Of a DNA stretch of 64,000 nt, positions 1-64,000 are shown one piece after another. The stretch is from Streptomyces benahoarensis. GTDB taxonomy: Bacteria; Actinomycetota; Actinomycetes; Streptomycetales; Streptomycetaceae. The DNA is taken from positions 1 through 64,000 of the forward strand of contig NZ_VKJP01000001.1 in the NCBI RefSeq assembly GCF_007280575.1, given 5' to 3'. Under the pieces are notes generated by a model that worked only from the letters and a program-made list of their open reading frames with translations, searched no databases and had not been told where the DNA came from. A program made the translations under genes and the position numbers. Numbering within the stretch: the first letter of the stretch is position 1; each line of letters begins with the position of its first letter.

Positions 1-3000
1 CTACCCGCCCACACCCCTATGCCGCACCGCCGACCCCGACCGGTCCTTCAGGACCTCCAGCTGAGCCGGGATGCGGCCCTTCAGATCCGCGACATGGCTG
101 ACGATGCCGACACTGCGGTCCCGTTCCCGCAGCCCGTCCAGTACGTCCAGCACCTCGTCCAGGCTCTGTTCGTCGAGGCTGCCGAAGCCCTCGTCGATGA
201 AGAGGGTGTCCAGGCGGGTGCCGCCCGCCTCGTCCGTCACCACGTCGGCGAGGCCCAGCGCCAGGGCGAGCGAGGCGTAGAACGTCTCCCCGCCCGACAG
301 GCTGGAGGTGTCCCGCTCGCGTCCCGTCCAGGCGTCGATCACGCGCAGTCCCAGGCCGGAGCGGCGCGACCCGGCACTGCGCGCGTCCGTGTGCACCAGG
401 GTGTAGCGGCCGCCCGACATCCGCTGCAGCCGCTCCCCCGCCACCACCGCGACCTGTTCCAGGCGGGCGGCCAGGACGTACGACTCCAGCCGCATCCGGC
501 GTACGTTCTCCCCGGAGACGCCCGCCACCAGCGACGCGACGCCGCCGACCACGCCGAACTCGGCGTACAGCGGGGCCAGTTGGCGGGCCTCCGCGGTCGC
601 CCGGTGCGACAGCCGGTCCAGCGCCGCGCAGCGCTCCTGTGCTCCCGTGCGGACCGCGGCCGCCTCGCGCAGCCGCCGCCCGGCGGCCTCCACGGAGCGG
701 CGCGCGGCGGCCGGGTCCACCTCCGCGCCCGTCGCCACGGCGGCTGCCGCTTCGGCGTCGGCCAGCTCGCGTTCCGCCGCCGCCGCTTCCGCCTCCCGGT
801 GGGCGACCCGTTCGGCCAGCTCCCGCCGTACCGCATCCGGCAGCTGCGCGGCCACCGCCTGCGCCACGTCCGCGAACCCCGCCGATGCGACGGCCTCGGC
901 CCGCGCCTCCTCGGCCTCCCGCAGCCGCCGGTCCGCCGTGCGGGCGGCGCCCGCCGCGTCCACCACGGCGGCCAGCATCGCCGCCCGCCGCTCGCCGCGC
1001 CGGGCCCGCTCCGCGACGCTCGCGCACTCCCCGCGGGCCCGCGCCACCTCCTCGCGGAGCGCGGCCCGCTCCGCCTCCAGCGCCTCCCGCCGGGAGAGGC
1101 GGGCCGCGATGCGGCGCTCGGCGTCCTGCCGCTCCGTGCGCCGCCGCTCCGCCTCGCGTTCCGCGGCCGTCAGCGCCTCCCGCGCGGCCCGCACCCCGGC
1201 CGCCACCGTCCACACCTCGGCGTACTCGGCGGCCAACTCCTCGACGCGGGCGGCGCGTTCGGCGGCCGGGGCGTCCCCGGCCGCGGCGGTGGCGGCGGAC
1301 AGTTCGCCGTGGACCTCCCGCACCCGGCCCTCCGCCGCCCGGTACGCGTCCTCCCGCTCCTGGTACGCGGCGAGCGCCGCCTCCTCCTCGGCGCGGCCGA
1401 CGTGCCCCTCCCCCGGCTGTGCGGGATCCGGGTGTGCCGTCGCGCCGCAGACCGCGCACGGCGCGCCGTCGCGCAGCGCGGCGGCCAGCTCGGCGGCGAC
1501 GCCCCGCAGCCGCCGGTCCTTCAGCTCCAGCCACCGCTCATGTGCCGCGGCGGACCGCTCCCGTGCGGCCAGGGACTCACCGCGCAGCCGCTCCAGGCGG
1601 GCCGCCAGCTCGTCCCGGCGCCGGGACGCCGCCGCGCGCTCCCGCGCCGTGGCCACCGCCGCCTCCAGCGCCTCCGCGCGCCCCACGGCCTCCTGGGCGC
1701 TCTCCACCCGTTCCTGAAGGGCGCGGCGCCGCGCGTCCCATCCGTCGAGCCATTCCGCGCACTCCGCCACGGCGTCCTCGTCGGCGGCGCCCTCGCGCTC
1801 CGATGCCTCCCGTTCGGCGGCCAGCGCGGCGACACGCTCCTCCGCGCGCCGGGCCGCGGCCAGTGCGCCGAGCTGTTCGCGCTCCGCGTGTTCCCGTGCG
1901 GCGAGGTGGTCCGGCTCCGCACCGGCGAGGGAGGCGGGCAGCTCGGCGCGGCGGGCGCGCTCCGTGGCGTCGGCGGCCTCGGCCTCCCGGCGGGCCGTCG
2001 CACACCACGCCAGCGTCGGCGCCACCTCGGCGGCCCGGCCCGCCGCCGCCAGCCGCTCACGGTCCCGGGCATCCGTCGCGGCCGTCCCCGCCAGGCGGGC
2101 GGCACGGTCCCGGGCCTCGGCGAGGCGACGCCGTACCCGGTCGCGCTCCTGCGCCTCCTCCCACGCCAGGGCGGCCGCCCGCTCCGCCTCCCCGGCGGAC
2201 CGCTCCGCGCAGGTGGCCAAGGCCAGCCGCTCCCGCGCCGCGACCCGCGCCACGGCCATCCGTACGAGGACGGAGGCGGCGAACCCGGGCTCGCCCACGC
2301 CCGGGGCGTCCGGAACCGTCTCCGCAGCCGGGCGGCGGCCCGCGGTGCCCGGCTTCCGCGCGGCCGGGATGATGCCTGCCGCGGAACCGGCCGGCAGCGC
2401 GGGCAGCGCCGCGAGATCCGGGCACTCCCCGGCCGCCTCCGCCGCGCGGTGCGCGAGCGCCAGCAGCCGTTCGTCGCCGCCGCGGACCCGCTCCGCCGCC
2501 GCCTTCCGCCGGGCCGCGAGCCGCTCCTCGACGGCGGCGAAGCGGCGGGTGTCGAAGAGCCGGCCCAGCAGCCGTGCCCGGGACTCCGCGTCGGCCCGCA
2601 GGAACCGCGCGAAGTCGCCCTGCGGCAACAGCACGACCTGGCAGAACTGCTCCTTGTTCAGGCCGAGCAGCCCGCCGATCTCCTCGCCGATCTCCTGGTG
2701 CGACCGGCTCAGCGCCTTCCACCGGCCGCCCTCGCCGGGCCCGGGCGCGTACTCCCGCAGCCGGCTCTGTGCCTTCTCCCGCGTCGTGCCCGTACCACGC
2801 TTCTTCGGGCGCGTCTGCTCGGGCAGCCGGGTAATCTCCAACCGGCGTCCGGCGACGGTCAGTTCGAGCACCACCTCCGTCGGCGTCCACGGATCGGCGA
2901 GATCGCTGCGCAGCGCCTGCCCGGCCTGCCGGACGCCAGGCACCGAGCCGTACAGCGCGAAGCACACCGCGTCCAGGACGGAGGTCTTGCCCGCGCCGGT

Positions 3001-3108
3001 GGGGCCGTGCAGCAGGAACAGGCCGTCCCGCGACAGCCGGTCGAAGTCGACGGTCTGCGCGCCGCCGAACGGACCGAACGCCGTGACCGACAACCGGTGC
3101 AGCCTCAC
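1..3108 (-). CDS. sbcC: Exonuclease subunit SbcC (Rad50-like ATPase)
   Basis: Large subunit of the SbcCD nuclease, which opens and trims hairpins and blocked double-strand ends; acts on DNA in the cytoplasm. The 1035-aa product begins with a Rad50-type ABC half: Walker A GPTGAGKT at residues 35-42. A long Ala/Arg/Glu-rich coiled coil follows, broken by a zinc hook CAVC (Cys551, Cys554). The C-terminal half has the LSGGE signature and Walker B (LFIDEGFGSLD). The start is GTG at 3108 and overlaps the sbcD stop by 4 bp (GTGA); the open frame extends far upstream but only as an antisense shadow of sbcD. A Pro/Gly/Ala-rich insertion at about residues 236-286 is unusual for the coil. The stop codon is the first three bases of the window, so the gene is complete. 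Confidence 0.96.
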   Translation of the reverse strand: MRLHRLSVTAFGPFGGAQTVDFDRLSRDGLFLLHGPTGAGKTSVLDAVCFALYGSVPGVRQAGQALRSDLADPWTPTEVVLELTVAGRRLEITRLPEQTRPKKRGTGTTREKAQSRLREYAPGPGEGGRWKALSRSHQEIGEEIGGLLGLNKEQFCQVVLLPQGDFARFLRADAESRARLLGRLFDTRRFAAVEERLAARRKAAAERVRGGDERLLALAHRAAEAAGECPDLAALPALPAGSAAGIIPAARKPGTAGRRPAAETVPDAPGVGEPGFAASVLVRMAVARVAARERLALATCAERSAGEAERAAALAWEEAQERDRVRRRLAEARDRAARLAGTAATDARDRERLAAAGRAAEVAPTLAWCATARREAEAADATERARRAELPASLAGAEPDHLAAREHAEREQLGALAAARRAEERVAALAAEREASEREGAADEDAVAECAEWLDGWDARRRALQERVESAQEAVGRAEALEAAVATARERAAASRRRDELAARLERLRGESLAARERSAAAHERWLELKDRRLRGVAAELAAALRDGAPCAVCGATAHPDPAQPGEGHVGRAEEEAALAAYQEREDAYRAAEGRVREVHGELSAATAAAGDAPAAERAARVEELAAEYAEVWTVAAGVRAAREALTAAEREAERRRTERQDAERRIAARLSRREALEAERAALREEVARARGECASVAERARRGERRAAMLAAVVDAAGAARTADRRLREAEEARAEAVASAGFADVAQAVAAQLPDAVRRELAERVAHREAEAAAAERELADAEAAAAVATGAEVDPAAARRSVEAAGRRLREAAAVRTGAQERCAALDRLSHRATAEARQLAPLYAEFGVVGGVASLVAGVSGENVRRMRLESYVLAARLEQVAVVAGERLQRMSGGRYTLVHTDARSAGSRRSGLGLRVIDAWTGRERDTSSLSGGETFYASLALALGLADVVTDEAGGTRLDTLFIDEGFGSLDEQSLDEVLDVLDGLRERDRSVGIVSHVADLKGRIPAQLEVLKDRSGSAVRHRGVGG

Positions 3109-4271
3109 GGCGCCACCTCCTCCGTCGCTTCGTGCAGCCGTACCTCTTCGAACGCGGCGCGCAGCACCGCCCGCTCCCCGTCGTCCGCCGCCCGGCCTTC
3201 GCGCACATGCTCCACGAAGTCCTCGGCGACCTCCTGGTCGTCGCGGCCCCGCACCCGCTGGGCGTACGAGGCGAAGGTGACGACCGGGCCCTCGTCCGGG
3301 TCGAAGGCGAGGGCGAGGGTGTGCGGGAAGCGCTCCGTCAGGCGGGCCATCGGCTCCGGCGGGCGCACCGGGTCGGTGAGTGTCGCCTCCACCCAGTGCT
3401 CCGCGTGCCGCTCCAGCGCCGGATCCGCCAGCAGCGCCTCCAGGCGGCCCCGCAGGCGGGCCAGCGGACGCGGGACGGGGGCGTCGACGCGCTCCGCCGT
3501 CACCTCGCCGTCCGCGCCGAGGTCGATCAGCCAGGACGATTTGCGGTGCGCCGCCTCGGAGAAGGAGTACGCGAGCGGGGAGCCCGAGTACCGGACCCGT
3601 TCGGAGAGCGTCTGGCAGCCGTGCAGATGTCCCAGGGCCACGTAGTCGACGCCGTCGAAGACCGCGGCGGGCACCGATGCGACGCCGCCGACCGTCAGGT
3701 CCCGCTCGCTGTCGCTCACCTCGCCGCCGGTCACGAAGGCGTGCGCCAGGACGACGGAGCGCGTTCCGGCGGGGCGGGCGGCGAGGTCGGCGCGGACGCG
3801 GTCCATCGCGGCGCCCAGCACCTCCGTGTGGGCCGCCCGCCCGGCGCCGAGGCGGTCGCGGACGAGGGCCGGTTCGAGGTAGGGCAGGCCGTAGAAGGCG
3901 ACCGGGCCGTCGGCGTCGTCGATCAGGACCGGTTCGCCGCACCGCTCCGGGTCGGTGCGCAGGTGGACGCCGCCGCGCTCCATCAGTCCGGCGCCGACGC
4001 CCAGGCGGCGGGCGGAGTCGTGGTTGCCCGAGATCATGATCGTGGGGACGCCCGCGGCGGCGAGGCGGTGCAGGGCGGAGTCGAACAGCTCGACGGCGGC
4101 GAGCGGCGGCACCGCCCGGTCGTACACATCACCGGCGACGAGGACGGCGTCGACGTCCCGGGCGGTGACGGTCTCGACGAGATGATCGAGGTAGGCGTGC
4201 TGCGCGGTGAGCAGGCTCACGCGGTGGAAGGAGCGCCCCAGGTGCCAGTCGGAGGTGTGCAGAAGTCTCAC
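3105..4271 (-). CDS. sbcD: Exonuclease subunit SbcD (Mre11-like nuclease)
   Basis: Metallophosphoesterase subunit of SbcCD; it carries the Mn-dependent nuclease site that works with the SbcC ATPase. The 388-aa protein shows the family metal motifs in order: DWHLG (Asp8, His10), GDVYD (Asp48), GNHDS (Asn83, His84, Asp85) and a downstream GHLHG. ATG at 4271 gives the canonical MRLLHTSDWHLG start of the family. It is the first gene of a two-gene operon and its TGA overlaps the GTG of sbcC, which implies translational coupling. Length and motif order are normal. Confidence 0.96.
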   Translation of the reverse strand: MRLLHTSDWHLGRSFHRVSLLTAQHAYLDHLVETVTARDVDAVLVAGDVYDRAVPPLAAVELFDSALHRLAAAGVPTIMISGNHDSARRLGVGAGLMERGGVHLRTDPERCGEPVLIDDADGPVAFYGLPYLEPALVRDRLGAGRAAHTEVLGAAMDRVRADLAARPAGTRSVVLAHAFVTGGEVSDSERDLTVGGVASVPAAVFDGVDYVALGHLHGCQTLSERVRYSGSPLAYSFSEAAHRKSSWLIDLGADGEVTAERVDAPVPRPLARLRGRLEALLADPALERHAEHWVEATLTDPVRPPEPMARLTERFPHTLALAFDPDEGPVVTFASYAQRVRGRDDQEVAEDFVEHVREGRAADDGERAVLRAAFEEVRLHEATEEVAP

Positions 4272-4338
4272 AACATCGCTCCGACCTGCATGTTCTGCCT
4301 CTCCATCGGCTTCGGCTCAGCACCGGGTCAGCACGAGT

Positions 4339-4587
4339 CTACGAGTCAGCACGAGTCACGTTGCTCGTGGCAAGCACCCCGTCCATCACGGACCTCATTT
4401 TCGCACCCGCGTCCGGAGTCGAGTGACCGTAGATGTCAGCGATGATCTGAATCGTGGCGTGCCCCAGCCATCGGGAGACCTCCAGCAAGGACACCTCCCA
4501 CCGATGACACTGCTGGCAAAGAAGTGCCGGGCACGTCCCATGGCTCGTGCCATGGGACGCCATGGGAGAACCCTCACGGTGAGCCAC
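4339..4587 (-). pseudogene. Tyrosine recombinase (integrase) C-terminal remnant
   Basis: About 80 codons remain. The part from VSLLEVSRWLGHATIQ to DIYGHS matches the end of phage/ICE-type tyrosine recombinases: the LGH box and the catalytic Tyr in an IYGH context. The catalytic core with the first Arg box is absent upstream, where the frame turns into unrelated repetitive sequence (MASHGTSHGT). It is therefore a decayed 3' end and not a functional integrase. It suggests an integrated element once ended here. No adjacent tRNA gene that could serve as attB was seen. Confidence 0.7.
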
Positions 4588-4598
4588 GAGAGCAGCGT

Positions 4599-4824
4599 TC
4601 AGTCGCCGCTCGTCCTGATCTGCGCTCCGTATTCGTTGCGCCTGTACGTACGCCGTTCGTTCTTCTCGACCTTCCGGGCGAGGAGCCGCTGGCGAATAAC
4701 GGGCGGGGGCGCGGTCAGGTGGACGAACAGGCCCACGCGGTCGATCACGCTCCCGGCCAGGTCGAGTGCCTCGCTCCAGGTGAGGTGTGACCTGGCGCGC
4801 TGCAGTGGTCCGTAGACCAGCTCA
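4599..4824 (-). pseudogene. Nucleoside-kinase-like C-terminal remnant
   Basis: A 74-codon tail starting near ELVYGPLQRARSHLT and running through GLFVHLTAPPPVIRQRLLARK resembles the LID/C-terminal part of dTMP-kinase-like P-loop proteins found in actinobacteria and their phages (VYG motif, then HLTAPP and RL-AR). The P-loop half is missing, because upstream codons in this frame are only antisense to the phosphotransferase gene. The assignment rests on my recall of family motifs. It lies directly beside the integrase remnant, so both probably belong to one lost element. Confidence 0.45.
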
Positions 4825-5127
4825 CTGGTACCGGACGGCTCTGGGGTCCTGGAGGTTCCGGGCGTATTCGACGCACTTCTGCGAGAGCCGGAGCGCCGCG
4901 ACGCGGTGGCGCGGACCGAGGTCGATGGCCTGGACGGCGAGGGTGTGAACGCGGTCGCGAACTGACCGTTGACCGTTCCCAAGCGCGTGGACCACGACGT
5001 GGGGCTCGTAGCACATCGCTCTGTTACTGCGAGAAAGCCGAGCAGGTTCGAAGTGCGTTCGACGCCGGAACTTGACTCGGATTCACCCGAAGCCCCGGCA
5101 GGCCCTCCCCGACTACCGTTGCTCCAC

Positions 5128-6045
5128 ATGACAGCCACCGAGACGGACATCACCGAGGACTTGATCCGGGATCTGCTGCGCGAGCAGCACCCCGACCTGG
5201 CGGAGCGCCCCCTGAAGCTCGGAGCGCTCGGCTGGGACAACCAGGTGTGGCGGCTCGGCGACGACCTTGCCGTCCGATTGCCCTGGGCGACGCAGTCCGC
5301 GGACGCGCTGCTGCGTAAGGAACATGCCTGGCTGCCCACCCTCGCCCCGCGCCTTCCTCTGCAGATCCCCGTCCCGCAGCGCCTTGGTGAGCCCTCCGCA
5401 CGGTTTCCGCGGCCCTGGCTCGTCACCACCTGGGTACCGGGCGAGCCCGCCGACCGCGCCCCCGCTACGCGCGCCGCGGAGGCGGCCGTCGCCTTGGCCG
5501 CCTTCCTGACCGCCCTCCACCGCCCCGCCCCCGACGGGGCGCCCGCAGGCCGAGACCGCGGCGGCCCGCTGACCGACACCGCCGAACACTTCACCCAAGG
5601 GCTCTCCTCGGCCACCGAACTGGGGCTGATTCGCCACCCGGACGCCGTCCGCGCGGTCTGGGAAGACGCCGCTGCCGCGCCGGACTGGGCAGGCCCAAGA
5701 CTCTGGCTGCACGGCGACCTGCATCCGGCCAACATCCTGACCACGAACGGCACCTTCTCCGGCGTGATCGACTTCGGCGACCTCTTCGCCGGCGACCCGG
5801 CCTTCGACCTCGCCGCCGCCTGGATCCTGCTGCCGGACGGCGCCGCCGACCTCTTCCACGAGACCTACCAGCCGAGCCCGGACGCCGCGACCCTACGCCG
5901 AGCCCGCGGCTGGGCGGTGCTGCGCGCCCTCGCCTGCATCCACATCGGAGACGCCGGCGTCCACGGCCGCCCCGGAGGCAAGCCCACCTGGGGCCCACCC
6001 GCCCACGCCGCACTGGAACGCCTCACCGCAACAGTCCACCAGTGA
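5128..6045 (+). CDS. APH-family aminoglycoside-type phosphotransferase
   Basis: Cytoplasmic kinase-fold protein of 305 aa that would transfer phosphate from ATP to a small molecule; the substrate cannot be told from sequence. The Brenner-type catalytic loop HGDLHPANIL lies at His195-Asp197 and the metal-binding IDFGD at Asp215, both intact. The start is ATG 5128. An in-frame ATG lies further upstream at 4969, but the extra 53 residues run over decayed sequence and do not look like a protein. Flanking genes on both sides are remnants, so this is probably surviving cargo of the lost element. APH proteins often act on antibiotics but also on sugars and choline-like compounds; resistance is only a possibility. 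Confidence 0.85.
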   Translation: MTATETDITEDLIRDLLREQHPDLAERPLKLGALGWDNQVWRLGDDLAVRLPWATQSADALLRKEHAWLPTLAPRLPLQIPVPQRLGEPSARFPRPWLVTTWVPGEPADRAPATRAAEAAVALAAFLTALHRPAPDGAPAGRDRGGPLTDTAEHFTQGLSSATELGLIRHPDAVRAVWEDAAAAPDWAGPRLWLHGDLHPANILTTNGTFSGVIDFGDLFAGDPAFDLAAAWILLPDGAADLFHETYQPSPDAATLRRARGWAVLRALACIHIGDAGVHGRPGGKPTWGPPAHAALERLTATVHQ

Positions 6046-6059
6046 TCAAGCACCCGGCG

Positions 6060-6232
6060 GGAGATCTCGGGGTGAGAGTTCGGACGGCCTGCGTCTCAGC
6101 CTGCGCTACCAGGTCCAGGGCGACGATGCGTGCGTAGGTACCTGGCGGTCGGCTCGCCGCTGCCGCACCGTACATCGACGCGGCCCGACGCCGGTCGCCG
6201 AGCGTTTCGAGGGCCTTGGCCGTCCGGCTGTG
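6060..6232 (-). pseudogene. TPR/helix-turn-helix regulator C-terminal remnant
   Basis: The stretch HSRTAKALETLGDRRRAA... to YARIVALDLVAQAETQ matches the tail of actinobacterial XRE-type regulators with tetratricopeptide repeats (KAL..LGD..AA...Y.AA, then TYARI.ALDLV). No DNA-binding domain is encoded upstream in any frame. It is a C-terminal relic of roughly 55 codons that ends close to the stop of the phosphotransferase gene. Confidence 0.5.
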
Positions 6233-6382
6233 AACGGGTAACGGCGGGCGGCCCCATGGCAGTGCCCAGAACGGCAGGCCGTCGCCCTTCTCTGAACTCA
6301 TGACGGTGCGGGCGCGACAGCCAATCTCTGACCCCAGCTCGCCCCAGGACGAATCGGGGGGGGCGGGATAGGATCCGCTGCC

Positions 6383-6565
6383 ATGGGCCATGTGATCTCC
6401 ACTGTGCAGTCGGTCCCTTACTACGCCCAGTGGGCTTCAGCCCATCTCGTGGAAGGCATGGTGACCGGCCGGATTCCGGCGAGCGAGGATCCGGCATGGG
6501 CCGACTACGGAGCCACCACAACGACGAACCACCTCAACTTCGCCGCCGCCCGCTACAAGACCTGA
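6383..6565 (+). pseudogene. C39-peptidase-like N-terminal fragment
   Basis: Sixty codons with an ATG start. The text SVPYYAQWASAHLVEGM, then a DPAWADYGA-type segment, resembles the beginning of actinobacterial papain-like C39 proteins, which normally continue into a CGxAC catalytic cysteine motif. Here the frame stops at RYKT just before that point, so the catalytic part is lost. It could alternatively be an intact small protein of unknown role. The start has no strong ribosome-binding site. Confidence 0.4.
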
Positions 6566-6707
6566 TCTCCCACAGCCCAAGGACGCCGGCACAGCCCCGG
6601 GGCCAACTCGGAGGAAGCCCACCGCCGTGCCGGCCCCGGCACCCCACAGCGCTCCTCCATGACCGGCCCAACGACCCACTCACCATGGAGGAGACAGTCT
6701 CAGCCGG

Positions 6708-6739
6708 GTGGCCGGGTCACGGCAACGTGACCCGGCCAC
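6708..6739. terminator. Strong hairpin with GCAA loop
   Basis: A perfect 14-bp inverted repeat (6708-6721 with 6726-6739) closes on a GCAA tetraloop. It lies between the fragment ending at 6565 and the convergent gene ending at 6826, so it can stop transcription from both sides. No T-run follows, as is usual for streptomycete terminators. Confidence 0.7.
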
Positions 6740-6747
6740 GCGGCCAC

Positions 6748-6778
6748 GCGGCTACCCGGCTACCCGGCTACCCGGCTT
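6748..6778. repeat. Short tandem repeat, unit GCTACCCG
   Basis: Three contiguous copies of an 8-bp unit (gctacccg) followed by a partial one, next to the hairpin. The preceding gcggccac is also doubled. It is probably a slippage product in noncoding DNA. Confidence 0.5.
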
Positions 6779-6825
6779 GACGCGTCAGAATGTGGCGCGG
6801 CTCCGGCGGGAGGGCGTGGCTCCTG

Positions 6826-7626
6826 TCAGCTCTGCTTCCTGAACGCCTGCTGGGCCAGCAGGTCGTCGGCAGGGAGCACGTTCCTCTCCTCGCCGGAGGC
6901 CAGGGCTTCTTCGGTCCGGGCGGATGGCTCCGCCGGGCCGGGGCTGGTCAGGCGCTTCGCGTATGGCGAGCTGGGATGGGCGGCAAGCAGGCGCACCCGG
7001 CCATCACCGGAGCCGCGTGGGGAAATCGGCACCACCGCAGCCGGGAGGCCGCTGTCGTCCGTCACGAACAGTGCGAAGTCGTCGTACCGGAAGTGGTCGA
7101 TGTCCACGATCGGCTTGGGGTAGTGGTGGTACCCGGCGGTCTTCGGGAGCACCCCTGAGTGGGTGCCGGCGGGCAGTGGCACCGAGGCGTTGAAAATCGA
7201 GTCCGTCCACTCGGCCACCTGATCTGCGGTCTCGATGGGGGTGTCCAGGAGCCGTTGGCCGTCGTCGTAGCCGAAGCTCGCATAGCCGGGCAGGGTGTCC
7301 GGGAACGCTCCGACCACCCGCGCGGCGTAGCGGCGGACGTGGTCCACCTTCGAGGGATCCGCGCAGAATTGCGCCGACCACTCGATTCCAAGCGGCAGAA
7401 ACAGGCACAGCCAGCCGTCGCTGTCCTTGACCCACACTCCCCCACCGTGATGGTCCTGGTACGGTCCGGGCGCAAACACCCAATCACCAGTTGTCCCGAC
7501 GAGGTCGCCCATCAATTTGCGGCTGGCCCGGTACTGCGAACTCTCGGTACGCGGTGGGTGGTCTGCCACGGAGATGGTCCACGGAAAGTCTTCGTGCTCT
7601 GGGTGTCCATGTTCCGGGCTGGTCAT
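6826..7626 (-). CDS. Conserved actinobacterial hypothetical protein (DUF6424-like)
   Basis: 266 aa, no signal peptide or membrane segment, and no catalytic motif I can name. Conserved-looking blocks are PWTISVADHPPRT near the N-terminus, PYQDHHGGGVWVKD at about residue 55, EWSAQFCADPSKVD at about 82 and a central DTPIETADQVAEWTDSI. These resemble a streptomycete family that I recall as DUF6424; that name was not verified. The start ATG 7626 has a clear AAGGAG seven bases upstream. It is monocistronic, ending toward the hairpin at 6708. Function unknown. Confidence 0.75.
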   Translation of the reverse strand: MTSPEHGHPEHEDFPWTISVADHPPRTESSQYRASRKLMGDLVGTTGDWVFAPGPYQDHHGGGVWVKDSDGWLCLFLPLGIEWSAQFCADPSKVDHVRRYAARVVGAFPDTLPGYASFGYDDGQRLLDTPIETADQVAEWTDSIFNASVPLPAGTHSGVLPKTAGYHHYPKPIVDIDHFRYDDFALFVTDDSGLPAAVVPISPRGSGDGRVRLLAAHPSSPYAKRLTSPGPAEPSARTEEALASGEERNVLPADDLLAQQAFRKQS

Positions 7627-7760
7627 GGCGATCTCCTTGGCAGGCTGTTCAGCTGGCGGGGAGAGCCCCTGGCGAATCGATCCATTGCAACGGCATTTCT
7701 CCGATACGGTTGCGTCGATTCCGCGGCTCTGCCCTTACGCGAGGAACCGGCATCCGCTCC

Positions 7761-8453
7761 TCAGTAGGGATGGGGCGGCAGGTTCGGGTTTGCCTGTTGG
7801 ACACGTGAGATGTCTCCGTACCTGTGCCAGATGTAGTTGATGGCCGCCGCGATGTTTGCCAGTGGGTCGTAGATCAGATGGGAGGTACCCTCTTCGTGGT
7901 TCTCGGCGAATGTCACGGCAGTCACCTGTGCGTAACCGCGTGAGCAGTTGAAATGCGCCCCGTCCGACTGGACGGCTCCCGTTGCGTTGACGTCGTGCAG
8001 GTTCACCGCGTTCGAGTTGAAGGACGACTCCCGGAACATAAGAGTGAGCAGGTTCGCGTGATTGCTGACCCCGGTGATCCAGCTCGACGGGGCGCCGGTC
8101 ATGGTGCATACCTGTTCCGCGAATCCTCTCGCTGTAGCCTCGTTATTGGGCATAGCAGAGTTTTTCGAGAACCGGACCGAACTCGTCGAAATGGCGCCCG
8201 GCTGCCGGCAATCCACCCCAAACCCCGATTTACGGCCGAGCCTCGTCAGGGAAGAGCAGCCGGGGAACCCGTCGGCATCCGAGCCAGTGAGGCCCAGTGA
8301 CCTCTGCCAGGCAGCATATGCGGACCTGGTCTGTCCCTCATAAATTCCCGTGACTCCCGCTGGAAGGCTGAATCCCGCAGCTACCAAGGCACTTTGGACG
8401 GATTTCACGTCGTTGTTGCGTTTGCCGAAACGGACGTTGGAAAGGAAAACCAC
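7761..8453 (-). CDS. Peptidoglycan-binding, lysozyme-like (transglycosylase) protein
   Basis: 230 aa. Residues about 8-75 form a PG-binding repeat (KSVQSALVAAGF, then SAYAAWQRSLG and SDADGFPG). The C-terminal half is lysozyme-like: RESSFNSNAV supplies a candidate catalytic Glu, and GYAQVTAVTFAENH followed by DPLANIAAAINYI matches the goose-lysozyme/SLT pattern. It should bind and cut cell-wall glycan. There is no signal peptide, so export would need a holin, lysis or a non-classical route, as in phage endolysins. GTG 8453 was chosen because GGAGG sits just upstream; an ATG at 8591 would add 46 residues unlike the family. GC content is lower than in neighbouring genes. Confidence 0.75.
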   Translation of the reverse strand: MVFLSNVRFGKRNNDVKSVQSALVAAGFSLPAGVTGIYEGQTRSAYAAWQRSLGLTGSDADGFPGCSSLTRLGRKSGFGVDCRQPGAISTSSVRFSKNSAMPNNEATARGFAEQVCTMTGAPSSWITGVSNHANLLTLMFRESSFNSNAVNLHDVNATGAVQSDGAHFNCSRGYAQVTAVTFAENHEEGTSHLIYDPLANIAAAINYIWHRYGDISRVQQANPNLPPHPY

Positions 8454-8620
8454 CTTGCCTCCTACCCCTTGCGACCTGCGGTGGGGCAGCACCGACCACG
8501 GCGCACACCACTGGTGATCCACCACGACCAGGTACCGGCCGACCCCACGCAAATGGAGTGCATCCCAGGGATGCCGCGGGTTCGTCAGCATCCCTGGGAT
8601 ACCGCTGGTTTGTCGTCGCG

Positions 8621-9469
8621 TCAGACGAGGTGAGGCACGTGCAGCCTTTCCCAGCTGGACTTACCCGGAACCCCGTCGGCGTCGCTGCCCGAGAAGCCGA
8701 GCTTGCCCTGCCAGACCGCGTAGGATTCCACGTCTCCCGATTCCCATACGTCGGTCTCGTCACCGGGTGGGTACCGGTTGCATCCTTCAGCGATGAGCCG
8801 ATTGTGCATGGCCGCGATGACCGGCGACTTCTGGCCGGTGTGGAAGAAGGCCGGACCGGGGAACGGCTCGGTGGCCCGCGGCTGCGTCACGAAGACAGGC
8901 CATGATCCGGGATCGACGTGGTCGTTCTCCGGCACGTGGGCGTGCGCGTACCAGCCGCCCTCGGACTCCCACTTACTCTCGGAGCGATGCGCGGTGAAAT
9001 CGGTGGGCCGACCCATGGGCCACGTGTTCGGCACACCCCAGGAGTGAACCCATGCGTTGAGTTCTTCCCATCCCTTGCACGGGGTATCGGCCAGATTGGC
9101 GTACACCTTGCCGTCGACACGACAGTGCGGGAAGAACAGCGCCTCGATCTGGATGACGACCTTGCCCGCGCGATTGGTGTGGGTGCCGCCAGCCAAGTCG
9201 CGTAGGGCCTTGCTCCGGGACGTGGCGGGGAAGAACTGGGCGAAGGCCCCGGTGAAGGGGTTCCACAGGAGATGCGGGGCCATCCCTATCCCGCTGTGCG
9301 TGAAGAAGCTCTTCAGATTGGCGAATGGCACCAAGTCCTGCGGAGCCGCCGCGCTGGCGATGCGGTCCGCCGTGATGTGCGCGATCGCTTTCGCCGGGAA
9401 CGCCGGGTCACAAGGAGCATGGTCACCGACATCTGCGTTGATGGCCTGAGGCATCCATATATCGGGCAT
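8621..9469 (-). CDS. Endolysin-like protein with C-terminal peptidoglycan-binding repeat
   Basis: 282 aa. The N-terminal domain (about residues 10-160) contains HITADRIAS, then SGIGMAPHLLWNPFTG and FFPATSRSKALR..GG.HTNR, as in actinobacterial and phage amidase-like cell-wall hydrolases. The C-terminal repeat (FFHTGQKSPVIAAMHNRLIAEG, then SYAVWQGKLGFSGSDADG) is a PG-binding module. The start is ATG 9469 behind AGGAGGAA. No signal peptide was seen. The tail shares the SYAxWQxxLG...SDADGxPG pattern with the next gene, 167 bp downstream, so the two are a paralogous or recombined pair. Probably prophage- or plasmid-derived. Confidence 0.75.
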   Translation of the reverse strand: MPDIWMPQAINADVGDHAPCDPAFPAKAIAHITADRIASAAAPQDLVPFANLKSFFTHSGIGMAPHLLWNPFTGAFAQFFPATSRSKALRDLAGGTHTNRAGKVVIQIEALFFPHCRVDGKVYANLADTPCKGWEELNAWVHSWGVPNTWPMGRPTDFTAHRSESKWESEGGWYAHAHVPENDHVDPGSWPVFVTQPRATEPFPGPAFFHTGQKSPVIAAMHNRLIAEGCNRYPPGDETDVWESGDVESYAVWQGKLGFSGSDADGVPGKSSWERLHVPHLV

Positions 9470-10066
9470 GGTGAAACTTCCTCCTGCCTGCCGTCGAGCC
9501 CAGGAGTTGAAGCGGTGAGGGCGTACCGGCTGATAACTCCAAAGCCTCATACCGGGGTTCCGGTAGTCGTCGGTACAGAGGTACCTCTCTGGGCATGTGC
9601 AATGCTTGATTCGATTCTCTTACGGGGTGCGTGGTTCAGCCACTGGTGGGGCAGGCCGGAAGATCGATCGGGGGCCATTCGTCCCGTCCGGCGGGCAGAG
9701 ACACGCACCTCAGCCGCTCGGGCAGGCCGATTACCCCGCTGGTCCGCTCAATTGACGCACCCGGGCATACACCCGTCGGCAGAGCACTTCGCGCAGAGCA
9801 GGTTCGTGGGGCTCCCCCGCCTGAGGGCATCGTCCGCCGAGTGGCGGCACCGGGGGCACCCAAGCTGCATCATCGTTGCCGACCCGGTTGATGCAGACGG
9901 GCCGGCAGTGGCTCCGTCCCGGCCCGGCGCTGCGGCTGCACTACTCCATTCCGCCCGCCTGGGCAGGCCATCAGGGTGGTACTGAGGCCGGCGCATGGAC
10001 CTCGCTGCCGGTGCCGGGGACCTCTTCCGTATGCATACGCCCCTCCCCCAAGACGGGGAACGCCGA
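9470..10066. other. Intergenic region, mostly empty
   Basis: About 600 bases between divergent genes. It must hold promoters for the endolysin-like gene and the protease. Apart from the small zinc-ribbon candidate at 9748-9873, I see no homology, hairpin or repeat that I would call. Confidence 0.5.
9748..9873 (-). CDS. Candidate 41-aa zinc-ribbon protein
   Basis: A short reading frame starting ATGATG. It contains CPRC at residues 5-8 and a CAKC...CMPGC cluster near the end, enough cysteines for one structural zinc. Third codon positions are strongly G/C, consistent with coding. No convincing ribosome-binding site precedes it and the protein is too short for a family call. It may be real or chance. 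Confidence 0.3.
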   Translation of the reverse strand: MMQLGCPRCRHSADDALRRGSPTNLLCAKCSADGCMPGCVN

Positions 10067-11134
10067 GTGCCGAAGCCGGGCAATTGCTTCTGCACCATTG
10101 TGCCGCCGTTCGTCCTTGAGAGACTCGCCGAGTCGGACGACCCCAAGGTGAGCGAGTCCGCCCGCGCCACCCTCGAGGCTGACGCCGAGGCCGCGTTCCG
10201 GGCCTTCCGGATCGAATCGCCCGGCCTCATGGCGCCGGCCGCTCCAGCAGCCGAGCCCCGTCTGGAGCGGACGATCTTCGACGCCCACCACGGCCTCGGG
10301 TTGCCCGGCGATGTGGTCAGGCCCGACGGGGCCGATCCGGTCGCGGACGGCTGCGTCAACCGCGCCTACGACGCCCTCGGCCTCACCTTCAACCTCTACA
10401 AGGAGGCGTACGGCCGAAACTCGGTCGACGGCAACAACATGCCGCTGGACGCCAGCGTCCACTACCGCCGCAGCTACAACAACGCGTTCTGGGACGGCGA
10501 ACGTATGGTCTTCGGCGACGGTGACGGACAGGTCTTCAACGACTTCACCGTGGCCGTCGATATTCCCGCCCACGAAATGACCCACGCGGTCACGCAATTC
10601 ACCGCGGGGCTCGTGTATCAGGATCAGTCGGGCGCCCTCAACGAGTCGATCTCCGATGTATTCGGCTCGCTGGCCAAGCAGTTCGCCCGACGCCAGACCG
10701 CCGAACAGGCGGACTGGCTGATCGGTGCCGGAATCTTCACCCCCACGGTGCAGGCGCAGGCCCTGCGGTCGTTGAAGTCTCCGGGCACGGCCTTCAACGA
10801 CCGCCGGCTGGGCGGTAAGGACCCCCAACCGGACAACATGGCCGCATTCGTCGAGACGAGCCAAGATGACGGCGGAGTCCACACGAACTCGGGCATCCCC
10901 AACCACGCCTTCTACCTTGTCGCGACCGGCATCGGCGGCTTCGCCTGGGAGAAGGCCGGCCAGATCTGGTACGACACGATCACCTCCGGCGAACTGGATC
11001 CGAACGCCACTTTCCAGGATTTCGCCCGAGCGACGCTCGCCGCCGCGGCAAAGCGCTACGGCAAGGGACTGGAGTACGAGGCGGTCCTCAAGGCGTGGTT
11101 CGAGGTGGGTGTGAGCGGGAACAGCAATGGCTGA
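10067..11134 (+). CDS. Protealysin-like M4 zinc metalloprotease
   Basis: Thermolysin-fold endopeptidase of about 355 aa. The zinc site is complete: HEMTH, then the third ligand in GALNESISD, with the downstream HTNSGIPNHAFY substrate/His motif. There is no signal peptide. The N-terminus has the short cytoplasmic-type propeptide with CxIVPPFVLERLAE, as in protealysin-like enzymes and unlike the long prepro regions of secreted thermolysins. GTG 10067 is preferred because GGGGA lies 7 bases upstream and it gives the short N-terminus typical of the subfamily; ATG 10031 and ATG 9995 are in-frame alternatives. The downstream gene encodes an emfourin-like inhibitor, which supports the subtype. It is likely an intracellular or lysis-released protease. 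Confidence 0.9.
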   Translation: MPKPGNCFCTIVPPFVLERLAESDDPKVSESARATLEADAEAAFRAFRIESPGLMAPAAPAAEPRLERTIFDAHHGLGLPGDVVRPDGADPVADGCVNRAYDALGLTFNLYKEAYGRNSVDGNNMPLDASVHYRRSYNNAFWDGERMVFGDGDGQVFNDFTVAVDIPAHEMTHAVTQFTAGLVYQDQSGALNESISDVFGSLAKQFARRQTAEQADWLIGAGIFTPTVQAQALRSLKSPGTAFNDRRLGGKDPQPDNMAAFVETSQDDGGVHTNSGIPNHAFYLVATGIGGFAWEKAGQIWYDTITSGELDPNATFQDFARATLAAAAKRYGKGLEYEAVLKAWFEVGVSGNSNG

Positions 11135-11179
11135 TCTGGTCTCATCCCGGCCCCTGAGCTGCCCGGTCGCGCCGGCGCC

Positions 11180-11446
11180 ATGCGGATCCGGGTGACCAGG
11201 AGCGGCGGCCTGGCCGGGTTGACACGCCAGGTCGAGCTGGACACCTCCGGCCGGCCTGACGCAGCCGAATGGGAACGCCTCGCGCTCGCCGCCATCGCCG
11301 ACAGCCTGGCCGAGTCCACCCCTGGTGTGCCGGACGGCTTCCGGTACACCGTGACCGTGGACGACCGCACCGTCGAATTCGCCGATCCGGGCCTCAGCGA
11401 AGCCCAGGACGAACTGGTCGACCGTGTGCTTCGGGAAGGCACATAG
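11180..11446 (+). CDS. Emfourin-like inhibitor of the M4 protease
   Basis: 88-aa acidic protein with no signal sequence, 45 bp after the protease gene on the same strand. Sequence blocks RVTRSGGLAGLTRQVELDT at the start, YTVTVDD in the middle and DELVDRVL at the end resemble emfourin (M4in), the small cytoplasmic inhibitor encoded beside protealysin in Serratia and found beside similar proteases in actinobacteria. Pairing would keep the protease silent inside the cell. The ribosome-binding site is weak, so translation may be coupled to the upstream gene. The call rests on motif resemblance plus gene order. Confidence 0.7.
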   Translation: MRIRVTRSGGLAGLTRQVELDTSGRPDAAEWERLALAAIADSLAESTPGVPDGFRYTVTVDDRTVEFADPGLSEAQDELVDRVLREGT

Positions 11447-11473
11447 ACGCCGCCTGCCGGGCCTCCTCACCTT

Positions 11474-11616
11474 CCCATGAGCGTCGGCGCACGGCGCATT
11501 CCTCGCGACGCATCCGGGTCGGGCACGGCATCGCGCGCCTGAAGAACTGGCAAGCCCTGGCCCGTCACCTCGGCCAGCTCCCGAAGCCACGGTGGAAGTG
11601 GTTCTTGGAGGTGTAG
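11474..11616 (+). mobile_element. IS5-type transposase C-terminal scar
   Basis: The frame reads SSRRIRVGHGIARLKNWQALARHLGQ before a stop. This matches the last catalytic-Glu region of IS5/IS1182-like DDE transposases (RIRVEHGIA.LK.WRALAR). The first two catalytic Asp blocks are absent and no terminal inverted repeats were found, so it is a decayed end. It lies directly upstream of the lasso-peptide genes and may mark how they arrived. Confidence 0.6.
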
Positions 11617-11624
11617 CAGTCCGG

Positions 11625-11652
11625 TTGCGGGGCATTCGGCGGAGAGTAGCCT
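11625..11652 (+). promoter_or_regulatory. Possible promoter of the lasso operon
   Basis: TTGCGG (11625-11630) and TAGCCT (11647-11652) are spaced 16 bp apart, 35 bp before the precursor start. A seven-codon frame (11660-11683) ends three bases before the precursor ATG and covers its ribosome-binding site, so translation of one may influence the other. Based on consensus resemblance only. Confidence 0.25.
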
Positions 11653-11686
11653 GGAGTTGATGTTCTGCCAGTTCTGGAGGTAGGCG

Positions 11687-11803
11687 ATGTTTCTCCGATT
11701 GCTGCGGCGCCGTAAGCCGCATCGGCTCGTCCTTCTCGGTAACGGCCGTCTGATCCGCGGCTTCAGCGGCGGGCTCTACGACGGTCACGGATACCAGTCC
11801 TGA
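11687..11803 (+). CDS. Lasso peptide precursor (candidate)
   Basis: 38-aa reading frame with a good ribosome-binding site (TGGAGG, 7 bases before ATG) and a spacing of 33 bp to the B-protein gene. The N-terminal part is very basic (four Arg and one Lys within residues 4-10), followed by a short hydrophobic stretch and then Gly-rich sequence. The only acidic residue is Asp32. A lasso ring joins a residue-1 amine to an Asp/Glu side chain at position 7-9, so Gly25 with Asp32 is the only fit: core GFSGGLYDGHGYQS, an eight-residue ring and a six-residue tail. The residue two before the cut is Ile23, where lasso leaders usually have Thr, and no YxxP leader motif is visible. The precursor role is inferred from context and this geometry. 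Confidence 0.65.
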   Translation: MFLRLLRRRKPHRLVLLGNGRLIRGFSGGLYDGHGYQS

Positions 11804-11836
11804 AACCGTTCACGGTGGAATCCTGGAGGATATGCG

Positions 11837-12460
11837 GTGGCAGAGGACAGTGATGCCCTGGCAGCCATGGCAAGGGCCCTCTCACCGCATTGCCGTGTCA
11901 CCCGGATGTCCGACGGGGCACTGATCGCGGACTGGAAGCGGACGCGTTTTCTCGGATTGGCGACGACGGAAGTCCAGAAATTCACTTCCGGAATCCCTGA
12001 GGAACGCGCCGAAATTATCTCCGGTCTTATGCGTGCCGGGTGCGCGGCGGGCCGCCGGAAGAAATATGCGGACGTCGGCGTCGGGCTCCGGTTGGGTGGA
12101 GTGCACCTGCTGATCCGGACCCTTGGATTCGGGCGCGTCCTGCGGCTGCTGCCCTTGGCCGCCCCGGATTATGCCCGTGCGGACCTCCCCTCCGCGGAGG
12201 AGGTCGGACGGCTGAAGCGAGCAGTGCAGTCACACAGCAGCAGAAGCTGGTTCGTCAACGGCGACTGCAAGTCCGAGGCGGTGACGGCCTTCGTCCTGCT
12301 GCGGCGGCGTGGCCTGAAAGCCGTACTCCACGTGGGTGTGCGTGAACACCCGTTCGCCCTGCACGCGTGGACAGCCTCGGGCGGTGTGTGCATCCCCGAC
12401 GCCGATCCGCGAGGGCACGCCTTCACGCCGGTGCTCTCGTTCGGCTGCGGAGGACAGTGA
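11837..12460 (+). CDS. Lasso peptide B protein, RRE fused to leader peptidase
   Basis: 207 aa. Residues about 19-68 (VTRMSDGALIADWKRTRFLGL...) look like a PqqD/RRE precursor-binding domain. Residues about 120-207 are the transglutaminase-like peptidase with Cys144 (NGDCKSEA), His176 (LHAW) and Asp188 or Asp190 as the likely triad. It should recognise the precursor and cut off the leader. GTG 11837 follows TGGAGG at good distance. Actinobacterial lasso clusters usually split RRE (B1) and peptidase (B2) into two genes; this single 207-aa protein is laid out like the McjB type. Base composition is less GC-rich than in flanking genes. It could instead be a plain B2 whose N-terminus is not an RRE. 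Confidence 0.85.
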   Translation: MAEDSDALAAMARALSPHCRVTRMSDGALIADWKRTRFLGLATTEVQKFTSGIPEERAEIISGLMRAGCAAGRRKKYADVGVGLRLGGVHLLIRTLGFGRVLRLLPLAAPDYARADLPSAEEVGRLKRAVQSHSSRSWFVNGDCKSEAVTAFVLLRRRGLKAVLHVGVREHPFALHAWTASGGVCIPDADPRGHAFTPVLSFGCGGQ

Positions 12461-12461
12461 C

Positions 12462-14279
12462 ATGGATGCGCTCCGCCTCGAATGGGCCGGGGGCGCACCG
12501 AGGCTCCTGACGAGCGAAGCCATGGCGCGTCAGGGACTCGTGACGACGGTCTCCTCGCGGGCCGGCACCGCGGCCGTCGTCGGCTGGGTCGGCTCGGCCC
12601 GTGACCGGGCGGCGGGCGCGCGCGGCCTCCTCGACTCCGGCGGGCAGGGGGCCGCCCCGCCTGTGCCGGCCGGCGACTACGCGGCTGTTGTGGTGTACCG
12701 CGACCGCATCCTTCTGACGCGCGACGAGCAGGCACGCATCCCGCTGTTCTTCAGGGAGTCCGGTGGCCGCGTGAACGCCGTGAGCACCTCGGTCCGCTGC
12801 CTGGGGAGCGTCGCAGAGCTGGACCCCCGCTACTTCTGCCGCTACCTCACCGGGAACCTGGCGCAACCGCACGCGGACCTCACCCCTTTCGCCGGGGTGC
12901 ACCGCGTCCTCGGCGGCGAGGTGGTCGAGCTGTCGCACACCGGGCAGATGCGCCGTCGTACGCTGCGACGCGCCCGTCGGGCCACTGACCCGCCCGAGCC
13001 GACTGCCGGCGGCTCCTGCCTGGCTGAGGCCGCGCAGGAGTTGCGTCTCGCGCTGGAGAACGCTGTCGGACGCCGCATGGGCACGACGACGGCATGCCAT
13101 GTCTCGGGCGGCACCGACTCCACCAGCGTCGCGCTGCTCGCCGCACGCCTGCTGGCCACGGAACGGGGCGGCGCCGGGGAGGACCTGGTCCTGCTCGCCG
13201 GGCGATTCTCCCGCGGGGAGCTGGCCGCGGAGCGGTCGTACCTCGACGTCGCGATGGAGGAGATCTGCCGTCACACCCCCGCGGCCCGCCCCGTGATCGT
13301 CGATGCCGACGACGTGGCCGACTTCGACGACTTCCAGCACCACGCGGGAGACGCCGACGAGCCTCATGCGCACGCCTTCCGTGCCCCGTTCTGGGCCAGG
13401 CTGCACGCCGCGGTCGCGGAACTGGGCTGTGACACGCTCCTGACCGGCTGCGGGGCCGATCCGATCGTGGACGCCAACCCGTTCCACCTGCACAGGCTGG
13501 CCCGCACGGGGCAGCTCCGGCAGATGACCGAGCAGGCACGTGCCTGGGCCGCGGGAAGCGAGCGGGGCTTGCGGGACATCGTCCGCACCTACGTGGTGCA
13601 GCCGACCGCGCCGCTGGCAGCCGAACGGATCACCGCGCTCCTCCGCGGCGGAACCGTTCTCGGCGGCCTCGGCACCTTCAACCGCCCCAGATGGCTGCGA
13701 TCCGGATTCGCGCGCGCTCACGGCTATCGGGATGCGGGCATCGCGGAGAGCCGGTTCGTGTTCGGGCGCAAGCCGGAACGGTCGCTCTACGACGCCGCCA
13801 ATTACGCCGCCGCTCCCGACCTGGTGTCCTGGCAGCGCGCACGACGGGACGGGTTCTTCCTCTCGCACCCCTTCCTCGACCCGGAGGTCGTCGCCACGAT
13901 GAGCCGCCTGCCCGCCGCAGCCACGTTCCAGCCGGGCCGTCCGAAGGCCGTTCTCCGTGAGGCCATGGCGGATCTCCTCCCGGCCCCGATCCACGGCCGG
14001 GCGGTCAAGGTGCCCTTCAACGACCTCTACTCCCGCGGCCTGCGGATACACGGCGACGAACTCATCGCCCTGTGCCGCTCCGCCCGACATCCGCTGATCG
14101 CGGAGATGTTCGACGTCGAGACGCTGTGCCGGGCCGTGCGGGAGGCCCAGCTCGGCCTGGGGGACTCGTACTCCTGGGATCGCGTGAACAGGTCGCTCGC
14201 CCTGGTGGCTTGGCTGGAGCGACTGGACCGGCATTCCGGCGCGCCCGACGCGACGGTGCCCGTCACCGCTGGCTCTTGA
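12462..14279 (+). CDS. Lasso peptide cyclase (asparagine-synthetase-like)
   Basis: 605 aa, starting one base after the stop of the B gene with AGGA upstream. An N-terminal glutaminase-like fold (residues 1-200) lacks the Cys2 nucleophile of true asparagine synthetases, as expected for lasso macrolactam synthetases. The PPi-loop SGGTDS lies at residues 215-220 and binds ATP to adenylate the acidic side chain of the core, after which the freed N-terminus closes the ring. The rest (LTGCGADPIVD, then HPFLDPEVVATMSRLP and GRPKAVLREAM) matches the synthetase half. It completes an A-B-C set; no exporter gene of the ABC type is adjacent. Confidence 0.9.
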   Translation: MDALRLEWAGGAPRLLTSEAMARQGLVTTVSSRAGTAAVVGWVGSARDRAAGARGLLDSGGQGAAPPVPAGDYAAVVVYRDRILLTRDEQARIPLFFRESGGRVNAVSTSVRCLGSVAELDPRYFCRYLTGNLAQPHADLTPFAGVHRVLGGEVVELSHTGQMRRRTLRRARRATDPPEPTAGGSCLAEAAQELRLALENAVGRRMGTTTACHVSGGTDSTSVALLAARLLATERGGAGEDLVLLAGRFSRGELAAERSYLDVAMEEICRHTPAARPVIVDADDVADFDDFQHHAGDADEPHAHAFRAPFWARLHAAVAELGCDTLLTGCGADPIVDANPFHLHRLARTGQLRQMTEQARAWAAGSERGLRDIVRTYVVQPTAPLAAERITALLRGGTVLGGLGTFNRPRWLRSGFARAHGYRDAGIAESRFVFGRKPERSLYDAANYAAAPDLVSWQRARRDGFFLSHPFLDPEVVATMSRLPAAATFQPGRPKAVLREAMADLLPAPIHGRAVKVPFNDLYSRGLRIHGDELIALCRSARHPLIAEMFDVETLCRAVREAQLGLGDSYSWDRVNRSLALVAWLERLDRHSGAPDATVPVTAGS

Positions 14280-15573
14280 TGTCCCACAGGGTCCGCTCGA
14301 CCGGGCCGGTGAACAGGTCGACGAGGCCGTACCGGCCCACCAGTTCGCGTGCTTGCTCAGGGGTGGCGATGCTGTCTTCCTCGCCTTTCCGCCCAATGGC
14401 TGTCTGCACGCTCGCGCCGTGCGTGCCGAACCTCCAGTAGACGGTGACGAACCGCGGATCCCTTGTGCGTTCGTCGATCGCATTGTTCTCGTGCACCCTG
14501 GCACGGTAGATGAGAGAGTCCAGACCGCTCTTCTGTTGCTCCTTCACCCATCCGGGGACTTTTTCCTTACCCCAGGAGTACGCCACGAAGTCGAGCGGTG
14601 GCTGCAGCACCAGCCGGTCCTTGCGCGCGAGGCTCGCGGTGGCATAGAACGCCACCTGGTCGTACGACGTGTCCTTGGGCAGTTGCACCACCACTTTTGT
14701 GGCGAAGGTGTCTTTCGACTCAACCCATTGTCCATAGGGCATCCACGGTTGTGCTTCGACCAACTGCCCGGGCTGGTGAATCTCCCGGCGGGAGAGCGGG
14801 TTCACTTCCGAGGACTTGCGCCACTGCTCGGCATCGGTTCGCCACTGCTGGCGAAGTCGGTCCTCCCGACTCAGCGGAACCTTTTTCCCCATGACGTGGA
14901 ACTCGGTGCCGAGCACGTAGAAACCCACGTCGCCGTTGTTCTGGAGGGTGATGTCGACCGGTACGGCGAATGCCTTGCGGTCCTTGCTCAGCACCGCCTT
15001 TCCCATGGACAACGTGATGAGCGGCCTGGTTTGTCGCTGGAACGGCTGGTAGAGGTCCTGGTAGCCGAAATTGGCGATCGCGATGACCGAGGAGACGCTC
15101 AGCGCGGCGGCCACCCGCTTCGGAGCGGGGATCACGACCGACGTCCGCCACACCGCGAAGACAGCGCACGCCGAACCCGCCGTGAGCGCGCCGAACAGCG
15201 CCGGGTAGGCGGCGGAATCGCCGTTCTTGACGGTCTGCACCAGGAGCATGGCATTGGTCAGCAAGGCCGCGAACGTGCCGATCAGCGCAACCAGACCGGA
15301 GTAGGGGAAGGTCTGCCGGATCCAGTGGTCCAGGACCGCGGCGGTGCCCACGAGCGTGGTGAACGAGACCACGAGAAGGACGGCACCGGTGATGCGACCG
15401 GCGAAGGTCAGATCATGGACGAAGTCCTCCAGGCCGAACCGAGCCAGCAGCAGAGTGGTCATGAGGAGGACCAGCACGATCACTGCCAGGGCCACCCGCG
15501 ACTGCCAGGTTCCCAGCGAGGGCCCTCGCATTTTCGGGTGTGCGCGGGAGTCAGCCCTGGGGGGAGTTTGCAC
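14263..15573 (-). CDS. Membrane protein of unknown function
   Basis: 436 aa. Five hydrophobic helices lie in the first 180 residues (from VALAVIVLVLLMTTLLL to VAAALSVSSVIAIANF), followed by a roughly 250-residue soluble, probably extracellular, domain with GDVGFYVLGTEFHVMG and a Trp-rich segment. GTG 15573 has a near-perfect AGGAGGTGA eight bases upstream and beats ATG 15531. The gene converges on the lasso cyclase and overlaps its 3' end by 17 bp. It has no ABC or permease signature. A role in lasso immunity is conceivable from position only. Confidence 0.75.
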   Translation of the reverse strand: MQTPPRADSRAHPKMRGPSLGTWQSRVALAVIVLVLLMTTLLLARFGLEDFVHDLTFAGRITGAVLLVVSFTTLVGTAAVLDHWIRQTFPYSGLVALIGTFAALLTNAMLLVQTVKNGDSAAYPALFGALTAGSACAVFAVWRTSVVIPAPKRVAAALSVSSVIAIANFGYQDLYQPFQRQTRPLITLSMGKAVLSKDRKAFAVPVDITLQNNGDVGFYVLGTEFHVMGKKVPLSREDRLRQQWRTDAEQWRKSSEVNPLSRREIHQPGQLVEAQPWMPYGQWVESKDTFATKVVVQLPKDTSYDQVAFYATASLARKDRLVLQPPLDFVAYSWGKEKVPGWVKEQQKSGLDSLIYRARVHENNAIDERTRDPRFVTVYWRFGTHGASVQTAIGRKGEEDSIATPEQARELVGRYGLVDLFTGPVERTLWDIKSQR

Positions 15574-15747
15574 GCGGTCACCTCCTGAGGCCGCCGGTCG
15601 TGCCCTACACGTGTGCAGCACGGACTCAGGAGATCTGCCGCCGCGCCGAGGGTTCGAGCACCATCGTCCGCGGCGATCCATCAGGTCGCCATCCCTGTGC
15701 CCCCGGATGTGCGAGGGGCGATGCCGACGGCCTGGCAGTGGGCAGCC

Positions 15748-16140
15748 TTACAAGGGAAGGCCACCGCGAACGCCGTACCCCCGGGGCGGCTCGTCACGGA
15801 CCGTGCCACCGTGGGCGATGGCCACCGCTTGGCCGATCGCGAGACCCGAGCCGGTGCTGATGCCTTCTCTCTCACGCGATCCGGCGGTGCCCCGCGAAGT
15901 CGCCGGGCGCCCGCGGTGTGGCGGAGGCATCCGGCCGGCAGAGCCGGACCCCCAACGGGCGGTCGGCCAACACCGACACGCAACGACCGCACCGGCGACC
16001 ATGGACACGACCGGCACCAACCACCGGCTGTGGCGTTCGACGGCCTTGACCGTTCTCTCCCGGGAACCCGGCCACGCTCCGGCCGGACACCACACCGCGG
16101 CCCCGGCCAGGAACACGCTGACGGTCACCACGGTCCCCGA
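15748..16140 (-). pseudogene. Sensor histidine kinase remnant
   Basis: The frame ends with GSGLAIGQAVAIAHGGTVR, the G2 box and tail of a histidine kinase ATPase domain. Further upstream in the same frame are two hydrophobic stretches (VVTVSVFLAGAAVW, LVPVVSMVAGAVVACRC) of a membrane sensor. The His box and N box are missing between them, so this is an internally deleted gene. No response regulator survives beside it. Confidence 0.55.
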
Positions 16141-16329
16141 CCGAACGCCACCAGCCCGATCAGCCCGATCAGCCCGACCCACCGCATGGGTACGGCCGCT
16201 GAACCGAGGGCGGGCAGGGGGAGGGCCGAGCCGGAACCGCGGGCGAGCCGGTGGACCCACGATGTTCGCCTGCGGACGGCGGTGCGGTGAGCGTTTGCCG
16301 GACCCGCCGGACGGCGGCAGGCTGGGAAC

Positions 16330-17358
16330 ATGGTGCGCGAGCCGGCTCCGAACGTGCTGACCGGGTGGGCTGTTCACAGTCCTGGTCCGATCGCGGACCG
16401 CCCGCTGGCATCCGTGCACCGTCCTGTGCCCGCGCCGGGTCCTGGCGAGCTGTTGCTGTGGGTGGAGGCGTGTGGTGTCTGCCGCACGGACCTGCACCTG
16501 GCCGAAGGCGACCTGCCACCGCACCGGCCGTCGACCGTTCCCGGCCATGAGATCGTCGGCCGCGTGGCCGCCGTCGGCGAATCCGTCACGCGGTTCCGGG
16601 CCGGTGACCGCGCTGGTGGGGCGTGGCTGCGGGGCACCTGCGGCAGCTGCCGCTACTGCCGGGCCGGTCGCGAGAACCTCTGCCCTGCCTCCCTCTACAC
16701 GGGCTGGGACGCGGACGGCGGTTTCGCCGACGCCACCCTCGTCCCGGCGGACTACGCCTACGCGCTCCCGGACGACCAGGACGCCACCCTGCTGGCACCA
16801 CTGCTGTGTGCCGGGATCATCGGCTACCGGGCGCTGCGTCGTAGCGCCCTGCCGCCCAACGGCCGACTCGGAATCTACGGCTTCGGGGCCTCGGCCCATC
16901 TGGCGGCGCAGGTCGCCCTGGCCGAAGGCGCCACCGTCCACGTGCTGACCCGCTCGGTACGAGCCCGTGAACTCGCCGTCGACCTCGGCGCCTCCTCCGT
17001 GGGAGGCGCGTACGACCGCCCTCCCGAACCGCTGGATTCGGCGATCCTGTTCGCGCCGGTAGGTGACCTGGTGCCCGTGGCCCTGGAGGCGCTGGACCGT
17101 TCGGGAACGCTCGCCGTTGCGGGCATCCACCTCACCGACATCCCCGCACTCAACTACGGGCGCCACCTCTTCGAGGAGCGGAACCTGCGCAGCGTCACCT
17201 CCAACACACGGCAGGACGGCCGCGACTTCCTGGACACGGCCGCGCGGATCGGCATCCAAGTCACCGTCAGCCCGTATCCGTTGAGCCGTGCCGACCAGGC
17301 TCTGAGGGACCTGGCCGCAGACCGGGTCAACGGCGCCGCCGTGCTCGTGCCCGGATGA
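16330..17358 (+). CDS. Zinc-dependent alcohol dehydrogenase
   Basis: 342-aa medium-chain dehydrogenase, NAD(P)-dependent and cytosolic. Catalytic zinc ligands are seen as GVCRTDLH (Cys51) and PGHE (His72, Glu73). The four structural-zinc cysteines lie in [17 protein letters not shown]. The Rossmann nucleotide-binding loop is [11 protein letters not shown]. The C-terminal half of the nucleotide domain is normal. The start ATG 16330 is preceded by only a weak ribosome-binding site. Substrate preference (ethanol or longer/branched alcohols) cannot be read from sequence. The gene stands alone. Confidence 0.88.
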
Positions 17359-17544
17359 CCCGCCGCGGCGCACTCCGTGGACGTACCCCGAGCAGTCGGT
17401 CCGTGGATGCAGGCTGTGGCGCAAGTGCCCGGGACGGGCGTCCACCCGAGCGCGACGAAGCTCCCCCAAGCGGGACGGGGCTGAAAGGGTGACGATGGAA
17501 ACGTCCGTATTCGACCGTGTCGTCCCATGAGAGAGGTGGCAGGC

Positions 17545-18219
17545 ATGACGAATCCCCCCACGGCCTCGGACGACGGCCCGCAGCAACCCCCAGACGCCTC
17601 TGCGGAAAGCGAGCACCTGGGGATGCTGACCAACCTCGGCTGGCAGGCCCTGTTCACCATCGGCCTGGCGTCGATCGCCCTGGGCGTGATCGTCCTGGTC
17701 TGGCCGGGCAAAACGTTGCTCGTCGTCGGTATCGCCTTCGGCGTCTACCTCTTGGTCAGCGGTGTCTTCCAACTGGCCGGCGCCTTCGGCACACACGTTC
17801 CCGGGCATCTGCGGGCACTGCACTTCATCACGGGTGCGATCAGTGTGCTCCTCGGACTCATCTGCTTCCGGGGCACCCTGCAATCGACCCTGTTGCTCGC
17901 CCTCTGGATCGGCTTCGGCTGGCTGGTGCGCGGCATCATGGTGACCGCGGCCGCAGGTTCGGCTCGCCAAGCCCCCGCGCGTGGCTGGCAGCTCTTCCTG
18001 GGCATCATCACCCTGCTCGCAGGCATCGTGCTGATCGTCTCGCCGTTCGGTTCGATCGCCGCGCTCACTTCGGTGACGGGCATCATGGCCATCGTCCTGG
18101 GCGTCGCAGAGGTGATCAACGCCATTCGCCTGCGCATCGCCATCGGACGCGACGCCAAGGGCGCCGCCACCAGGCATCGGCGGTCCGTGTTCCCCCCACG
18201 CCCTCACCCGCAGCACTGA
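17545..18219 (+). CDS. HdeD-family membrane protein
   Basis: 224 aa with six predicted transmembrane helices between residues about 30 and 205 (for example ALFTIGLASIALGVIVLVW, ALHFITGAISVLLGLICF, LFLGIITLLAGIVLIV). The arrangement of paired helices and the W(P/F)G-type turns fit the HdeD/DUF308 family; in enterobacteria HdeD is linked to acid resistance, but the actinobacterial role is unknown. ATG 17545 was chosen over 17527 because GAGAGGTGG precedes it. A short Arg/His-rich cytoplasmic tail follows. Monocistronic, ending at a strong hairpin. Confidence 0.85.
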   Translation: MTNPPTASDDGPQQPPDASAESEHLGMLTNLGWQALFTIGLASIALGVIVLVWPGKTLLVVGIAFGVYLLVSGVFQLAGAFGTHVPGHLRALHFITGAISVLLGLICFRGTLQSTLLLALWIGFGWLVRGIMVTAAAGSARQAPARGWQLFLGIITLLAGIVLIVSPFGSIAALTSVTGIMAIVLGVAEVINAIRLRIAIGRDAKGAATRHRRSVFPPRPHPQH

Positions 18220-18234
18220 CACGAGGGGCTCCTG

Positions 18235-18265
18235 TCCGGGACGGCGCGAAGCACGCCGTCCCGGA
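18235..18265. terminator. Bidirectional terminator hairpin
   Basis: Perfect 12-bp stem (18235-18246 with 18254-18265) and a 7-base loop, centred between the convergent HdeD-like and thioesterase genes. Confidence 0.75.
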
Positions 18266-18288
18266 TACCCGGAGCGCAGCAAGGGGCG

Positions 18289-18729
18289 TCAGGTACGCGC
18301 TTTTGCCGACCCGTCGCGCAGCGCCGCGTGCCAGAGTCGCATCGTGCGGGACCACGGGGACGGCCTGCCGTCCGGACCGACCTTGACGAGGGTACGGGTA
18401 CCCGTGGCCCGGGGCAGCGGATCACCACCCTGTCGGGCATGGAAGCGCCACCTCATGCTCGTACGCCCCAGATGAGTCAGCCACAGGTCGACGGCGAGCC
18501 GGTCCGCACCGTCCACCGGGGCCTGGAACTCGATGGCGAACTGGCGCACGACGTAGCGCAGATCGGGGTGACGCTCCCCGGCGCCCCCGGTGTCGTATCC
18601 GGCCCCGGCGAAGGCCGCCGTCGTGGCGCGTTCGACGTGCAGGGCGTAACGCGTGTTGTGCAGATGGCCGTTGAGGTCGAGTTCGTCGAAGTGCACCGGC
18701 GCGGCGTGAAGGAGATGCGGGACGTCCAC
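18289..18729 (-). CDS. Acyl-CoA thioesterase (hotdog fold)
   Basis: 146-aa protein of the 4-hydroxybenzoyl-CoA thioesterase/YbgC type that would hydrolyse acyl-CoA thioesters in the cytoplasm. The family pattern is present: FDELDLNGHLHNTRYALHVERA near residue 14, with the Asp/His/Asn of the active-site turn, followed by the long hotdog helix. GTG 18729 follows GGAGGAACACC. Its promoter region carries the same CGATCGAT operator as the divergent permease gene plus a 21-bp tandem repeat, which places it in the TetR regulon of this locus. Confidence 0.85.
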   Translation of the reverse strand: MDVPHLLHAAPVHFDELDLNGHLHNTRYALHVERATTAAFAGAGYDTGGAGERHPDLRYVVRQFAIEFQAPVDGADRLAVDLWLTHLGRTSMRWRFHARQGGDPLPRATGTRTLVKVGPDGRPSPWSRTMRLWHAALRDGSAKART

Positions 18730-18752
18730 GGTGTTCCTCCGGCTCGCCGCTC

Positions 18753-18794
18753 ATGTGCCCGCTGAGGGGGCATATGTGCCTGTTGAGGGGGCAT
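18753..18794. repeat. Two tandem copies of a 21-bp element
   Basis: Two adjacent units, 18753-18773 and 18774-18794, differ at only two positions. Each reads ATGTGCC...GAGGGGGCAT and has partial dyad symmetry. They lie 24-65 bp upstream of the thioesterase start, where a second regulator could bind, and directly beside the TetR-type operator. Confidence 0.65.
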
Positions 18795-18802
18795 ACGATC
18801 TC

Positions 18803-18821
18803 GCTCGATCGATCGATAGCG
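18803..18821. promoter_or_regulatory. TetR operator copy 1 (thioesterase promoter)
   Basis: GCTCGATCGATCGATAGCG, built on the palindrome CGATCGATCG. It matches the operator seen at 19005, 20639 and 21549 and lies about 80 bp upstream of the thioesterase start. Confidence 0.7.
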
Positions 18822-19004
18822 TAGGGCGTCGATCCGGAGCAACGCAATACTTTCGCCTCTCCGGCACCCTCGGCGTCGGCCCACCCCTCCAGCGCCTCTC
18901 CGACGGAGCGATCAAGGGATGACCAGGGATGTCTTGACCGCATTCGGGAATCCCCTCGGCGAGAAGTCTTGTCCCAGCTCGGTTCCGGCCCTACCTTGAC
19001 GCAA

Positions 19005-19028
19005 ACCAATCGATCGGTCGATCGAGTG
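19005..19028. promoter_or_regulatory. TetR operator copy 2 with promoter (permease)
   Basis: An AATCGATCGGTCGATCGA core directly follows a TTGAC -35-like hexamer at 18996-19000 and ends 11 bases before the permease ATG. Binding here would cover the -10 region and transcription start, as expected for repression. Confidence 0.75.
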
Positions 19029-19039
19029 AGGGAGACGTC

Positions 19040-20548
19040 ATGACCCGGGATCCAGCAGCACCCCGACAGGCACCACCGCCCGAGGCGGCGTCTCGCCCCC
19101 TCGCCACGGAGACGCCCCACCAGGGCACCGGCAGCCCGACCGCCGCCGGGGATGCCGGCACAGCCACCGGGCGCGCGGGCGGCGACTCCGGCCTCGAACG
19201 CGGCCTGCGGAACCGCCAGATGAGCATGATCGCCATCGGCGGGGTGGTCGGCGCGGGCCTGTTCGTGGGGTCGGGAACGGTCATCCGCAGCACCGGCCCG
19301 GCGGCCCTGGTCTCGTACGCCATCGCGGGCCTGCTGGTCATCCTCGTCATGCGGATGCTCGCCGAACTGGCCGTGGCGGACCCGAGCACCGGCTCGTTCG
19401 CGCACTACGCCTCGCGGGAGTTCGGCAGCTGGTGCGGGCTCGCGATCGGCTGGCTCTACGCCTACTCGTGGTGGGTGACGGTCGGCCTGGAGGCGGTCAT
19501 CGGCGGCGAGTTGGCCCACCACCTCGTCCCCGCGGTCCCCGCCTGGGTCGCGTCCCTGGTCCTCCTCGCCGCGCTCACGGCGTCCAACCTGATCCACGTG
19601 GCCGCGTTCGGCGAGGCGGAGTACTGGTTCGCCCTGATCAAGGTGGTGGCCATCGTCGCCTTCATCGGCCTGGGCGCCCTGGCCGTCGCGGGGCTGCTGC
19701 CGGGCACGGACTCCCCCGGCGCGGCCAACCTCCTCGGGCACGGCGGCTTCGCCCCGGAGGGCTGGTACGCGGTCCTGCCGAGCGTCCTGACCGTGATCTT
19801 CGCGTTCGGCGGCGCCGAAGTGGTCACCATCGCGGCGGGCGAGGCGCCGCGCCCGGCGGAGGCCGTGCGCAAGGCGATCCGTTCCACCACCGCACGCATC
19901 CTCATCTTCTACATCGGCTCCATCGGGGTCATCGTCACGCTGCTGCCGTACGACGAAGCGAGCGTCACGACCAGCCCGTACTCGGCGGCCCTCGACGCGC
20001 TGGGCGTGCCCCAGGCGGGCCGGATCATGGACGTGATCGTGCTGATCGCCGTGGCATCCTGCCTGAACTCCGGCCTCTACACGGCGTCCCGCATGCTGTT
20101 CGCACTGGCCCACCAGCGCGAGGCGCCCCGCGTCTTCGCGCGGACCCACGCGCGCGGCGTCCCCGTACCCGCCGTGCTCGTGGCCGCTCTGGCCGGGCTC
20201 CTCACCCTCGCCTCGAAGTACTTCGCCGGGACCGCCACGCTCTTCACCTTCCTGCTGGACTCCACGGGGGCGGTGATCGTCCTCATGTACCTGTGCGTCG
20301 CGGCGTGCCAGATCCGCAGCCGCATGCGGGCGGAGCGCCACGGGCGGACACCGGCGGTGCGGATGTGGGCCTACCCCTACCTGTCGTGGACGGTCGTCGC
20401 GGCCCTGACGGCGGTCCTCGTGCTGTTGGCCTTCGACTCCACCACCCAGCGCTCGCTGTTCCTGACGCTGTCGGTCACCGTGGCGGCGGCCGCCGTCGGG
20501 GCGCTGCGGCAAAGGCGGGCGCGCACGGGTGACGAGGCCGGGCGGTAG
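19040..20548 (+). CDS. APC-family amino acid permease
   Basis: 502 aa, about 12 transmembrane helices, member of the amino acid-polyamine-organocation superfamily in the cytoplasmic membrane. The first helix has the family signature MIAIGGVVGAGLFVGSG, followed by STGPAALVSYAIAG and the EAEYWFALIKVVAIVAF region; nearest in pattern to GABA/proline-type permeases. A hydrophilic, Pro/Ala-rich tail of about 50 residues precedes helix 1. ATG 19040 follows GAGGGAG. It is the first gene after operator copy 2 and probably imports the amino-group substrate or product of the downstream catabolic genes. Confidence 0.9.
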   Translation: MTRDPAAPRQAPPPEAASRPLATETPHQGTGSPTAAGDAGTATGRAGGDSGLERGLRNRQMSMIAIGGVVGAGLFVGSGTVIRSTGPAALVSYAIAGLLVILVMRMLAELAVADPSTGSFAHYASREFGSWCGLAIGWLYAYSWWVTVGLEAVIGGELAHHLVPAVPAWVASLVLLAALTASNLIHVAAFGEAEYWFALIKVVAIVAFIGLGALAVAGLLPGTDSPGAANLLGHGGFAPEGWYAVLPSVLTVIFAFGGAEVVTIAAGEAPRPAEAVRKAIRSTTARILIFYIGSIGVIVTLLPYDEASVTTSPYSAALDALGVPQAGRIMDVIVLIAVASCLNSGLYTASRMLFALAHQREAPRVFARTHARGVPVPAVLVAALAGLLTLASKYFAGTATLFTFLLDSTGAVIVLMYLCVAACQIRSRMRAERHGRTPAVRMWAYPYLSWTVVAALTAVLVLLAFDSTTQRSLFLTLSVTVAAAAVGALRQRRARTGDEAGR

Positions 20549-20638
20549 CCACGGCGCCGGGACCGTGGCGGTGCGGCGTCCGGCGCGGCGGCGGGCGCCT
20601 GTCCCGGGCGGCTCTCGTGGTTGCGGCGCACGCTTGCC

Positions 20639-20655
20639 AATCGATCGACCGATAG
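20639..20655. promoter_or_regulatory. TetR operator copy 3 (autoregulation)
   Basis: AATCGATCGACCGATAG, 60 bp upstream of the repressor start. Same core as the other three sites, so the repressor likely controls itself. Confidence 0.7.
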
Positions 20656-20714
20656 GGCGCGGTAAACTCGGGCCGTCCGTCCCGCATGCCCGCTCCGAGC
20701 GAAGGATCGTCCCC

Positions 20715-21416
20715 GTGCCCAAGGCTCCCAGCACGCGCGCCGGCGCGAACGCACGTCGCCAGGTCTGGGACGCGGCGATCCGCCTGTTCGCCACGAAAGG
20801 CTTCCACGGCGTGGGCATCCGGGAGTTGGCCGAGGGCGCGGGGATGTCGTCCGCGACCCTCTACCACTACATGGGCACCAAGGAGGAGCTGCTCGCCTCG
20901 ATCATGCGGGCCAGCCTCGACCGGCTGAACGACGCGGCCGAGCGGGTCGTCGCGGACGCGCCCGACCCGCAGTCACAGATCATCCGGCTCGTCCACGTTC
21001 ACGTGCTCACGCACGCGCTGCGTCCGGAGGAGACCGCCGTGGTCGACAACGAGCTGGAGGCGCTCGGGCCCGAGCGCCGCACGGCGATGGTGGCCCTCAG
21101 GGACGCGTACGAGGACCACTGGCGGCGCGCCATCGCCAACGGCTGCGCCTCCGGCCTGTTCACGGTGCCCGACCGGACCTTCGCGCGGATGGCGTTGCTG
21201 GAGATGTGCTCCGCGGTGGCCAAGTGGTACTCCCCCGACGGCTCGATCGCGCTCGACGGGGTGGCGACGGCACACGCGCGCCTGGCGCTACAGCTGCTCG
21301 GCGTCCCGGCGCACACGATGCCGCGTCCCGCGCCCGCCGAGATCCACACGGCGCGGGCGCTGGTGGAGGAGATCTGGCAGGTCAGCCTGGGCGCGAGCGC
21401 GCCCGCCTCGACCTGA
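20715..21416 (+). CDS. TetR-family repressor of the acyl-CoA regulon
   Basis: 233 aa. An N-terminal helix-turn-helix domain (residues about 14-60: AIRLFATKGFHGVGIRELAEGAGMSSATLYHYM in continuous family register) is followed by a TetR_C ligand domain with FadR/KstR-like layout. GTG 20715 is preceded by AAGGA; codons upstream in frame are unlike the family. It is flanked by four copies of one palindrome, one before each gene or operon of the locus. The inducing ligand is probably an acyl-CoA, by analogy with TetR-type fatty-acid regulators and the neighbouring enzymes. Confidence 0.88.
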   Translation: MPKAPSTRAGANARRQVWDAAIRLFATKGFHGVGIRELAEGAGMSSATLYHYMGTKEELLASIMRASLDRLNDAAERVVADAPDPQSQIIRLVHVHVLTHALRPEETAVVDNELEALGPERRTAMVALRDAYEDHWRRAIANGCASGLFTVPDRTFARMALLEMCSAVAKWYSPDGSIALDGVATAHARLALQLLGVPAHTMPRPAPAEIHTARALVEEIWQVSLGASAPAST

Positions 21417-21548
21417 CGCCCCTTTGGCCGCTCCCCTCTCGCCTCGCCCTGCGCACGGCGGCGTACGGCCGTCGCCGCCCCTCACCCCACCCCCGTTTCA
21501 GACGCCGTAAGTCCGTCGGCTCACCGGGTCCGCACGGCCGCGCACAAG

Positions 21549-21574
21549 CTCTATCGATCGACCGATCGATAGAG
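21549..21574. promoter_or_regulatory. TetR operator copy 4 (catabolic operon)
   Basis: A 26-bp palindrome, symmetrical except at the two central bases, with 12-bp arms starting CTCTATCGATCG. It lies 40 bp upstream of the enoyl-CoA hydratase start. It is the most symmetrical of the four sites and probably the strongest. Confidence 0.8.
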
Positions 21575-21613
21575 TAACGTGCGCGCTGTTGGGCGACTCC
21601 TGAGGAGCACCTT

Positions 21614-22456
21614 GTGGCTATTGACACCCTTCCCACCGGTACGGCGAACAGCGTCCGTCCGGCCGGCGGCACCGGGGATCCCTGTGTCGCGTACACGGTC
21701 CTCGACCACGGCATCGCGCGCATCCGCCTGTCCCGGCCGCACCGCCTGAACGCCGTGACCGAGCGGCTCGTCGACGACCTGCTGGCGGCCCTGCACAGGG
21801 CGGCCGACGACGACGTGCGCGCCGTCGTCCTCTGCGGCGCGGGCCGGGCCTTCTGCTCCGGCCACGACCTGAAGGCCGAGCCCGCGCCGGCGGACGCGGC
21901 GGGAACCCGCGCCCGCCTGGACCGCATCCAGGACGTGACCCGGCTCATCCGGGACGCCCCCTTCCCCGTCGTGGCGGCCGTGCACGGGTACGCGCTGGGG
22001 GCGGGCTGCGAGTTCGCCCTCTCCTGCGACCTGGTCGTCGCGGCGGAGGGCACCCGGTTCGGCTTCCCGGAGGTGGGTGTCGGGCTCAGCGTGACCGGGG
22101 GCGTCTCACGCCTGCTGACCACCACCGTCGGCGCGATCAAGGCGAAGGAACTCGTCCTGCTGGGCGAGCACTTCGACGCCCGGGAAGCGCGGCGGCTGGG
22201 TCTGGTCACCCGGGTCAGCGCACCGGGGCGGCACGAGACCGTGGCGACCGAGCTGGCGTCCGCCCTCGCGGAACGGCCGCCGTTCGCGCTCGCGCTCGCC
22301 AAGAAGCTGATCGACGAGGGCCTGGACGGCACCGTCGAGCAGGCCCTGGCACGTGAGGTGTCGGCGGCCCAGATCACCGGGCACAGCGGCGAACACGACC
22401 GCCCCCGGGAGGCGTTCGCCCAGTCGCCCGCGCCGGTCCAGGAGGGCGACCGGTGA
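21614..22456 (+). CDS. Enoyl-CoA hydratase/isomerase family protein
   Basis: 280-aa crotonase-fold enzyme. The oxyanion-hole motifs are present: AGRAFCSGHDLK and the AVHGYALGAGCEFALSCDL block, followed by FGFPEVGVGLSVTGGVS. It would hydrate or isomerise an enoyl-CoA in beta-oxidation-like degradation; the catalytic Glu of classical hydratases cannot be assigned with certainty. GTG 21614 follows GAGGAG. First gene of a three-gene operon with the ligase (4-bp overlap) and amidohydrolase, under operator copy 4. Confidence 0.88.
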   Translation: MAIDTLPTGTANSVRPAGGTGDPCVAYTVLDHGIARIRLSRPHRLNAVTERLVDDLLAALHRAADDDVRAVVLCGAGRAFCSGHDLKAEPAPADAAGTRARLDRIQDVTRLIRDAPFPVVAAVHGYALGAGCEFALSCDLVVAAEGTRFGFPEVGVGLSVTGGVSRLLTTTVGAIKAKELVLLGEHFDAREARRLGLVTRVSAPGRHETVATELASALAERPPFALALAKKLIDEGLDGTVEQALAREVSAAQITGHSGEHDRPREAFAQSPAPVQEGDR

Positions 22457-24039
22457 TCCCGTCCGACGGCCCGGACCGTACGGGCCCGCCGCCGCAGTCC
22501 GTACCCGATCTGGCGACGCTCGTGGAACGGGCGGCGGCCCTGTGGCCCGACCGGGTGGCCTGGACGTTCGACGACTACGCCCGCGACCTCACCTTCGCCG
22601 ACGTCGCACGCGGCGTCCGGCGGACGGCGGCGGACCTGAGCGGGGCGGGTGTCGGGCGGGACGGCCGCGTCGCCGTCCTGCTCCGTAATCGCCCGGAGTT
22701 CCCGCTCACCTGGCTGGCCCTGGCGGCGCTCGGCGCCGCCATGGTGCCCGTCAACACGGCCTACCGCAGCCACGACGCGGAGCACGTACTACGGGACTCC
22801 GGTGCCCAACTCCTCGTGACATGCGAGGAGTTCCGCCCCATGGCCGAGGAATTGCTGGCGTCCGTCCCCACCCTGCGCGCCGTCCGGTACGTCGACAAGC
22901 CATCACCTCCTGTCGTTCCGGCCCCTCCTCCCCACGGCGGCCCGCCCGGCCCCGGCGAACTCGTCAACGTCCAGTACACCTCCGGAACCACCGGCAGCCC
23001 CAAGGGCTGCCTCCTGCCGCACCGCTACTGGCTGTCCCTGGCGGGCAGCCTCGTCACCGAGTTCCCGCACCTGGGGCCGGACGACACCCTGCTCACCTGC
23101 CAGCCGTTCCACTACATCGACCCGCAGTGGAACGTCGCCGCGGCCCTCCTCGCGGGCAGCCGCCTCGTCGTCCTGGACCGCTTCCACCCCACCACGTTCT
23201 GGCAGAAGGTCAGGGAGCACCGCGTCACGTACCTCTACTGCCTGGGCCTGATGCCCACGCTGCTGCTGCGGATGCCGGAGCACCCCGAGGACCGCAACCA
23301 CCGCGTACGCGCCGTCCAGTGCTCCGCCATTCCGCCCGCGCTGCACGCCCGGCTGGAGGAGCGCTGGGGCGTCCCGTGGTACGAGGCGTTCGGCATGACG
23401 GAGACCGGCGCGGACCTGCGTGTCGGGCCCGCGGACCACGACGCGGCCGTGGGCAGCGGCTGCATCGGACGGCCGCTGCTCCATCGCGCCGTCCGCATCG
23501 CCGGGCCGGACGGCGCCTCGCTCCCGGCCCACGCGGTGGGCGAGATCCAGCTGCGCGGCCCCGGCATGATGGCGGGCTATCTCGGCCGCCCGGACGAGAC
23601 GGCGGCCGCGTTCGCGGACGGCTGGTTCCACACCGGGGACCTCGGCCACCTGGACGAGGAGGGCCGGGTCCACTTCCGGGGCCGCCTCAAGGACATGATC
23701 CGCCGCAGCGGCGAGAACGTCTCGGCGGCCGAGCTGGAGGAGGTGCTCACCGCGCACCCGCGCGTCCACCTGGCCGCCGTCGTCCCGGTCGCCGACGAGC
23801 TGCGCGGCGAGGAGATCAAGGCGTACGTCGTGCCGGACGGCGAGGAGCCGGCGCCCGATCCGGACGACCTCGCCGCCCACTGCGGCGAACGGCTGGCCGC
23901 CTTCAAGGTGCCCCGCTACTGGGAGCTGCGCGACCGGCTCCCCATGACCCCGTCGGAGCGCGTCGCGAAGGGCGAGCTCCGCAAGCACCCCGCACCCGCG
24001 GGGCGGACGTACGACCGTCAGGAAAAGGTGTGGCGGTGA
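22453..24039 (+). CDS. Acyl-CoA ligase (CaiC-like)
   Basis: 528-aa ANL-superfamily enzyme that adenylates a carboxylic acid and transfers it to CoA. Core motifs are YTSGTTGSPKGC (about residue 177), AFGMTETG, WFHTGDLG and GRLKDMIRRSGENVS, and the C-terminal catalytic Lys is in SERVAKGELRK. Motif order resembles crotonobetaine/carnitine-CoA ligases and other short-acyl ligases. GTG 22453 overlaps the hydratase stop (GTGA). With the hydratase it should form an acid activation-hydration pathway whose acid may be released by the amidohydrolase encoded next. Confidence 0.9.
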   Translation: MIPSDGPDRTGPPPQSVPDLATLVERAAALWPDRVAWTFDDYARDLTFADVARGVRRTAADLSGAGVGRDGRVAVLLRNRPEFPLTWLALAALGAAMVPVNTAYRSHDAEHVLRDSGAQLLVTCEEFRPMAEELLASVPTLRAVRYVDKPSPPVVPAPPPHGGPPGPGELVNVQYTSGTTGSPKGCLLPHRYWLSLAGSLVTEFPHLGPDDTLLTCQPFHYIDPQWNVAAALLAGSRLVVLDRFHPTTFWQKVREHRVTYLYCLGLMPTLLLRMPEHPEDRNHRVRAVQCSAIPPALHARLEERWGVPWYEAFGMTETGADLRVGPADHDAAVGSGCIGRPLLHRAVRIAGPDGASLPAHAVGEIQLRGPGMMAGYLGRPDETAAAFADGWFHTGDLGHLDEEGRVHFRGRLKDMIRRSGENVSAAELEEVLTAHPRVHLAAVVPVADELRGEEIKAYVVPDGEEPAPDPDDLAAHCGERLAAFKVPRYWELRDRLPMTPSERVAKGELRKHPAPAGRTYDRQEKVWR

Positions 24040-24053
24040 GGAGAGGAAAACCC

Positions 24054-25706
24054 GTGCTGCTCGATCTCCTGGTGCGCAACGCGCGCATCCTGACATGCGA
24101 CGAACAGCGGCCCACGGCACGCACGTTGGGAGTGCTGCACGGTCGCGTCGTCGGCCTCGACGAGGACGTGGAGCACCTCGCCGCGGCCCGTGTGCTCGAC
24201 GCGGGCGGCGCGACCGTCGTCCCGGGCTTCCACGACGCGCACTGTCACACCGCCTGGTTCGGCCTGACGCTGAGTCAGCTCGATCTGTCCGGGGCGCGCG
24301 ATCCGGACGAGGTGCACGCGGCGGTCGCCGCGCACGCGGCGGAGCTGCCCGCCGGGGCGTGGGTCGTCGGAGCGGGTCTCCGGCCCGGCGACATGGACGG
24401 CCGCCACCCCCACCGGGACGCCCTGGACAAGGCGGCGGGCGGGCGACCCGTCTGGCTCAAGCACGCCTCGGGGCACGCCTGCATCGTCAACTCCCCGGTC
24501 CTGCGGGCGGCCGGCGCCCTGGAGCCGGGCTTCGCCGACCCGCCCGGCGGGGTCGTGGCACGGGACGCGGACGGACGGCCGAACGGGCTCCTGGAGGAGA
24601 CCGCGCAGCGCCTCGTACAGGACCAGGTGCTGCCCTACTCCGTGGCGACCGTCAGCGCGGCGGTCGACCGCGCCACCGGCCACTACCTCACCGAGGGCAT
24701 CACCAGCTTCACGGAAGCCGGGATCGGTGGCGGCTGGATCGGGCACACCCCCGTGGAACTCGCCGCCTACCAGCACGCCCGTGACACCGGGCGGCTGCAC
24801 GCACGGGCCCAGCTGATGGTGGCCGCCGATGTCCTGCACCCGCTCACCGCGCATCCGCAGGACGGCATCGCGCTCGGTCTCGATCTGGGGATACGGACAG
24901 GTCTGGGGGACGAGACGCTTTCCGTCGGGCCCGTGAAAATCTTCCTGGACGGCTCGTTGTTCGGGCGCACCGCCGCCGTCACCGAACCGTTCTGCGGATG
25001 CCCGCACGAGAACACCGGCTACTTCCAGGGCGACCCGGACGCGATGGCCGACACGGTCGTCGCGGCGCACCGGGCGGGCTGGACGGTGGCCGCGCACGCC
25101 ATCGGCGACCGCGCCGTCGACCTGGCCCTGTCGGCGTACGCACGGGCGCAGCGCGAGGCGCCGCGCGCCGGGGTGCGGCACCGTGTCGAGCACGCGGGGG
25201 TGGTACGCCCCGACCAGCTCGCGGCGTTCGCGTCCCTGGGGGTGGTGCCCGTACCGCAGCACAACTTCATCCCGGCCTTCGGCGAGAGCATGGCCGCCGG
25301 CCTCGGTGCCCGTCGCGCCGACTGGGCCTACCGGCTGCGCTCGTTCCTCGACCTCGGGCTCACCGTGCCGGGCAGCTCCGACCGGCCCGTCGCGCCGGGC
25401 GCGCCGCTCGCCGCGATGCAGGCGATGGTGGAGCGGCTGACGGAGACCGGCGCGCCCTTCGGCCCGCACGAGAGCGTGCCCGCCACCGCGGCCCTGCGCG
25501 CCTGGACGGTCGGCTCGGCCCACGCCACCGGCTCCGCGGACCGCAAGGGCCGACTGGCCCCCGGCCTGCTGGCGGACCTCGCGGTGCTCGACGCCGACCC
25601 CACCACCTGCGCCCCCGACCGCATCGGCGCCATCACCGTCCTGGCCACACTCGTCGGCGGCCACCCGGCCCACGACCCCCACGGTCTCGTGACGCCCGGC
25701 CGCTGA
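24054..25706 (+). CDS. YtcJ-like amidohydrolase
   Basis: 550-aa metal-dependent hydrolase of the amidohydrolase-3 group. Metal and catalytic residues fit: GFHDAHCHT near residue 60, a conserved Lys in GPVKIFLDGSL, HAIGDRA (His), RVEHAG (His) and PGSSDRP (Asp). It would cut an amide or a related C-N bond. GTG 24054 is behind GAGGAGAGGA, 14 bp after the ligase stop. A second enzyme of the same family lies at 36089. The pairing with an amino acid permease and an acyl-CoA ligase suggests degradation of an N-acylated amine or amino acid; the exact substrate is unknown. Confidence 0.85.
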   Translation: MLLDLLVRNARILTCDEQRPTARTLGVLHGRVVGLDEDVEHLAAARVLDAGGATVVPGFHDAHCHTAWFGLTLSQLDLSGARDPDEVHAAVAAHAAELPAGAWVVGAGLRPGDMDGRHPHRDALDKAAGGRPVWLKHASGHACIVNSPVLRAAGALEPGFADPPGGVVARDADGRPNGLLEETAQRLVQDQVLPYSVATVSAAVDRATGHYLTEGITSFTEAGIGGGWIGHTPVELAAYQHARDTGRLHARAQLMVAADVLHPLTAHPQDGIALGLDLGIRTGLGDETLSVGPVKIFLDGSLFGRTAAVTEPFCGCPHENTGYFQGDPDAMADTVVAAHRAGWTVAAHAIGDRAVDLALSAYARAQREAPRAGVRHRVEHAGVVRPDQLAAFASLGVVPVPQHNFIPAFGESMAAGLGARRADWAYRLRSFLDLGLTVPGSSDRPVAPGAPLAAMQAMVERLTETGAPFGPHESVPATAALRAWTVGSAHATGSADRKGRLAPGLLADLAVLDADPTTCAPDRIGAITVLATLVGGHPAHDPHGLVTPGR

Positions 25707-25958
25707 GCCCGACAGACGTGACACTGCTCCCGCCGCGGTGCTCGGCTTTCTGCCGTCCGCCTGTGCCGTGCTGATCGGTGCACAGCCGGCCGGGCGCCGC
25801 GTTGGCCGATGCCTCGGCCGCACCCTGGCCAACGGCTGAGGCTCCGGCCCGGGAACCACACCTGATGTACACGGCTCCGGCGGCCTGGGGGCGTTGCGCA
25901 GCTGGCGTGAGGGCGAGCTGAGCCCACCCCCGTGCGGGTTCGTCCGGGGCGCCGGGGT

Positions 25959-26150
25959 TCAGATCCGGGCGCACGGTGCCCACGCCGCGAGGGCGAACGT
26001 GTCGCCGTCCCGGACCACCTCCGCCCCACCTGGGCCGCCCCGATGCGCCGGCAGAACGAGGGAGTTGGTGTCACCGGCCCGACCGATCAGTCGGCGACGG
26101 GTGGCCCTGGCCTCGGCCGGGCCCTCGCAGAAGCAGCTGGTGATGTCGGG
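25959..26150 (-). pseudogene. MBL-fold metallohydrolase C-terminal remnant
   Basis: About 58 codons ending in SLVLPAHRGGPGGAEVVRDGDTFALA... with an upstream ATRRRLIGRAGDT. This resembles the last part of metallo-beta-lactamase-fold hydrolases, where the PAH histidine binds metal. The HxHxDH part is absent. It abuts another truncated gene on the opposite strand. Confidence 0.4.
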
Positions 26151-26189
26151 CGCGACGAACTGCCGGGCACCACCCCGGGGGCGCGCTCC

Positions 26190-26443
26190 TGGCGTCACCG
26201 GTCGGGCAACTCTCCATCGCATCACCGGAGTTCGCCGCACTGTGGAGCGATCACCGGGTCCGCCCGTGCGAGGCGGACACATACCGGCTGCGTCATCCGC
26301 CGGTCGGCGAGCTCACCGTCACCCAGCAGGTTCTCGTACCCGCCCGCTCCCCCGAAGAGTCCCTGATCCTCGCCACCACGGAGGAGGGCTCCAACTCCCA
26401 GGACGCCCTCGTACTCCTCCGCGGACAGCAGCAGGGGACATGA
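26190..26443 (+). pseudogene. XRE regulator (MmyB ligand domain) C-terminal remnant
   Basis: The frame reads LSIASPEFAALWSDHRV, then LRHPPVGELTVTQQVL and ATTEEGSNSQDAL before the stop. This is the end of the MmyB-like ligand-binding domain of streptomycete XRE regulators. No helix-turn-helix or start codon is present. The remaining 25707-26554 interval contains only this and the remnant beside it. Confidence 0.7.
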
Positions 26444-26554
26444 CCTCAGCCACCCCCCTCCCACCACAGATTTCCCCGGCAGGTATACATCCTCCTGGCG
26501 CTCCGTCACACTTCCTGCTCTCCGCCTTACGGTTCATCGGCCCCAAGGAGTCTT

Positions 26555-27394
26555 ATGTCTCGCGTCCGCTCACCTCGCACGCCACGACGGAAAATAGCAA
26601 TGGCCGCCGGGCTGGTGGCGGTGTCGGCAGCCGTCGCCGCTGTCCTGGCATGGCCCGCATCGGCAGGTTCCGCCGCGAACCGCCCCTCCCGGACGGCACA
26701 CACCAGCAGCTCCTTGCCGGCGACCGCCAACGGCCACGCTCCCACCGCCGCCGCCCCGGCCGCCAAGGGCGGCCGGGTGCTGTGGACCCCGCGCATCAAG
26801 GCCGGTCGCTCGGCGTTCCCGGACGTCCAGTGCTCCGGCGGCACTTTCGGGGTGGTGAGCGACCGGGTCAAGGGGAAGGTCTGGCGCGCCCGTCAGGCCG
26901 GTGGGCGGGAGCGCTGTGAGGCGGTCGGCCCGAAGCTGAAGCTCGGTAGCACCTTCTTTCTGGGCTGGTCATCCAAGGTGAACATCCACGACGGCAAGAG
27001 CCGTTACGTCTTTCAGCTGAAGTGCAGTCCGAGCACCGGCACGGCGAACCACCCGGTCGAGATGGACATCACCAAGGGCCGCATCCGCCTGCAGGCGTGG
27101 ACCCACAAGCATGTCGCGGTGCCGCTGTGGACCGCACGGGTCAAGAACGGCACCTGGCACTCCTACGCCCTGAAGATCCACGAAGGCCGGAAGAGCGGCA
27201 CCCTTGAACTCTGGTTCGACGGTGCGAAGCAGCGGTTCTCCAACGGCTCGACGCGGTACACCGGCACCACCTACGACGGCACCACCAACTACCTCAAGTG
27301 GGGCTCCTACCACCCGTCGACCCGCGACGCCGTGAACTGGTTCACCTCGCCCCGCATGGCCACCACGCTCGCGGCGGCGACCGCCGGTTCGTGA
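26555..27394 (+). CDS. Secreted heparin-lyase-I-like polysaccharide lyase
   Basis: 279 aa. Signal peptide: RTPRRK followed by a hydrophobic run AAGLVAVSAAVAAVLAWPASAG, with cleavage probably after ASA near residue 38. A Ser/Thr/Ala linker precedes a beta-sheet-rich domain with GKVWRARQAGGRERCE, LGWSSKVN and YHPSTRDAVNW, which resembles the concanavalin-like fold of heparin-lyase-I/PL20-type proteins in actinobacteria. It would act on an extracellular acidic glycan; substrate not assigned. ATG 26555 follows AAGGAG. Monocistronic. Confidence 0.7.
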   Translation: MSRVRSPRTPRRKIAMAAGLVAVSAAVAAVLAWPASAGSAANRPSRTAHTSSSLPATANGHAPTAAAPAAKGGRVLWTPRIKAGRSAFPDVQCSGGTFGVVSDRVKGKVWRARQAGGRERCEAVGPKLKLGSTFFLGWSSKVNIHDGKSRYVFQLKCSPSTGTANHPVEMDITKGRIRLQAWTHKHVAVPLWTARVKNGTWHSYALKIHEGRKSGTLELWFDGAKQRFSNGSTRYTGTTYDGTTNYLKWGSYHPSTRDAVNWFTSPRMATTLAAATAGS

Positions 27395-28157
27395 TCACGG
27401 CCGGTGCGGCGCGGCGCGGCGCGCGGCCGTACTCCCAGGACACCGGCACCGTCTCGGTCGTCGGGGCCCGCAGGACGGGCCACCGCGCCGTGCCGGTCAT
27501 GGCGCGGTGGCGGATGTCGCGGTGACGACGCACCCGCCATGACGATGTCCACGCCCCCGCTGGAAGGTGGTCCGTCCGCGCCCCTGCCCAGTCCGGGAGC
27601 CGGTCGGCGGCACCGGCCCCGGTCTCGCCACCGCACCCGGCTGCGGCATCCTCGGAGCGGGCGGCGCACCTCGCAGAGGGGAACGGCCTGCCACTGCGGC
27701 ATCGGGCGCCTCACCATCGGGCCAGGGACACGACCGACTCGCTCCACGAGCCTCCGTCCGGGGCGACCGGGCGGCGCCGCTCGGCAGGCGTCAGCGACGC
27801 CCACGGTCGCCGGATGCCATTGACCAACCCGCCCCGGGCGTCGGGCCCGGACACGAGCAGCGGCTCGCCCCACCGCCGCGCCGGCCGCCACCCGCTGCCC
27901 TCCGCTGTGGCCGGACGATCCAGGTCCAGATAGTCGTGCACCGCAGCGAGGGCCTCGTAGGAGATCCAAGAGTACGCCGACCCGAACCGGCCCACGTTTG
28001 AAGGGCGTTGGGGGCGCTGATGGGTGGTGGCGAGGCGACGGGGCCGGCCCCCACGGTCACCGCGGCGTCGGTCCCGGTCGACCCGTCGGAGACGGAGGTG
28101 CTGCCGCCGACAGCCTCAAGTCCGGACAGATCTGGGCCGTCGGATCTCCGTGCTCTC
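27395..28157. other. Decayed region with one uncertain frame
   Basis: More than 700 bases with no gene I can name. On the minus strand 27711-27995 reads as a 94-aa frame (begins MGRFGSAYSWISYEALAAVHDY) that has protein-like composition but a ragged end. It may be a remnant of an unidentified gene. No repeats or clear hairpins. Confidence 0.35.
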
Positions 28158-28523
28158 TCAGCTTTCGTGAAGGATCCGAAAGCGATCGGGCTCCGCCGGA
28201 TCTCGATCAACGACTTGGATTGGCGTCCAAGCCCATTGCCAAACGCTGATGCCTGGCGTGCGGTAGAACTGGATCTGCCCGCGGGTGCCTTCGACTGCAA
28301 CGCGCGGCCACGATTTGGCAATGCGCGCCCGGTCCACGCCATGAGAACGCAGCACATCGGCGAGGACGGCGACCGTGTCGTAGCCCTCGAAGGCGACGAA
28401 GGAGGGCGCTTCGGCCAGCCGTTCGCGGAGGGCCGTCTCGTCTCGTGCACCGAGTGGGCTGAGGCGCTCGGGCAGGTAGCGCAAGAACGGGGCCGACGTC
28501 GATCGGCTGGTCACCCATGTCAT
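28158..28523 (-). pseudogene. Branched-chain amino acid ABC binding protein, C-terminal remnant
   Basis: 121 codons. LRERLAEAPSFVAFEGYDTVAVLADVLR, then WPRVAVEGTRGQIQFYR and WTPIQVVDRD match the last lobe of type-I periplasmic binding proteins (Peripla_BP_6). Signal peptide and first lobe are missing. An ATG at 28523 overlaps the stop of the upstream SDR remnant (ATGA), so it may still be translated as a stub. It is the downstream member of a broken operon. Confidence 0.65.
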
Positions 28524-29258
28524 GCCTCCGGTGCCTGCGGAACGGGGATCCCGTAGGTCTCGGGCTCGGCCCCGACGCCGCTGTGCCACTGCTCACCGAT
28601 CGCATCGGCGCTCCACCCGCCGCCGGCGAAGGCGACGGACTTCTCCTTGGGGTGGGCCCACAGCGCCAGGCGGTCCCCACCGATGCCGATGGCCTGGCCG
28701 GTGACGTCCTCGGAGGCGTCCGAGGCCAGGAAGGTGATGAGGCTCGCCACGTCCTCCACGGTGCCGAGACCCTCGTCCTTGCGCAGCCAGTCCGGCAACG
28801 GGACGCCGGTGCGCTCGGACTCCGCGATGACCGGCGCGAAGGCCGGGATGGTCTTGGTCATCTCGGTGGCCGCGACCGGGGCGACGGCGTTGACGGTGAT
28901 GCCGGCCTTGGCCAATTCCATGGCCCAGGTCCGTGCCATCGCCACGATCCCGGCCTTCGCGGCCGCGTAGTTGGTCTGACCGAAGTTGCCCCGCTGCCCG
29001 GCAGGCGAGGAGATCAGGACGAGACGGCCGCCGGTTCCCTGCTCGCGCATCCGGGCCGCGGCCGCACGGGCGCAGGTGAAGGTGGCGCGCAGATGGACCT
29101 TGACGACGGCGTCGAAGTCGTCGTCCGTCATCTTCCACAGCACACGGCCGCGGAGTATGCCCGCGTTGGTGACGAGCACGTCCAGGCGCCCGAACTCCCG
29201 CACCGCAGTCTCTACGAGCCGCTCGGCCGCCTCCGTGTCGCCCACCGCAGCCAACATG
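28520..29258 (-). pseudogene. Short-chain dehydrogenase lacking its N-terminus
   Basis: About 245 codons of an SDR/FabG-like enzyme. VTNAGI, the catalytic Ser region LISSPAGQRG, the YAAAKAG Tyr-Lys pair and the GIGGDRLALW tail are intact. The first beta strand and the TGxxxGIG cofactor loop are gone: the frame enters at MLAAVGDTEAAERLV, where it meets the truncated MarR gene on the other strand. Without the dinucleotide loop it should be inactive. Domain order is otherwise normal, with an unusual C-terminal extension of about 45 residues. Confidence 0.75.
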
Positions 29259-29477
29259 GTGCGGGCCCTGGAGGGCCGCGGCCTCATCCGTCGTGAGCCC
29301 AACCCCCGCAACCGGCGCGAGAAGGCCATCCTGCTCGCGGATGCCGGCCGCCGACTGCTCGCCACGTACGCCGAGCCGGCCCGGCAGCTCGAACAGCGCA
29401 TGGTCCGGGATCTCGGGCCCGACGAGGTCGCGCGGTTCCGCGAAGCCCTGAAGTGCGCCCACCGGGCGCTCTCCTGA
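29256..29477 (+). pseudogene. MarR-family regulator C-terminal remnant
   Basis: 74 codons: VRALEGRGLIRREPNPRNRR is the end of the winged-helix recognition helix and wing, followed by the AKAILL/ADAGRRLL-type dimer helix. The N-terminal dimerisation helices and most of the HTH are missing. Its truncated edge coincides with the truncated edge of the SDR gene within a few bases, so one deletion probably removed both 5' ends and their shared promoter region. Confidence 0.75.
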
Positions 29478-29513
29478 CGCCGGAAGAGCGCCCGTCCGCC
29501 CGGCCGCCGCGCT

Positions 29514-30338
29514 TCACTCCGGCCGTCGACGCTCCGGCGCCGCGGGAGAGGCGTGCCATCCGCGCCGGGGTACGGAGCCGAGGAGCAGCTTGGTGTAAGG
29601 GTGCTCCGGCGCGTCCAGCACCCGGTCGGTCGGCCCCGTCTCCACGGCCTGTCCCTCCTTGAGTACCAGTACCTCATCCGCGACGTGCCGGACCACGGCC
29701 AGGTCGTGCGTGACGAAGAGGTAGGCGATCCCCGCCTCGCGGCGGATCGTGGCGAGCAGATCGAGAATTTGGGCCTGGATGGACACGTCCAGCGCCGCGA
29801 CCGCCTCGTCCAGCACGAGGACCCGTGGCTCGACCGCGAGGGCACGCGCGATCGCCACACGCTGGCGTTGCCCGCCGGACAGCCGCCGGGGAAGCGCCGC
29901 CGCCTCGCGCTCGCCGAGGCCCACCTGTTCCAGGAGTTCGCGCACCCGGGCGGTGCGGGCCGACGGGGTCAGCGACGTGTGCAGCCGCAGTACCTCCGCC
30001 ACACAGTCGGCCACCGTCACCCGAGGGTCCAGCGAGAGGTACGGATCCTGGAAGACCATCTGGATCTCCCGGGCCCGGGCCAGACGTTCGCTCCGGCTGC
30101 GGGCCCGCGCCGAACGGTCCCGGCCGTCGAGGCGTACGGTGCCGCCGTCGGAGCGTTCCAGGCCGACGAGCATCCGCACAGTGGTCGTCTTGCCGCTGCC
30201 GGACTCCCCGACGAGGGCGAGACAGGCCCCCGGCCCCAAGGTGAACGACACGTCGTCGACCGCTTGATGGTCGCCGTACCGCTTGCGCAACCCCTCGACC
30301 ACGAGGCCCTGCGTTGTCGTTGTCACGGTCCGCGTCAC
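29514..30338 (-). CDS. Oligopeptide-type ABC transporter ATPase (DppF-like)
   Basis: 274-aa ATP-binding subunit. Walker A GESGSGKTT near residue 46, Q-loop QDPYLSLDPR, signature LSGGQRQR, Walker B RVLVLDEAVAALD and switch His in THDLAVV are all intact. The C-terminal EHPYTKLLLGSVP is typical of the Dpp/Opp family. GTG 30338 overlaps the upstream gene by 4 bp (GTGA). Last gene of a five-gene import operon controlled from the LacI intergenic region. Confidence 0.92.
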   Translation of the reverse strand: MTRTVTTTTQGLVVEGLRKRYGDHQAVDDVSFTLGPGACLALVGESGSGKTTTVRMLVGLERSDGGTVRLDGRDRSARARSRSERLARAREIQMVFQDPYLSLDPRVTVADCVAEVLRLHTSLTPSARTARVRELLEQVGLGEREAAALPRRLSGGQRQRVAIARALAVEPRVLVLDEAVAALDVSIQAQILDLLATIRREAGIAYLFVTHDLAVVRHVADEVLVLKEGQAVETGPTDRVLDAPEHPYTKLLLGSVPRRGWHASPAAPERRRPE

Positions 30339-31369
30339 AGCGTGATCCCTTCGTCGGCGCGGTGGCACGCGGTGAGACCGTCGCCGTACCGCGCCGGTAC
30401 GGGGGGCTCCTCGGTGCAGCGCGGCAGTGCGTGGGCGCAGCGCGCGGCGAAGGCACACCCCGAGGGGGCCTCGGCGAGGGAGACGGGGCGGCCGGGGATG
30501 GGCCGCGGCGGCGGCGCGTCCCGTTCGATGCGAGGCGCGCAGGTGAGCAGCCCCGCCGTGTACGGGTGACGCGGCCGGTCGAACAGCTCGTCCGTCCTCC
30601 GCGTCTCGACGATCCGGCCCGCGTACATCACGTACACGCGGTCGCAGATCGCAGCGGCCAGTTCGAGGTCGTGCGTGACGAACAGGAGGCCGGTGCCGCG
30701 CTCGGCTCGCAGCCTGGTGAGGATCGCGATGATCTCCGCCTGGGTCGTGACGTCCAGCGCGGTGGTCGGCTCGTCGGCGACAAGCAGCGCGGGTTCCGCG
30801 GCGAGCGCCGCGGCGATCACCACGCGTTGCAGCATGCCGCCGGAGAACTGGTGCGGGCGACGGCGCAGCGCACCCCGCGGATCACGGATGCCGACCGCGT
30901 CGAGCAGTTCCTCGGCCCGCGCCGTGGCCGCCGCGGCGGAGGTCCCGGCCGCGCGCAGCCCCTCGGTGAGGAAGTCTCCGACGCGGCGCAGCGGATTGAC
31001 GGAGGCGCGCGGGTCCTGGAAGACCATGGCGACCTGACGGGCCCGCAGCGCGGTCAACTCCGCGCGGCTCATGGTGAGTACGTCCCGGCCGGCGACCCGC
31101 ACCTGACCGGTGGTGAGCGCGCCGGGCGGCAGCAGGCCGAGCACACTGCGGCAGGCCACCGACTTGCCGGAGCCGGACTCGCCGACCAGACCGACGGTCT
31201 CTCCCGGAGCGACCCGCAGGCCGACCCCGTCGAGGATCGGACGTGCGGCCTGACCGTCGGGCAGCCGGACGCCGAGCCCGTCGATCTCCAGGACGGGCGC
31301 TTCGCCGGGGGCACCGGGAGGAGCGCCGGTGTCGTGCGTGAGGTGCTTCTGCTCGGTCATGTGGTTCAC
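30335..31369 (-). CDS. Oligopeptide-type ABC transporter ATPase (DppD-like)
   Basis: 344 aa, the second ATPase of the heterodimer. Walker A GESGSGKSV, FQDPRASVNPL, FSGGMLQR signature and LLVADEPTTALD Walker B are present. The C-terminal extension includes CAFAARCAHALPRC, the cysteine cluster that often holds an iron-sulfur site in DppD proteins. GTG 31369 overlaps the permease stop; ATG 31360 is an alternative start three codons later. Confidence 0.92.
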   Translation of the reverse strand: MNHMTEQKHLTHDTGAPPGAPGEAPVLEIDGLGVRLPDGQAARPILDGVGLRVAPGETVGLVGESGSGKSVACRSVLGLLPPGALTTGQVRVAGRDVLTMSRAELTALRARQVAMVFQDPRASVNPLRRVGDFLTEGLRAAGTSAAAATARAEELLDAVGIRDPRGALRRRPHQFSGGMLQRVVIAAALAAEPALLVADEPTTALDVTTQAEIIAILTRLRAERGTGLLFVTHDLELAAAICDRVYVMYAGRIVETRRTDELFDRPRHPYTAGLLTCAPRIERDAPPPRPIPGRPVSLAEAPSGCAFAARCAHALPRCTEEPPVPARYGDGLTACHRADEGITL

Positions 31370-32259
31370 CGCTCCCGCCGTGCGATCCGGTCGGCGAGTC
31401 CCTCGCCGACGATGCCGAACGCCACCACGGCGAGCACGATGCAGGCCGAGGGCGCGAGAGCGGGCAGTATCGCTCCCTGGAGGACGGCCGCCTGACCGTC
31501 GTTGATCATGGCGCCCCAGTCGGCGGTCGGCGGCTGGACCCCGAAGCCGAGGAAGGACAGCGCCGCGAGGTCCATCAGCGCGTACCCGAAGTTCATCGCG
31601 GACTGCGCGAGCACCGTCGGCGCGATGTTGGGCAGCAGATGCCGCAGACAGATGGTCCAGCCCGACCAGCCCTGCACCCGGTAGGACTCGATGTAGGGAC
31701 GGGCTTTCTCCTGCCGGGCGATCCCGCGCACCAGCCGGCCCGCGTACGGGGTGTAGGCCACGGCCATGGCGACCACGGGCGCCGTCATGCCGGACCCGGC
31801 CACGGCGACCAGCAGGATCGCGAGGAGCAGCCCGGGGATCGCGAACACCAGGTCCATCGACCGGGACAGGAACGTGTCCGTCCAGCCACCCCGCCAGGCC
31901 GCGACCGCGCCGAGCACCGTGCCGAGGGCGGTGGAGACAGCGACGACGAGCAGCGGGCCGAGCAGCCCGGTGCGCGCGCCGTGGATGAGCCGGGAGAGGA
32001 TGTCCCGCCCGGACTGGTCGGTGCCGAGCAGATGGTCGCCCGATGTCCCGACCAGACTGGCCGAGAGGTCGAGCGCCTCGGGATCGTACGGCGCGATGAC
32101 CGGGGCGAGCGCGGCGACCAGGACGAGCACGGCCAGCACCGCGACGGAGAGCGCGAACAGGGGGCCCTGGCCGAACAGGCGCAGGCCGCGCAGGCCCGGC
32201 CGGCGGAACGGCGCGAGGGGCGCGTGCGCCGCGTCGGCCGCGGTTGCGGGTGAGGTCAT
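31366..32259 (-). CDS. ABC transporter permease (DppC-like)
   Basis: 297-aa inner-membrane subunit with an N-terminal helix (LFALSVAVLAVLVLVAAL), the HLLGTDQSGRDILSRLIHGAR motif of DppC/OppC, and five further helices. The EAA-type coupling loop is seen as ESYRVQGWSGWTICLRHLLPN, with the GFGVQPPTADWG segment after it. ATG 32259 overlaps the stop of the upstream permease gene by 4 bp. Confidence 0.92.
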   Translation of the reverse strand: MTSPATAADAAHAPLAPFRRPGLRGLRLFGQGPLFALSVAVLAVLVLVAALAPVIAPYDPEALDLSASLVGTSGDHLLGTDQSGRDILSRLIHGARTGLLGPLLVVAVSTALGTVLGAVAAWRGGWTDTFLSRSMDLVFAIPGLLLAILLVAVAGSGMTAPVVAMAVAYTPYAGRLVRGIARQEKARPYIESYRVQGWSGWTICLRHLLPNIAPTVLAQSAMNFGYALMDLAALSFLGFGVQPPTADWGAMINDGQAAVLQGAILPALAPSACIVLAVVAFGIVGEGLADRIARRER

Positions 32260-33209
32260 GAGGAGCCTTCCCCCCGGAGGGACAGACGGGGGTCGATGAG
32301 CGGGACGAGCAGGTCGACGACGACGTTCACCACGGCGAAGGCCGCCACGCTGAGCAGCGTGATCGCCTGGACGACGGCGAAGTCCTTGGCGGTCACCGAC
32401 TGCACGAGCAAGGACCCGAGGCCGGGGACGTTGAAGGCGGTCTCGACGATCGACGTGCTGATGAGCAGTCCGGCGAGCATTGTTCCGCCGACGGTGACGA
32501 CCGGGCCGAGTGCGTTGCGCAGGACGTGCCTGCGCACCACGGTCCGCCCTGCGACGCCACGGGCACGCGCCACCTCCACGTGTTCACGCCCCAGCTCGTC
32601 GAGCATCGCCGAGCGGGTCACCCGCGCGAGCAGTCCCGCGAAGGTCAGCGCCAGGGCGAAGGCCGGGAGCGTCAGGTGATACAGCCGCTCCCCCAGGCCG
32701 GTGGGCGTGCCGCCCGGGCCGGGGAACCAGCCGAGGCGTACGGAAAAGACCGACACCAGCACAATGGCACTGACGAACGCGGGCGTCGCGGTGGCCACCC
32801 CGGTACCGATGAGCACGGCGCGGTCGAACAGCCCGGGATGCAGCGCGGCGCCGATGCCGGCGGCCACCCCGAGCAGCGCCACGAGCAGCGCGGAGTATCC
32901 GATGAGGATCAGCGTCCCCGCCATCCGGGAGCCGATGAGGGACGACACGTCCTGGTGGTACTGGGTGGAGCGGCCGAAGTCGCCCTGGAGCGCCGAGCCG
33001 AGCCACTTCACGTACTGCAGGGGCAGCGGGTCGTCCAGGTGGTACTGGGAGCGCAGCGCCTCCACCGCCTCCGGGGTTGCCGGACGGCCGTGCAGCAGGA
33101 AGGACACCGGGTCGCCGGGCGCGAGATGGACGGAGCCGAAGACCACGAGGGAGGTCACGAACAGCACGGCCACCAGGCCGAGCAGCCGCCCGGTGAGAAA
33201 TCGGGTCAT
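32256..33209 (-). CDS. ABC transporter permease (DppB-like)
   Basis: 317 aa, six helices. The family start GRLLGLVAVLFVTSLVVF and HLAPGDPVSFLL are followed by YVKWLGSALQGDFGRS and the coupling loop EVARARGVAGRTVVRRHVLRNAL. It forms the membrane channel with the DppC-like subunit. ATG 33209 overlaps the binding-protein stop by 4 bp (ATGA). Confidence 0.92.
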   Translation of the reverse strand: MTRFLTGRLLGLVAVLFVTSLVVFGSVHLAPGDPVSFLLHGRPATPEAVEALRSQYHLDDPLPLQYVKWLGSALQGDFGRSTQYHQDVSSLIGSRMAGTLILIGYSALLVALLGVAAGIGAALHPGLFDRAVLIGTGVATATPAFVSAIVLVSVFSVRLGWFPGPGGTPTGLGERLYHLTLPAFALALTFAGLLARVTRSAMLDELGREHVEVARARGVAGRTVVRRHVLRNALGPVVTVGGTMLAGLLISTSIVETAFNVPGLGSLLVQSVTAKDFAVVQAITLLSVAAFAVVNVVVDLLVPLIDPRLSLRGEGSS

Positions 33210-34837
33210 CGCTTCGCCGCCCCGATGGTCGCCGCCCACGGGTAGTAGAGCTGGGCGATGCCGGTCGGCGCACCGGTGATGCGGTTGCCGAGGAAGACCG
33301 AGTACGGGGCCTCGTACACCGGGATGCTCGGGAGGTCCCGCAGGGCGATCCGCTGGAGTTCGGCGGTCAGCTCGGCGCGCGCCTCCGGATCGGGTTCGGC
33401 GTTCGCCCGGTCGAAGGCCGCGTCGAACTCGGGGTTGGAGTACTTCCCGTAGTTCCCGAAGTCGCCGGTGTGCAGGTACTGGTAGAACTCCAGTGGGTCC
33501 GGGGTGTTGTCGTAGCCGTTGGTGATCACCAGGTCGAGACCTGCGCGTGCCGACGGGTCGGTGAAGATGCTGCTGTACGCGTCCGGGGAGACGGTCTTGA
33601 GGCTGACGTCGAGGCCGATCTGCCGGCCGGCCGCCTGCACGGCATTGGCGACGACGCTGATGTCGGGAGAGAGGGAGCTGGTCACCATCGTGATCTTCTT
33701 GCCGTTCGCACCGGCCTTGTGCACGAGCTTCTTCGCCGCGGCGACGTCGTACCCGGGCTCGGGAAGCGAGTCGTAGTACTCGTCGGTCTTCTTCGGGACC
33801 AGTGCCCAGGCGCCGCGTGCCGCCGGGGCTTTGGCGGGGACGCCCACGCCGGCCGCCGCGGCCTTGATGATCGCCTTGCGGTCGAGCGCCAACGACAGGG
33901 CCCTGCGGACCCTGACGTCGCCGAGCGGGCCCTTGAAGTTGAGCACGGCGAGGTCCGAGGCTGCCGTGTTGGGGCCGAACAGGACCGTCCCCTTGCCGCT
34001 GCCGCGCAGCTGGGCCAGGGACGACGACGGCAGCAGGTAGCTGCCGTCGGCGGTGCCGGAGAGGAGCGCGTTGGAACGCGCCGCCGGATCCTCGATGAAG
34101 GTGAACTTCACGGACGTCGACTTGGGGATGAGCGAGCGGTCCCAGTAGCGGGGGAACTTCTTCAGCGTCACGCTGTCGCCGCTGGCCCACTTGTCGAGGG
34201 CGTACGGGCCGGTGCAGTTGACCCCTCCCTGCGCGGTGCCGTACTTCTTGCCGGCCTTCTTCAGGTACGCGGCGCTCTCGACAGTGCCGGGCGACGCGGC
34301 CATCAGCTCGTTGAGCAGGACATCGGGCCTGGTGAGGTGGATCGTCACCGTCAGCGGGCCCGTCTTGTCGATGGCCTTGACGTTCTTGAACGCCGAGGCC
34401 CAGGGGGAGCCGACGGCCGGGTCCATGTGGCGCTTCAGGGAGGCGACCACGTCGTCCGCCGTCATGGTCGTGCCGTCGTGGAACGTGACGTTCGGACGCA
34501 GTGTGTAGACGAGCGTGCGAGGGTCGGGACGGTCGTACCTGACCGCGAGACCGGGCTCGATCCTGTGCTCGGGGGTGACCCGCATCAACTGCTCGCAGAC
34601 GTTGGCGAGGACGGTGTTGGGCGGGTAGTCGTAGGCGAGGGCGTAGTCCAGGGTGTACGGCTCCGCGTAGAGGGACCACGTGACGGAGTCCAGGCCGCTC
34701 TTCGCGGGAGGCGAGGTCGCAGTGACCTGGTAGTCGGACGCGGCCTGCCGGGGGACGTTGGCGCCGGAGCAGGCGGTGGAGGTGGCCGCGAGGGCGGCGG
34801 TGCAGGCGAGCAAGGTGACGGTTCTGCGCATGCGCAT
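33206..34837 (-). CDS. Peptide-type ABC substrate-binding lipoprotein
   Basis: 543 aa, SBP_bac_5 family (Dpp/Opp). A lipoprotein signal peptide (MRMRRTVTLLACTAALAATSTAC) is split as basic start, hydrophobic core and lipobox with Cys23. The family block YTLRPNVTFHDGTTMTADDV is at about residue 110, with FKGPLGDVRVRRALSLALDR downstream. It captures the substrate outside the membrane. First gene of the operon; ATG 34837 has AAAGGGG upstream. The ligand could be a peptide, opine, sugar or amine; the downstream amidohydrolase and amine-oxidase-like genes suggest a nitrogen-rich compound. Confidence 0.9.
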   Translation of the reverse strand: MRMRRTVTLLACTAALAATSTACSGANVPRQAASDYQVTATSPPAKSGLDSVTWSLYAEPYTLDYALAYDYPPNTVLANVCEQLMRVTPEHRIEPGLAVRYDRPDPRTLVYTLRPNVTFHDGTTMTADDVVASLKRHMDPAVGSPWASAFKNVKAIDKTGPLTVTIHLTRPDVLLNELMAASPGTVESAAYLKKAGKKYGTAQGGVNCTGPYALDKWASGDSVTLKKFPRYWDRSLIPKSTSVKFTFIEDPAARSNALLSGTADGSYLLPSSSLAQLRGSGKGTVLFGPNTAASDLAVLNFKGPLGDVRVRRALSLALDRKAIIKAAAAGVGVPAKAPAARGAWALVPKKTDEYYDSLPEPGYDVAAAKKLVHKAGANGKKITMVTSSLSPDISVVANAVQAAGRQIGLDVSLKTVSPDAYSSIFTDPSARAGLDLVITNGYDNTPDPLEFYQYLHTGDFGNYGKYSNPEFDAAFDRANAEPDPEARAELTAELQRIALRDLPSIPVYEAPYSVFLGNRITGAPTGIAQLYYPWAATIGAAKR

Positions 34838-34896
34838 GCGGACCAACCCCTTTACGGGTGTTGTGACGGGCGCTGGGGGGATGGAGCGAGTATTGA

Positions 34897-34914
34897 TGCG
34901 GGAACGTTCCCGCA
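34897..34914. promoter_or_regulatory. LacI-type operator, perfect palindrome
   Basis: TGCGGGAACGTTCCCGCA is an uninterrupted 18-bp palindrome with the central CG typical of LacI-family operators. It lies between the ABC operon start (34837) and the LacI gene (34970) on opposite strands, so one repressor could control both directions. Confidence 0.8.
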
Positions 34915-34922
34915 CAAGGCTT

Positions 34923-34940
34923 TGCGGGAACGGTTTTGCA
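34923..34940. promoter_or_regulatory. Second, imperfect LacI operator
   Basis: TGCGGGAACGGTTTTGCA keeps the left half-site of the palindrome exactly and a degenerate right half. The centre-to-centre distance from the first site is 26 bp, which may allow cooperative binding. Confidence 0.6.
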
Positions 34941-34969
34941 GAGGTCGCGAGGGTGGCAACATCACCCTC

Positions 34970-36034
34970 ATGACCGAAGCCCCACGCCAAGCAGGGAAGC
35001 CCTCGCAGGCCGGCTCGCGCGTCCGGCTCGTCGATGTCGCCCGCGAGGTGGGTCTGTCGAAGACCACCGTCTCGGCGGCGCTCAACGGCACCGGACGCCT
35101 CTCCCCGGCCGTACGGGAGAAAGCGCGCGAAGCCGCGCGGGCAATGGGCTACCGGCCCAACGCCACCGCACGTCAACTGCGCACAGGACGTGCCCGGTTG
35201 ATCGGATACGTGGTCGGGGAGATGGCCCACGCCCCGTGGACGTTCCTGGAGTCTCCGTACTTCGCCCAGCTGACCGGTGCCACCGCGGCAACCGCGCTCC
35301 GGCGTGGCTACGCGGTGGTGCTGCTGCCCGCCGGATCCTTGCAGCGGGAGTGGGCCGACCTGCCGCTCGACGCGGTGGTCGTCGCCGACCCCGTCGCGGG
35401 TGACCGGATCGTCGACGATCTCCTCGCCGCCGGCATCCCGGTGTTCAGCGACCGCTCCGTCGAGGGACGCGCCGACGCGTACTGGGTGGACGTCGACGCC
35501 GCCGCGGCGACCCGCGAGACGCTGGACCACCTCTGGCAGGAGGGGGCCCGGCGGACCGCGATGGTGCTGCCCGACAGTACGACCGGGTTCCACACGGGGG
35601 TGCTCGCCGCGTACCGGGACTGGTGCGCGGCGCGCGGCCTGCCGGAGCGGATCGCCCGCGCCGCGACTCCCGGGAACGGGCCGGTCGTCGCGGCGGTCGA
35701 GACGGCCCTGACCGGCACCGTGGAGAAGAGCGAGCGCCCCGACGCCCTGTTGGTGGTCGCCGAGGCGAACCCGCCCCTCGTCCTGGAGGCGGCCCGCCGC
35801 AACGGCTACGAGGTCCCCGACGACCTGCTCCTGGTGTGCGTGAGCGAGGACATGACCGCCGAGCACACCCAGCCGCCGGTGACCACGCTCAGCCTCCAGC
35901 CTCGGGAGGTCGCCCAGGCCGGCACCGACCTCCTCGTGTCCGTCCTGGAGTTGGGCCGTGCGGAGTCGTCCGGCGTACTGGTGCCCACCCGGCTCGACGT
36001 GCGGGAGTCCTCGCGGCGGTCGCGGCCCGGCTGA
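34970..36034 (+). CDS. LacI-family repressor
   Basis: 354 aa. The N-terminal HTH and hinge are clear: RLVDVAREVGLSKTTVS at residues 19-35, then AARAMGYRPNATARQL. The periplasmic-binding-like ligand domain follows, with the normal DDLLLVCVSEDMT and PPVTTLSLQP end blocks. It faces the ABC operon across two matching operators, so it most likely represses uptake until the transported compound binds. ATG 34970 has only a weak ribosome-binding site, normal for a low-level repressor. Confidence 0.9.
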   Translation: MTEAPRQAGKPSQAGSRVRLVDVAREVGLSKTTVSAALNGTGRLSPAVREKAREAARAMGYRPNATARQLRTGRARLIGYVVGEMAHAPWTFLESPYFAQLTGATAATALRRGYAVVLLPAGSLQREWADLPLDAVVVADPVAGDRIVDDLLAAGIPVFSDRSVEGRADAYWVDVDAAAATRETLDHLWQEGARRTAMVLPDSTTGFHTGVLAAYRDWCAARGLPERIARAATPGNGPVVAAVETALTGTVEKSERPDALLVVAEANPPLVLEAARRNGYEVPDDLLLVCVSEDMTAEHTQPPVTTLSLQPREVAQAGTDLLVSVLELGRAESSGVLVPTRLDVRESSRRSRPG

Positions 36035-36041
36035 GCGGTAC

Positions 36042-36078
36042 GGCGGCCGGGGCCGCCTCCTGCGCGGCCCCGGCCGCC
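36042..36078. terminator. Bidirectional terminator hairpin
   Basis: Perfect 15-bp G/C stem (36042-36056 with 36064-36078) and a 7-base loop, placed between the convergent LacI and amidohydrolase genes. Confidence 0.8.
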
Positions 36079-36088
36079 GCCTCACCCG

Positions 36089-37726
36089 TCAGGCCGCGTG
36101 GACGAGCCGGCCTCCCACGTACGTCCGCTCCACCCGTGCCTGCGCGATCTCCTCCGGCGGCGCCGTGAAGATGTCCCGGTCGAGTACCACCAGGTCGGCG
36201 AGGTGCCCGGCGCGCAGGCTGCCCGCGTCGTCCAAGCCGTTCACATGGGCGGTGCCCGCGCTGTAGGCAGCGACCGCCGTCTGGAGGTCGAGCCGCTGCT
36301 CGGGCAGGAAGACCCGGTCGTCGGTGGCCTCCGGCTCCCTGCGGTTCACCGCCACGTGGATGCCTTCGAGCGGCGCCGGGCTGCTCACCGGCCAGTCGCT
36401 GCCCGCCGCCAGTGTCGCGCCGGCGCGTACCAGATCACCGAACGGGTACTGCCAGGCGGCGCGTTCGGGCCCGAGGAACGGGATGGTCAGCTCATCCATC
36501 TGCGCCTCGTGGGCGGCCCACAGCGGCTGGATGTTGGCGATCGCCCCGAGCCGGGCGAATCGCGGGACGTCCTCGGGGTGGACGACCTGGAGATGGGCCA
36601 GATGGTGGCGGTTGCCGCGCCACCCGTTGGCGGCAAGCGCGGCCTCCACGGCGTCGAGGGCCTCGCGGACCGCACGGTCACCCAGTGCGTGGAAGTGGAC
36701 CTGGAAGTCGAGCGCGTCGAGGCGTGTGACGTACTCCCGCAGCGCGACGGGGTCGACAAAGCTGAGGCCGGTGTTGGCGGTGGCGCAGCCGCAGCCGTCG
36801 AGATACGGAGCGGTCATCGCGGCGGTGAAGTTCTCCGCGATGCCGTCCTGCATGATCTTCACGGAGTCCGCGCGGAACCGCCCGTGGCGCAACTGCGCGC
36901 GCAGCGCGACCAGTTGATCGATCTGTTCGGCGCCGCGCTCCCGGTCCCACCACAGCGCACCGGTCACCCGTGCGGTGAGCGAACCATCGCGGGCCGCCGC
37001 CAGATAGGCGTCCGACGGGTCGGGCTTCCCGCCGAACACCCCGAGCAGTGCGTCCTGCCAGCCCGTGACGCCGAGAGAGTGCAGCAGTTCCTGCGCGCGC
37101 AACAGCCCGGCAAGGCGGTCCGCCGGGGTGCTCGGCGGAACCAGCCGGGCGATCAGGGCGGTCGCGCCCTCCTGGAGCATCCCGGTCGGCGTGCCGTCCG
37201 GCTCCCGCTCGATCCGCCCGTCGGCCGGGTCGGGGGTCTGCGCGGTGATCCCGGCCAGTTCGAGCGCGCGCGTGTTGGCCCAGGCGCCGTGGTGGTCCCG
37301 GTTCGAGAGAAGCGCCGGGCGGTCCGGGACGACCGAGTCGAGCAGCTGCCGGGTGGGCAGCCCGCCCTCGAAGCTCTCCAGGGACCAGCCGCCTCCGGTG
37401 ATCCACACGTGGTCGGGGTGGGCCTTCGCATACGCCCCGATCAGGTCCAGGTACTCGGCGGCCCCAACCGTCCCGGTCAGATCGCACTCGGCCAGCTCGG
37501 CCCCGCCGTACACGGCGTGGATGTGAGCGTCCTGGAACCCCGGGAGGAGGAGCTTGCCGCGCAGGTCCACGACCTCGGTGGCGGGACCGATGAGGTCGCG
37601 TACCTCGTCGTGGCCGACGGCGGCGATCCGGTCGCCGACGACGGCGAGCGAGGAGGCCCGGCTGCGGGCCGGGTCCGCGGTGAAGACGGGGCCGCGAGTG
37701 AAGACCAGATCGGCTGTGGTGGTCAT
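36089..37726 (-). CDS. YtcJ-like amidohydrolase
   Basis: 545-aa metal hydrolase of the amidohydrolase-3 group. PGFQDAHIHA, DSVKIMQDG (Lys), FHALGDRAV, HLAHLQVV and AGSDWPVS supply the usual metal/catalytic residues. The start ATG 37726 follows GGAG; an upstream ATG at 37822 would run through the operator region. It is transcribed divergently from a TetR gene with a GTCAA-N5-TTGAC site between, and may hydrolyse the compound imported by the ABC system next door. It is a distant paralogue of the enzyme at 24054. Confidence 0.87.
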   Translation of the reverse strand: MTTTADLVFTRGPVFTADPARSRASSLAVVGDRIAAVGHDEVRDLIGPATEVVDLRGKLLLPGFQDAHIHAVYGGAELAECDLTGTVGAAEYLDLIGAYAKAHPDHVWITGGGWSLESFEGGLPTRQLLDSVVPDRPALLSNRDHHGAWANTRALELAGITAQTPDPADGRIEREPDGTPTGMLQEGATALIARLVPPSTPADRLAGLLRAQELLHSLGVTGWQDALLGVFGGKPDPSDAYLAAARDGSLTARVTGALWWDRERGAEQIDQLVALRAQLRHGRFRADSVKIMQDGIAENFTAAMTAPYLDGCGCATANTGLSFVDPVALREYVTRLDALDFQVHFHALGDRAVREALDAVEAALAANGWRGNRHHLAHLQVVHPEDVPRFARLGAIANIQPLWAAHEAQMDELTIPFLGPERAAWQYPFGDLVRAGATLAAGSDWPVSSPAPLEGIHVAVNRREPEATDDRVFLPEQRLDLQTAVAAYSAGTAHVNGLDDAGSLRAGHLADLVVLDRDIFTAPPEEIAQARVERTYVGGRLVHAA

Positions 37727-37822
37727 GGGCTGCTCCAGGAGACGAGTGGACGGCGGTCGGGAAAGAGCGGAGGGCGCCATGGCGGAGGCGACGGGCGTCA
37801 TGCAATAAGGGAGACGGTTCAC

Positions 37823-37841
37823 ACGTCAATAGCGTTGACGT
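37823..37841. promoter_or_regulatory. TetR operator copy A (amidohydrolase/TetR)
   Basis: ACGTCAATAGCGTTGACGT: 7-bp perfect arms around a 5-bp centre, in the divergent promoter region 12 bp before the TetR start. The same arms and spacing recur at 38575. Confidence 0.75.
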
Positions 37842-37852
37842 AAGGTCGCGGC

Positions 37853-38563
37853 ATGGTCGAACGTGTGGTTCCCGAAGGCAAGCGGCAGCGCCGCAGGCCC
37901 ACCAAGCAGGGCGCAGTGCTCTCCGAGCGGCTGATCGTCGAGACCGCGCTGAACCTGATCGCGCAGCACGGCGCCGAAGCGCTCTCCGTACGGCGGCTCG
38001 GCGCCGCGCTGGGTGCCGACCCCAGCGCGCTGTACCGCTATTTCCGCAACACCGACGCCCTGATGCTCGCCGTCGCCGACGAACTGATCGGCCGCGCTCA
38101 GCAGGGCTGGGCCCCGACCGGCTACTGGCGGGCGGACCTGCGCGCCATCGGTCTACGGATCCACGGCTCGTACCGGTCGAATCCCCAGGCCGCCCTGCTC
38201 GCGGCGCACCGGACAACCGGCCGGCCCCATGAGATGCGCGCGGTCGAGACGGTCTTGGGCGTGCTGCGGGAGGCGGGATTTCCGGACGGGCTCGCGGTGC
38301 GGGTCTACCACGCCTTCGTGGACCAGGCCCTGGCGTTCGCGGCCCAGGACGCCGCGACCCTCGCCCTGCCGTCGGCCGCCAAGGAGGCCGACGCCGAGGT
38401 CTGGCGGGAGGTGTACGGCAGGCTGACCTCCGACACACACCCGCACATTGCCGCCACCTTCCCACTGCTCGCCGCCGACATGAGGGGCAGCGGCTACCCC
38501 TTCGCACTGGAGCTGATGCTCGACGCGGTGGCGGCGCTCAAGCCCGTGGCCGACGCGAGGTAG
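37853..38563 (+). CDS. TetR-family regulator
   Basis: 236 aa. A basic N-terminus (KRQRRRP) precedes the HTH (IVETALNLIAQHGAEALSVRRLGAALGADPSALYRYF in family register) and a TetR_C-type ligand domain with conserved RIHGSYRSNPQ and FVDQALAFAAQ. ATG 37853 lies 12 bp after an operator-like palindrome, so autoregulation is likely. A second copy of that palindrome precedes the FAD oxidoreductase gene downstream, so it probably controls three transcripts. Confidence 0.88.
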   Translation: MVERVVPEGKRQRRRPTKQGAVLSERLIVETALNLIAQHGAEALSVRRLGAALGADPSALYRYFRNTDALMLAVADELIGRAQQGWAPTGYWRADLRAIGLRIHGSYRSNPQAALLAAHRTTGRPHEMRAVETVLGVLREAGFPDGLAVRVYHAFVDQALAFAAQDAATLALPSAAKEADAEVWREVYGRLTSDTHPHIAATFPLLAADMRGSGYPFALELMLDAVAALKPVADAR

Positions 38564-38574
38564 CCGGGCCTTAT

Positions 38575-38589
38575 GTCAACGCCATTGAC
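38575..38589. promoter_or_regulatory. TetR operator copy B (FAD oxidoreductase)
   Basis: GTCAACGCCATTGAC: the same GTCAA-N5-TTGAC dyad as at 37823, placed 87 bp before the oxidoreductase start and just after the TetR stop. Confidence 0.7.
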
Positions 38590-38675
38590 CTTGAAGGGGC
38601 CGACGGAGTCTGATGGGCGGCACTTCGGAGGGCCCGTGTCCCGGCCACCTCCGCGATCCGAAGGAGCCCCACCCG

Positions 38676-40070
38676 GTGAACCCTCTCGCCTCACTCGCCG
38701 ACGCCGCACCGACCCCGTTCTGGCTCGACGATCCGCAGCGGCCGGAGCCGCACCCCGCACTCGTCGACGGCACCCGCTGCGACCTGCTCGTCGTCGGCGG
38801 GGGCTACACCGGCCTGTGGACCGCCCTCCTCGCCAAGGAACGCGACCCCGACGTGGACGTCGTGCTCATCGAGGCCGACCGGGTCGGGGGCGCCGCCTCC
38901 GGCCGCAACGGCGGCTTCTGTGAGGCCGGCCTCACCCATGGACTGAGCAACGGCCTACAGCGCTGGCCCGACGAGATCGGGCTGCTCGAACGGCTCGGCC
39001 GCGAGAACCTCCAGGCGATCGAGGACACCATCGCCCGGCACGACATCGACTGCTCCTGGGAGCGCACCGGCTCCCTCGCCGTCGCCACCGAGCCGTACCA
39101 ACTCGACGGCTTGGCGGAAGAGGCCGAGGCGTCCGCCCGGTACGGCGGCGATCCGCTCCTGCTCGACGCCGAGGCCGTCCGTGCGGAGGTCGACTCGCCG
39201 ACGTTTCTCGGGGGCCTGTGGACCAGGCACGACGTGGCGATGGTCAACCCCGCCCGGCTCGCCTGGGGCCTCAAGCGCGCCTGCCTCGACCTCGGCGTCC
39301 GGGTTCACGAGCACACGCCCGCCACCTCGCTCGACGGCCACGGCACGGTGATCTCCGTCCGCACCCCCTACGGCCGCGTCATCGCCCGGAGGGTCGCGCT
39401 CGCCACCAACGCCTACCCGTCCCCGCTCCGCCGCCACCGCCCGTACACCGTCCCCGTGTACGACTACGCGCTGATGACCGAGCCACTGACCGACGCGCAG
39501 CTGGCCTCCGTGGGCTGGCGGCACCGCCAGGGCTTCGCGGACTGCGCCAACCAGTTCCACTACGTACGCCTCTCCGCCGACAACCGCATTCTGTGGGGCG
39601 GTTACGACGCGATCCACCGCTTCCGGGGCCGCGTCCGCGCCGAACACGACCAGCGGGCCGAGACGTTCGCCACCCTCGCCCGGCACTTCTTCACCACCTT
39701 CCCGCAGCTCGAAGGGCTCCGGTTCACGCACGCCTGGGGTGGGGCCATCGACACCAGCACGCGTTTCTGTGTCTTCTTCGACACGAGTCACCAGGGGAAG
39801 GTCGCCTATGCGGCCGGGTTCACCGGTCTCGGGGTCGGCGCCAGCCGCTTCGGCGCCGAGACCATGCTCGACCTGCTCGCGGGCAACCGCACCGAGCGCA
39901 CGCGCCTGGAACTCGTCCGCCGCAAGCCCCTGCCATTTCCGCCCGAGCCCGTTCGCTCCCTCGGCATCGGCGTCACCAAGTGGTCCCTCGCCCACGCCGA
40001 TCGCCACCAGGGCCGCCGCAACGCGTGGCTCAAGACGCTCGACCGCTTCGGCATCGGCTTCGACAGCTGA
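38676..40070 (+). CDS. FAD-dependent amine oxidase (DAO/PuuB-like)
   Basis: 464-aa flavoprotein of the D-amino-acid-oxidase superfamily. The dinucleotide motif VVGGGYTGLWTA is followed by the second flavin block RVGGAASGRNGGF (family features near residues 34 and 70), and the C-terminal GFTGLGVGASRFGAETM closes the FAD site. Overall layout is like gamma-glutamylputrescine oxidase. It would oxidise a C-N bond to an aldehyde or ketone plus amine and H2O2. GTG 38676 follows AAGGAG; an ATG at 38613 is less likely. It is under operator copy B, and probably acts after the amidohydrolase in the same pathway. Confidence 0.87.
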   Translation: MNPLASLADAAPTPFWLDDPQRPEPHPALVDGTRCDLLVVGGGYTGLWTALLAKERDPDVDVVLIEADRVGGAASGRNGGFCEAGLTHGLSNGLQRWPDEIGLLERLGRENLQAIEDTIARHDIDCSWERTGSLAVATEPYQLDGLAEEAEASARYGGDPLLLDAEAVRAEVDSPTFLGGLWTRHDVAMVNPARLAWGLKRACLDLGVRVHEHTPATSLDGHGTVISVRTPYGRVIARRVALATNAYPSPLRRHRPYTVPVYDYALMTEPLTDAQLASVGWRHRQGFADCANQFHYVRLSADNRILWGGYDAIHRFRGRVRAEHDQRAETFATLARHFFTTFPQLEGLRFTHAWGGAIDTSTRFCVFFDTSHQGKVAYAAGFTGLGVGASRFGAETMLDLLAGNRTERTRLELVRRKPLPFPPEPVRSLGIGVTKWSLAHADRHQGRRNAWLKTLDRFGIGFDS

Positions 40071-40167
40071 CCCCGCACTCCAGGAGCTGCCGATGCCGGG
40101 TTCCGTCGCCGCCGGATGCCCGTCGTCGCCGGGCCGGCCGGGACCGCCGCCATCCGGACGGGTCGGT

Positions 40168-41412
40168 TCACTTGACGTGCCTCGCGATGCGGGTGGCGCT
40201 GTTGAGGAGGGATTCGAGCGGTCCGCGCGAGAAGTGGCGTGACCAGGAGACGGCGAACAGTGCGCTCACCACGATGAACACGATCAGGAGCAGCAGTGGT
40301 TCGCCCGGCAGCTCCTCCATGCCCAGCAGGTTGATCGCGACGATGTGGAAGACGTACACCGTCAGGGACATGGTGCCGACCGCGATGACCGGACGGGCCA
40401 GGCGCCGGAAAGAAACCAGACGGTCGCAGGCGGTGATGCAGGCGATCAGAACGAGGAGGGCGACTCCGGTGTTGCCCAGGATGGACAGTGTGGTCTCGCT
40501 GTGCGGTGAAGCGGTCAGCAGCCAGGCCGGGGTGTCGGTGGTCGGATCGCCCGCGATGTCCGACCACCACGCTGACATCACCGACCCGGTGCCCGTGCCG
40601 GATTCCCCACCGGACCCGTATGCCTCGGCGAGGCCGCCCGCGGCGCCCGGCACCAGGTGCAGGGCGAGCCAGGATCCTCCGTAGCCGAGGACGGCGACGG
40701 CGGCGCCGGTGAGCGCGAGGCGGAGGCGGACCGCCGTGGAGGCGAGGTCGAGGCGAGCGACGGCCATTCCGGCGATGACGAACGGCAGCCAGCTCAGCGC
40801 GGGATAGCTGCCGGTGAACAGCAGATCGACCAGGACGGCACCGGGACCCCCCATACCGGCGGCCCAGCTCCCCACTCCAGGGCCGCCGCTCTCGATCGCC
40901 CATTCCACCATGAACCGCACCTGCGGGAGCACAAGCGCCGTACCGACGGCGATGGCGGCCAGCCGCCCGGCGCCGAGCCGGTACAGCGGCAGCACCAGCA
41001 CGAAGTACAGCCCGTAGAAGGCGAGGATCACCTCGATGGGAGTGCCGGTCTTGGTCAGCAGCGTGCCCAGCACCAGCAGGATCGCGGCCCGGATGAGGAC
41101 TTTGGCGACGGCCTGACGGCCCTCGCGCCCGGTCTTGGGAGTGCGGCGGCCGGTCATCAAGATGACCGAGAAGCCGGCCAGAAGGGCGAAGAGCGCCGAG
41201 GCCCGCCCGTGGGACAACTCCATCAGGAAGCCGGTGATCCCACCCTCGGACGGATCGGGGCCCACATGGGCCGCGAACATCCCGAAGACCGCCAGGCCCC
41301 GGGCGAGGTCCACACCGACGAGCCGGCCCACGCCGCGGGCGCGGGCCGCAGCCGCCGGGTACATGGCCGACTGCGGTGCCGGAACCTCTGCGGGAACTGG
41401 GGTCTGATGCAT
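40168..41412 (-). CDS. DUF418/DUF1624-like multispan membrane protein
   Basis: 414 aa with about 10 hydrophobic helices. RLVGVDLARGLAVFGMFAAHVGP at about residue 30 is the entry motif of the heparan-acetyltransferase-like/DUF418 superfamily (VDxARGxAxxGM). The C-terminal block LARPVIAVGTMSLTVYVFHIV is also typical. Role in actinobacteria unknown, with a possible acyl transfer across the membrane. ATG 41412 has a weak ribosome-binding site. It converges on the FAD oxidoreductase gene. Confidence 0.8.
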   Translation of the reverse strand: MHQTPVPAEVPAPQSAMYPAAAARARGVGRLVGVDLARGLAVFGMFAAHVGPDPSEGGITGFLMELSHGRASALFALLAGFSVILMTGRRTPKTGREGRQAVAKVLIRAAILLVLGTLLTKTGTPIEVILAFYGLYFVLVLPLYRLGAGRLAAIAVGTALVLPQVRFMVEWAIESGGPGVGSWAAGMGGPGAVLVDLLFTGSYPALSWLPFVIAGMAVARLDLASTAVRLRLALTGAAVAVLGYGGSWLALHLVPGAAGGLAEAYGSGGESGTGTGSVMSAWWSDIAGDPTTDTPAWLLTASPHSETTLSILGNTGVALLVLIACITACDRLVSFRRLARPVIAVGTMSLTVYVFHIVAINLLGMEELPGEPLLLLIVFIVVSALFAVSWSRHFSRGPLESLLNSATRIARHVK

Positions 41413-42062
41413 GCTTCCAGGTTCGGAAATCCGCGGAACGCCAGACATCCGGCGGATGTCCGGTGCGCACCCCCCACCTGGCGGGTATCGCCCCGTCGAC
41501 CAGCGGTACCCGGCCCTCCCACCGACGTCCGTCGGAGTTCGGACCGCCGGGTGGCGGGTGTGCACCGGACGGATGGCGGGTACCGCGCTCCACCGGGTCC
41601 GATCAAGGCTCGGGGCATGAGACAGAGCACGGCCCCCCGGCCGGCTGCGGCGTCCGGTGGCCGCCAGACGCTGGGCTTCGAGGAGTACGTACGCAGCCGG
41701 CAGGGCACCCTGCTGCGCAGCGCCCACCGCCTGGTCGCCGACCCGGTCGATGCCCAGGAGGTGGTCGGCCCCTTCGCGACGCTCCACGCGAGCACCGGCA
41801 GACACACGAGGCGGCGTGAGCGCGGAGTGCCTTGCGGACGGCCCGCACGTACCCATGCCCCCCGCGGCTGCGGCCTGCCGTCCGGCACCCGTCGGAGATC
41901 ACCCAGCCGACCGGCCGGGCACTCCCGCCGAACGGCTGGACGTACCCCGCCGGTCGGCTGCCGCACCCGTCCGAAGGGCCTGTGACGCGGCCTCTGCCCC
42001 TAGGGTCGGCACGAAGACGATCAGGTGCCGCGTGGGCAGGTACGACAGCGAGGCAGGTGCGA
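41413..42062. other. Long intergenic region with sigma-factor scar
   Basis: 650 bases between divergent genes. The first 200 bases are rich in degenerate GCGGGTA/TACCC and CCGGA words. An ECF sigma-factor fragment occupies 41617-41800. The rest (41800-42062) shows no recognisable coding homology; it should contain the promoter of the two-component operon. Confidence 0.5.
41617..41800 (+). pseudogene. ECF sigma factor N-terminal remnant
   Basis: A frame beginning with ATG 41617 reads LGFEEYVRSRQGTLLRSAHRL and DPVDAQEVV, the region-2.1 start of SigE-type ECF sigma factors (FE.YVR.RQ..LLR.A..L...). Similarity ends after about 60 residues and regions 2.4 and 4 are missing. It has been cut off just upstream of the response-regulator operon. 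Confidence 0.6.
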
Positions 42063-42725
42063 GTGATCCGGGTACTGGTGGTGGACGACGAGGCGTTGGT
42101 CCGGTCCGGCTTCGAGCTCATCCTGAACGCCTCGGACGACATCCAGGTCGTCGCGACATCGATCGGCAGGGACGCGGTCGACACCGTACGGCGCGAACAC
42201 CCCGACGTCGTCCTGCTCGACATCCGCATGCCCGACGTCGACGGTCTGAGTGTGCTGCGCGAGCTGCGGACCCTGCCCGAGGGGCCGGTGGTGGCGATGC
42301 TGACGACCTTCGACACCGACGAGTACATCCTCACCGCGCTGCGGTCGGGCGCTGCCGGGTTCCTCCTCAAGGACACCGAACCCGGCCAACTGCCCCAGCT
42401 GGTCCGCACCCTCGCGGCGGGCGGCGTCGTCCTTTCCCCCAAGGCGTCCCGTGCCCTCCTGCACGACCACCCCGAGCAGGGCGGCATCGACGACGCCGAG
42501 GCCGCCCGCGTCAACCGGCTCACCGACCGGGAGCGCGACGTACTGGTCCTGATCGCGGAAGGTCTGTCCAACGCCGACATCGGTGCGCGCATCCACCTCA
42601 GCGCGGGCACCGTCAAGGACCACGTCAGCGCGATCCTCACCAAACTGCGGGTCGCCAGCCGCGTCCAGGCTGCCCTCCTGGCCCAGCGGGCCGGGCTGCT
42701 GGACGGACCGGAGGGGCAGCGGTGA
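42063..42725 (+). CDS. NarL/LuxR-type response regulator
   Basis: 220 aa. Receiver domain: acidic pair Asp8/Asp9, phosphoacceptor Asp53 (LLDIRMPDVDG) and Lys in FLLKDT. C-terminal LuxR HTH: LTDRERDVLVLIAEGLSNADIG followed by GTVKDHVSAILTKL. GTG 42063 starts the canonical VIRVLVVDDE; a GTG two codons upstream (42057) is an alternative. Its last codons overlap the sensor kinase start (GTGA), so the pair is one operon. Confidence 0.92.
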   Translation: MIRVLVVDDEALVRSGFELILNASDDIQVVATSIGRDAVDTVRREHPDVVLLDIRMPDVDGLSVLRELRTLPEGPVVAMLTTFDTDEYILTALRSGAAGFLLKDTEPGQLPQLVRTLAAGGVVLSPKASRALLHDHPEQGGIDDAEAARVNRLTDRERDVLVLIAEGLSNADIGARIHLSAGTVKDHVSAILTKLRVASRVQAALLAQRAGLLDGPEGQR

Positions 42726-43822
42726 CCCGCCCGTCCGTGCCCTACTGGCTCGTCAATGCGGCAATCATCGTCCTCGCCGCCCTGGACGCCTGGCTCATAA
42801 GCCCCGCTGCCCCTACCCCGGTCCATCTGGCGCTCATCGCCCTGGCCTGCGGATCGCTCGCCCTGCGGCGGCGTTTTCCGCTGCTGGTGTTCGTCCTCAC
42901 CCTCCCGGCCACCGTGATCGCGGAACTGGTGGTCGTCCCGTTCGCCGCCTTGTACACCCTGGCCGACACTTCTCGTAACCGCCGGCTCATCAGCGCCTGC
43001 GCCGTCGTCTCCGCCGCCGTCGGCACCGTGCCCTGGCCGCTGTCCGGCTTCGAGGGCCACACCTGGACCTTCGTCAGCTTCGTCTACACCCTGGCCACCG
43101 CCGCCGCGCCGGTCCTGCTCGGCCAGCTCGTCCAGGCCCGCCGCGACCTCGCGCTCCGGCTGGCGGAGATCGGCGAAGTCCGCGAGCACGAACGGAAGTT
43201 GCATGCCCAAGCCGTCCTGGCCCGCGAACGCACCCAGCTCGCCCGGGAGATGCACGACGTCGTCTCCCACCAGGTCAGCCTGATCGCGGTACGCGCCGGA
43301 GCCCTCCAGGTCGCGGCCAAGGACCCGGACGCCCAGGACGCCGCCCGCACCATCCGCACACTCAGCGTCAACACTCTGGACGAACTGCGGCACATGGTCA
43401 CCCTGCTGCGCACCTCCGGCCACCGCTCCGCCGAGCTCACGCCGCAACCCACCCTCGCCGACCTGCGTCAGCTCCTCGACACCAGCGGTATCGAGACCGA
43501 GGTGACCGGCGAGCTGCCCCCCGACATCAGCGCCCCGGCCCAGCGGGCGGTCTACCGCACCGTTCAGGAATCCCTGACCAACGTACGCAAGCACGCCCCC
43601 GGCGCCCGTGCGACCGTGCGGCTGTGGCATGACGCGACGCATTTCGGCGTCGACGTCACCAACACGCCGCCGACCCGCCCGGCCCTGCCCCTGCCCAGCT
43701 CCCACCATGGCCTGGTCGGTCTCGGCGAACGGGCCGAGCTGCTGGGAGGCACCCTGACTTTCGGGCCGACGCCTGAAGGCGGATACGCGGTACGGCTGCG
43801 CGCCCCCAGACAGACGGAGTGA
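42722..43822 (+). CDS. Sensor histidine kinase (HisKA_3 family)
   Basis: 366 aa. Four hydrophobic segments lie in the first 130 residues (from VPYWLVNAAIIVLAALDAWL to FVYTLATAAAPVLLGQLV), with little extracellular sequence, so it may sense membrane state or a lipophilic ligand. A coiled segment leads to the HisKA_3 box EMHDVVSHQVSLI with phospho-His178. The HATPase domain has QESLTNVRKHAPGA (N box) and GLVGLGERAELLGG (G box). GTG 42722 overlaps the regulator stop by 4 bp. Confidence 0.92.
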   Translation: MTRPSVPYWLVNAAIIVLAALDAWLISPAAPTPVHLALIALACGSLALRRRFPLLVFVLTLPATVIAELVVVPFAALYTLADTSRNRRLISACAVVSAAVGTVPWPLSGFEGHTWTFVSFVYTLATAAAPVLLGQLVQARRDLALRLAEIGEVREHERKLHAQAVLARERTQLAREMHDVVSHQVSLIAVRAGALQVAAKDPDAQDAARTIRTLSVNTLDELRHMVTLLRTSGHRSAELTPQPTLADLRQLLDTSGIETEVTGELPPDISAPAQRAVYRTVQESLTNVRKHAPGARATVRLWHDATHFGVDVTNTPPTRPALPLPSSHHGLVGLGERAELLGGTLTFGPTPEGGYAVRLRAPRQTE

Positions 43823-43843
43823 AGCGGGCGCTGTGGTTCGTCC

Positions 43844-43865
43844 GGGCACCCGCGAGCGGGTGCCC
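43844..43865. terminator. Bidirectional terminator hairpin
   Basis: GGGCACCCG and CGGGTGCCC arms (43844-43852 with 43857-43865) with a CGAG loop, between the convergent kinase and acetoacetyl-CoA synthetase genes. Confidence 0.7.
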
Positions 43866-43924
43866 TTCCGGCTCCACGTACATCGCCCATCCACACAGCA
43901 GACACCGGCTCTGCCCGGCCCCGA

Positions 43925-45901
43925 TCACTTGCCCTGCAGTGGTCCCTCTCCCCCGCCGGCGCGCAGTTCGGCGGCGAAGTCCGCGAACCAGGCCAGCATG
44001 TCGGGCCGGGTCACGGCGCCTTCCGTGCTGACGTCGGTGACACGTGCGCCCTGGAGGATGTGTTTGACCGGGACCTCCAGCTTCTTTCCCGTGAGGGTGC
44101 GGGGCACCGCCTCGATGGGGACGACGACGTCCGGCACGTGCCGGGGCGACAGGCTCTGCCGGATCGCGCCGACGATCTCGTCGCGCAGGGCGTCGTCGAA
44201 CCCGGTCCCTTCCGCGGGCACGACGAAGAGCGGCATGCAGTAGCGGCCGTCGGACAGCTCGGCGCCGATGACGAGGCTGTCCGCGATCCGCGGGAGCGCT
44301 TCGACGACGGCGTAGAGATCGGCCGAGCCCATCCGCACGCCCATGCGGTTGAGCGTGGCGTCGGAGCGTCCGGCCACCACGACGGAGAGGTCGGTGTCGA
44401 CGGTGGCCCAGTCGCCGTGCCGCCACACGCCCGGATAGACGTCGAAGTAGCTGCTCTTGTAGCGCTCGTCGCCAGGGTCGTCGACGAAGTACAGCGGCAT
44501 CGACGGCAGTGGTGCCGTCACCACCAGCTCGCCTTGCTGCCCCGTGCGCGGCTGCCCCGTGGCGTCCCAGGACGCAAGGGCCACCCCCAGGGCGGGCCCG
44601 GAGATCCGGCCCGTGCGCACCGGCAGCAGCGGGGAGCCGCCGGCGAGGACCGAGCAGATATCGGTACCACCGCAGATCGACTGGAGCCGGGCGTCGGGGG
44701 CGAGCAGGCCGCGGACCCAGTGCCAGGTGCTGTCGGGCATCGCCGAGCCGGTCTGCAGGATGGACCGCACCGCGCGCAGGTCCGTCTCGGCCGCCGGATG
44801 GGCGCCCGCCTTCTCCGCGGCGATCAGGTAGGCGGCGCCGACGCCGACCATCGTCGCGCCGGTGCGTGCGGCGATCCGCCAGACCCCGTTGATGGCGGGG
44901 TGGGTGGGGCTGCCGTCGTACAGGACGAGAGTGGTCCCGTGCAGCAGGCCCGCGATCATGAAGTTCCACACCATCCAGCTGGTGGAGGTGTGAAAGAAGT
45001 AGCGGTCGTCCGCGCGCAGGTCGACGCCGAGGCCGAGGGCCTTGAGCAGTTCGACGACGATGCCGCCGTGGCCGTGCACGATACCCTTCGGCAGGCCTGT
45101 GGTGCCCGAGGACCATAGGATCCACAGCGGGTGATCGAACGGGACATCGGCGAAGGCCGGTTGGGCCTGCCGACCGGACAGTGCGGTCCATCTGTGCTGT
45201 GTCACGTCCGGCCGCCGCGACCATGCCGGACCGTCCTCGGACGCGTACAGACGGTCGACGGCGACGAGGTGGCGGACCGTGGGCAGGCCGTCCAGGATCT
45301 CGGCGGCGTGCGGGCGCCGGTCGTACTCCTTGCCCCCGTAGCGGTAGCCGTCCGCGGCCACCAGGACCGTCGGCCGCGCCTGGCGCAGCCGCGCGAGCAC
45401 GCTCGGCGTGCCGAAGTCCGGCGAGCAGACCGTCCAGGTCGCGCCGACGGCAGCAGTGGCCAGGAGGGCGACCACGGCCTCCGGGATGTTCGGCAGGTAC
45501 CCGGCGACACAGTCGCCGGGGCCCACGCCCATCTCACGGAGGGTGGCGGCCACGCCCGCCACTTCGCTGGTGAGCCGTTCCCACGAGATCGCCTGGGGGG
45601 CGCCGGTCTCGGACACGGCGATGAGCGCGGGGCGTTCGTCGGTGGCGTGGGCGAGGCACTGGCGGGCGAAGTTGAGGCGCGCTCCGGTGAACCAGCGCGC
45701 GTCGGGCATCGTTGCGTCGGCGAGCACCTCGTCGTAGTCGCTGACGCCGTCCAGGCCGTAGTACTCCCAGACGGCGGACCAGAAGCCGGGCAGGTCGTCG
45801 GTGCTCCACCGCCACACGTCGGCGTAGTCGGTGAAGGACAAGCCGCGTTCCTTCTCCAGCCATCGCAGGAAGTCGGCGATGTTGGAGCGGCCCGCGCTCA
45901 C
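43925..45901 (-). CDS. Acetoacetyl-CoA synthetase
   Basis: 658-aa ANL enzyme activating acetoacetate to acetoacetyl-CoA at the cost of ATP. The N-terminal block FWSAVWEYYGL is followed by ARLNFARQCL, the AMP-binding LWSSGTTGLPKGIVHGHGG, SICGGTDICS, then DLSVVVAGRSDATLNRMGVRMGSADLY and the C-terminal Lys in LTGKKLEVPVK. The full-length match to AacS/AcsA-type proteins is good. GTG 45901 overlaps the hydrolase stop. It is the last gene of the BKACE operon, and BKACE releases acetoacetate, which this enzyme would return to central metabolism. Confidence 0.92.
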   Translation of the reverse strand: MSAGRSNIADFLRWLEKERGLSFTDYADVWRWSTDDLPGFWSAVWEYYGLDGVSDYDEVLADATMPDARWFTGARLNFARQCLAHATDERPALIAVSETGAPQAISWERLTSEVAGVAATLREMGVGPGDCVAGYLPNIPEAVVALLATAAVGATWTVCSPDFGTPSVLARLRQARPTVLVAADGYRYGGKEYDRRPHAAEILDGLPTVRHLVAVDRLYASEDGPAWSRRPDVTQHRWTALSGRQAQPAFADVPFDHPLWILWSSGTTGLPKGIVHGHGGIVVELLKALGLGVDLRADDRYFFHTSTSWMVWNFMIAGLLHGTTLVLYDGSPTHPAINGVWRIAARTGATMVGVGAAYLIAAEKAGAHPAAETDLRAVRSILQTGSAMPDSTWHWVRGLLAPDARLQSICGGTDICSVLAGGSPLLPVRTGRISGPALGVALASWDATGQPRTGQQGELVVTAPLPSMPLYFVDDPGDERYKSSYFDVYPGVWRHGDWATVDTDLSVVVAGRSDATLNRMGVRMGSADLYAVVEALPRIADSLVIGAELSDGRYCMPLFVVPAEGTGFDDALRDEIVGAIRQSLSPRHVPDVVVPIEAVPRTLTGKKLEVPVKHILQGARVTDVSTEGAVTRPDMLAWFADFAAELRAGGGEGPLQGK

Positions 45902-46491
45902 ACGCGCGTCCCGGTGTCCGAGGCCGTGCGGCAGCCGAGCTCCTGGAGGAGCTCCAGGGCCCGGGGCCAGTCCCCGTACCCCGATGCGGGGTTGAGGTGT
46001 CCGACGGGGCCGAGGTCCACCAGGCGGCTCTCCCAGGCGTGGGCCAGTTCGACGACGCGGCCGAGGCGGGCCAGGGGGTCGTTCGTGCTGGCCGTGACGA
46101 TGCTGGGGAACGGCAGGGGCGTCATCGGGGTCGGCAGCCAGCCGTTGTCGCGCAGCTTCTGCGGCGAGGGGTGGCCCTCCGGGAGCGGGGTGTCGAAGTC
46201 CGGCGGTGTCGCGAGCAGGGCGCCGCGCACCGTGTGATGGTGCCGGGCGGCCCAGTGCACGGTGGTGTGCACACCGGCGCTGTGCGCGACCAGCACGACG
46301 GGTCCCTGGATGCCGGACAGTACGTCATTGAGGGCCGTCACCTGCGCCTCACGGCTGAGCCTGAGGTCCGTCAGGGGCGGCACGGTCACGGCGCCGGTGA
46401 TCCGTGCCGCGAGGGCCGTCTGCCAGTGGTCGGGGACATGGTCGCGCAGGCCGGGGACGAGCACGACGGTGGGCGGGGGTGCGGGGTTCAT
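45898..46491 (-). CDS. RBBP9-like small alpha/beta hydrolase
   Basis: 197 aa. VVLVPGLRDHVPDHWQTAL at the start is the signature of the RBBP9/YdeN serine hydrolase family. The nucleophile Ser lies in VAHSAGVHTTV at about residue 72, the Asp in STNDPLA, and the His in GHLNPASGYG. Natural substrates of the family are poorly known; an ester or lactone is likely. ATG 46491 overlaps the stop of the transporter gene by 4 bp, so it is translated with it. Confidence 0.87.
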   Translation of the reverse strand: MNPAPPPTVVLVPGLRDHVPDHWQTALAARITGAVTVPPLTDLRLSREAQVTALNDVLSGIQGPVVLVAHSAGVHTTVHWAARHHHTVRGALLATPPDFDTPLPEGHPSPQKLRDNGWLPTPMTPLPFPSIVTASTNDPLARLGRVVELAHAWESRLVDLGPVGHLNPASGYGDWPRALELLQELGCRTASDTGTRV

Positions 46492-47753
46492 GTGCGGAGC
46501 TCCGTTTTCCTCAAGGGCCGGGCCGTGGCCGCGGCGAGGCCCTTGTCGTAGTGGTGCCGGCCGACGGCGAACGCGAGTCCTGCCACGAGGGAGACGAGCG
46601 GGACAACGCGGAGTGCGGCGTCCAGGCCCAGGTGGTCGGCGAGCATGCCGGTCACCGCGGGCCCGGGGGCCAGTCCGAGCAGACTGTTGGCGAGGGTGAG
46701 CGTGGCCATGGCCGTCGCCGCGACGGCGGCCGGGGTCAGGCTCACCACCATGGCGGCGGCAGGTCCGGCGGTGGCGTTGGACAGCAGTGTGCCGACAGCG
46801 ATGAGGACGAGTTGCAGTGCACCGGGAGGGAGTTGGAACCCTGCCGTGAGCAGGATCAGCGACCCGGCACTGCAGACGATGGCGACGGTCCACTTGAGAG
46901 GGGGGTTTCCGCGTCCGAGCCGGTCGCAGACCATACCGCCGCCGACCATGCCGATGCCGGTGATCAGCGCGAAAACGCCGGCGGCGAGTCCGGCCTTGGC
47001 GGGCGCCAGGCCGTAGTAGCGATCGAGGAAGCTGGGCATCCAGGCCAGCAGCGCCATCGCGAGGAACATCTGGAGGCCGCTGCCGACATAGGCGCACAGC
47101 ACGGAGACGGAGGAGAACAGCCGTGGCAGGAGCGTCCGCAACGGTCCCCTGGTATCCGGTGCGCCGCCGAGTCCGACGACGACCGATGCCAGTTTCCGCT
47201 CCGTCACGACGACGCCGTAGACCGCTGCCAGGGCCAGTCCGAACAGGCCCATGACGGCGAACGTCCAGCGCCATCCCAGGTGTTGGGCCACGACACCGCC
47301 GATCGACACGCCTAGTACGGATCCGAAGGCGCCGCCCGCGATGAACGTGCCGGAGAGGGTGGCCCGCAGCCGTGCCGGGAACACGCTCAGCACCACGGCG
47401 ATGCCGACGCTCCCGTAGGCCGCCTCACCCACGCCGACCATGAAACGGCCCAGGAACATCTGGCCGTAGCTCGCGGCGACGGCGCACCCCAGGGTCGCCA
47501 GGCTCCACACCACCGCAGCCACGACCAGGCTCCTGACCCGGCCCCAGCGGTCGGCGAGCAGCGACAGCGGGAAGGTCAGCACGCCGACCATCAGGGCGAC
47601 GATGCCGCTCAAGGAACCCAACTGGGCGTCGGAGAGCACCCATTCGGCCTTCAGCAGCGGGAACACCGCGTTCAGGACCTGCCGCGACATGTAGTCGGAC
47701 AGCAGCAGTCCGAAGCTGAGGGCGAACACCAGCCACGCGTAGCCGCGGGTCAT
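46488..47753 (-). CDS. MFS transporter
   Basis: 421 aa with 12 hydrophobic helices. After helix 2 the MFS signature is present as LLADRWGRVRS, and the second copy is the CDRLGRG loop between helices 8 and 9. Composition and layout fit anion/carboxylate:cation or aromatic-acid-type importers. ATG 47753 lies 2 bp after the dioxygenase stop; upstream GTG codons in frame overlap that gene. Within a catabolic operon it most likely imports the substrate. Confidence 0.88.
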   Translation of the reverse strand: MTRGYAWLVFALSFGLLLSDYMSRQVLNAVFPLLKAEWVLSDAQLGSLSGIVALMVGVLTFPLSLLADRWGRVRSLVVAAVVWSLATLGCAVAASYGQMFLGRFMVGVGEAAYGSVGIAVVLSVFPARLRATLSGTFIAGGAFGSVLGVSIGGVVAQHLGWRWTFAVMGLFGLALAAVYGVVVTERKLASVVVGLGGAPDTRGPLRTLLPRLFSSVSVLCAYVGSGLQMFLAMALLAWMPSFLDRYYGLAPAKAGLAAGVFALITGIGMVGGGMVCDRLGRGNPPLKWTVAIVCSAGSLILLTAGFQLPPGALQLVLIAVGTLLSNATAGPAAAMVVSLTPAAVAATAMATLTLANSLLGLAPGPAVTGMLADHLGLDAALRVVPLVSLVAGLAFAVGRHHYDKGLAAATARPLRKTELRT

Positions 47754-47757
47754 CGGC

Positions 47758-48633
47758 TTACGCGGGCCGGTCACCGGCGACCCCGGCACGCTCCATCTTG
47801 CGGACGGCAGGCCAGTAGTCCTGGACGGCGTAGTGCTGGGTGGAGCGGTTGTCCCAGATGGCCACGCTGTTCTCGGTCCAGCGCCAGCGGACCTGGTACT
47901 CGGGGACCGCCGCCTGGCTGATCAGGTAGTTCAGCAGGAGGTTCGCGCCGGGGGCGTGGTCCTGGCCGAACCGGACGTTCTCGGGGGTGTGATGGTTGAC
48001 GAAATGGGTGGTGAAGGCATTGACGAAGAGGATCTTCTCCCCGGTCTCCGGGTGGGTGCGCACCACCGGGTGCTCCGGGTCCGGGTAGCGGGCCTTGAGC
48101 CGGTGGCGCTGTTCCCTCGGCATGACCGCGCCGAAGCTCGCCTCGATGCTGTGCCGGGCACGCAGACCGGCGATCTGCGTGCGGATGTGCTCGGGGAGCC
48201 TGCGGTACGCCTCGGCCATGTTCACCCAGATCGTGTCGCCCCCCACCTCGGGGGTCTCGACACAGCGCAGCACGGCGCCCATGGGCGGACAGTCGCGCCA
48301 GGTCGCGTCGCAGTGCAGGGCGTTCTCGTAGTGCTCGGGCTTGCTGTCCCGGTCCTTGTAGATGCGGACGAGGCCAGGGTGGTCGGGGTCGCTGCCGAGA
48401 ACCGGGTGGTCCTCCAGCGGGCCGAGGCGGGACGCGAAGGCGACGTGCTCGGCCCGGGTCATGTCCTGGTCGCGCAGGAACAACACCTTGTGGCGGAGCA
48501 GAAGTTGTTTGATCTCGGCGAAGAGAGTGTCGTCACGGGCCGCTTCGCTGAGCTGCACGCCGTGCAGTTCGGCTCCGATGGTGCAGGTCAGCGGTGTGGC
48601 CTGGATCCGGGTCCGGGTGGAGGTCTGCGTCAT
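47758..48633 (-). CDS. TauD/TfdA-family Fe(II)/2-oxoglutarate dioxygenase
   Basis: 291 aa. The iron facial triad is His107-x-Asp109 (ALHCDATW) and His267 (STQHYAVQDY); the 2-oxoglutarate-binding Arg is in WPAVRKMER. The family motif GRLGPLEDHPVLG-type is seen at about residue 70. It hydroxylates a C-H bond next to a heteroatom, often releasing sulfite, an amine or an alcohol. ATG 48633 follows AGGAGAG. Within this operon it could open the substrate before the keto acid is cleaved by BKACE. Confidence 0.9.
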   Translation of the reverse strand: MTQTSTRTRIQATPLTCTIGAELHGVQLSEAARDDTLFAEIKQLLLRHKVLFLRDQDMTRAEHVAFASRLGPLEDHPVLGSDPDHPGLVRIYKDRDSKPEHYENALHCDATWRDCPPMGAVLRCVETPEVGGDTIWVNMAEAYRRLPEHIRTQIAGLRARHSIEASFGAVMPREQRHRLKARYPDPEHPVVRTHPETGEKILFVNAFTTHFVNHHTPENVRFGQDHAPGANLLLNYLISQAAVPEYQVRWRWTENSVAIWDNRSTQHYAVQDYWPAVRKMERAGVAGDRPA

Positions 48634-48668
48634 TGCGCTCTCCTGGAGTGACTTGGGGGAATCAGGGC

Positions 48669-49640
48669 TCAGGGAATCAGGACGGAAGAGCCCGTGGTGC
48701 GGCCCGCCTCCAGCGCGCGGTGCGCCGCCATGGCGTCGTCGAGGGCATAGCGCTGGTTGACGCGTATCGCGATCCGGCCGGCGGCGACGTGATCGAACAG
48801 TTCGCCGGCCAGTGCGTCCCGCTCCGCCGGCTCGGCGATGTAGTCGGCCAGCGCGGGCCGGGTCACGAACAGCGAGCCGTGGACGGCGAGTTGCATCGCG
48901 TCGAGCGGTGGCACTCCGGATGCCGTACCGAAGCACACCAGCAGGCCGCGGCGGCGGAGCGAGGCCATGGACCCGGCGACGGTGTCTTTGCCGATGCTGT
49001 CGAGGACGAGGGGCACGCCTGCCCCCTCGGTCAGCTCCCGCACGCGCGCGGCGACGTCCTCGCGGCGGTACAGGATCGTGTGGTCGCAGCCATGGGCACG
49101 GGCGAGTTCGGCCTTCGCCTCCGTGGAGACCGTGCCGATCACGGTGAGGCCGAGCAGCTTCGCCCACTGGCAGATGATCAGGCCGACACCGCCCGCGGCG
49201 GCGTGCAGCAGGACCGTGTCGCCGGGCTTCAGCGGATGGATCCGGCGCAGCAGGTAGGCGGCGGTGAGGCCGCGCATGGTCATCGCGGCGGCGGTCTCGC
49301 AGTCGATGCCGTCGGGCAGCCGGATCAGCGGGTCGGCGGGCATGATCCGTTCGGTGCTGTAGGCGCCGAGCGGGCTGCCGGTGTACGTGACGCGGTCGCC
49401 CTCGGCGACGTGGGTGACGTCGGCGCCGACGGCCTCGACGATGCCGGCGCCCTCGACGCCGAGACCGGCGGGCAGCGGCGCCGGGTAGAGGCCGGTGCGG
49501 AAGTAGGTGTCGGCGAAGTTGAGGCCGATGGCCTCGTGCCGGACGCGGACCTGTCCGGGGCCCGGGTCACCGACGGTGACCCGTTCCCGCCGCAGGACGT
49601 CGGGGCCGCCGGTCTCATGGAAGCGGATGGCGTGTGCCAC
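48669..49640 (-). CDS. NADPH:quinone reductase-like oxidoreductase
   Basis: 323-aa zinc-free medium-chain reductase of the quinone oxidoreductase type. NFADTYFRTGLYP near residue 41, GVEGAGIVEAVGADV, and the nucleotide loop HAAAGGVGLIICQWAKLLG are hallmarks; no zinc ligands were found. Start GTG 49640. It sits between the BKACE and dioxygenase genes and may reduce an enone intermediate. Confidence 0.88.
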   Translation of the reverse strand: MAHAIRFHETGGPDVLRRERVTVGDPGPGQVRVRHEAIGLNFADTYFRTGLYPAPLPAGLGVEGAGIVEAVGADVTHVAEGDRVTYTGSPLGAYSTERIMPADPLIRLPDGIDCETAAAMTMRGLTAAYLLRRIHPLKPGDTVLLHAAAGGVGLIICQWAKLLGLTVIGTVSTEAKAELARAHGCDHTILYRREDVAARVRELTEGAGVPLVLDSIGKDTVAGSMASLRRRGLLVCFGTASGVPPLDAMQLAVHGSLFVTRPALADYIAEPAERDALAGELFDHVAAGRIAIRVNQRYALDDAMAAHRALEAGRTTGSSVLIP

Positions 49641-49666
49641 GGGATGCTCTCTTCGTTCGGGGGTGG

Positions 49667-50725
49667 TCAGCGGGTCGTGTCGCGGAGCATGAACCCGCGC
49701 TGTCCGGGACGCCGGTTGGGCACCATGCCGAGCCGGGCCAGGGTCTGGTCGGTGTCGGCGTAGTACTCGCCGATGTGGTAGATCTCCTTGGCCTCCGTGC
49801 CGCTCGCGATGTCACGGCCGAGGGCGTCGGCGATCCGGACCATCTGCTCGACCTGACGGACGGAGCTCATGCGCTCGCCCTTGCGCGCCCACAGGTTGTC
49901 CTCGTTGCCCACGCGGACGTGTACGCCGAGGGCGATGGCGATGGCGTTCATGGGGGCGACGGCGCGCATCGAGGACTCGATGGTGAGGACGGCGCCGTCG
50001 GGAACGCGGCGGACGAACTCGATCAGGTCGGCGGGGTGGCGCCCGGCGAACCCGCCGCCGATGGCCACGTAGTTGAGGACCAGGGGACCCGTGTACACGC
50101 CGCTGCGGATGAGGCGCTCGACGGTCTCCAGCTGCGCCATGGTGGCGAGTTGGAAGTGCGGTTGGACGTCGTTGGCGTGCAGGCGCCTCAGGTGTTCGAG
50201 GTAGAAGTCGGGACCGGCCTCGACGACCATGTCGCGGTAGGCCTTGTAGTAGTCGGGCTTGGCGATGGAGGTGCCGGCCAGGTCGTCGTCCGTCATGATC
50301 TCGACGATGTTCATCTGGCTGGTGTTGATGGCGATCGTCACCTGGTCGGGGCGTGGGGTGAGTTCGGCCAGCAGGTGACGGGTGTCGTAGCTCAGCCATT
50401 TCGCCTCGGCGCCCTCGTCCTCGGGAGCGAACGAGATGGATCCCCCGATCTGCAGGACCATGTCCGGAACGGCCTCGCGCAGCCGTCCGAGCAGGTCGTT
50501 GAACATGGACATGCGCTTGGAGCCGTGGCCGTCCAGTTCACGTACGTGGATGTGGAGCACGGTGGCGCCGGCGTTGTAGCAGTCGACGGCGGCCTGGACG
50601 TGTTCATCCATGGTCAGCGGGAGGTCGTCGGCGTCGCCGGGGAGCCACTCCGGGCCGTAGGGAGCGGCCTGGATCACCAGCTTCTCCTGGTTCTCGGGCA
50701 GCAGGGAGTCGTCGAGGAAGTGCAT
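49667..50725 (-). CDS. BKACE (DUF849) beta-keto acid cleavage enzyme
   Basis: 352 aa. The family condenses a beta-keto acid with acetyl-CoA and releases acetoacetate plus a new acyl-CoA, using Zn2+. Zinc-binding HIHVREL (about residue 58) and HFQ/GHPEDN-like elements are recognisable (PHFQLATMAQL, HVRVGNEDNLW). N-terminal LVIQAAPYGPEWLP also fits. It heads a six-gene operon that ends with acetoacetyl-CoA synthetase. The physiological keto acid (for example dehydrocarnitine or another) is not determined by sequence. ATG 50725 follows AGGAGAT. Confidence 0.9.
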   Translation of the reverse strand: MHFLDDSLLPENQEKLVIQAAPYGPEWLPGDADDLPLTMDEHVQAAVDCYNAGATVLHIHVRELDGHGSKRMSMFNDLLGRLREAVPDMVLQIGGSISFAPEDEGAEAKWLSYDTRHLLAELTPRPDQVTIAINTSQMNIVEIMTDDDLAGTSIAKPDYYKAYRDMVVEAGPDFYLEHLRRLHANDVQPHFQLATMAQLETVERLIRSGVYTGPLVLNYVAIGGGFAGRHPADLIEFVRRVPDGAVLTIESSMRAVAPMNAIAIALGVHVRVGNEDNLWARKGERMSSVRQVEQMVRIADALGRDIASGTEAKEIYHIGEYYADTDQTLARLGMVPNRRPGQRGFMLRDTTR

Positions 50726-50796
50726 GGGTCATCTCCTGGGAAGCAGCCGCGGAGGGCGGATGGACATCGGGCACCAACCGGACCAACTCGTGTTGT

Positions 50797-50840
50797 CCGC
50801 AAGGGCGTTGCTCGAAGAGGAGCTGCGATGTCCCTTGCGG
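50797..50840. promoter_or_regulatory. Inverted repeat between AraC and BKACE genes
   Basis: CCGCAAGGG (50797-50805) and CCCTTGCGG (50832-50840) are perfect 9-bp inverted arms 26 bp apart. They lie between the AraC stop (50900) and the BKACE start (50725), so they could be a regulator site for the operon or a weak terminator after araC. Confidence 0.45.
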
Positions 50841-50899
50841 TACGGCCACGTTAGGAGCGGGTTACGCGACGCGCTTCACCGGAGGTGACAGGAGACTTG

Positions 50900-51919
50900 T
50901 CACTTGGGGACAGGGCCGGTGGCCGCCCGGCGGGTGCGCCACTCGCGTGCACTGATGCCGAACTGGTCACGGAACCAGCGGGAGAAGGCGCTGGGGGCGG
51001 AGAAGCCGAGCAGGCCGGAGATCTCCGTCAGGGAGCGTCGCGGGTTCGCCACCATCTGCTCCGCCAGCCGGGTGCGCATGGCGTTGACGAGCGAGGAGAA
51101 CGTCTCGCCGGACGCGGCCAGATGCCGGTGGACGGTCCTGCGGTCGACACCGAGGCTCCCCGCGACCTGTTCCATCGAGCAGCGTCCGGTCGGCAGCAGG
51201 ACCTCGATCAGCTCACGCACCCGGTCCAGCTCGGTGGTCTCCGAGGCCACCGCGATGGAATCGAAATACTGGCGGGCGTAGCCACGCAAGAGGGGATCCG
51301 ACATCGAATTGGGGGTGTCGAGATCGGTGGCGTAGAAAACAAGGCCGTTGAATTCCCGGTCGAATTCCACCACTGGCCCGAAGTGGCGACGGTGCGCTGC
51401 GATGTCGTGAGGGGCTCCGTGGGTGAAACACACGGACACCGGCCGCCAGCGGGCACCGAGGAAGACCCGCAGAAAGCCATGGAAGGCACCCACGGCCAGC
51501 TCGACGGCCTGCCGTGCCTGGCGTACCTCACCCAGCTCCAGGCTCACCTTGACGGTGGCGAGTCCGTTCGTCTCGGTGAGCCGGCTGCGCAGCATCTCGT
51601 TGTACATGCGCTCGTGGCGGACCAGGAGCCGGATGACGCTGCGGACATCGGGTTCTTCACGCAGGACGAGGCTGATGGGCCCGAGATTCGAGAAGCGGCG
51701 ACGCTCCGCGAGAAGCAAGCCGAACTCCTCTCGGCGGGCGGCCACAGCGGAGAGTTCGAGGAGCTCGGTGACGGCGACGCCGGAGATCCATCGGTCCTGG
51801 ACGGCAAGCCCGACCGGATCGAGGCCCACCCGCTTCATCAGGGTGCGCGGATCGATACCGAGGGACTGGCTGAGCTCTATGTAGCTGTTCAGTGCTGCGT
51901 TGCGGACCAGTGGCTTCAT
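50900..51919 (-). CDS. AraC-family regulator (arabinose-binding-like N-terminus)
   Basis: 339 aa. N-terminal Arabinose_bd-type domain (ALNSYIELSQSLGIDPRTLMKRVGL and VRLLVRHERMYNEML-like region) and C-terminal AraC HTH pair: MEQVAGSLGVDRRTVHRHLAASGETFSSLVN and ISGLLGFSAPSAFSRWFRDQFG in family register. It is placed immediately upstream of the BKACE operon on the same strand and divergent from an acyl-CoA ligase. ATG 51919 was chosen for GGAG seven bases upstream; ATG 51958 is an alternative. Probably activates the flanking catabolic genes. Confidence 0.88.
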   Translation of the reverse strand: MKPLVRNAALNSYIELSQSLGIDPRTLMKRVGLDPVGLAVQDRWISGVAVTELLELSAVAARREEFGLLLAERRRFSNLGPISLVLREEPDVRSVIRLLVRHERMYNEMLRSRLTETNGLATVKVSLELGEVRQARQAVELAVGAFHGFLRVFLGARWRPVSVCFTHGAPHDIAAHRRHFGPVVEFDREFNGLVFYATDLDTPNSMSDPLLRGYARQYFDSIAVASETTELDRVRELIEVLLPTGRCSMEQVAGSLGVDRRTVHRHLAASGETFSSLVNAMRTRLAEQMVANPRRSLTEISGLLGFSAPSAFSRWFRDQFGISAREWRTRRAATGPVPK

Positions 51920-52238
51920 CGGGGCGCTCCAGGGCTCTGTCCCAAATTGATAAGCCATTCGTCCCGTCAGGTCAAGCGATGCGTCAGGCCGTGACCTAGC
52001 GTGGCACCACCGCGGAGCCCTCACGGAATTCCAGCACAAAACACCTTGGCAAAGCCTCAGCATTTCGCAAAGCCCTCACCACCGGCTCGAATTCATGGAT
52101 GGATGCAGGATTCCACCCCGGGTGTCACGGAATGCGCCGATGAAGAGAGGAGAAGCGTGGTGCGCGGGCCATCGGCAGCGTTTCCCCCTGGGGCCTGCCA
52201 TGCGACGGGCCTGAGGCCCCCGACAACGAGGAAGCCAC
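51920..52238. other. Divergent promoter region
   Basis: About 320 bases between the AraC gene and the acyl-CoA ligase gene. No coding homology and no long dyad was found by eye. It must hold both promoters. Confidence 0.5.
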
Positions 52239-53741
52239 ATGACCGACCTGTTCGCACTCCTGGCCCGAGCCGTCCGGTCCCACGCCGACCGGACGGCCGT
52301 GCGGCAAGGTGGTGCCCAGCTCACGTACGCCCAACTCGACGACATGACCGCCCGGTTCGCCGCGCTCCTGCGCGCCGAAGGGCTGCGAGCGGGCGACCGC
52401 GTGGCGGTGGCCCTGCCCAACGTCATCCACTTCCCCGTCGTGTACTACGGCATCCTGCGCGCCGGTGGCGTGGTGGTCTCGATGAATCCGCTGCTGAAGT
52501 GCGGCGAAATGACCTTCGTGCTCCGTGACTGCGGTGCCCGTCTGGTGGTTGCCTCCCCCTCCTGCTCGGACGAGGCCGCACCGGCGGCGGCGCAGGTCGG
52601 TGCGGAGTGCCTGGTCACGGATCCGGTGGTGTTCACCGCGATGCTGCACGCGGCTCCGCCGATGACCGGAGCGGCCTGCGGCACCGACGACGACACCGCG
52701 GTGATCCTGTACACGTCCGGCACCACGGGGACTCCGAAAGGTGCGGAGCTGACGCATCGCAACCTCGTGAGCAATGCGCTGACAACGGCGCAGACGCTGC
52801 TGCGCGTGGGGCCTGACGACGTCCTCTTCGGCGGCCTCCCCTTGTTCCACGCGTTCGGACAGACCTGTGCCCTCAACACCGCGGTCGCGGCGGGCTCCTG
52901 CCTGACCTTGCTGCCCCGCTTCGACGCGGCCGAAGCTCTGGAGACACTGCACCGGGACCAGGTGACCGTCTTCCTGGGGGTGCCCACGATGTACAACGCG
53001 CTCCTCCAGAACGGAATCGGGCAGCCCCTGCCGCGGCTGCGCCTGGCGGTCTCGGGCGGCGCCTCGCTGCCCGTCGAGTTGTTGCACGCCGCCGAGCGGG
53101 AACTGGGCGTCACCGTGCTGGAGGGCTACGGCCTCTCGGAAACGTCCCCGGTGGCCTGCTTCAACCCGCCGGACCGGCCCCGCAAGGCCGGCTCCATCGG
53201 GCTTCCCGTTCGCGGGGTCGAGCTGCGGCTCGTCGCGGACGACGATTCGCCGGTCGGCCCCGGCGAGGTCGGCGAATTGGCGATCCGGGGCACGAACGTC
53301 ATGAAGGGATACTGGAACCGGCCTGACGCCACCGCACACGCCTTGCGTGACGGGTGGTTCCACAGCGGCGATCTCGCTCGTGTCGACGAGGACGGCTACT
53401 ACTTCGTCGTCGACCGCAAGAAGGACCTCGTCATCCGCGGCGGTTATAACGTGTATCCGCGCGAGATCGAGGAGATTCTGTACCAGCACCCGGACGTCAC
53501 GGAGGCCGCAGTGGTCGGTGTTCCCGACCCCGCGCACGGTGAGGAGATCGCCGCCGTGCTGGTTCTCCGGCCCGGCGCCCGCACGACCCCGGACGAACTG
53601 CGCGACTACGTCAGGCAGCAGGTGGCGGCCTACAAGTACCCGCGGATCGTGCAGTTCGTCGCCGCATTGCCCAAGGGAGCGACCGGCAAGATCCTCAAGC
53701 GGGACATCGTGGTCGCTCCGCCGAAGCCCCTGGACACCTGA
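52239..53741 (+). CDS. Long-chain acyl-CoA ligase (FadD-like)
   Basis: 500 aa, ANL superfamily. LYTSGTTGTPKGAELTH at about residue 160, GYGLSETSPV, GWFHSGDLARVDEDGYY and DRKKDLVIRGGYNVYPREIEE are present, and the catalytic Lys is in ATGKILKRD. It activates a fatty or aryl acid with CoA. ATG 52239 follows GAGGAAG. Divergent from the AraC gene, possibly in the same regulon as the BKACE operon. Confidence 0.9.
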   Translation: MTDLFALLARAVRSHADRTAVRQGGAQLTYAQLDDMTARFAALLRAEGLRAGDRVAVALPNVIHFPVVYYGILRAGGVVVSMNPLLKCGEMTFVLRDCGARLVVASPSCSDEAAPAAAQVGAECLVTDPVVFTAMLHAAPPMTGAACGTDDDTAVILYTSGTTGTPKGAELTHRNLVSNALTTAQTLLRVGPDDVLFGGLPLFHAFGQTCALNTAVAAGSCLTLLPRFDAAEALETLHRDQVTVFLGVPTMYNALLQNGIGQPLPRLRLAVSGGASLPVELLHAAERELGVTVLEGYGLSETSPVACFNPPDRPRKAGSIGLPVRGVELRLVADDDSPVGPGEVGELAIRGTNVMKGYWNRPDATAHALRDGWFHSGDLARVDEDGYYFVVDRKKDLVIRGGYNVYPREIEEILYQHPDVTEAAVVGVPDPAHGEEIAAVLVLRPGARTTPDELRDYVRQQVAAYKYPRIVQFVAALPKGATGKILKRDIVVAPPKPLDT

Positions 53742-54143
53742 CTGTCACGGCCGGTGCCGCCGAGGACTTCTACGGCACTCGCTCGGCGCGGGAGGTCCGA
53801 TCGCCCGCGCCGCCTCTTCGCAACGGTGGAGGTGCACAGGGTGTCCAGCCCCCCGGTTCGATCCCGGACGCCACGGCCGCTCGTGCCTCTCGGTCGGTGA
53901 GGAGCGGCAGGCGCTCGCCGTCGGGGACGGAGACGTCGTCCATGAGGTCCGGCATCCGCGTGTCCAGGTCGTCCATGCCCAGGCAACGGCGGCCCCGGGC
54001 CGCCGCGTCACGGCCTCCCGTCTCGCGGTCGTCCGCGGGACGTGAGTGAGACGTTTCCAGAACGTCAGGGGCCCCGGCAAAAGTGGTGTCCACACCGCGG
54101 GAACGGCGCAGAGACGTCCCGCACGAAACGCAGGGGACCGATC
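53742..54143. other. Intergenic region without a supported gene
   Basis: About 400 bases. The minus-strand frame 53770-53976 is open and starts MDDLDTRMPDL, but I recognise no family and see no ribosome-binding site. It must carry the promoter of the DUF4232 gene. Confidence 0.4.
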
Positions 54144-54821
54144 ATGCGTACTTCCCGGATTCGTACCGTCACCCTGACCGCCGTCACTGCCGCACTGGCA
54201 CTGGGCCTGACCGCCTGCGGCGGCGCGGACAACGGCACCAAGAGCGACGCCGCCGCCCCGCAGAGCCGGTCCGCGTCCGGCCAGGACGCCAAGGGCAGCT
54301 CGGCGCAGGCCAACAGTGGCAAGGACGCCAAGGGGCAGACGGAGTCGGCATCGGCGTCGGGCGGCCAGGGCGCCTCCGCGGGCAACGGCGGAACCACCAC
54401 GGCGGACGGCCAGTGCGTCGGCGACGAGCTGATGGTCACCGCGGAGCACCGCTTCGCCGGTCAGCAGGGTGACCACCTGCTGATCACCGCGGTGAACAAG
54501 GGCTCCAAGCCGTGCTGGGTCACCTCGTACCCGTCCGTCAAGCTCAACGACGAGGGCGCCGCGCTGCCGCTCTCGAAGAAGGCGGAGGGCGGCGACCGGC
54601 AGATCACGCTCCAGCCCGAGGGCAAGGTCTACAGCGCGGTCAACCTCTTCGACTACGGCTCGAACAACCAGAGCGGCACCTCGTTCTCCATGGCACTGCG
54701 CGACCAGAACGGCCACGAGCAGCCCGCGTACTCCGTCGACGTCAAGGGCGAGAAGCCGCAGTTCACCTGGAACGAGGCCGACGTCCTGAACTGGAACACC
54801 AAGAAGCCCTACGACTTCTGA
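54144..54821 (+). CDS. DUF4232-type lipoprotein
   Basis: 225 aa. Lipoprotein signal: RTSRIR then TVTLTAVTAALALGL with lipobox LTAC. A low-complexity Ser/Ala/Gly/Lys linker of about 65 residues leads to a beta-rich DUF4232 domain (QCVGDELMVTAEHR near the start; GSKPCWVTSYPSVKLND; EADVLNWN at the end). It would be anchored outside the membrane; function unknown. ATG 54144 has AGGGGA upstream. Monocistronic, ending near a strong hairpin. Confidence 0.87.
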   Translation: MRTSRIRTVTLTAVTAALALGLTACGGADNGTKSDAAAPQSRSASGQDAKGSSAQANSGKDAKGQTESASASGGQGASAGNGGTTTADGQCVGDELMVTAEHRFAGQQGDHLLITAVNKGSKPCWVTSYPSVKLNDEGAALPLSKKAEGGDRQITLQPEGKVYSAVNLFDYGSNNQSGTSFSMALRDQNGHEQPAYSVDVKGEKPQFTWNEADVLNWNTKKPYDF

Positions 54822-54985
54822 CCGTGCCGGGGCGACCTGGCAGCGACGCTCGGCACGGCGGCGTCGAGCGAGGCGCGGCGCCCGGGCGACGGCCCCCCCG
54901 ACCGGCCGGAGACGCACGTGGTCCGTCCACCGCCCCGACCGCTTGGAGGCCGTGGCCGCCGAGCTCAACAGCCGCGCACGCAAAA

Positions 54986-55012
54986 CGCTCGGCTGGGAAA
55001 CCCAGCCGAGCG
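54986..55012. terminator. Bidirectional terminator hairpin
   Basis: CGCTCGGCTGGG and CCCAGCCGAGCG form a perfect 12-bp stem (54986-54997 with 55001-55012) closed by AAA. It separates the DUF4232 gene from the convergent NRPS-cluster genes. Confidence 0.8.
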
Positions 55013-55076
55013 CCTGCACAATACAAGGCAGGGTCCGTTCGGCAGCCGGCCATGCCTCGTCCCTACTGAGGTGCCG

Positions 55077-55664
55077 TCAGGCGGTGGCCGAAATGAGGTG
55101 GGCTTGTCGCATCCTGGCGAACTCCACCATCTGCTGAGCCATGAGCGTCAGCTGGTCCTGGACATGGGTGTCGTCACACTGTCCGTCGTGGCCGAACATC
55201 GTCGTCCTGCTGCTGACCGCCACGCCGATCGGCGTGGGCCATCCACGCAGGGCGTGCGTGATGTCGCGAAGCGTGGCCAGAGTGGAGACGGCGCCCTGCC
55301 AGCCCTGGCCGACGGCTATGCAGCCCACGGCCCTTCCGCTGAGGTACGGGCGGCTGTCCTCGCGTAGCTCCTCCAGGTGGTCGAGAGCGTTTTTGACCAG
55401 ACCGGAGACGGTCCCGTGATAGGCGGGGCTCGCGACCACCACGGCGTCGGAATCCGCAACCTCGCGGATCAGCGTGGTGGCATGCTGGTGGATCACCTCC
55501 GTCCGGGCGGTGTACAGCGGCATGGTGAGCTCCGCACCGTTGATCAGTCGAACATCCGCCCTCAGGTCTTTCGCCGCGTTCAGGCAGACCTGGAGGGCAC
55601 GTTCCACTGTCGATCCTGGACCGGACGAGCCACCGATTCCCACGATCTTGATTCCTGGTTGCAC
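55077..55664 (-). CDS. NADPH-dependent FMN reductase-like flavoprotein
   Basis: 195-aa flavodoxin-fold protein. KIVGIGGSSGPGSTVERAL at the start is the FMN-phosphate loop, and ASPAYHGTVSGLVKNALDHLE is the second conserved block. It may supply reduced flavin to an oxygenase or reduce a substrate directly. GTG 55664 follows GAAGGA; the frame runs further upstream without homology. It is the last visible gene at the left edge of the NRPS cluster and 103 bp after the decarboxylase beta subunit. Confidence 0.87.
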   Translation of the reverse strand: MQPGIKIVGIGGSSGPGSTVERALQVCLNAAKDLRADVRLINGAELTMPLYTARTEVIHQHATTLIREVADSDAVVVASPAYHGTVSGLVKNALDHLEELREDSRPYLSGRAVGCIAVGQGWQGAVSTLATLRDITHALRGWPTPIGVAVSSRTTMFGHDGQCDDTHVQDQLTLMAQQMVEFARMRQAHLISATA

Positions 55665-55767
55665 GCGACATCCTTCGGCGTGATCAATGAGCCGACCCGG
55701 GCGGTCGGCGGCGCGTGGGGACCGGCCACCGCGCGGCGCAGGCCTCCTCTTCCACGAAGCGATCGGG

Positions 55768-56337
55768 TCAGGTCTGCGGCTGCAGGAATTCCGAGAACCG
55801 GGCGGTGATCCCCTCAAGGTGGTCGGTGACCCGCGGCGGAGGCGGCGTGGTGTCAGCCGTCACCAGGCAGTGGACGAATACAGGCGCGCCCAGGTTCTCC
55901 AGCTCGCTCCGGAGCGTCTTCTCCAGGCCCTCCTCGGAGTCCACGGTGTGGGTCCGGGAGAACCCGCACGCGCGCGCCCAGGCAGGCAGGTCCACGGAAC
56001 GGCCGGGGGAACACTGCCCGCCGGTCGAGTCGTAGACCCCGTCGTCGAGGACCAGCTGGATCAGCGGCAGGTCCTGCCGCGCGCCCGCCATGATCAGCCC
56101 GACGGGATTCATCAGGAGGCTCCCGTCGCCGTCCACCACCAGGGTGGTCCGGCCGGAGGACAAGGCGATACCGGTGCCGAGCGACAGGGCCAGCCCCATG
56201 GATCCCGTCATGTAGAAGTGGTTCCGCTGCGCGGAAACGGCGCCGATGCGGGAGATGAACCCGGTGGTGAACACCGTCGGCAGGCCGGGGGCCGTGGCGA
56301 GCGCGACCGCGACGGCCGCTGTCTTGGTCATGGTCAT
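55768..56337 (-). CDS. Phosphonopyruvate/sulfopyruvate decarboxylase, TPP-binding (beta) subunit
   Basis: 189 aa. The thiamine-diphosphate motif is DGDGSLLMNPVGLI (GDG...N) near residue 70, preceded by HFYMTGSMGLALSLGTGIAL, as in the C-terminal half of phosphonopyruvate decarboxylases and in the ComE-type beta subunit of sulfopyruvate decarboxylase. It pairs with the alpha-subunit gene 4 bp upstream. Decarboxylation would yield a phosphono- or sulfo-acetaldehyde; other 2-oxo acids are possible. Starts ATG 56337 or 56331. Confidence 0.87.
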   Translation of the reverse strand: MTMTKTAAVAVALATAPGLPTVFTTGFISRIGAVSAQRNHFYMTGSMGLALSLGTGIALSSGRTTLVVDGDGSLLMNPVGLIMAGARQDLPLIQLVLDDGVYDSTGGQCSPGRSVDLPAWARACGFSRTHTVDSEEGLEKTLRSELENLGAPVFVHCLVTADTTPPPPRVTDHLEGITARFSEFLQPQT

Positions 56338-56341
56338 GGTG

Positions 56342-56866
56342 CTATGCCTTCCAGGCGAACTCGTCCGGCCGGATGAGGAATGCGAAGGGCTGGCGCTTCT
56401 CCTTCACCACGCTGCCAGCCAGCTCCATCTGCCGGGCCGCGCCCTCGCCGGTCAGATACTCGTAGTCGATGCCGAGGCCCTCCAGGACGGGCTCGGTGAG
56501 CCGCCCCATCGGGAGGTTCTCGGTGGTGGTGTCCGGGGGTGTCCCGCGCATGCTGACCACCAGCAACATGGGGATCCGGTACGGCACGACCAGCGAGGCA
56601 AGCGCGTTGACCGACTGTCCGAAGCCGGAGTTCTGCATCAGCACAACTGGGGCGGCGCCCGCCAGACTCGCTCCGGCGGCGACGCCGACGGCATTGTCCT
56701 CGCGCGCCACGACATGGTAGTCGGCGCCTGTCTCCAGCAGGGACAGCAAGGGTGCCAGGACGCCACAGGGAGTACCGAAAAACGGGCCGAAGCCGTTCGC
56801 GGTCAGTCCCTCGTACACGGCGGACTCCGAACTGGTCGGGCGCTCTGTCCCGGTCTCGTGTGGCAT
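56342..56866 (-). CDS. Phosphonopyruvate/sulfopyruvate decarboxylase, PYR (alpha) subunit
   Basis: 174 aa. Contains the thiamine-activating Glu in AREDNAVGVAAGASLAG and the block QNSGFGQSVNALASLVVPY, typical of the N-terminal PYR domain of phosphonopyruvate/sulfopyruvate decarboxylases. Most phosphonopyruvate decarboxylases are single proteins, while the split form recalls ComDE. ATG 56866 has GAAGGAGAG upstream and is preferred over ATG 56890, whose first codons contain that ribosome-binding site. Confidence 0.87.
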   Translation of the reverse strand: MPHETGTERPTSSESAVYEGLTANGFGPFFGTPCGVLAPLLSLLETGADYHVVAREDNAVGVAAGASLAGAAPVVLMQNSGFGQSVNALASLVVPYRIPMLLVVSMRGTPPDTTTENLPMGRLTEPVLEGLGIDYEYLTGEGAARQMELAGSVVKEKRQPFAFLIRPDEFAWKA

Positions 56867-56893
56867 GTCTCTCTCCTTCGGACTAGTCATGTA

Positions 56894-58525
56894 TCAGTCA
56901 CCCCCGAGCCGCCGGGCTTCGTCCAAGTGATCGCGGGAGCCGAGGACCTCCCAACGTTGCAGGGCCAGCGGGACGTTTCCCTCCCGCCACAGGCGGTCGT
57001 GGAAGGCGGAGAGGCTGAAGGCAGCCCCCTCCCGCTGGGCGTAGGCGGTCAGCAGATCGAGTACCTGGGCCTTGCCCGCCAGGTAGCTCAGGCCCAGCCC
57101 GGGGCGGCTGGCGTAGAAGGCGGTCTCCTCCCACGCCGTCCGACGGTCCATCGGGACCAGCTCGGCCAGCTGGCTGGTCGCCTCATCGAGCGTCAGCTCC
57201 CCCAGGGCGAGGCCCAGATCGATCCCCACCCGCAGCGCGCGCAACCGCATCGCGTTCACGACGAACCGTTTACTGGCCGGAGCGTCGTCGAACAGGCCGG
57301 CGGTCAGGGCGATCTCCTCCGTGTGGAAGGCGACACCCTCGTTGGCGGCTGAGTCGTAGTAGCGACGACGCACCGGATTCACATGCCGCGCGGACAGGGC
57401 AAGCTGCCAGGCATGGACTCCTTCATGGACGATGCCCACGCGCGGGTCCCGGGCCTCGGCCAGCTGGAAGTACGGCAGATCCGGCCGAGGCTCGGGGATG
57501 TAGCGAAGCGCATCCTCGTCCCACCCCGCCTGCACAGCGGTGTAGTGCTGTACGCCGAGCCAGGTCAACGGCTCCAGGTGGGCCGGCACCGGGGCGTTGC
57601 GGTAGTGCCGGAGGTCGTCGGGCAGGTTGACGATGCCCTCCTTCCTCAGGAACCCCCGGACGTCCTGCTCATCCGCCCGTTGTCGGCTGATCTGTTCAGA
57701 GGTGTCAGCAAGCAGTGGCGGAGCGGCTGGCTCCCCATGGCGGTACAGGACAAGCTCGGCTGTCGTTGCTCGGGCGTACTCCCGGCGGCCCAGTTCGCGC
57801 AGCTGGTCCACCGAGTAGGGGAGCAACGCGACATGGTGCAGGAAGTAGCGGAACGCCTCGCGGCCCGGGCTGAATGCCTCGGTGAAGGTCGGCAGCATCG
57901 CCCGCAGCCACTGCCGGTAGTCGACCAAGCCTCGCTGCGCAGCCGTCGTGGCGGCGTCCAGCTCCGCCGCCACCGCCGTCGGCAACGACCGGGCGAGGGC
58001 TCCAATTCCCGCTCCCAGTGCCTCGTCGGCGGTGTCGAGCAGCCGCAGGGCGTACTCGGCGAGTGGTGCGGCGGCGCGACCAGCCAGGTTGAGCCTGCCC
58101 TGGGCGAAGATCTCCGGCACTCGGGCCAGCAGGTCCGCCACCACCCTCGCCTGCCCATCGGCGGCGGGCCGCAACAGGTGGTGATAGACCGGCAGCAGGG
58201 CCTGGTCGAGGTAGAAGACCGCGTTGCGCTGCCAGTCCCGCAGAAGGTGCAACTCCCAGTGGACGCGGGCCAGCGCCGAGCCGATCAGCTCGGCGTCCAC
58301 CTGCAGTGGTACGGGCTCGGCCGACAGGTCGAGGCTGCCAAGGCGGCGGGTGAACCCGGACAGGACCCTGCTCCGCTCGGCGACCGAATCCGGCGACCAG
58401 TTCGGCAGCCAGCCGTCCGGGCGCTCGACGCGGTTGAGGTCGTCGTAGCAGTCGGGCTGGGTGGCTTCGCGCCATGTCCAGAACTCCTCCGCCAGTACGC
58501 GGAGAGCGTTCGCTGCGCTGCTCAT
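56894..58525 (-). CDS. DUF885-family zinc metalloprotein
   Basis: 543 aa. A zincin HEGVH motif lies at 367-371 (IVHEGVHAWQLALS), with a likely third ligand in NEGVAFHTEE about 28 residues later. DUF885 proteins resemble metallocarboxypeptidases and are mostly helical. In a peptide cluster it could trim a precursor or the product. The start is GTG 58528 or ATG 58525 (GGGGAGACC upstream); the ATG is used here. Usual family length, no signal peptide. Confidence 0.85.
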   Translation of the reverse strand: MSSAANALRVLAEEFWTWREATQPDCYDDLNRVERPDGWLPNWSPDSVAERSRVLSGFTRRLGSLDLSAEPVPLQVDAELIGSALARVHWELHLLRDWQRNAVFYLDQALLPVYHHLLRPAADGQARVVADLLARVPEIFAQGRLNLAGRAAAPLAEYALRLLDTADEALGAGIGALARSLPTAVAAELDAATTAAQRGLVDYRQWLRAMLPTFTEAFSPGREAFRYFLHHVALLPYSVDQLRELGRREYARATTAELVLYRHGEPAAPPLLADTSEQISRQRADEQDVRGFLRKEGIVNLPDDLRHYRNAPVPAHLEPLTWLGVQHYTAVQAGWDEDALRYIPEPRPDLPYFQLAEARDPRVGIVHEGVHAWQLALSARHVNPVRRRYYDSAANEGVAFHTEEIALTAGLFDDAPASKRFVVNAMRLRALRVGIDLGLALGELTLDEATSQLAELVPMDRRTAWEETAFYASRPGLGLSYLAGKAQVLDLLTAYAQREGAAFSLSAFHDRLWREGNVPLALQRWEVLGSRDHLDEARRLGGD

Positions 58526-58547
58526 CACTGGTCTCCCCGGTTGCCGG

Positions 58548-60368
58548 TCAGGATGTAAGCGATACGTTGTAGGTGCGCATCCAGCGGTCGACCTCGATGA
58601 GCGGCAACAGCAGGTGCAGATTGTCCGCCATCGTCATCATCTGGGTCCGGCCCAAGGCGAGTTCGCGCACCTTGGGCAGGTCCAGCAGCCCGGCCAGCGG
58701 GGAGGAGCCGTCGTCGAGCACACGGTCCAGCGCGACGCGCACTGCCTTGGCGTGAGCCGGCGAGAAGGTGGCGGGGAAGGCGCTCTTGCGCCGCAGTAGC
58801 ACTTCCTGAGGGAGCAGGTCGGCGACTGCGGCGCGCAGCAGGCTCTTCTCCCGCCCGTCGGCGACCTTCATCTTCCACGGCACATTCCACACGTACTCCA
58901 GCAGCGTGTGGTCGCAGAACGGGACCCGCACCTCCAGACCGAGCGCCATGCTCATCCGGTCCTTGCGGTCCAGAAGGTACAGCAGCGGGCCCTGAAGGCT
59001 CAGATAGAGGACCTCACGCATCCGGGCCTGAAGACCGGACTCACCGGTCAGCCGCGGCACCCGGGCCCGCATCGTGGCGTATCGGTCGCGCTCGTCGTCC
59101 GCGGGGCGTATCCGGGCCCGGACGTCCGGGGCGAGGCAGTCGGTCAGCCGGGGCGCGTTACCGAGCCAGGGGAAGGTGTCGCCCCACACGGTGGCCTGGT
59201 CGAAGAACCAGGGATAGCCGCCGAAGACCTCGTCGGCGGCCTCGCCGGAGAGCGCGACCGTGGACTGCTCCCGGATCGCCTGGAACAGCAGGTACATGGA
59301 AGCGTCGAACTGACCAAGGCTGGGCAGATCGCGAGCGGCCAGCGCGGCGGGCACGACCCCGGTCAGCGCTTCCGGGTCCAGGGTGATCGAGGTGTGGTCG
59401 ACGCCGATGTGCGCGGCGGCGGCCAGCGCGAAGGGGGCGTCCTGCTCCGGGCGCAGGGCCGTGGGGCGGAAGTCGTGGTCGGCGCCGTCGAAGTCGACCG
59501 AGAAGGACCGTAAACCCGGCGCGTGGTGCCTGGCCCCCAGTGCGGTGACCGCAGAGGAGTCCAAGCCGCCGGAGAGCAGGGTGCACAGCGGCACGTCCGC
59601 CACCAGTTGGTGGGCGACGGTGTCTTCCAGGATCTCCCGGACCCGGTGCACGGTGGTGTCCTGGTCCTCGTGATGTTCCTGGCTGACCAGTCGCCAGTAG
59701 GGCGTCTCGTGCGCCCCGGAGCGGTCCGCCCGGATCAGGTGCCCGGGCTGCACCTGGCGCAGGTCGGTGTAGGGGGTCTCCCAGGGCATGGCGAGCCTGG
59801 GGTTGAAGAGGATGGGGAGCTTGTCCTCGCTGGTGCGCGCGGTGAACAGCGGATTGGCGAGGATTGCTTTGGGCTCGGAGGCGAACAGCACACCCCCGTG
59901 GTAGGCGTAGTAGTAGAGCGGTTTGACGCCCAGCCGGTCGCGGACCAGGAGCAGTTCCTCCCGGGCGGTGTCCCAGATCGCGAAGGCGAACATGCCGGTC
60001 AGCCGGTCGACGAAGCCTGCCCCCCACTCCAAGTAGGCGTGCAGGATCACCTCGGTGTCGGAGGCCGTGGTGAATCGGTGGTTCCGGGCGAGCAGTTGAG
60101 CCCGAAGCTCGCGGTAGTTGTACAGCTCGCCGCTGTACGTCAGCACCACTGGGGCCTCGCTGCCGCGCCGGTGTGCCGTCATGGGCTGCTTGCCACCCTC
60201 AAGATCGACGATGGCGAGGCGCCGGTGGCCGAGGCCCGCGTGCGGTGCGAGCCATATGCCGTCGGCATCGGGGCCGCGCCGGTGCAGGGTTCCGGTCATG
60301 GCCTCCAACATCGGGCGTTCGGTGGTGAGATCCCGGGTGAAGTCGATCCAACCGGCAATGCCGCACAT
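58548..60368 (-). CDS. asnB: Asparagine synthetase (glutamine-hydrolysing)
   Basis: 606 aa. The N-terminal glutaminase domain starts MCGIAGW, so Cys2 is present after Met removal, with RRGPDADG and YNYRELR. The synthetase domain has the PPi-loop LLSGGLDSSAVTAL and GEAADEVFGGYPW. Unlike the lasso cyclase at 12462 it is a complete class-II amidotransferase. Within the NRPS cluster it may amidate a carboxylate of the product or supply Asn-like building blocks. ATG 60368 lies 30 bp after the acyltransferase stop. Confidence 0.92.
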   Translation of the reverse strand: MCGIAGWIDFTRDLTTERPMLEAMTGTLHRRGPDADGIWLAPHAGLGHRRLAIVDLEGGKQPMTAHRRGSEAPVVLTYSGELYNYRELRAQLLARNHRFTTASDTEVILHAYLEWGAGFVDRLTGMFAFAIWDTAREELLLVRDRLGVKPLYYYAYHGGVLFASEPKAILANPLFTARTSEDKLPILFNPRLAMPWETPYTDLRQVQPGHLIRADRSGAHETPYWRLVSQEHHEDQDTTVHRVREILEDTVAHQLVADVPLCTLLSGGLDSSAVTALGARHHAPGLRSFSVDFDGADHDFRPTALRPEQDAPFALAAAAHIGVDHTSITLDPEALTGVVPAALAARDLPSLGQFDASMYLLFQAIREQSTVALSGEAADEVFGGYPWFFDQATVWGDTFPWLGNAPRLTDCLAPDVRARIRPADDERDRYATMRARVPRLTGESGLQARMREVLYLSLQGPLLYLLDRKDRMSMALGLEVRVPFCDHTLLEYVWNVPWKMKVADGREKSLLRAAVADLLPQEVLLRRKSAFPATFSPAHAKAVRVALDRVLDDGSSPLAGLLDLPKVRELALGRTQMMTMADNLHLLLPLIEVDRWMRTYNVSLTS

Positions 60369-60398
60369 CGTGGCTCCTTGAGGGATGGCGTGGACGAG

Positions 60399-61619
60399 TC
60401 AGGAGAGGGGTGGTTGCCCGGCGGGATTGCGGTGGGGGGACCGGGGCAGACCGGCGAGGAACTCGTCGAGGTCGACAGTCCGGTGGCCGCTCACGCCCGG
60501 GCACTCCCAGCGCAGGTCCAGCCGGGCTGGCCGGACCGGGTCACGGAAGTAGACCGCTTCGATGCCGGGGCCGGTCCCCAGCGTCAGTACGGGGTTGGCC
60601 GTGAGTAGGTCCCGGACCTCTGGGGTGTCGCGTAGGACCCGCAGGATGAGCCGCTTCTCCCGGAAGTGGTTGTCGGGCAGGGCGACTTCGGGGTGCATCT
60701 TGCGCTTGAACTGGAAGATGCCCTTGCTCAGGAACGGCTCGCAGCCGGAGAGGTCGACCCGGGTCAGGCCGTGTTCGGCGGCCCACTGGAGTATCAGCAC
60801 GTACATTGCCATGTATGTGCCCGAGCGGTAGGGGGCCTCGCCGCCGGCCTCGACGCCGGCGAGCCGGAGGACCAGGGTCCGCCCCTCCAGTCGGCACAGC
60901 ATCCCCGCCACCCGTCGGCCCGACTCGCAGAGGAAGAACAGCACACCGCGCCGGAAGAGGCAGACGCGGGCTCTCTCCCGCTCCTCCGAGCGGGCCGCGT
61001 CGCGGTGCCGGCTCCACATGGTCGGCCGGTGCATGCTGTCGTAGAAGGCATCGAAGTCGGCGTCGGCGGCGGCCACTTCCAGGGTGCGGGAGCGGGACCG
61101 AATTACCCGGCTGTGCTGTTGTCGGGCTTTGCGCGAGAGCCGCTTGAGGACGTCCTGCGGGTTGGGGCCGACCGGTACGGACAGGTTGATCCGGAAGGGC
61201 AGCAGCAGACCGTGGCGCGGCGGCTGGCGCGGGACGTCGCGCCGCAGCATGCCGACCGTGAGGAGGTCCGCATCGCGGGCGGCACGGCCGCTGGCCAGTT
61301 CCGCCCAGGTGGTGCGGTGGTGGCTCTGGTCGGAGTCGGTACCACGGCGCTGTTCGAGGAAGGGGAGAACGTGTGTCAGGCCATGCTGCAGGCCGCCGTA
61401 GGCCAGGGTCGGGCCCCGGCCGGCCGGCCGGGACACGGTGACGGACGGCCGGGCCGCGGCGGCGGCCAGGCCATGTGCGCGCACGACGAGCGGATCGGCG
61501 CTGTTGTTCCAGGCGTACCGCCAGTTCGGGGGAATCAACCGTGCCTCACCACGCTCCGCAGAACGGGCGGTGGCCGTGGGACGGAACACGCGCCTGAGGC
61601 CAGGAGGCGCGGTCACCAA
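60399..61619 (-). CDS. GNAT/FemAB-like acyltransferase
   Basis: 406 aa. The C-terminal half has the acyl-CoA N-acyltransferase fold: SRKARQQHSRVIRSRSR, DAFYDSMHRPTMWSR (FYxxM), then GTYMAMYVLILQWAAEHG and DLSGCEPFLSKGIFQFKRK. These features are shared by GNAT_acetyltransf_6/BioF2-type and FemAB peptidoglycan-bridge enzymes. It may add an acyl or aminoacyl group to the peptide product. The frame starts at GTG 61619 without a clear ribosome-binding site, and a later start is possible. Confidence 0.8.
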   Translation of the reverse strand: MVTAPPGLRRVFRPTATARSAERGEARLIPPNWRYAWNNSADPLVVRAHGLAAAAARPSVTVSRPAGRGPTLAYGGLQHGLTHVLPFLEQRRGTDSDQSHHRTTWAELASGRAARDADLLTVGMLRRDVPRQPPRHGLLLPFRINLSVPVGPNPQDVLKRLSRKARQQHSRVIRSRSRTLEVAAADADFDAFYDSMHRPTMWSRHRDAARSEERERARVCLFRRGVLFFLCESGRRVAGMLCRLEGRTLVLRLAGVEAGGEAPYRSGTYMAMYVLILQWAAEHGLTRVDLSGCEPFLSKGIFQFKRKMHPEVALPDNHFREKRLILRVLRDTPEVRDLLTANPVLTLGTGPGIEAVYFRDPVRPARLDLRWECPGVSGHRTVDLDEFLAGLPRSPHRNPAGQPPLS

Positions 61620-61692
61620 GCGCCCGTGCGGCCCCGCGGTCCGTGGAACTCTGCGTCGTTCGGTGCATCGCTGTCAGCTCCAGGGTCGGCGG

Positions 61693-63054
61693 CTACGCGT
61701 GCGCGGCTGCGAGGACGGCCCGCGCGAGATCGTTGACGGTGTCGACGCGCGTGAGGTGTTCCTCGCGCAGCGCGGGAAGAAGTTCGTCGCTGTAGTACCC
61801 GGAGCCGTGCACCACGACCTCGGTGTCCGGGGCCAGCAGGCCCCGTTCCCGGGAGACGAGCACCCCGGTCAGCGCCTTGACCAGCGACCACTCGCGGATC
61901 AGCGTCGGGTCGGCGGTGATCGCGATGCCCGCGTTGGCGGCCAGCGCCCGCACCTGGTCGAACCGCTCCAGGCACTCCCGCCGGGAAACCACGATTCCGC
62001 CGCCACCGTGGTGGGCGACGATCTCGTTGATCTTCGCCCGGGTGGGCGGCTCCTTGGTGTAGAAGGTGGCGTCGATCACCTCCTTCGGGTTGTCCGTGAC
62101 GGCCGGGAACTCCGGGGCCGCGTCCTGGCGCCACACCCCGGCAGCCTCGTCGTGCTCGTAGTCCGGCACCTTCATACCGAGCAGGCTGGTCACCATGTCG
62201 GCCGTGGCGAGCTGCTGGACCAGGTAGAACCCGGGGTGCCGGGCAGGCGCGGTGCGTCCGGGCAGGCCCTCGGTGAGCAGCCGGTGCCCAAGGTGGTAGC
62301 CGAGCAGCCCGAAAGCGCTTGAGACGGAATGCACGTGCACGCGCGGAGCGGAGTCGGCGGTGATGGGCAGCAGCTCCGCCTCGGCGAAGGCGCGCGTGGC
62401 GTCGGCGATCCGGTAGTTGTCGAGGTCGAGGGTGTACCAGATGCGGAAGCCGGTGGTGTCCAGGATCTCGGCGGCGTGCCGTTCGACGACCTCGCTGCTG
62501 AGCAGCTTGACGTCGGCCGGCTGATCGACGCGGGCCAAGACCACCGGGTTGGCCGTGCGCAAGGTCTGGTCCCCGGCCAGCGCACAGTCGCGCAGCTTGC
62601 TGCGCGAGGCATCGGGGGCAAGCATCACGATGCGCAGCTCGTCGGGGGAGGCCAGTCCGGTTGCGTAGGCCCGGGCCACGGCGTCGCGCAAGGCCGTCCC
62701 CTTGTTGCCGGAGGTCGGTGTGAAGAGGAGCACCCGCTCGCCGGTACGGCGGATGTGGGCCGCCGCACGGGCGATCATGAGCAAGGAGGCCATGGTCTTG
62801 GTGGTCCTGGCGCCCGGGTTGCGCATGAGGTCGAGGATGTGAGTCCGCGACTCCACCTGGGTGAGCCCGATGTCGGTGACCTCGGTGAACGCCGCGAAGG
62901 CAGGGTGCTTCTCGGCGAGTTCCAGCGGGATCTCCGGCTCGGTGGCCCGCTCGGCTCCTACCTTCCGGGCAGCAGTCCGGACCTCTTCGAAGTAGCGGTC
63001 AAGCGCGTTGTGCACGACCTGGCCTGTGCTGGTAGCGCGGCCCGTTTCAGACAC
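61693..63054 (-). CDS. PLP fold-type-II-like enzyme of an uncharacterised family
   Basis: 453 aa. TPTSGNKGTALRDAVARA at about residue 110 looks like the substrate-carboxylate loop (SGNxG) of threonine synthase/cysteine synthase enzymes. A Lys in RTTKTMASLLM about 25 residues before it may be the PLP Schiff-base residue, and VVHGSGYYSDE near the C-terminus may be a phosphate-binding turn. It fits an actinobacterial family I recall as DUF6002, not verified. It could form or eliminate a beta-substituted amino acid for the NRPS. ATG 63054. Confidence 0.75.
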   Translation of the reverse strand: MSETGRATSTGQVVHNALDRYFEEVRTAARKVGAERATEPEIPLELAEKHPAFAAFTEVTDIGLTQVESRTHILDLMRNPGARTTKTMASLLMIARAAAHIRRTGERVLLFTPTSGNKGTALRDAVARAYATGLASPDELRIVMLAPDASRSKLRDCALAGDQTLRTANPVVLARVDQPADVKLLSSEVVERHAAEILDTTGFRIWYTLDLDNYRIADATRAFAEAELLPITADSAPRVHVHSVSSAFGLLGYHLGHRLLTEGLPGRTAPARHPGFYLVQQLATADMVTSLLGMKVPDYEHDEAAGVWRQDAAPEFPAVTDNPKEVIDATFYTKEPPTRAKINEIVAHHGGGGIVVSRRECLERFDQVRALAANAGIAITADPTLIREWSLVKALTGVLVSRERGLLAPDTEVVVHGSGYYSDELLPALREEHLTRVDTVNDLARAVLAAAHA

Positions 63055-63131
63055 GGCGGATCCACTCCTTTTGGAAGCTGTTGCATACCTGTATCGCTTA
63101 CATCGCTGGGTCGAAGGCCGGAGGTCGGAGG

Positions 63132-64000
63132 TCAGCAGCCGGAGGCGGTGATCTCCGCGATGAGGGCCTTCTCCACCGCCTGTGCGAGCCCTCGGACGGT
63201 CGGGGCGTCGAAGAGGGCATGGACATCGAGGTCCACGTCGAAGGTCTGGCGGACTCGGGAGACGATCTGCATGGCCTGCAGCGAGTTGCCGCCGAGGTCG
63301 AAAAAGGAGTCGTCGATGCCGATCTGCTCCCGCTCCAGGGCCTCCGACCAGATGTCGCAGATGGTCTCTTGTTGGGGGTTCTGCGGCGGGATGTGGTCGG
63401 CATCCGGGGCGAGAACGCCGTCCGGCCGGGGCAAAGCAGCACGGTCCACCTTGCCGTTCTCGTTGAGTGGCAGGGCGGTGATCGGGACAATCGTGCCGGG
63501 AACCATGTACGAGGGAAGTCGCTGCCCGGCGAAGTCGCGCAGAGCAGCTCGGTCGGGCAGGGCGCCGCCCGGCGCCGGGACCAGGTAGGCCGTCAACTGC
63601 CAGGTGCCCTCCCCCGACTGCCGGGCGACGGTCACGGCCTCCTGCACGTTCGGGTGGCCGGTGAGGACGGCGTCCACCTCGGCCGGCTCGACCCGGTGGC
63701 CGCGGATCTTCACCTGGCCGTCAATTCGCCCGACGAACTCCAGCTCGCCGGCGGCACCACGCCGAACCAGGTCACCGGTGCGGTACATCCGACTGCCCGG
63801 TGCACCGAACGGGTCCGGCAAGAAGCGCTCTGCCGTAAGGTCGGGCCGCCCGAGGTAGCCCCGGTTGACCCCGTTTCCAGCGATGTAGAACTCGCCCGGC
63901 TCACCGTCCGGGACCGGATCGAGATGCTCGTCCAGGACATGGCCGCGCACGCCCGGGATGGGCCGGCCGAGTGGCGGGCTGTCGGGCCACCGTTCCAGGC
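63132..64000 (-). CDS. Nonribosomal peptide synthetase, C-terminal A-PCP (partial)
   Basis: Runs off the right edge; only the last 288 codons are visible. Adenylation motifs A7 ([10 protein letters not shown]), A8 ([22 protein letters not shown]) and A10 ([14 protein letters not shown]) are present, then a carrier domain with [15 protein letters not shown] carrying the phosphopantetheine Ser. The specificity pocket lies outside the window. The protein ends about 40 residues after the carrier Ser with no thioesterase or reductase, so product release must use another protein. It heads the visible minus-strand gene group. Confidence 0.93.

Follow-up and report, generated by a model that had tools for sequence, protein, structure and literature searches.

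The window, that is, the whole 64,000-nucleotide stretch of Streptomyces benahoarensis DNA analysed here, carries a genuine lasso-type gene set, confirmed where a reading of the sequence alone (hereafter the sequence-only reading) had positioned it, with a precursor gene (A) followed by genes for two lasso-family enzymes, a protease (B) and a cyclase (C). That reading had counted only three genes. A fourth, D, encodes a membrane protein and is an obligate part of the cassette. The features are as follows.

11625..11652, + strand: promoter-like element TTGCGG-N16-TAGCCT 5' of A, from the aligned upstream regions of 28 loci
11676..11680, + strand: ribosome-binding site of A, GGAGG, 6 nt before the ATG, kept in most of the 28 loci
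11687..11803, + strand: A, precursor peptide of 38 aa, MFLRLLRRRKPHRLVLLGNGRLIR / GFSGGLYDGHGYQS (the stroke marks the predicted cleavage site), from the ORF list, presence in 28/28 loci and purifying selection
11759..11800, + strand: predicted core GFSGGLYDGHGYQS, 14 residues, placed from the invariant Gly25 and Asp32
11837..12460, + strand: B, single-chain lasso protease, 207 aa, GTG start, from family matches
12462..14279, + strand: C, asparagine-synthetase-like lasso cyclase, 605 aa, from family matches and a tree
14263..15573, - strand: D, 436-aa membrane protein convergent with C, GTG start, from homologues and a model

A and B are separated by 33 nt and B and C by 1 nt, while the last 17 nt of C are shared with D, which lies in convergent orientation. 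Besides the window, 27 named genomes have their genes in the identical A-B-C order (25 Streptomyces, one 'Actinobacteria bacterium' and one Peterkaempfera), and counts over 28 loci refer to the loci of these relatives plus the window. Among 393 sampled Streptomyces genomes, A and B occur in the same 18 (~5%), and a profile search with B in 395 genomes of the class found its own genome and one weak partial match only. The conserved unit holds no ABC exporter in the relatives' loci compared, in line with the earlier observation that the locus lacks one. The gene set is apparently undescribed, as no description of the peptide was found in the open-access literature, though a published name may exist elsewhere. 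What sets the cassette apart is its non-canonical leader, its separate cyclase lineage and its obligate, unclassified membrane partner; the sequence-only reading had overlooked D itself, how little the peptide varies and that the cyclase has a cyanobacterial affinity.

The precursor stands before B in every one of the 28 loci, and the good ribosome-binding site originally ascribed to it is borne out. When the upstream regions are aligned, TTGCG and TAGC(C)T recur at the same spacing 5' of A with few exceptions; a scan of the locus for sigma-70 consensus promoters and terminators returned no matches. The dN/dS of A is ~0.3, leader and core alike, with similar values for B and C and ordinary synonymous change, and besides Met1 twelve residues are invariant in 28/28 loci (R4, G18, L22, I23, R24, G25, S27, G28, D32, G33, H34 and G35). 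Because of its constant presence before B, this dN/dS and the twelve invariant residues, A is no chance ORF. Pfam and NCBIfam scans of A gave no matches, and the annotation of a plasmid copy of the cassette (Streptomyces sp. HUAS 14-6, below) has no gene at its place; the precursor is therefore missed by genome annotation.

Since Gly25 and Asp32 are invariant (28/28) and spaced for an exact 8-residue ring, we infer cleavage before Gly25 and a ring of 8 residues, Gly1-Asp8, leaving a putative 6-residue tail, GHGYQS. With cleavage at this predicted site, A has the Gly at the core start and the Asp at positions 7-9 that are looked for in lasso precursors. The core, GFSGG-x-YDGHGYQS, contains no Lys and is near-fixed across the 28 loci, the exception being position 6 (precursor residue 30), which is F, L, D, M, H, Y or S and accumulates 1.39 non-synonymous versus 0.16 synonymous differences per pair. 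The leader keeps Pro11 in 27/28 loci and Gly18 in 28/28 and departs from the usual motif in having no Tyr at position 8 and Ile rather than Thr at -2 (28/28). The pattern YxxPxL...G...T(-2) is a common signature of lasso leaders and not a strict requirement, and the distance from Pro11 to -2 in A (12 residues) is the same as in canonical leaders.

B consists of an RRE-like region (residues ~14-72) and a peptidase domain (~86-202). Residues 86-202 match the NCBIfam model lasso_biosyn_B2 (NF033537; 5e-21, 75 bits against a cut-off of 33) and Pfam Transglut_core3 (2e-22), and the triad of the B2-type Cys-His-Asp leader peptidase characteristic of lasso clusters is present, with Cys144 and His176 in 26/26 sequences and Asp188 in 24/26. 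The sequence-only reading had proposed checking the 207-aa protein for PqqD/RRE and transglutaminase-like folds. The latter was recovered, whereas a Pfam scan of the N-terminus gave no PqqD match, and a comparison of the B profile with PDB sequences gave no matches. In a low-confidence model (mean pLDDT 56, N-terminal part about 60-80), the best fold match of the N-terminus is the B1/leader complex 6jx3 (58 residues, 2.5 A), at a Z of 5.1 that lies below the range where a fold match counts as secure; TbiB1, PbtF, MccB and SuiB are also among the matches. Profile comparison with lasso B1/PqqD proteins scored 27.0, against 20.9 for the best of 100 column shuffles. The N-terminus of B may be a short, divergent RRE, and one chain would then carry both functions, as the sequence-only reading had it, with the model's low confidence in mind.

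The fusion itself had been presented as unusual. Of 41 B2 loci in 81 relatives, 30 indeed encode PqqD in a gene of its own immediately 5' of B2. One locus shows a clear fusion, and in nine there is no match to PqqD, three of the nine being the present cassette; an albusnodin-type locus of Amycolatopsis, however, also encodes a single B, of 251 aa. Single-chain B is hence uncommon but not unique among relatives. At an actinobacterial locus (G047:C110:52768-53436), PqqD and B2 domains share one 275-aa open frame, a canonical-looking fused B.

C matches Asn_synthase (4e-24), carries the ATP motif SGGTDS at residue 215 and has beta-lactam synthetase as its sole solved relative by sequence. Its top NCBIfam model is the albusnodin/ikarugamycin cyclase (NF033561), below the cut-off (150 vs 300 bits). 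The glutaminase Cys2 is absent, position 2 being E, D, Q or K in 28/28 loci. A first cyclase tree gave three clades whose closest pair was undecidable, and it was therefore rebuilt with non-actinobacterial rows, so that it comprised asparagine synthetases alongside lasso cyclases of Cyanobacteriota, Bacillota, Pseudomonadota, Bacteroidota, Halobacteria and actinobacteria; it has long branches and a single cyanobacterial row, and McjB/McjC were left out. In the rebuilt tree C groups with the lasso cyclase of Nostoc (99/98), and the remaining sampled actinobacterial lasso cyclases form a separate clade without it (100/100). C is thus an AsnB-like protein that lacks the glutaminase Cys and joins lasso cyclases, in keeping with the sequence-only reading, which a grouping with metabolic asparagine synthetases would have refuted; the split from AsnB-like rows is weakly supported (75/59). 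C is not placed among the other sampled actinobacterial lasso cyclases and, judged from sequence, may belong to a lasso synthetase lineage nearer a cyanobacterial one. Given the one cyanobacterial row and the long branches, Nostoc is the nearest relative known here and no proven source of transfer.

This closest cyclase outside the cassette family (28% identity over 528 aa, 3e-55) lies on plasmid pNsp_a of Nostoc sp. ATCC 53789 (NZ_CP046704), where a lasso B adjoins it which, as in the cassette, is a single fused protein (261 aa). The gene order differs (B, a pentapeptide-repeat protein, C), an ABC transporter lies nearby, and neither a similar precursor among the small ORFs listed nor an annotated D is present. 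A possible unannotated precursor at the Nostoc lasso locus is MLKKLESVRLTDPQVKVYSQPKIYFLGSINNVQSSVQGSYIEGPNSQFWYS (L202 4344-4499). Albusnodin-family clusters resemble the cassette in being actinobacterial, in a single B of ~250 aa and in the top NCBIfam model for C. They differ in their order A-C-B-T, whereas the cassette is A-B-C with C in another clade, has no acetyltransferase in its conserved unit and has no Lys in its core; membership was rejected on the C score (150 < 300 bits), the missing conserved acetyltransferase and the Lys-free core. Canonical actinobacterial clusters, such as those of lariatin and sviceucin, have split B1/B2 proteins (PMC5067487). They share the enzyme logic of the cassette but have a separate PqqD/B1 gene, usually an exporter, a cyclase of another clade and a canonical leader. 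With no separate B1 gene and with C outside the actinobacterial cyclase clade, the cassette was not assigned to them. Proteobacterial clusters of the microcin J25 type have an intact B, as here, but a dedicated ABC exporter (McjD) and a different precursor, and stand outside the present tree.

An actinobacterial cluster without exporter had likewise been regarded as out of the ordinary. The exporter is indeed missing here, but there is a precedent, the transporter-less cluster of chaxapeptin (Lp3) from S. leeuwenhoekii, whose product is secreted without a dedicated transporter (PMC6856326). That peptide is unrelated, and the part of the source consulted mentions no D-like gene (PMC6856326).

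Lower local GC had been read as a sign of transfer. A (0.63) and B (0.665) do fall below the window (0.709), but C does not (0.726), other genes of the region are equally low, and in 27 relatives the mean is 0.691 for B and 0.698 for the loci in which it lies; GC by itself was accordingly rejected as a mark of recent transfer. The transposase scar reported upstream comes down to a possible IS remnant at 11457-11616 (+), where DDE_Tnp_4 gives E = 0.013, below the cut-off, and which shares 25 bp with one other site of the genome. The surroundings of the cassette change between relatives' loci, and annotated B, C and D lie on a 114-kb linear plasmid of Streptomyces sp. HUAS 14-6 (NZ_CP106796.1 39693-43297; L187), which together suggest that the cassette moves between sites; the changing surroundings are no sign of recent arrival in the window.

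Just upstream of the cassette lie an M4 (thermolysin/protealysin-like) metallopeptidase gene at 9995-11134 (+) and an emfourin-type inhibitor gene at 11180-11446 (+). An M4 peptidase occurs within 8 kb of the cassette in 7/27 relatives, and the plasmid has one too (L043, L044, L049, L050, L056, L058, L065 and L187). Its distance and orientation vary. Emfourin was also present in L044, L065 and L187. Peptidoglycan-binding-like proteins are encoded nearby at 7761-8591 (-) and 8621-9550 (-), as well as in L049, L050, L058 and L065.

D most likely starts at the GTG at 15573 behind the ribosome-binding site AGGAGGT, the open frame extending to 15681. Comparison with Pfam and NCBIfam gave no family at E <= 1. 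The model (pLDDT 77.6) has five helices and an Ig-like beta-sandwich; five helices with a basic N-terminus would turn the C-terminal domain outwards. A Foldseek search of solved structures matched common Ig-like beta-sandwich domains only, from which no function is transferable, the Ig-like domain being a common fold. A dN/dS estimate for D was set aside, as its rows extended upstream of the likely start.

The case for D as a member of the cassette comes from its distribution. It adjoins the cassette in 24/27 relatives' loci and is present but unlinked in the other three (S. echinatus, S. spinosus and OV450). Of the 393 Streptomyces genomes, exactly the 18 that have A and B also have a close D homologue (at least 49% identity), and the remaining 375 have none, so that no genome has D only. 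In S. echinatus, where the A-B-C locus lacks D, the gene (C6:302485-303849) faces a second precursor, A' (MFLRLLRRRRRPRGLLLLGNSRLIHGFSGASYDGHGYQS; match at C6:303926-304042, minus strand; L101 6927-7043), less than 100 nt off, and neither B nor C intervenes. A' has His instead of Arg at -1, and in place of the TTGCGG/TAGCCT element an inverted repeat, AGTAC...GTACT, stands upstream. S. hirsutus has a second intact D beside a decayed C fragment (L099 2704-3180 and 3200-5080), a decayed cassette that kept D. A Mantel comparison of the distances of C with those of D gave r = 0.73 (0/2000), a correlation to which shared ancestry contributes. Distant D relatives (24-33% identity) adjoined no B or C homologue in the loci checked; their only recurrent neighbours were peptidoglycan-binding proteins, in two loci. 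The latter, peptidoglycan-binding-like proteins directly upstream of D relatives, belong to two other genomes (L104, L105).

Taken as a whole, the reading we lean towards is that the cassette makes an 8-ring lasso peptide with D as its dedicated receptor or immunity protein. Its parts differ in strength. That A, B and C yield a lasso peptide, here of class II type, is highly probable. The RRE-like N-terminus of B would bind the leader and its Cys-His-Asp domain would cut before Gly25 (R/G), whereupon C would adenylate Asp32 and join it to the new N-terminus, closing the 8-residue ring around the tail GHGYQS; the product would have a computed monoisotopic mass of 1425.595 ([M+H]+ 1426.602). The peptide may then leave the cell by a general route with no dedicated exporter, as chaxapeptin does (PMC6856326). 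That D acts on or with the peptide is likely. That it does so specifically as a receptor or immunity protein, its outward Ig-like domain binding the mature peptide outside the cell, is put forward more tentatively, at somewhat under an even chance.

Other readings bear on either the product or D. A metabolic asparagine synthetase whose neighbours have nothing to do with it, as the NCBI label 'asparagine synthase-related' on the plasmid copy might suggest for C, is barely credible and was rejected: glutamine-hydrolysing AsnB rows of the tree alignment begin MCG, whereas Cys2 is missing from C throughout, and the A-B-C order is constant in 28 loci. Hardly more plausible is an ordinary actinobacterial three-gene lasso cluster, recently acquired; the lower GC over A and B and the faint DDE_Tnp_4 trace speak for it, but none of the other actinobacterial lasso cyclases sampled groups with C, D is obligate, and in relatives the GC of B differs little from that of its surroundings. 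The enzymes might instead make another macrolactam or an unthreaded branched cycle, to which the leader without Tyr and with Ile at -2, the deeply divergent C and the short 6-residue tail would be congenial; with a B2 match above the curated cut-off, a lasso cyclase as the neighbour of C in the tree, and invariant Gly and Asp at exact ring-8 spacing, this seems quite improbable.

D, being polytopic and obligate in a unit without ABC exporter, might export the peptide or help to do so in place of the usual ABC transporter. That is possible but unlikely, and less likely than a receptor or immunity role: D has five helices, matches neither an ATPase nor any known family of transporters, and its predicted outer domain is large, all of which argues against it, and chaxapeptin, secreted without a dedicated transporter (PMC6856326), means that no exporter is required. 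Rather less remote, yet still on the doubtful side, is an antibiotic peptide for which D provides simple immunity and nothing is signalled. Antimicrobial activity is common among lasso peptides, the clusters of antimicrobial ones typically include a protective transporter (PMC13352647), and S. hirsutus retained D where C decayed. Against this stand a core almost fixed in 28 loci and the absence of immune, non-producing D-only genomes (0/393), and for these two reasons a self-directed role fits better than an arms race; an antibiotic with immunity may nonetheless be compatible with both. The strict restriction of D to producers is no less consistent with sensing, or with a part in export/processing, than with immunity. 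A fuller version of the favoured reading, in which A and D are a conserved, possibly self-directed peptide and its cognate membrane receptor, kept together where B and C lie elsewhere and served by a cyanobacterial-near synthetase lineage, is similarly doubtful.

Antimicrobial lasso peptides are typically accompanied by a dedicated ABC exporter. The cassette adds to Streptomyces, in ~5% of genomes, a near-invariant peptide that lacks an exporter but has an obligate membrane protein of no known family, and whose cyclase lineage is absent from the other actinobacterial lasso clusters sampled. The peptide may be a conserved signal, or a weapon, that has a receptor or immunity protein of its own. 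Should D bind the peptide, lasso receptors or immunity proteins would gain a new kind, and the cassette would offer a genetically simple system in which to study the role of a conserved lasso peptide in its own producer.
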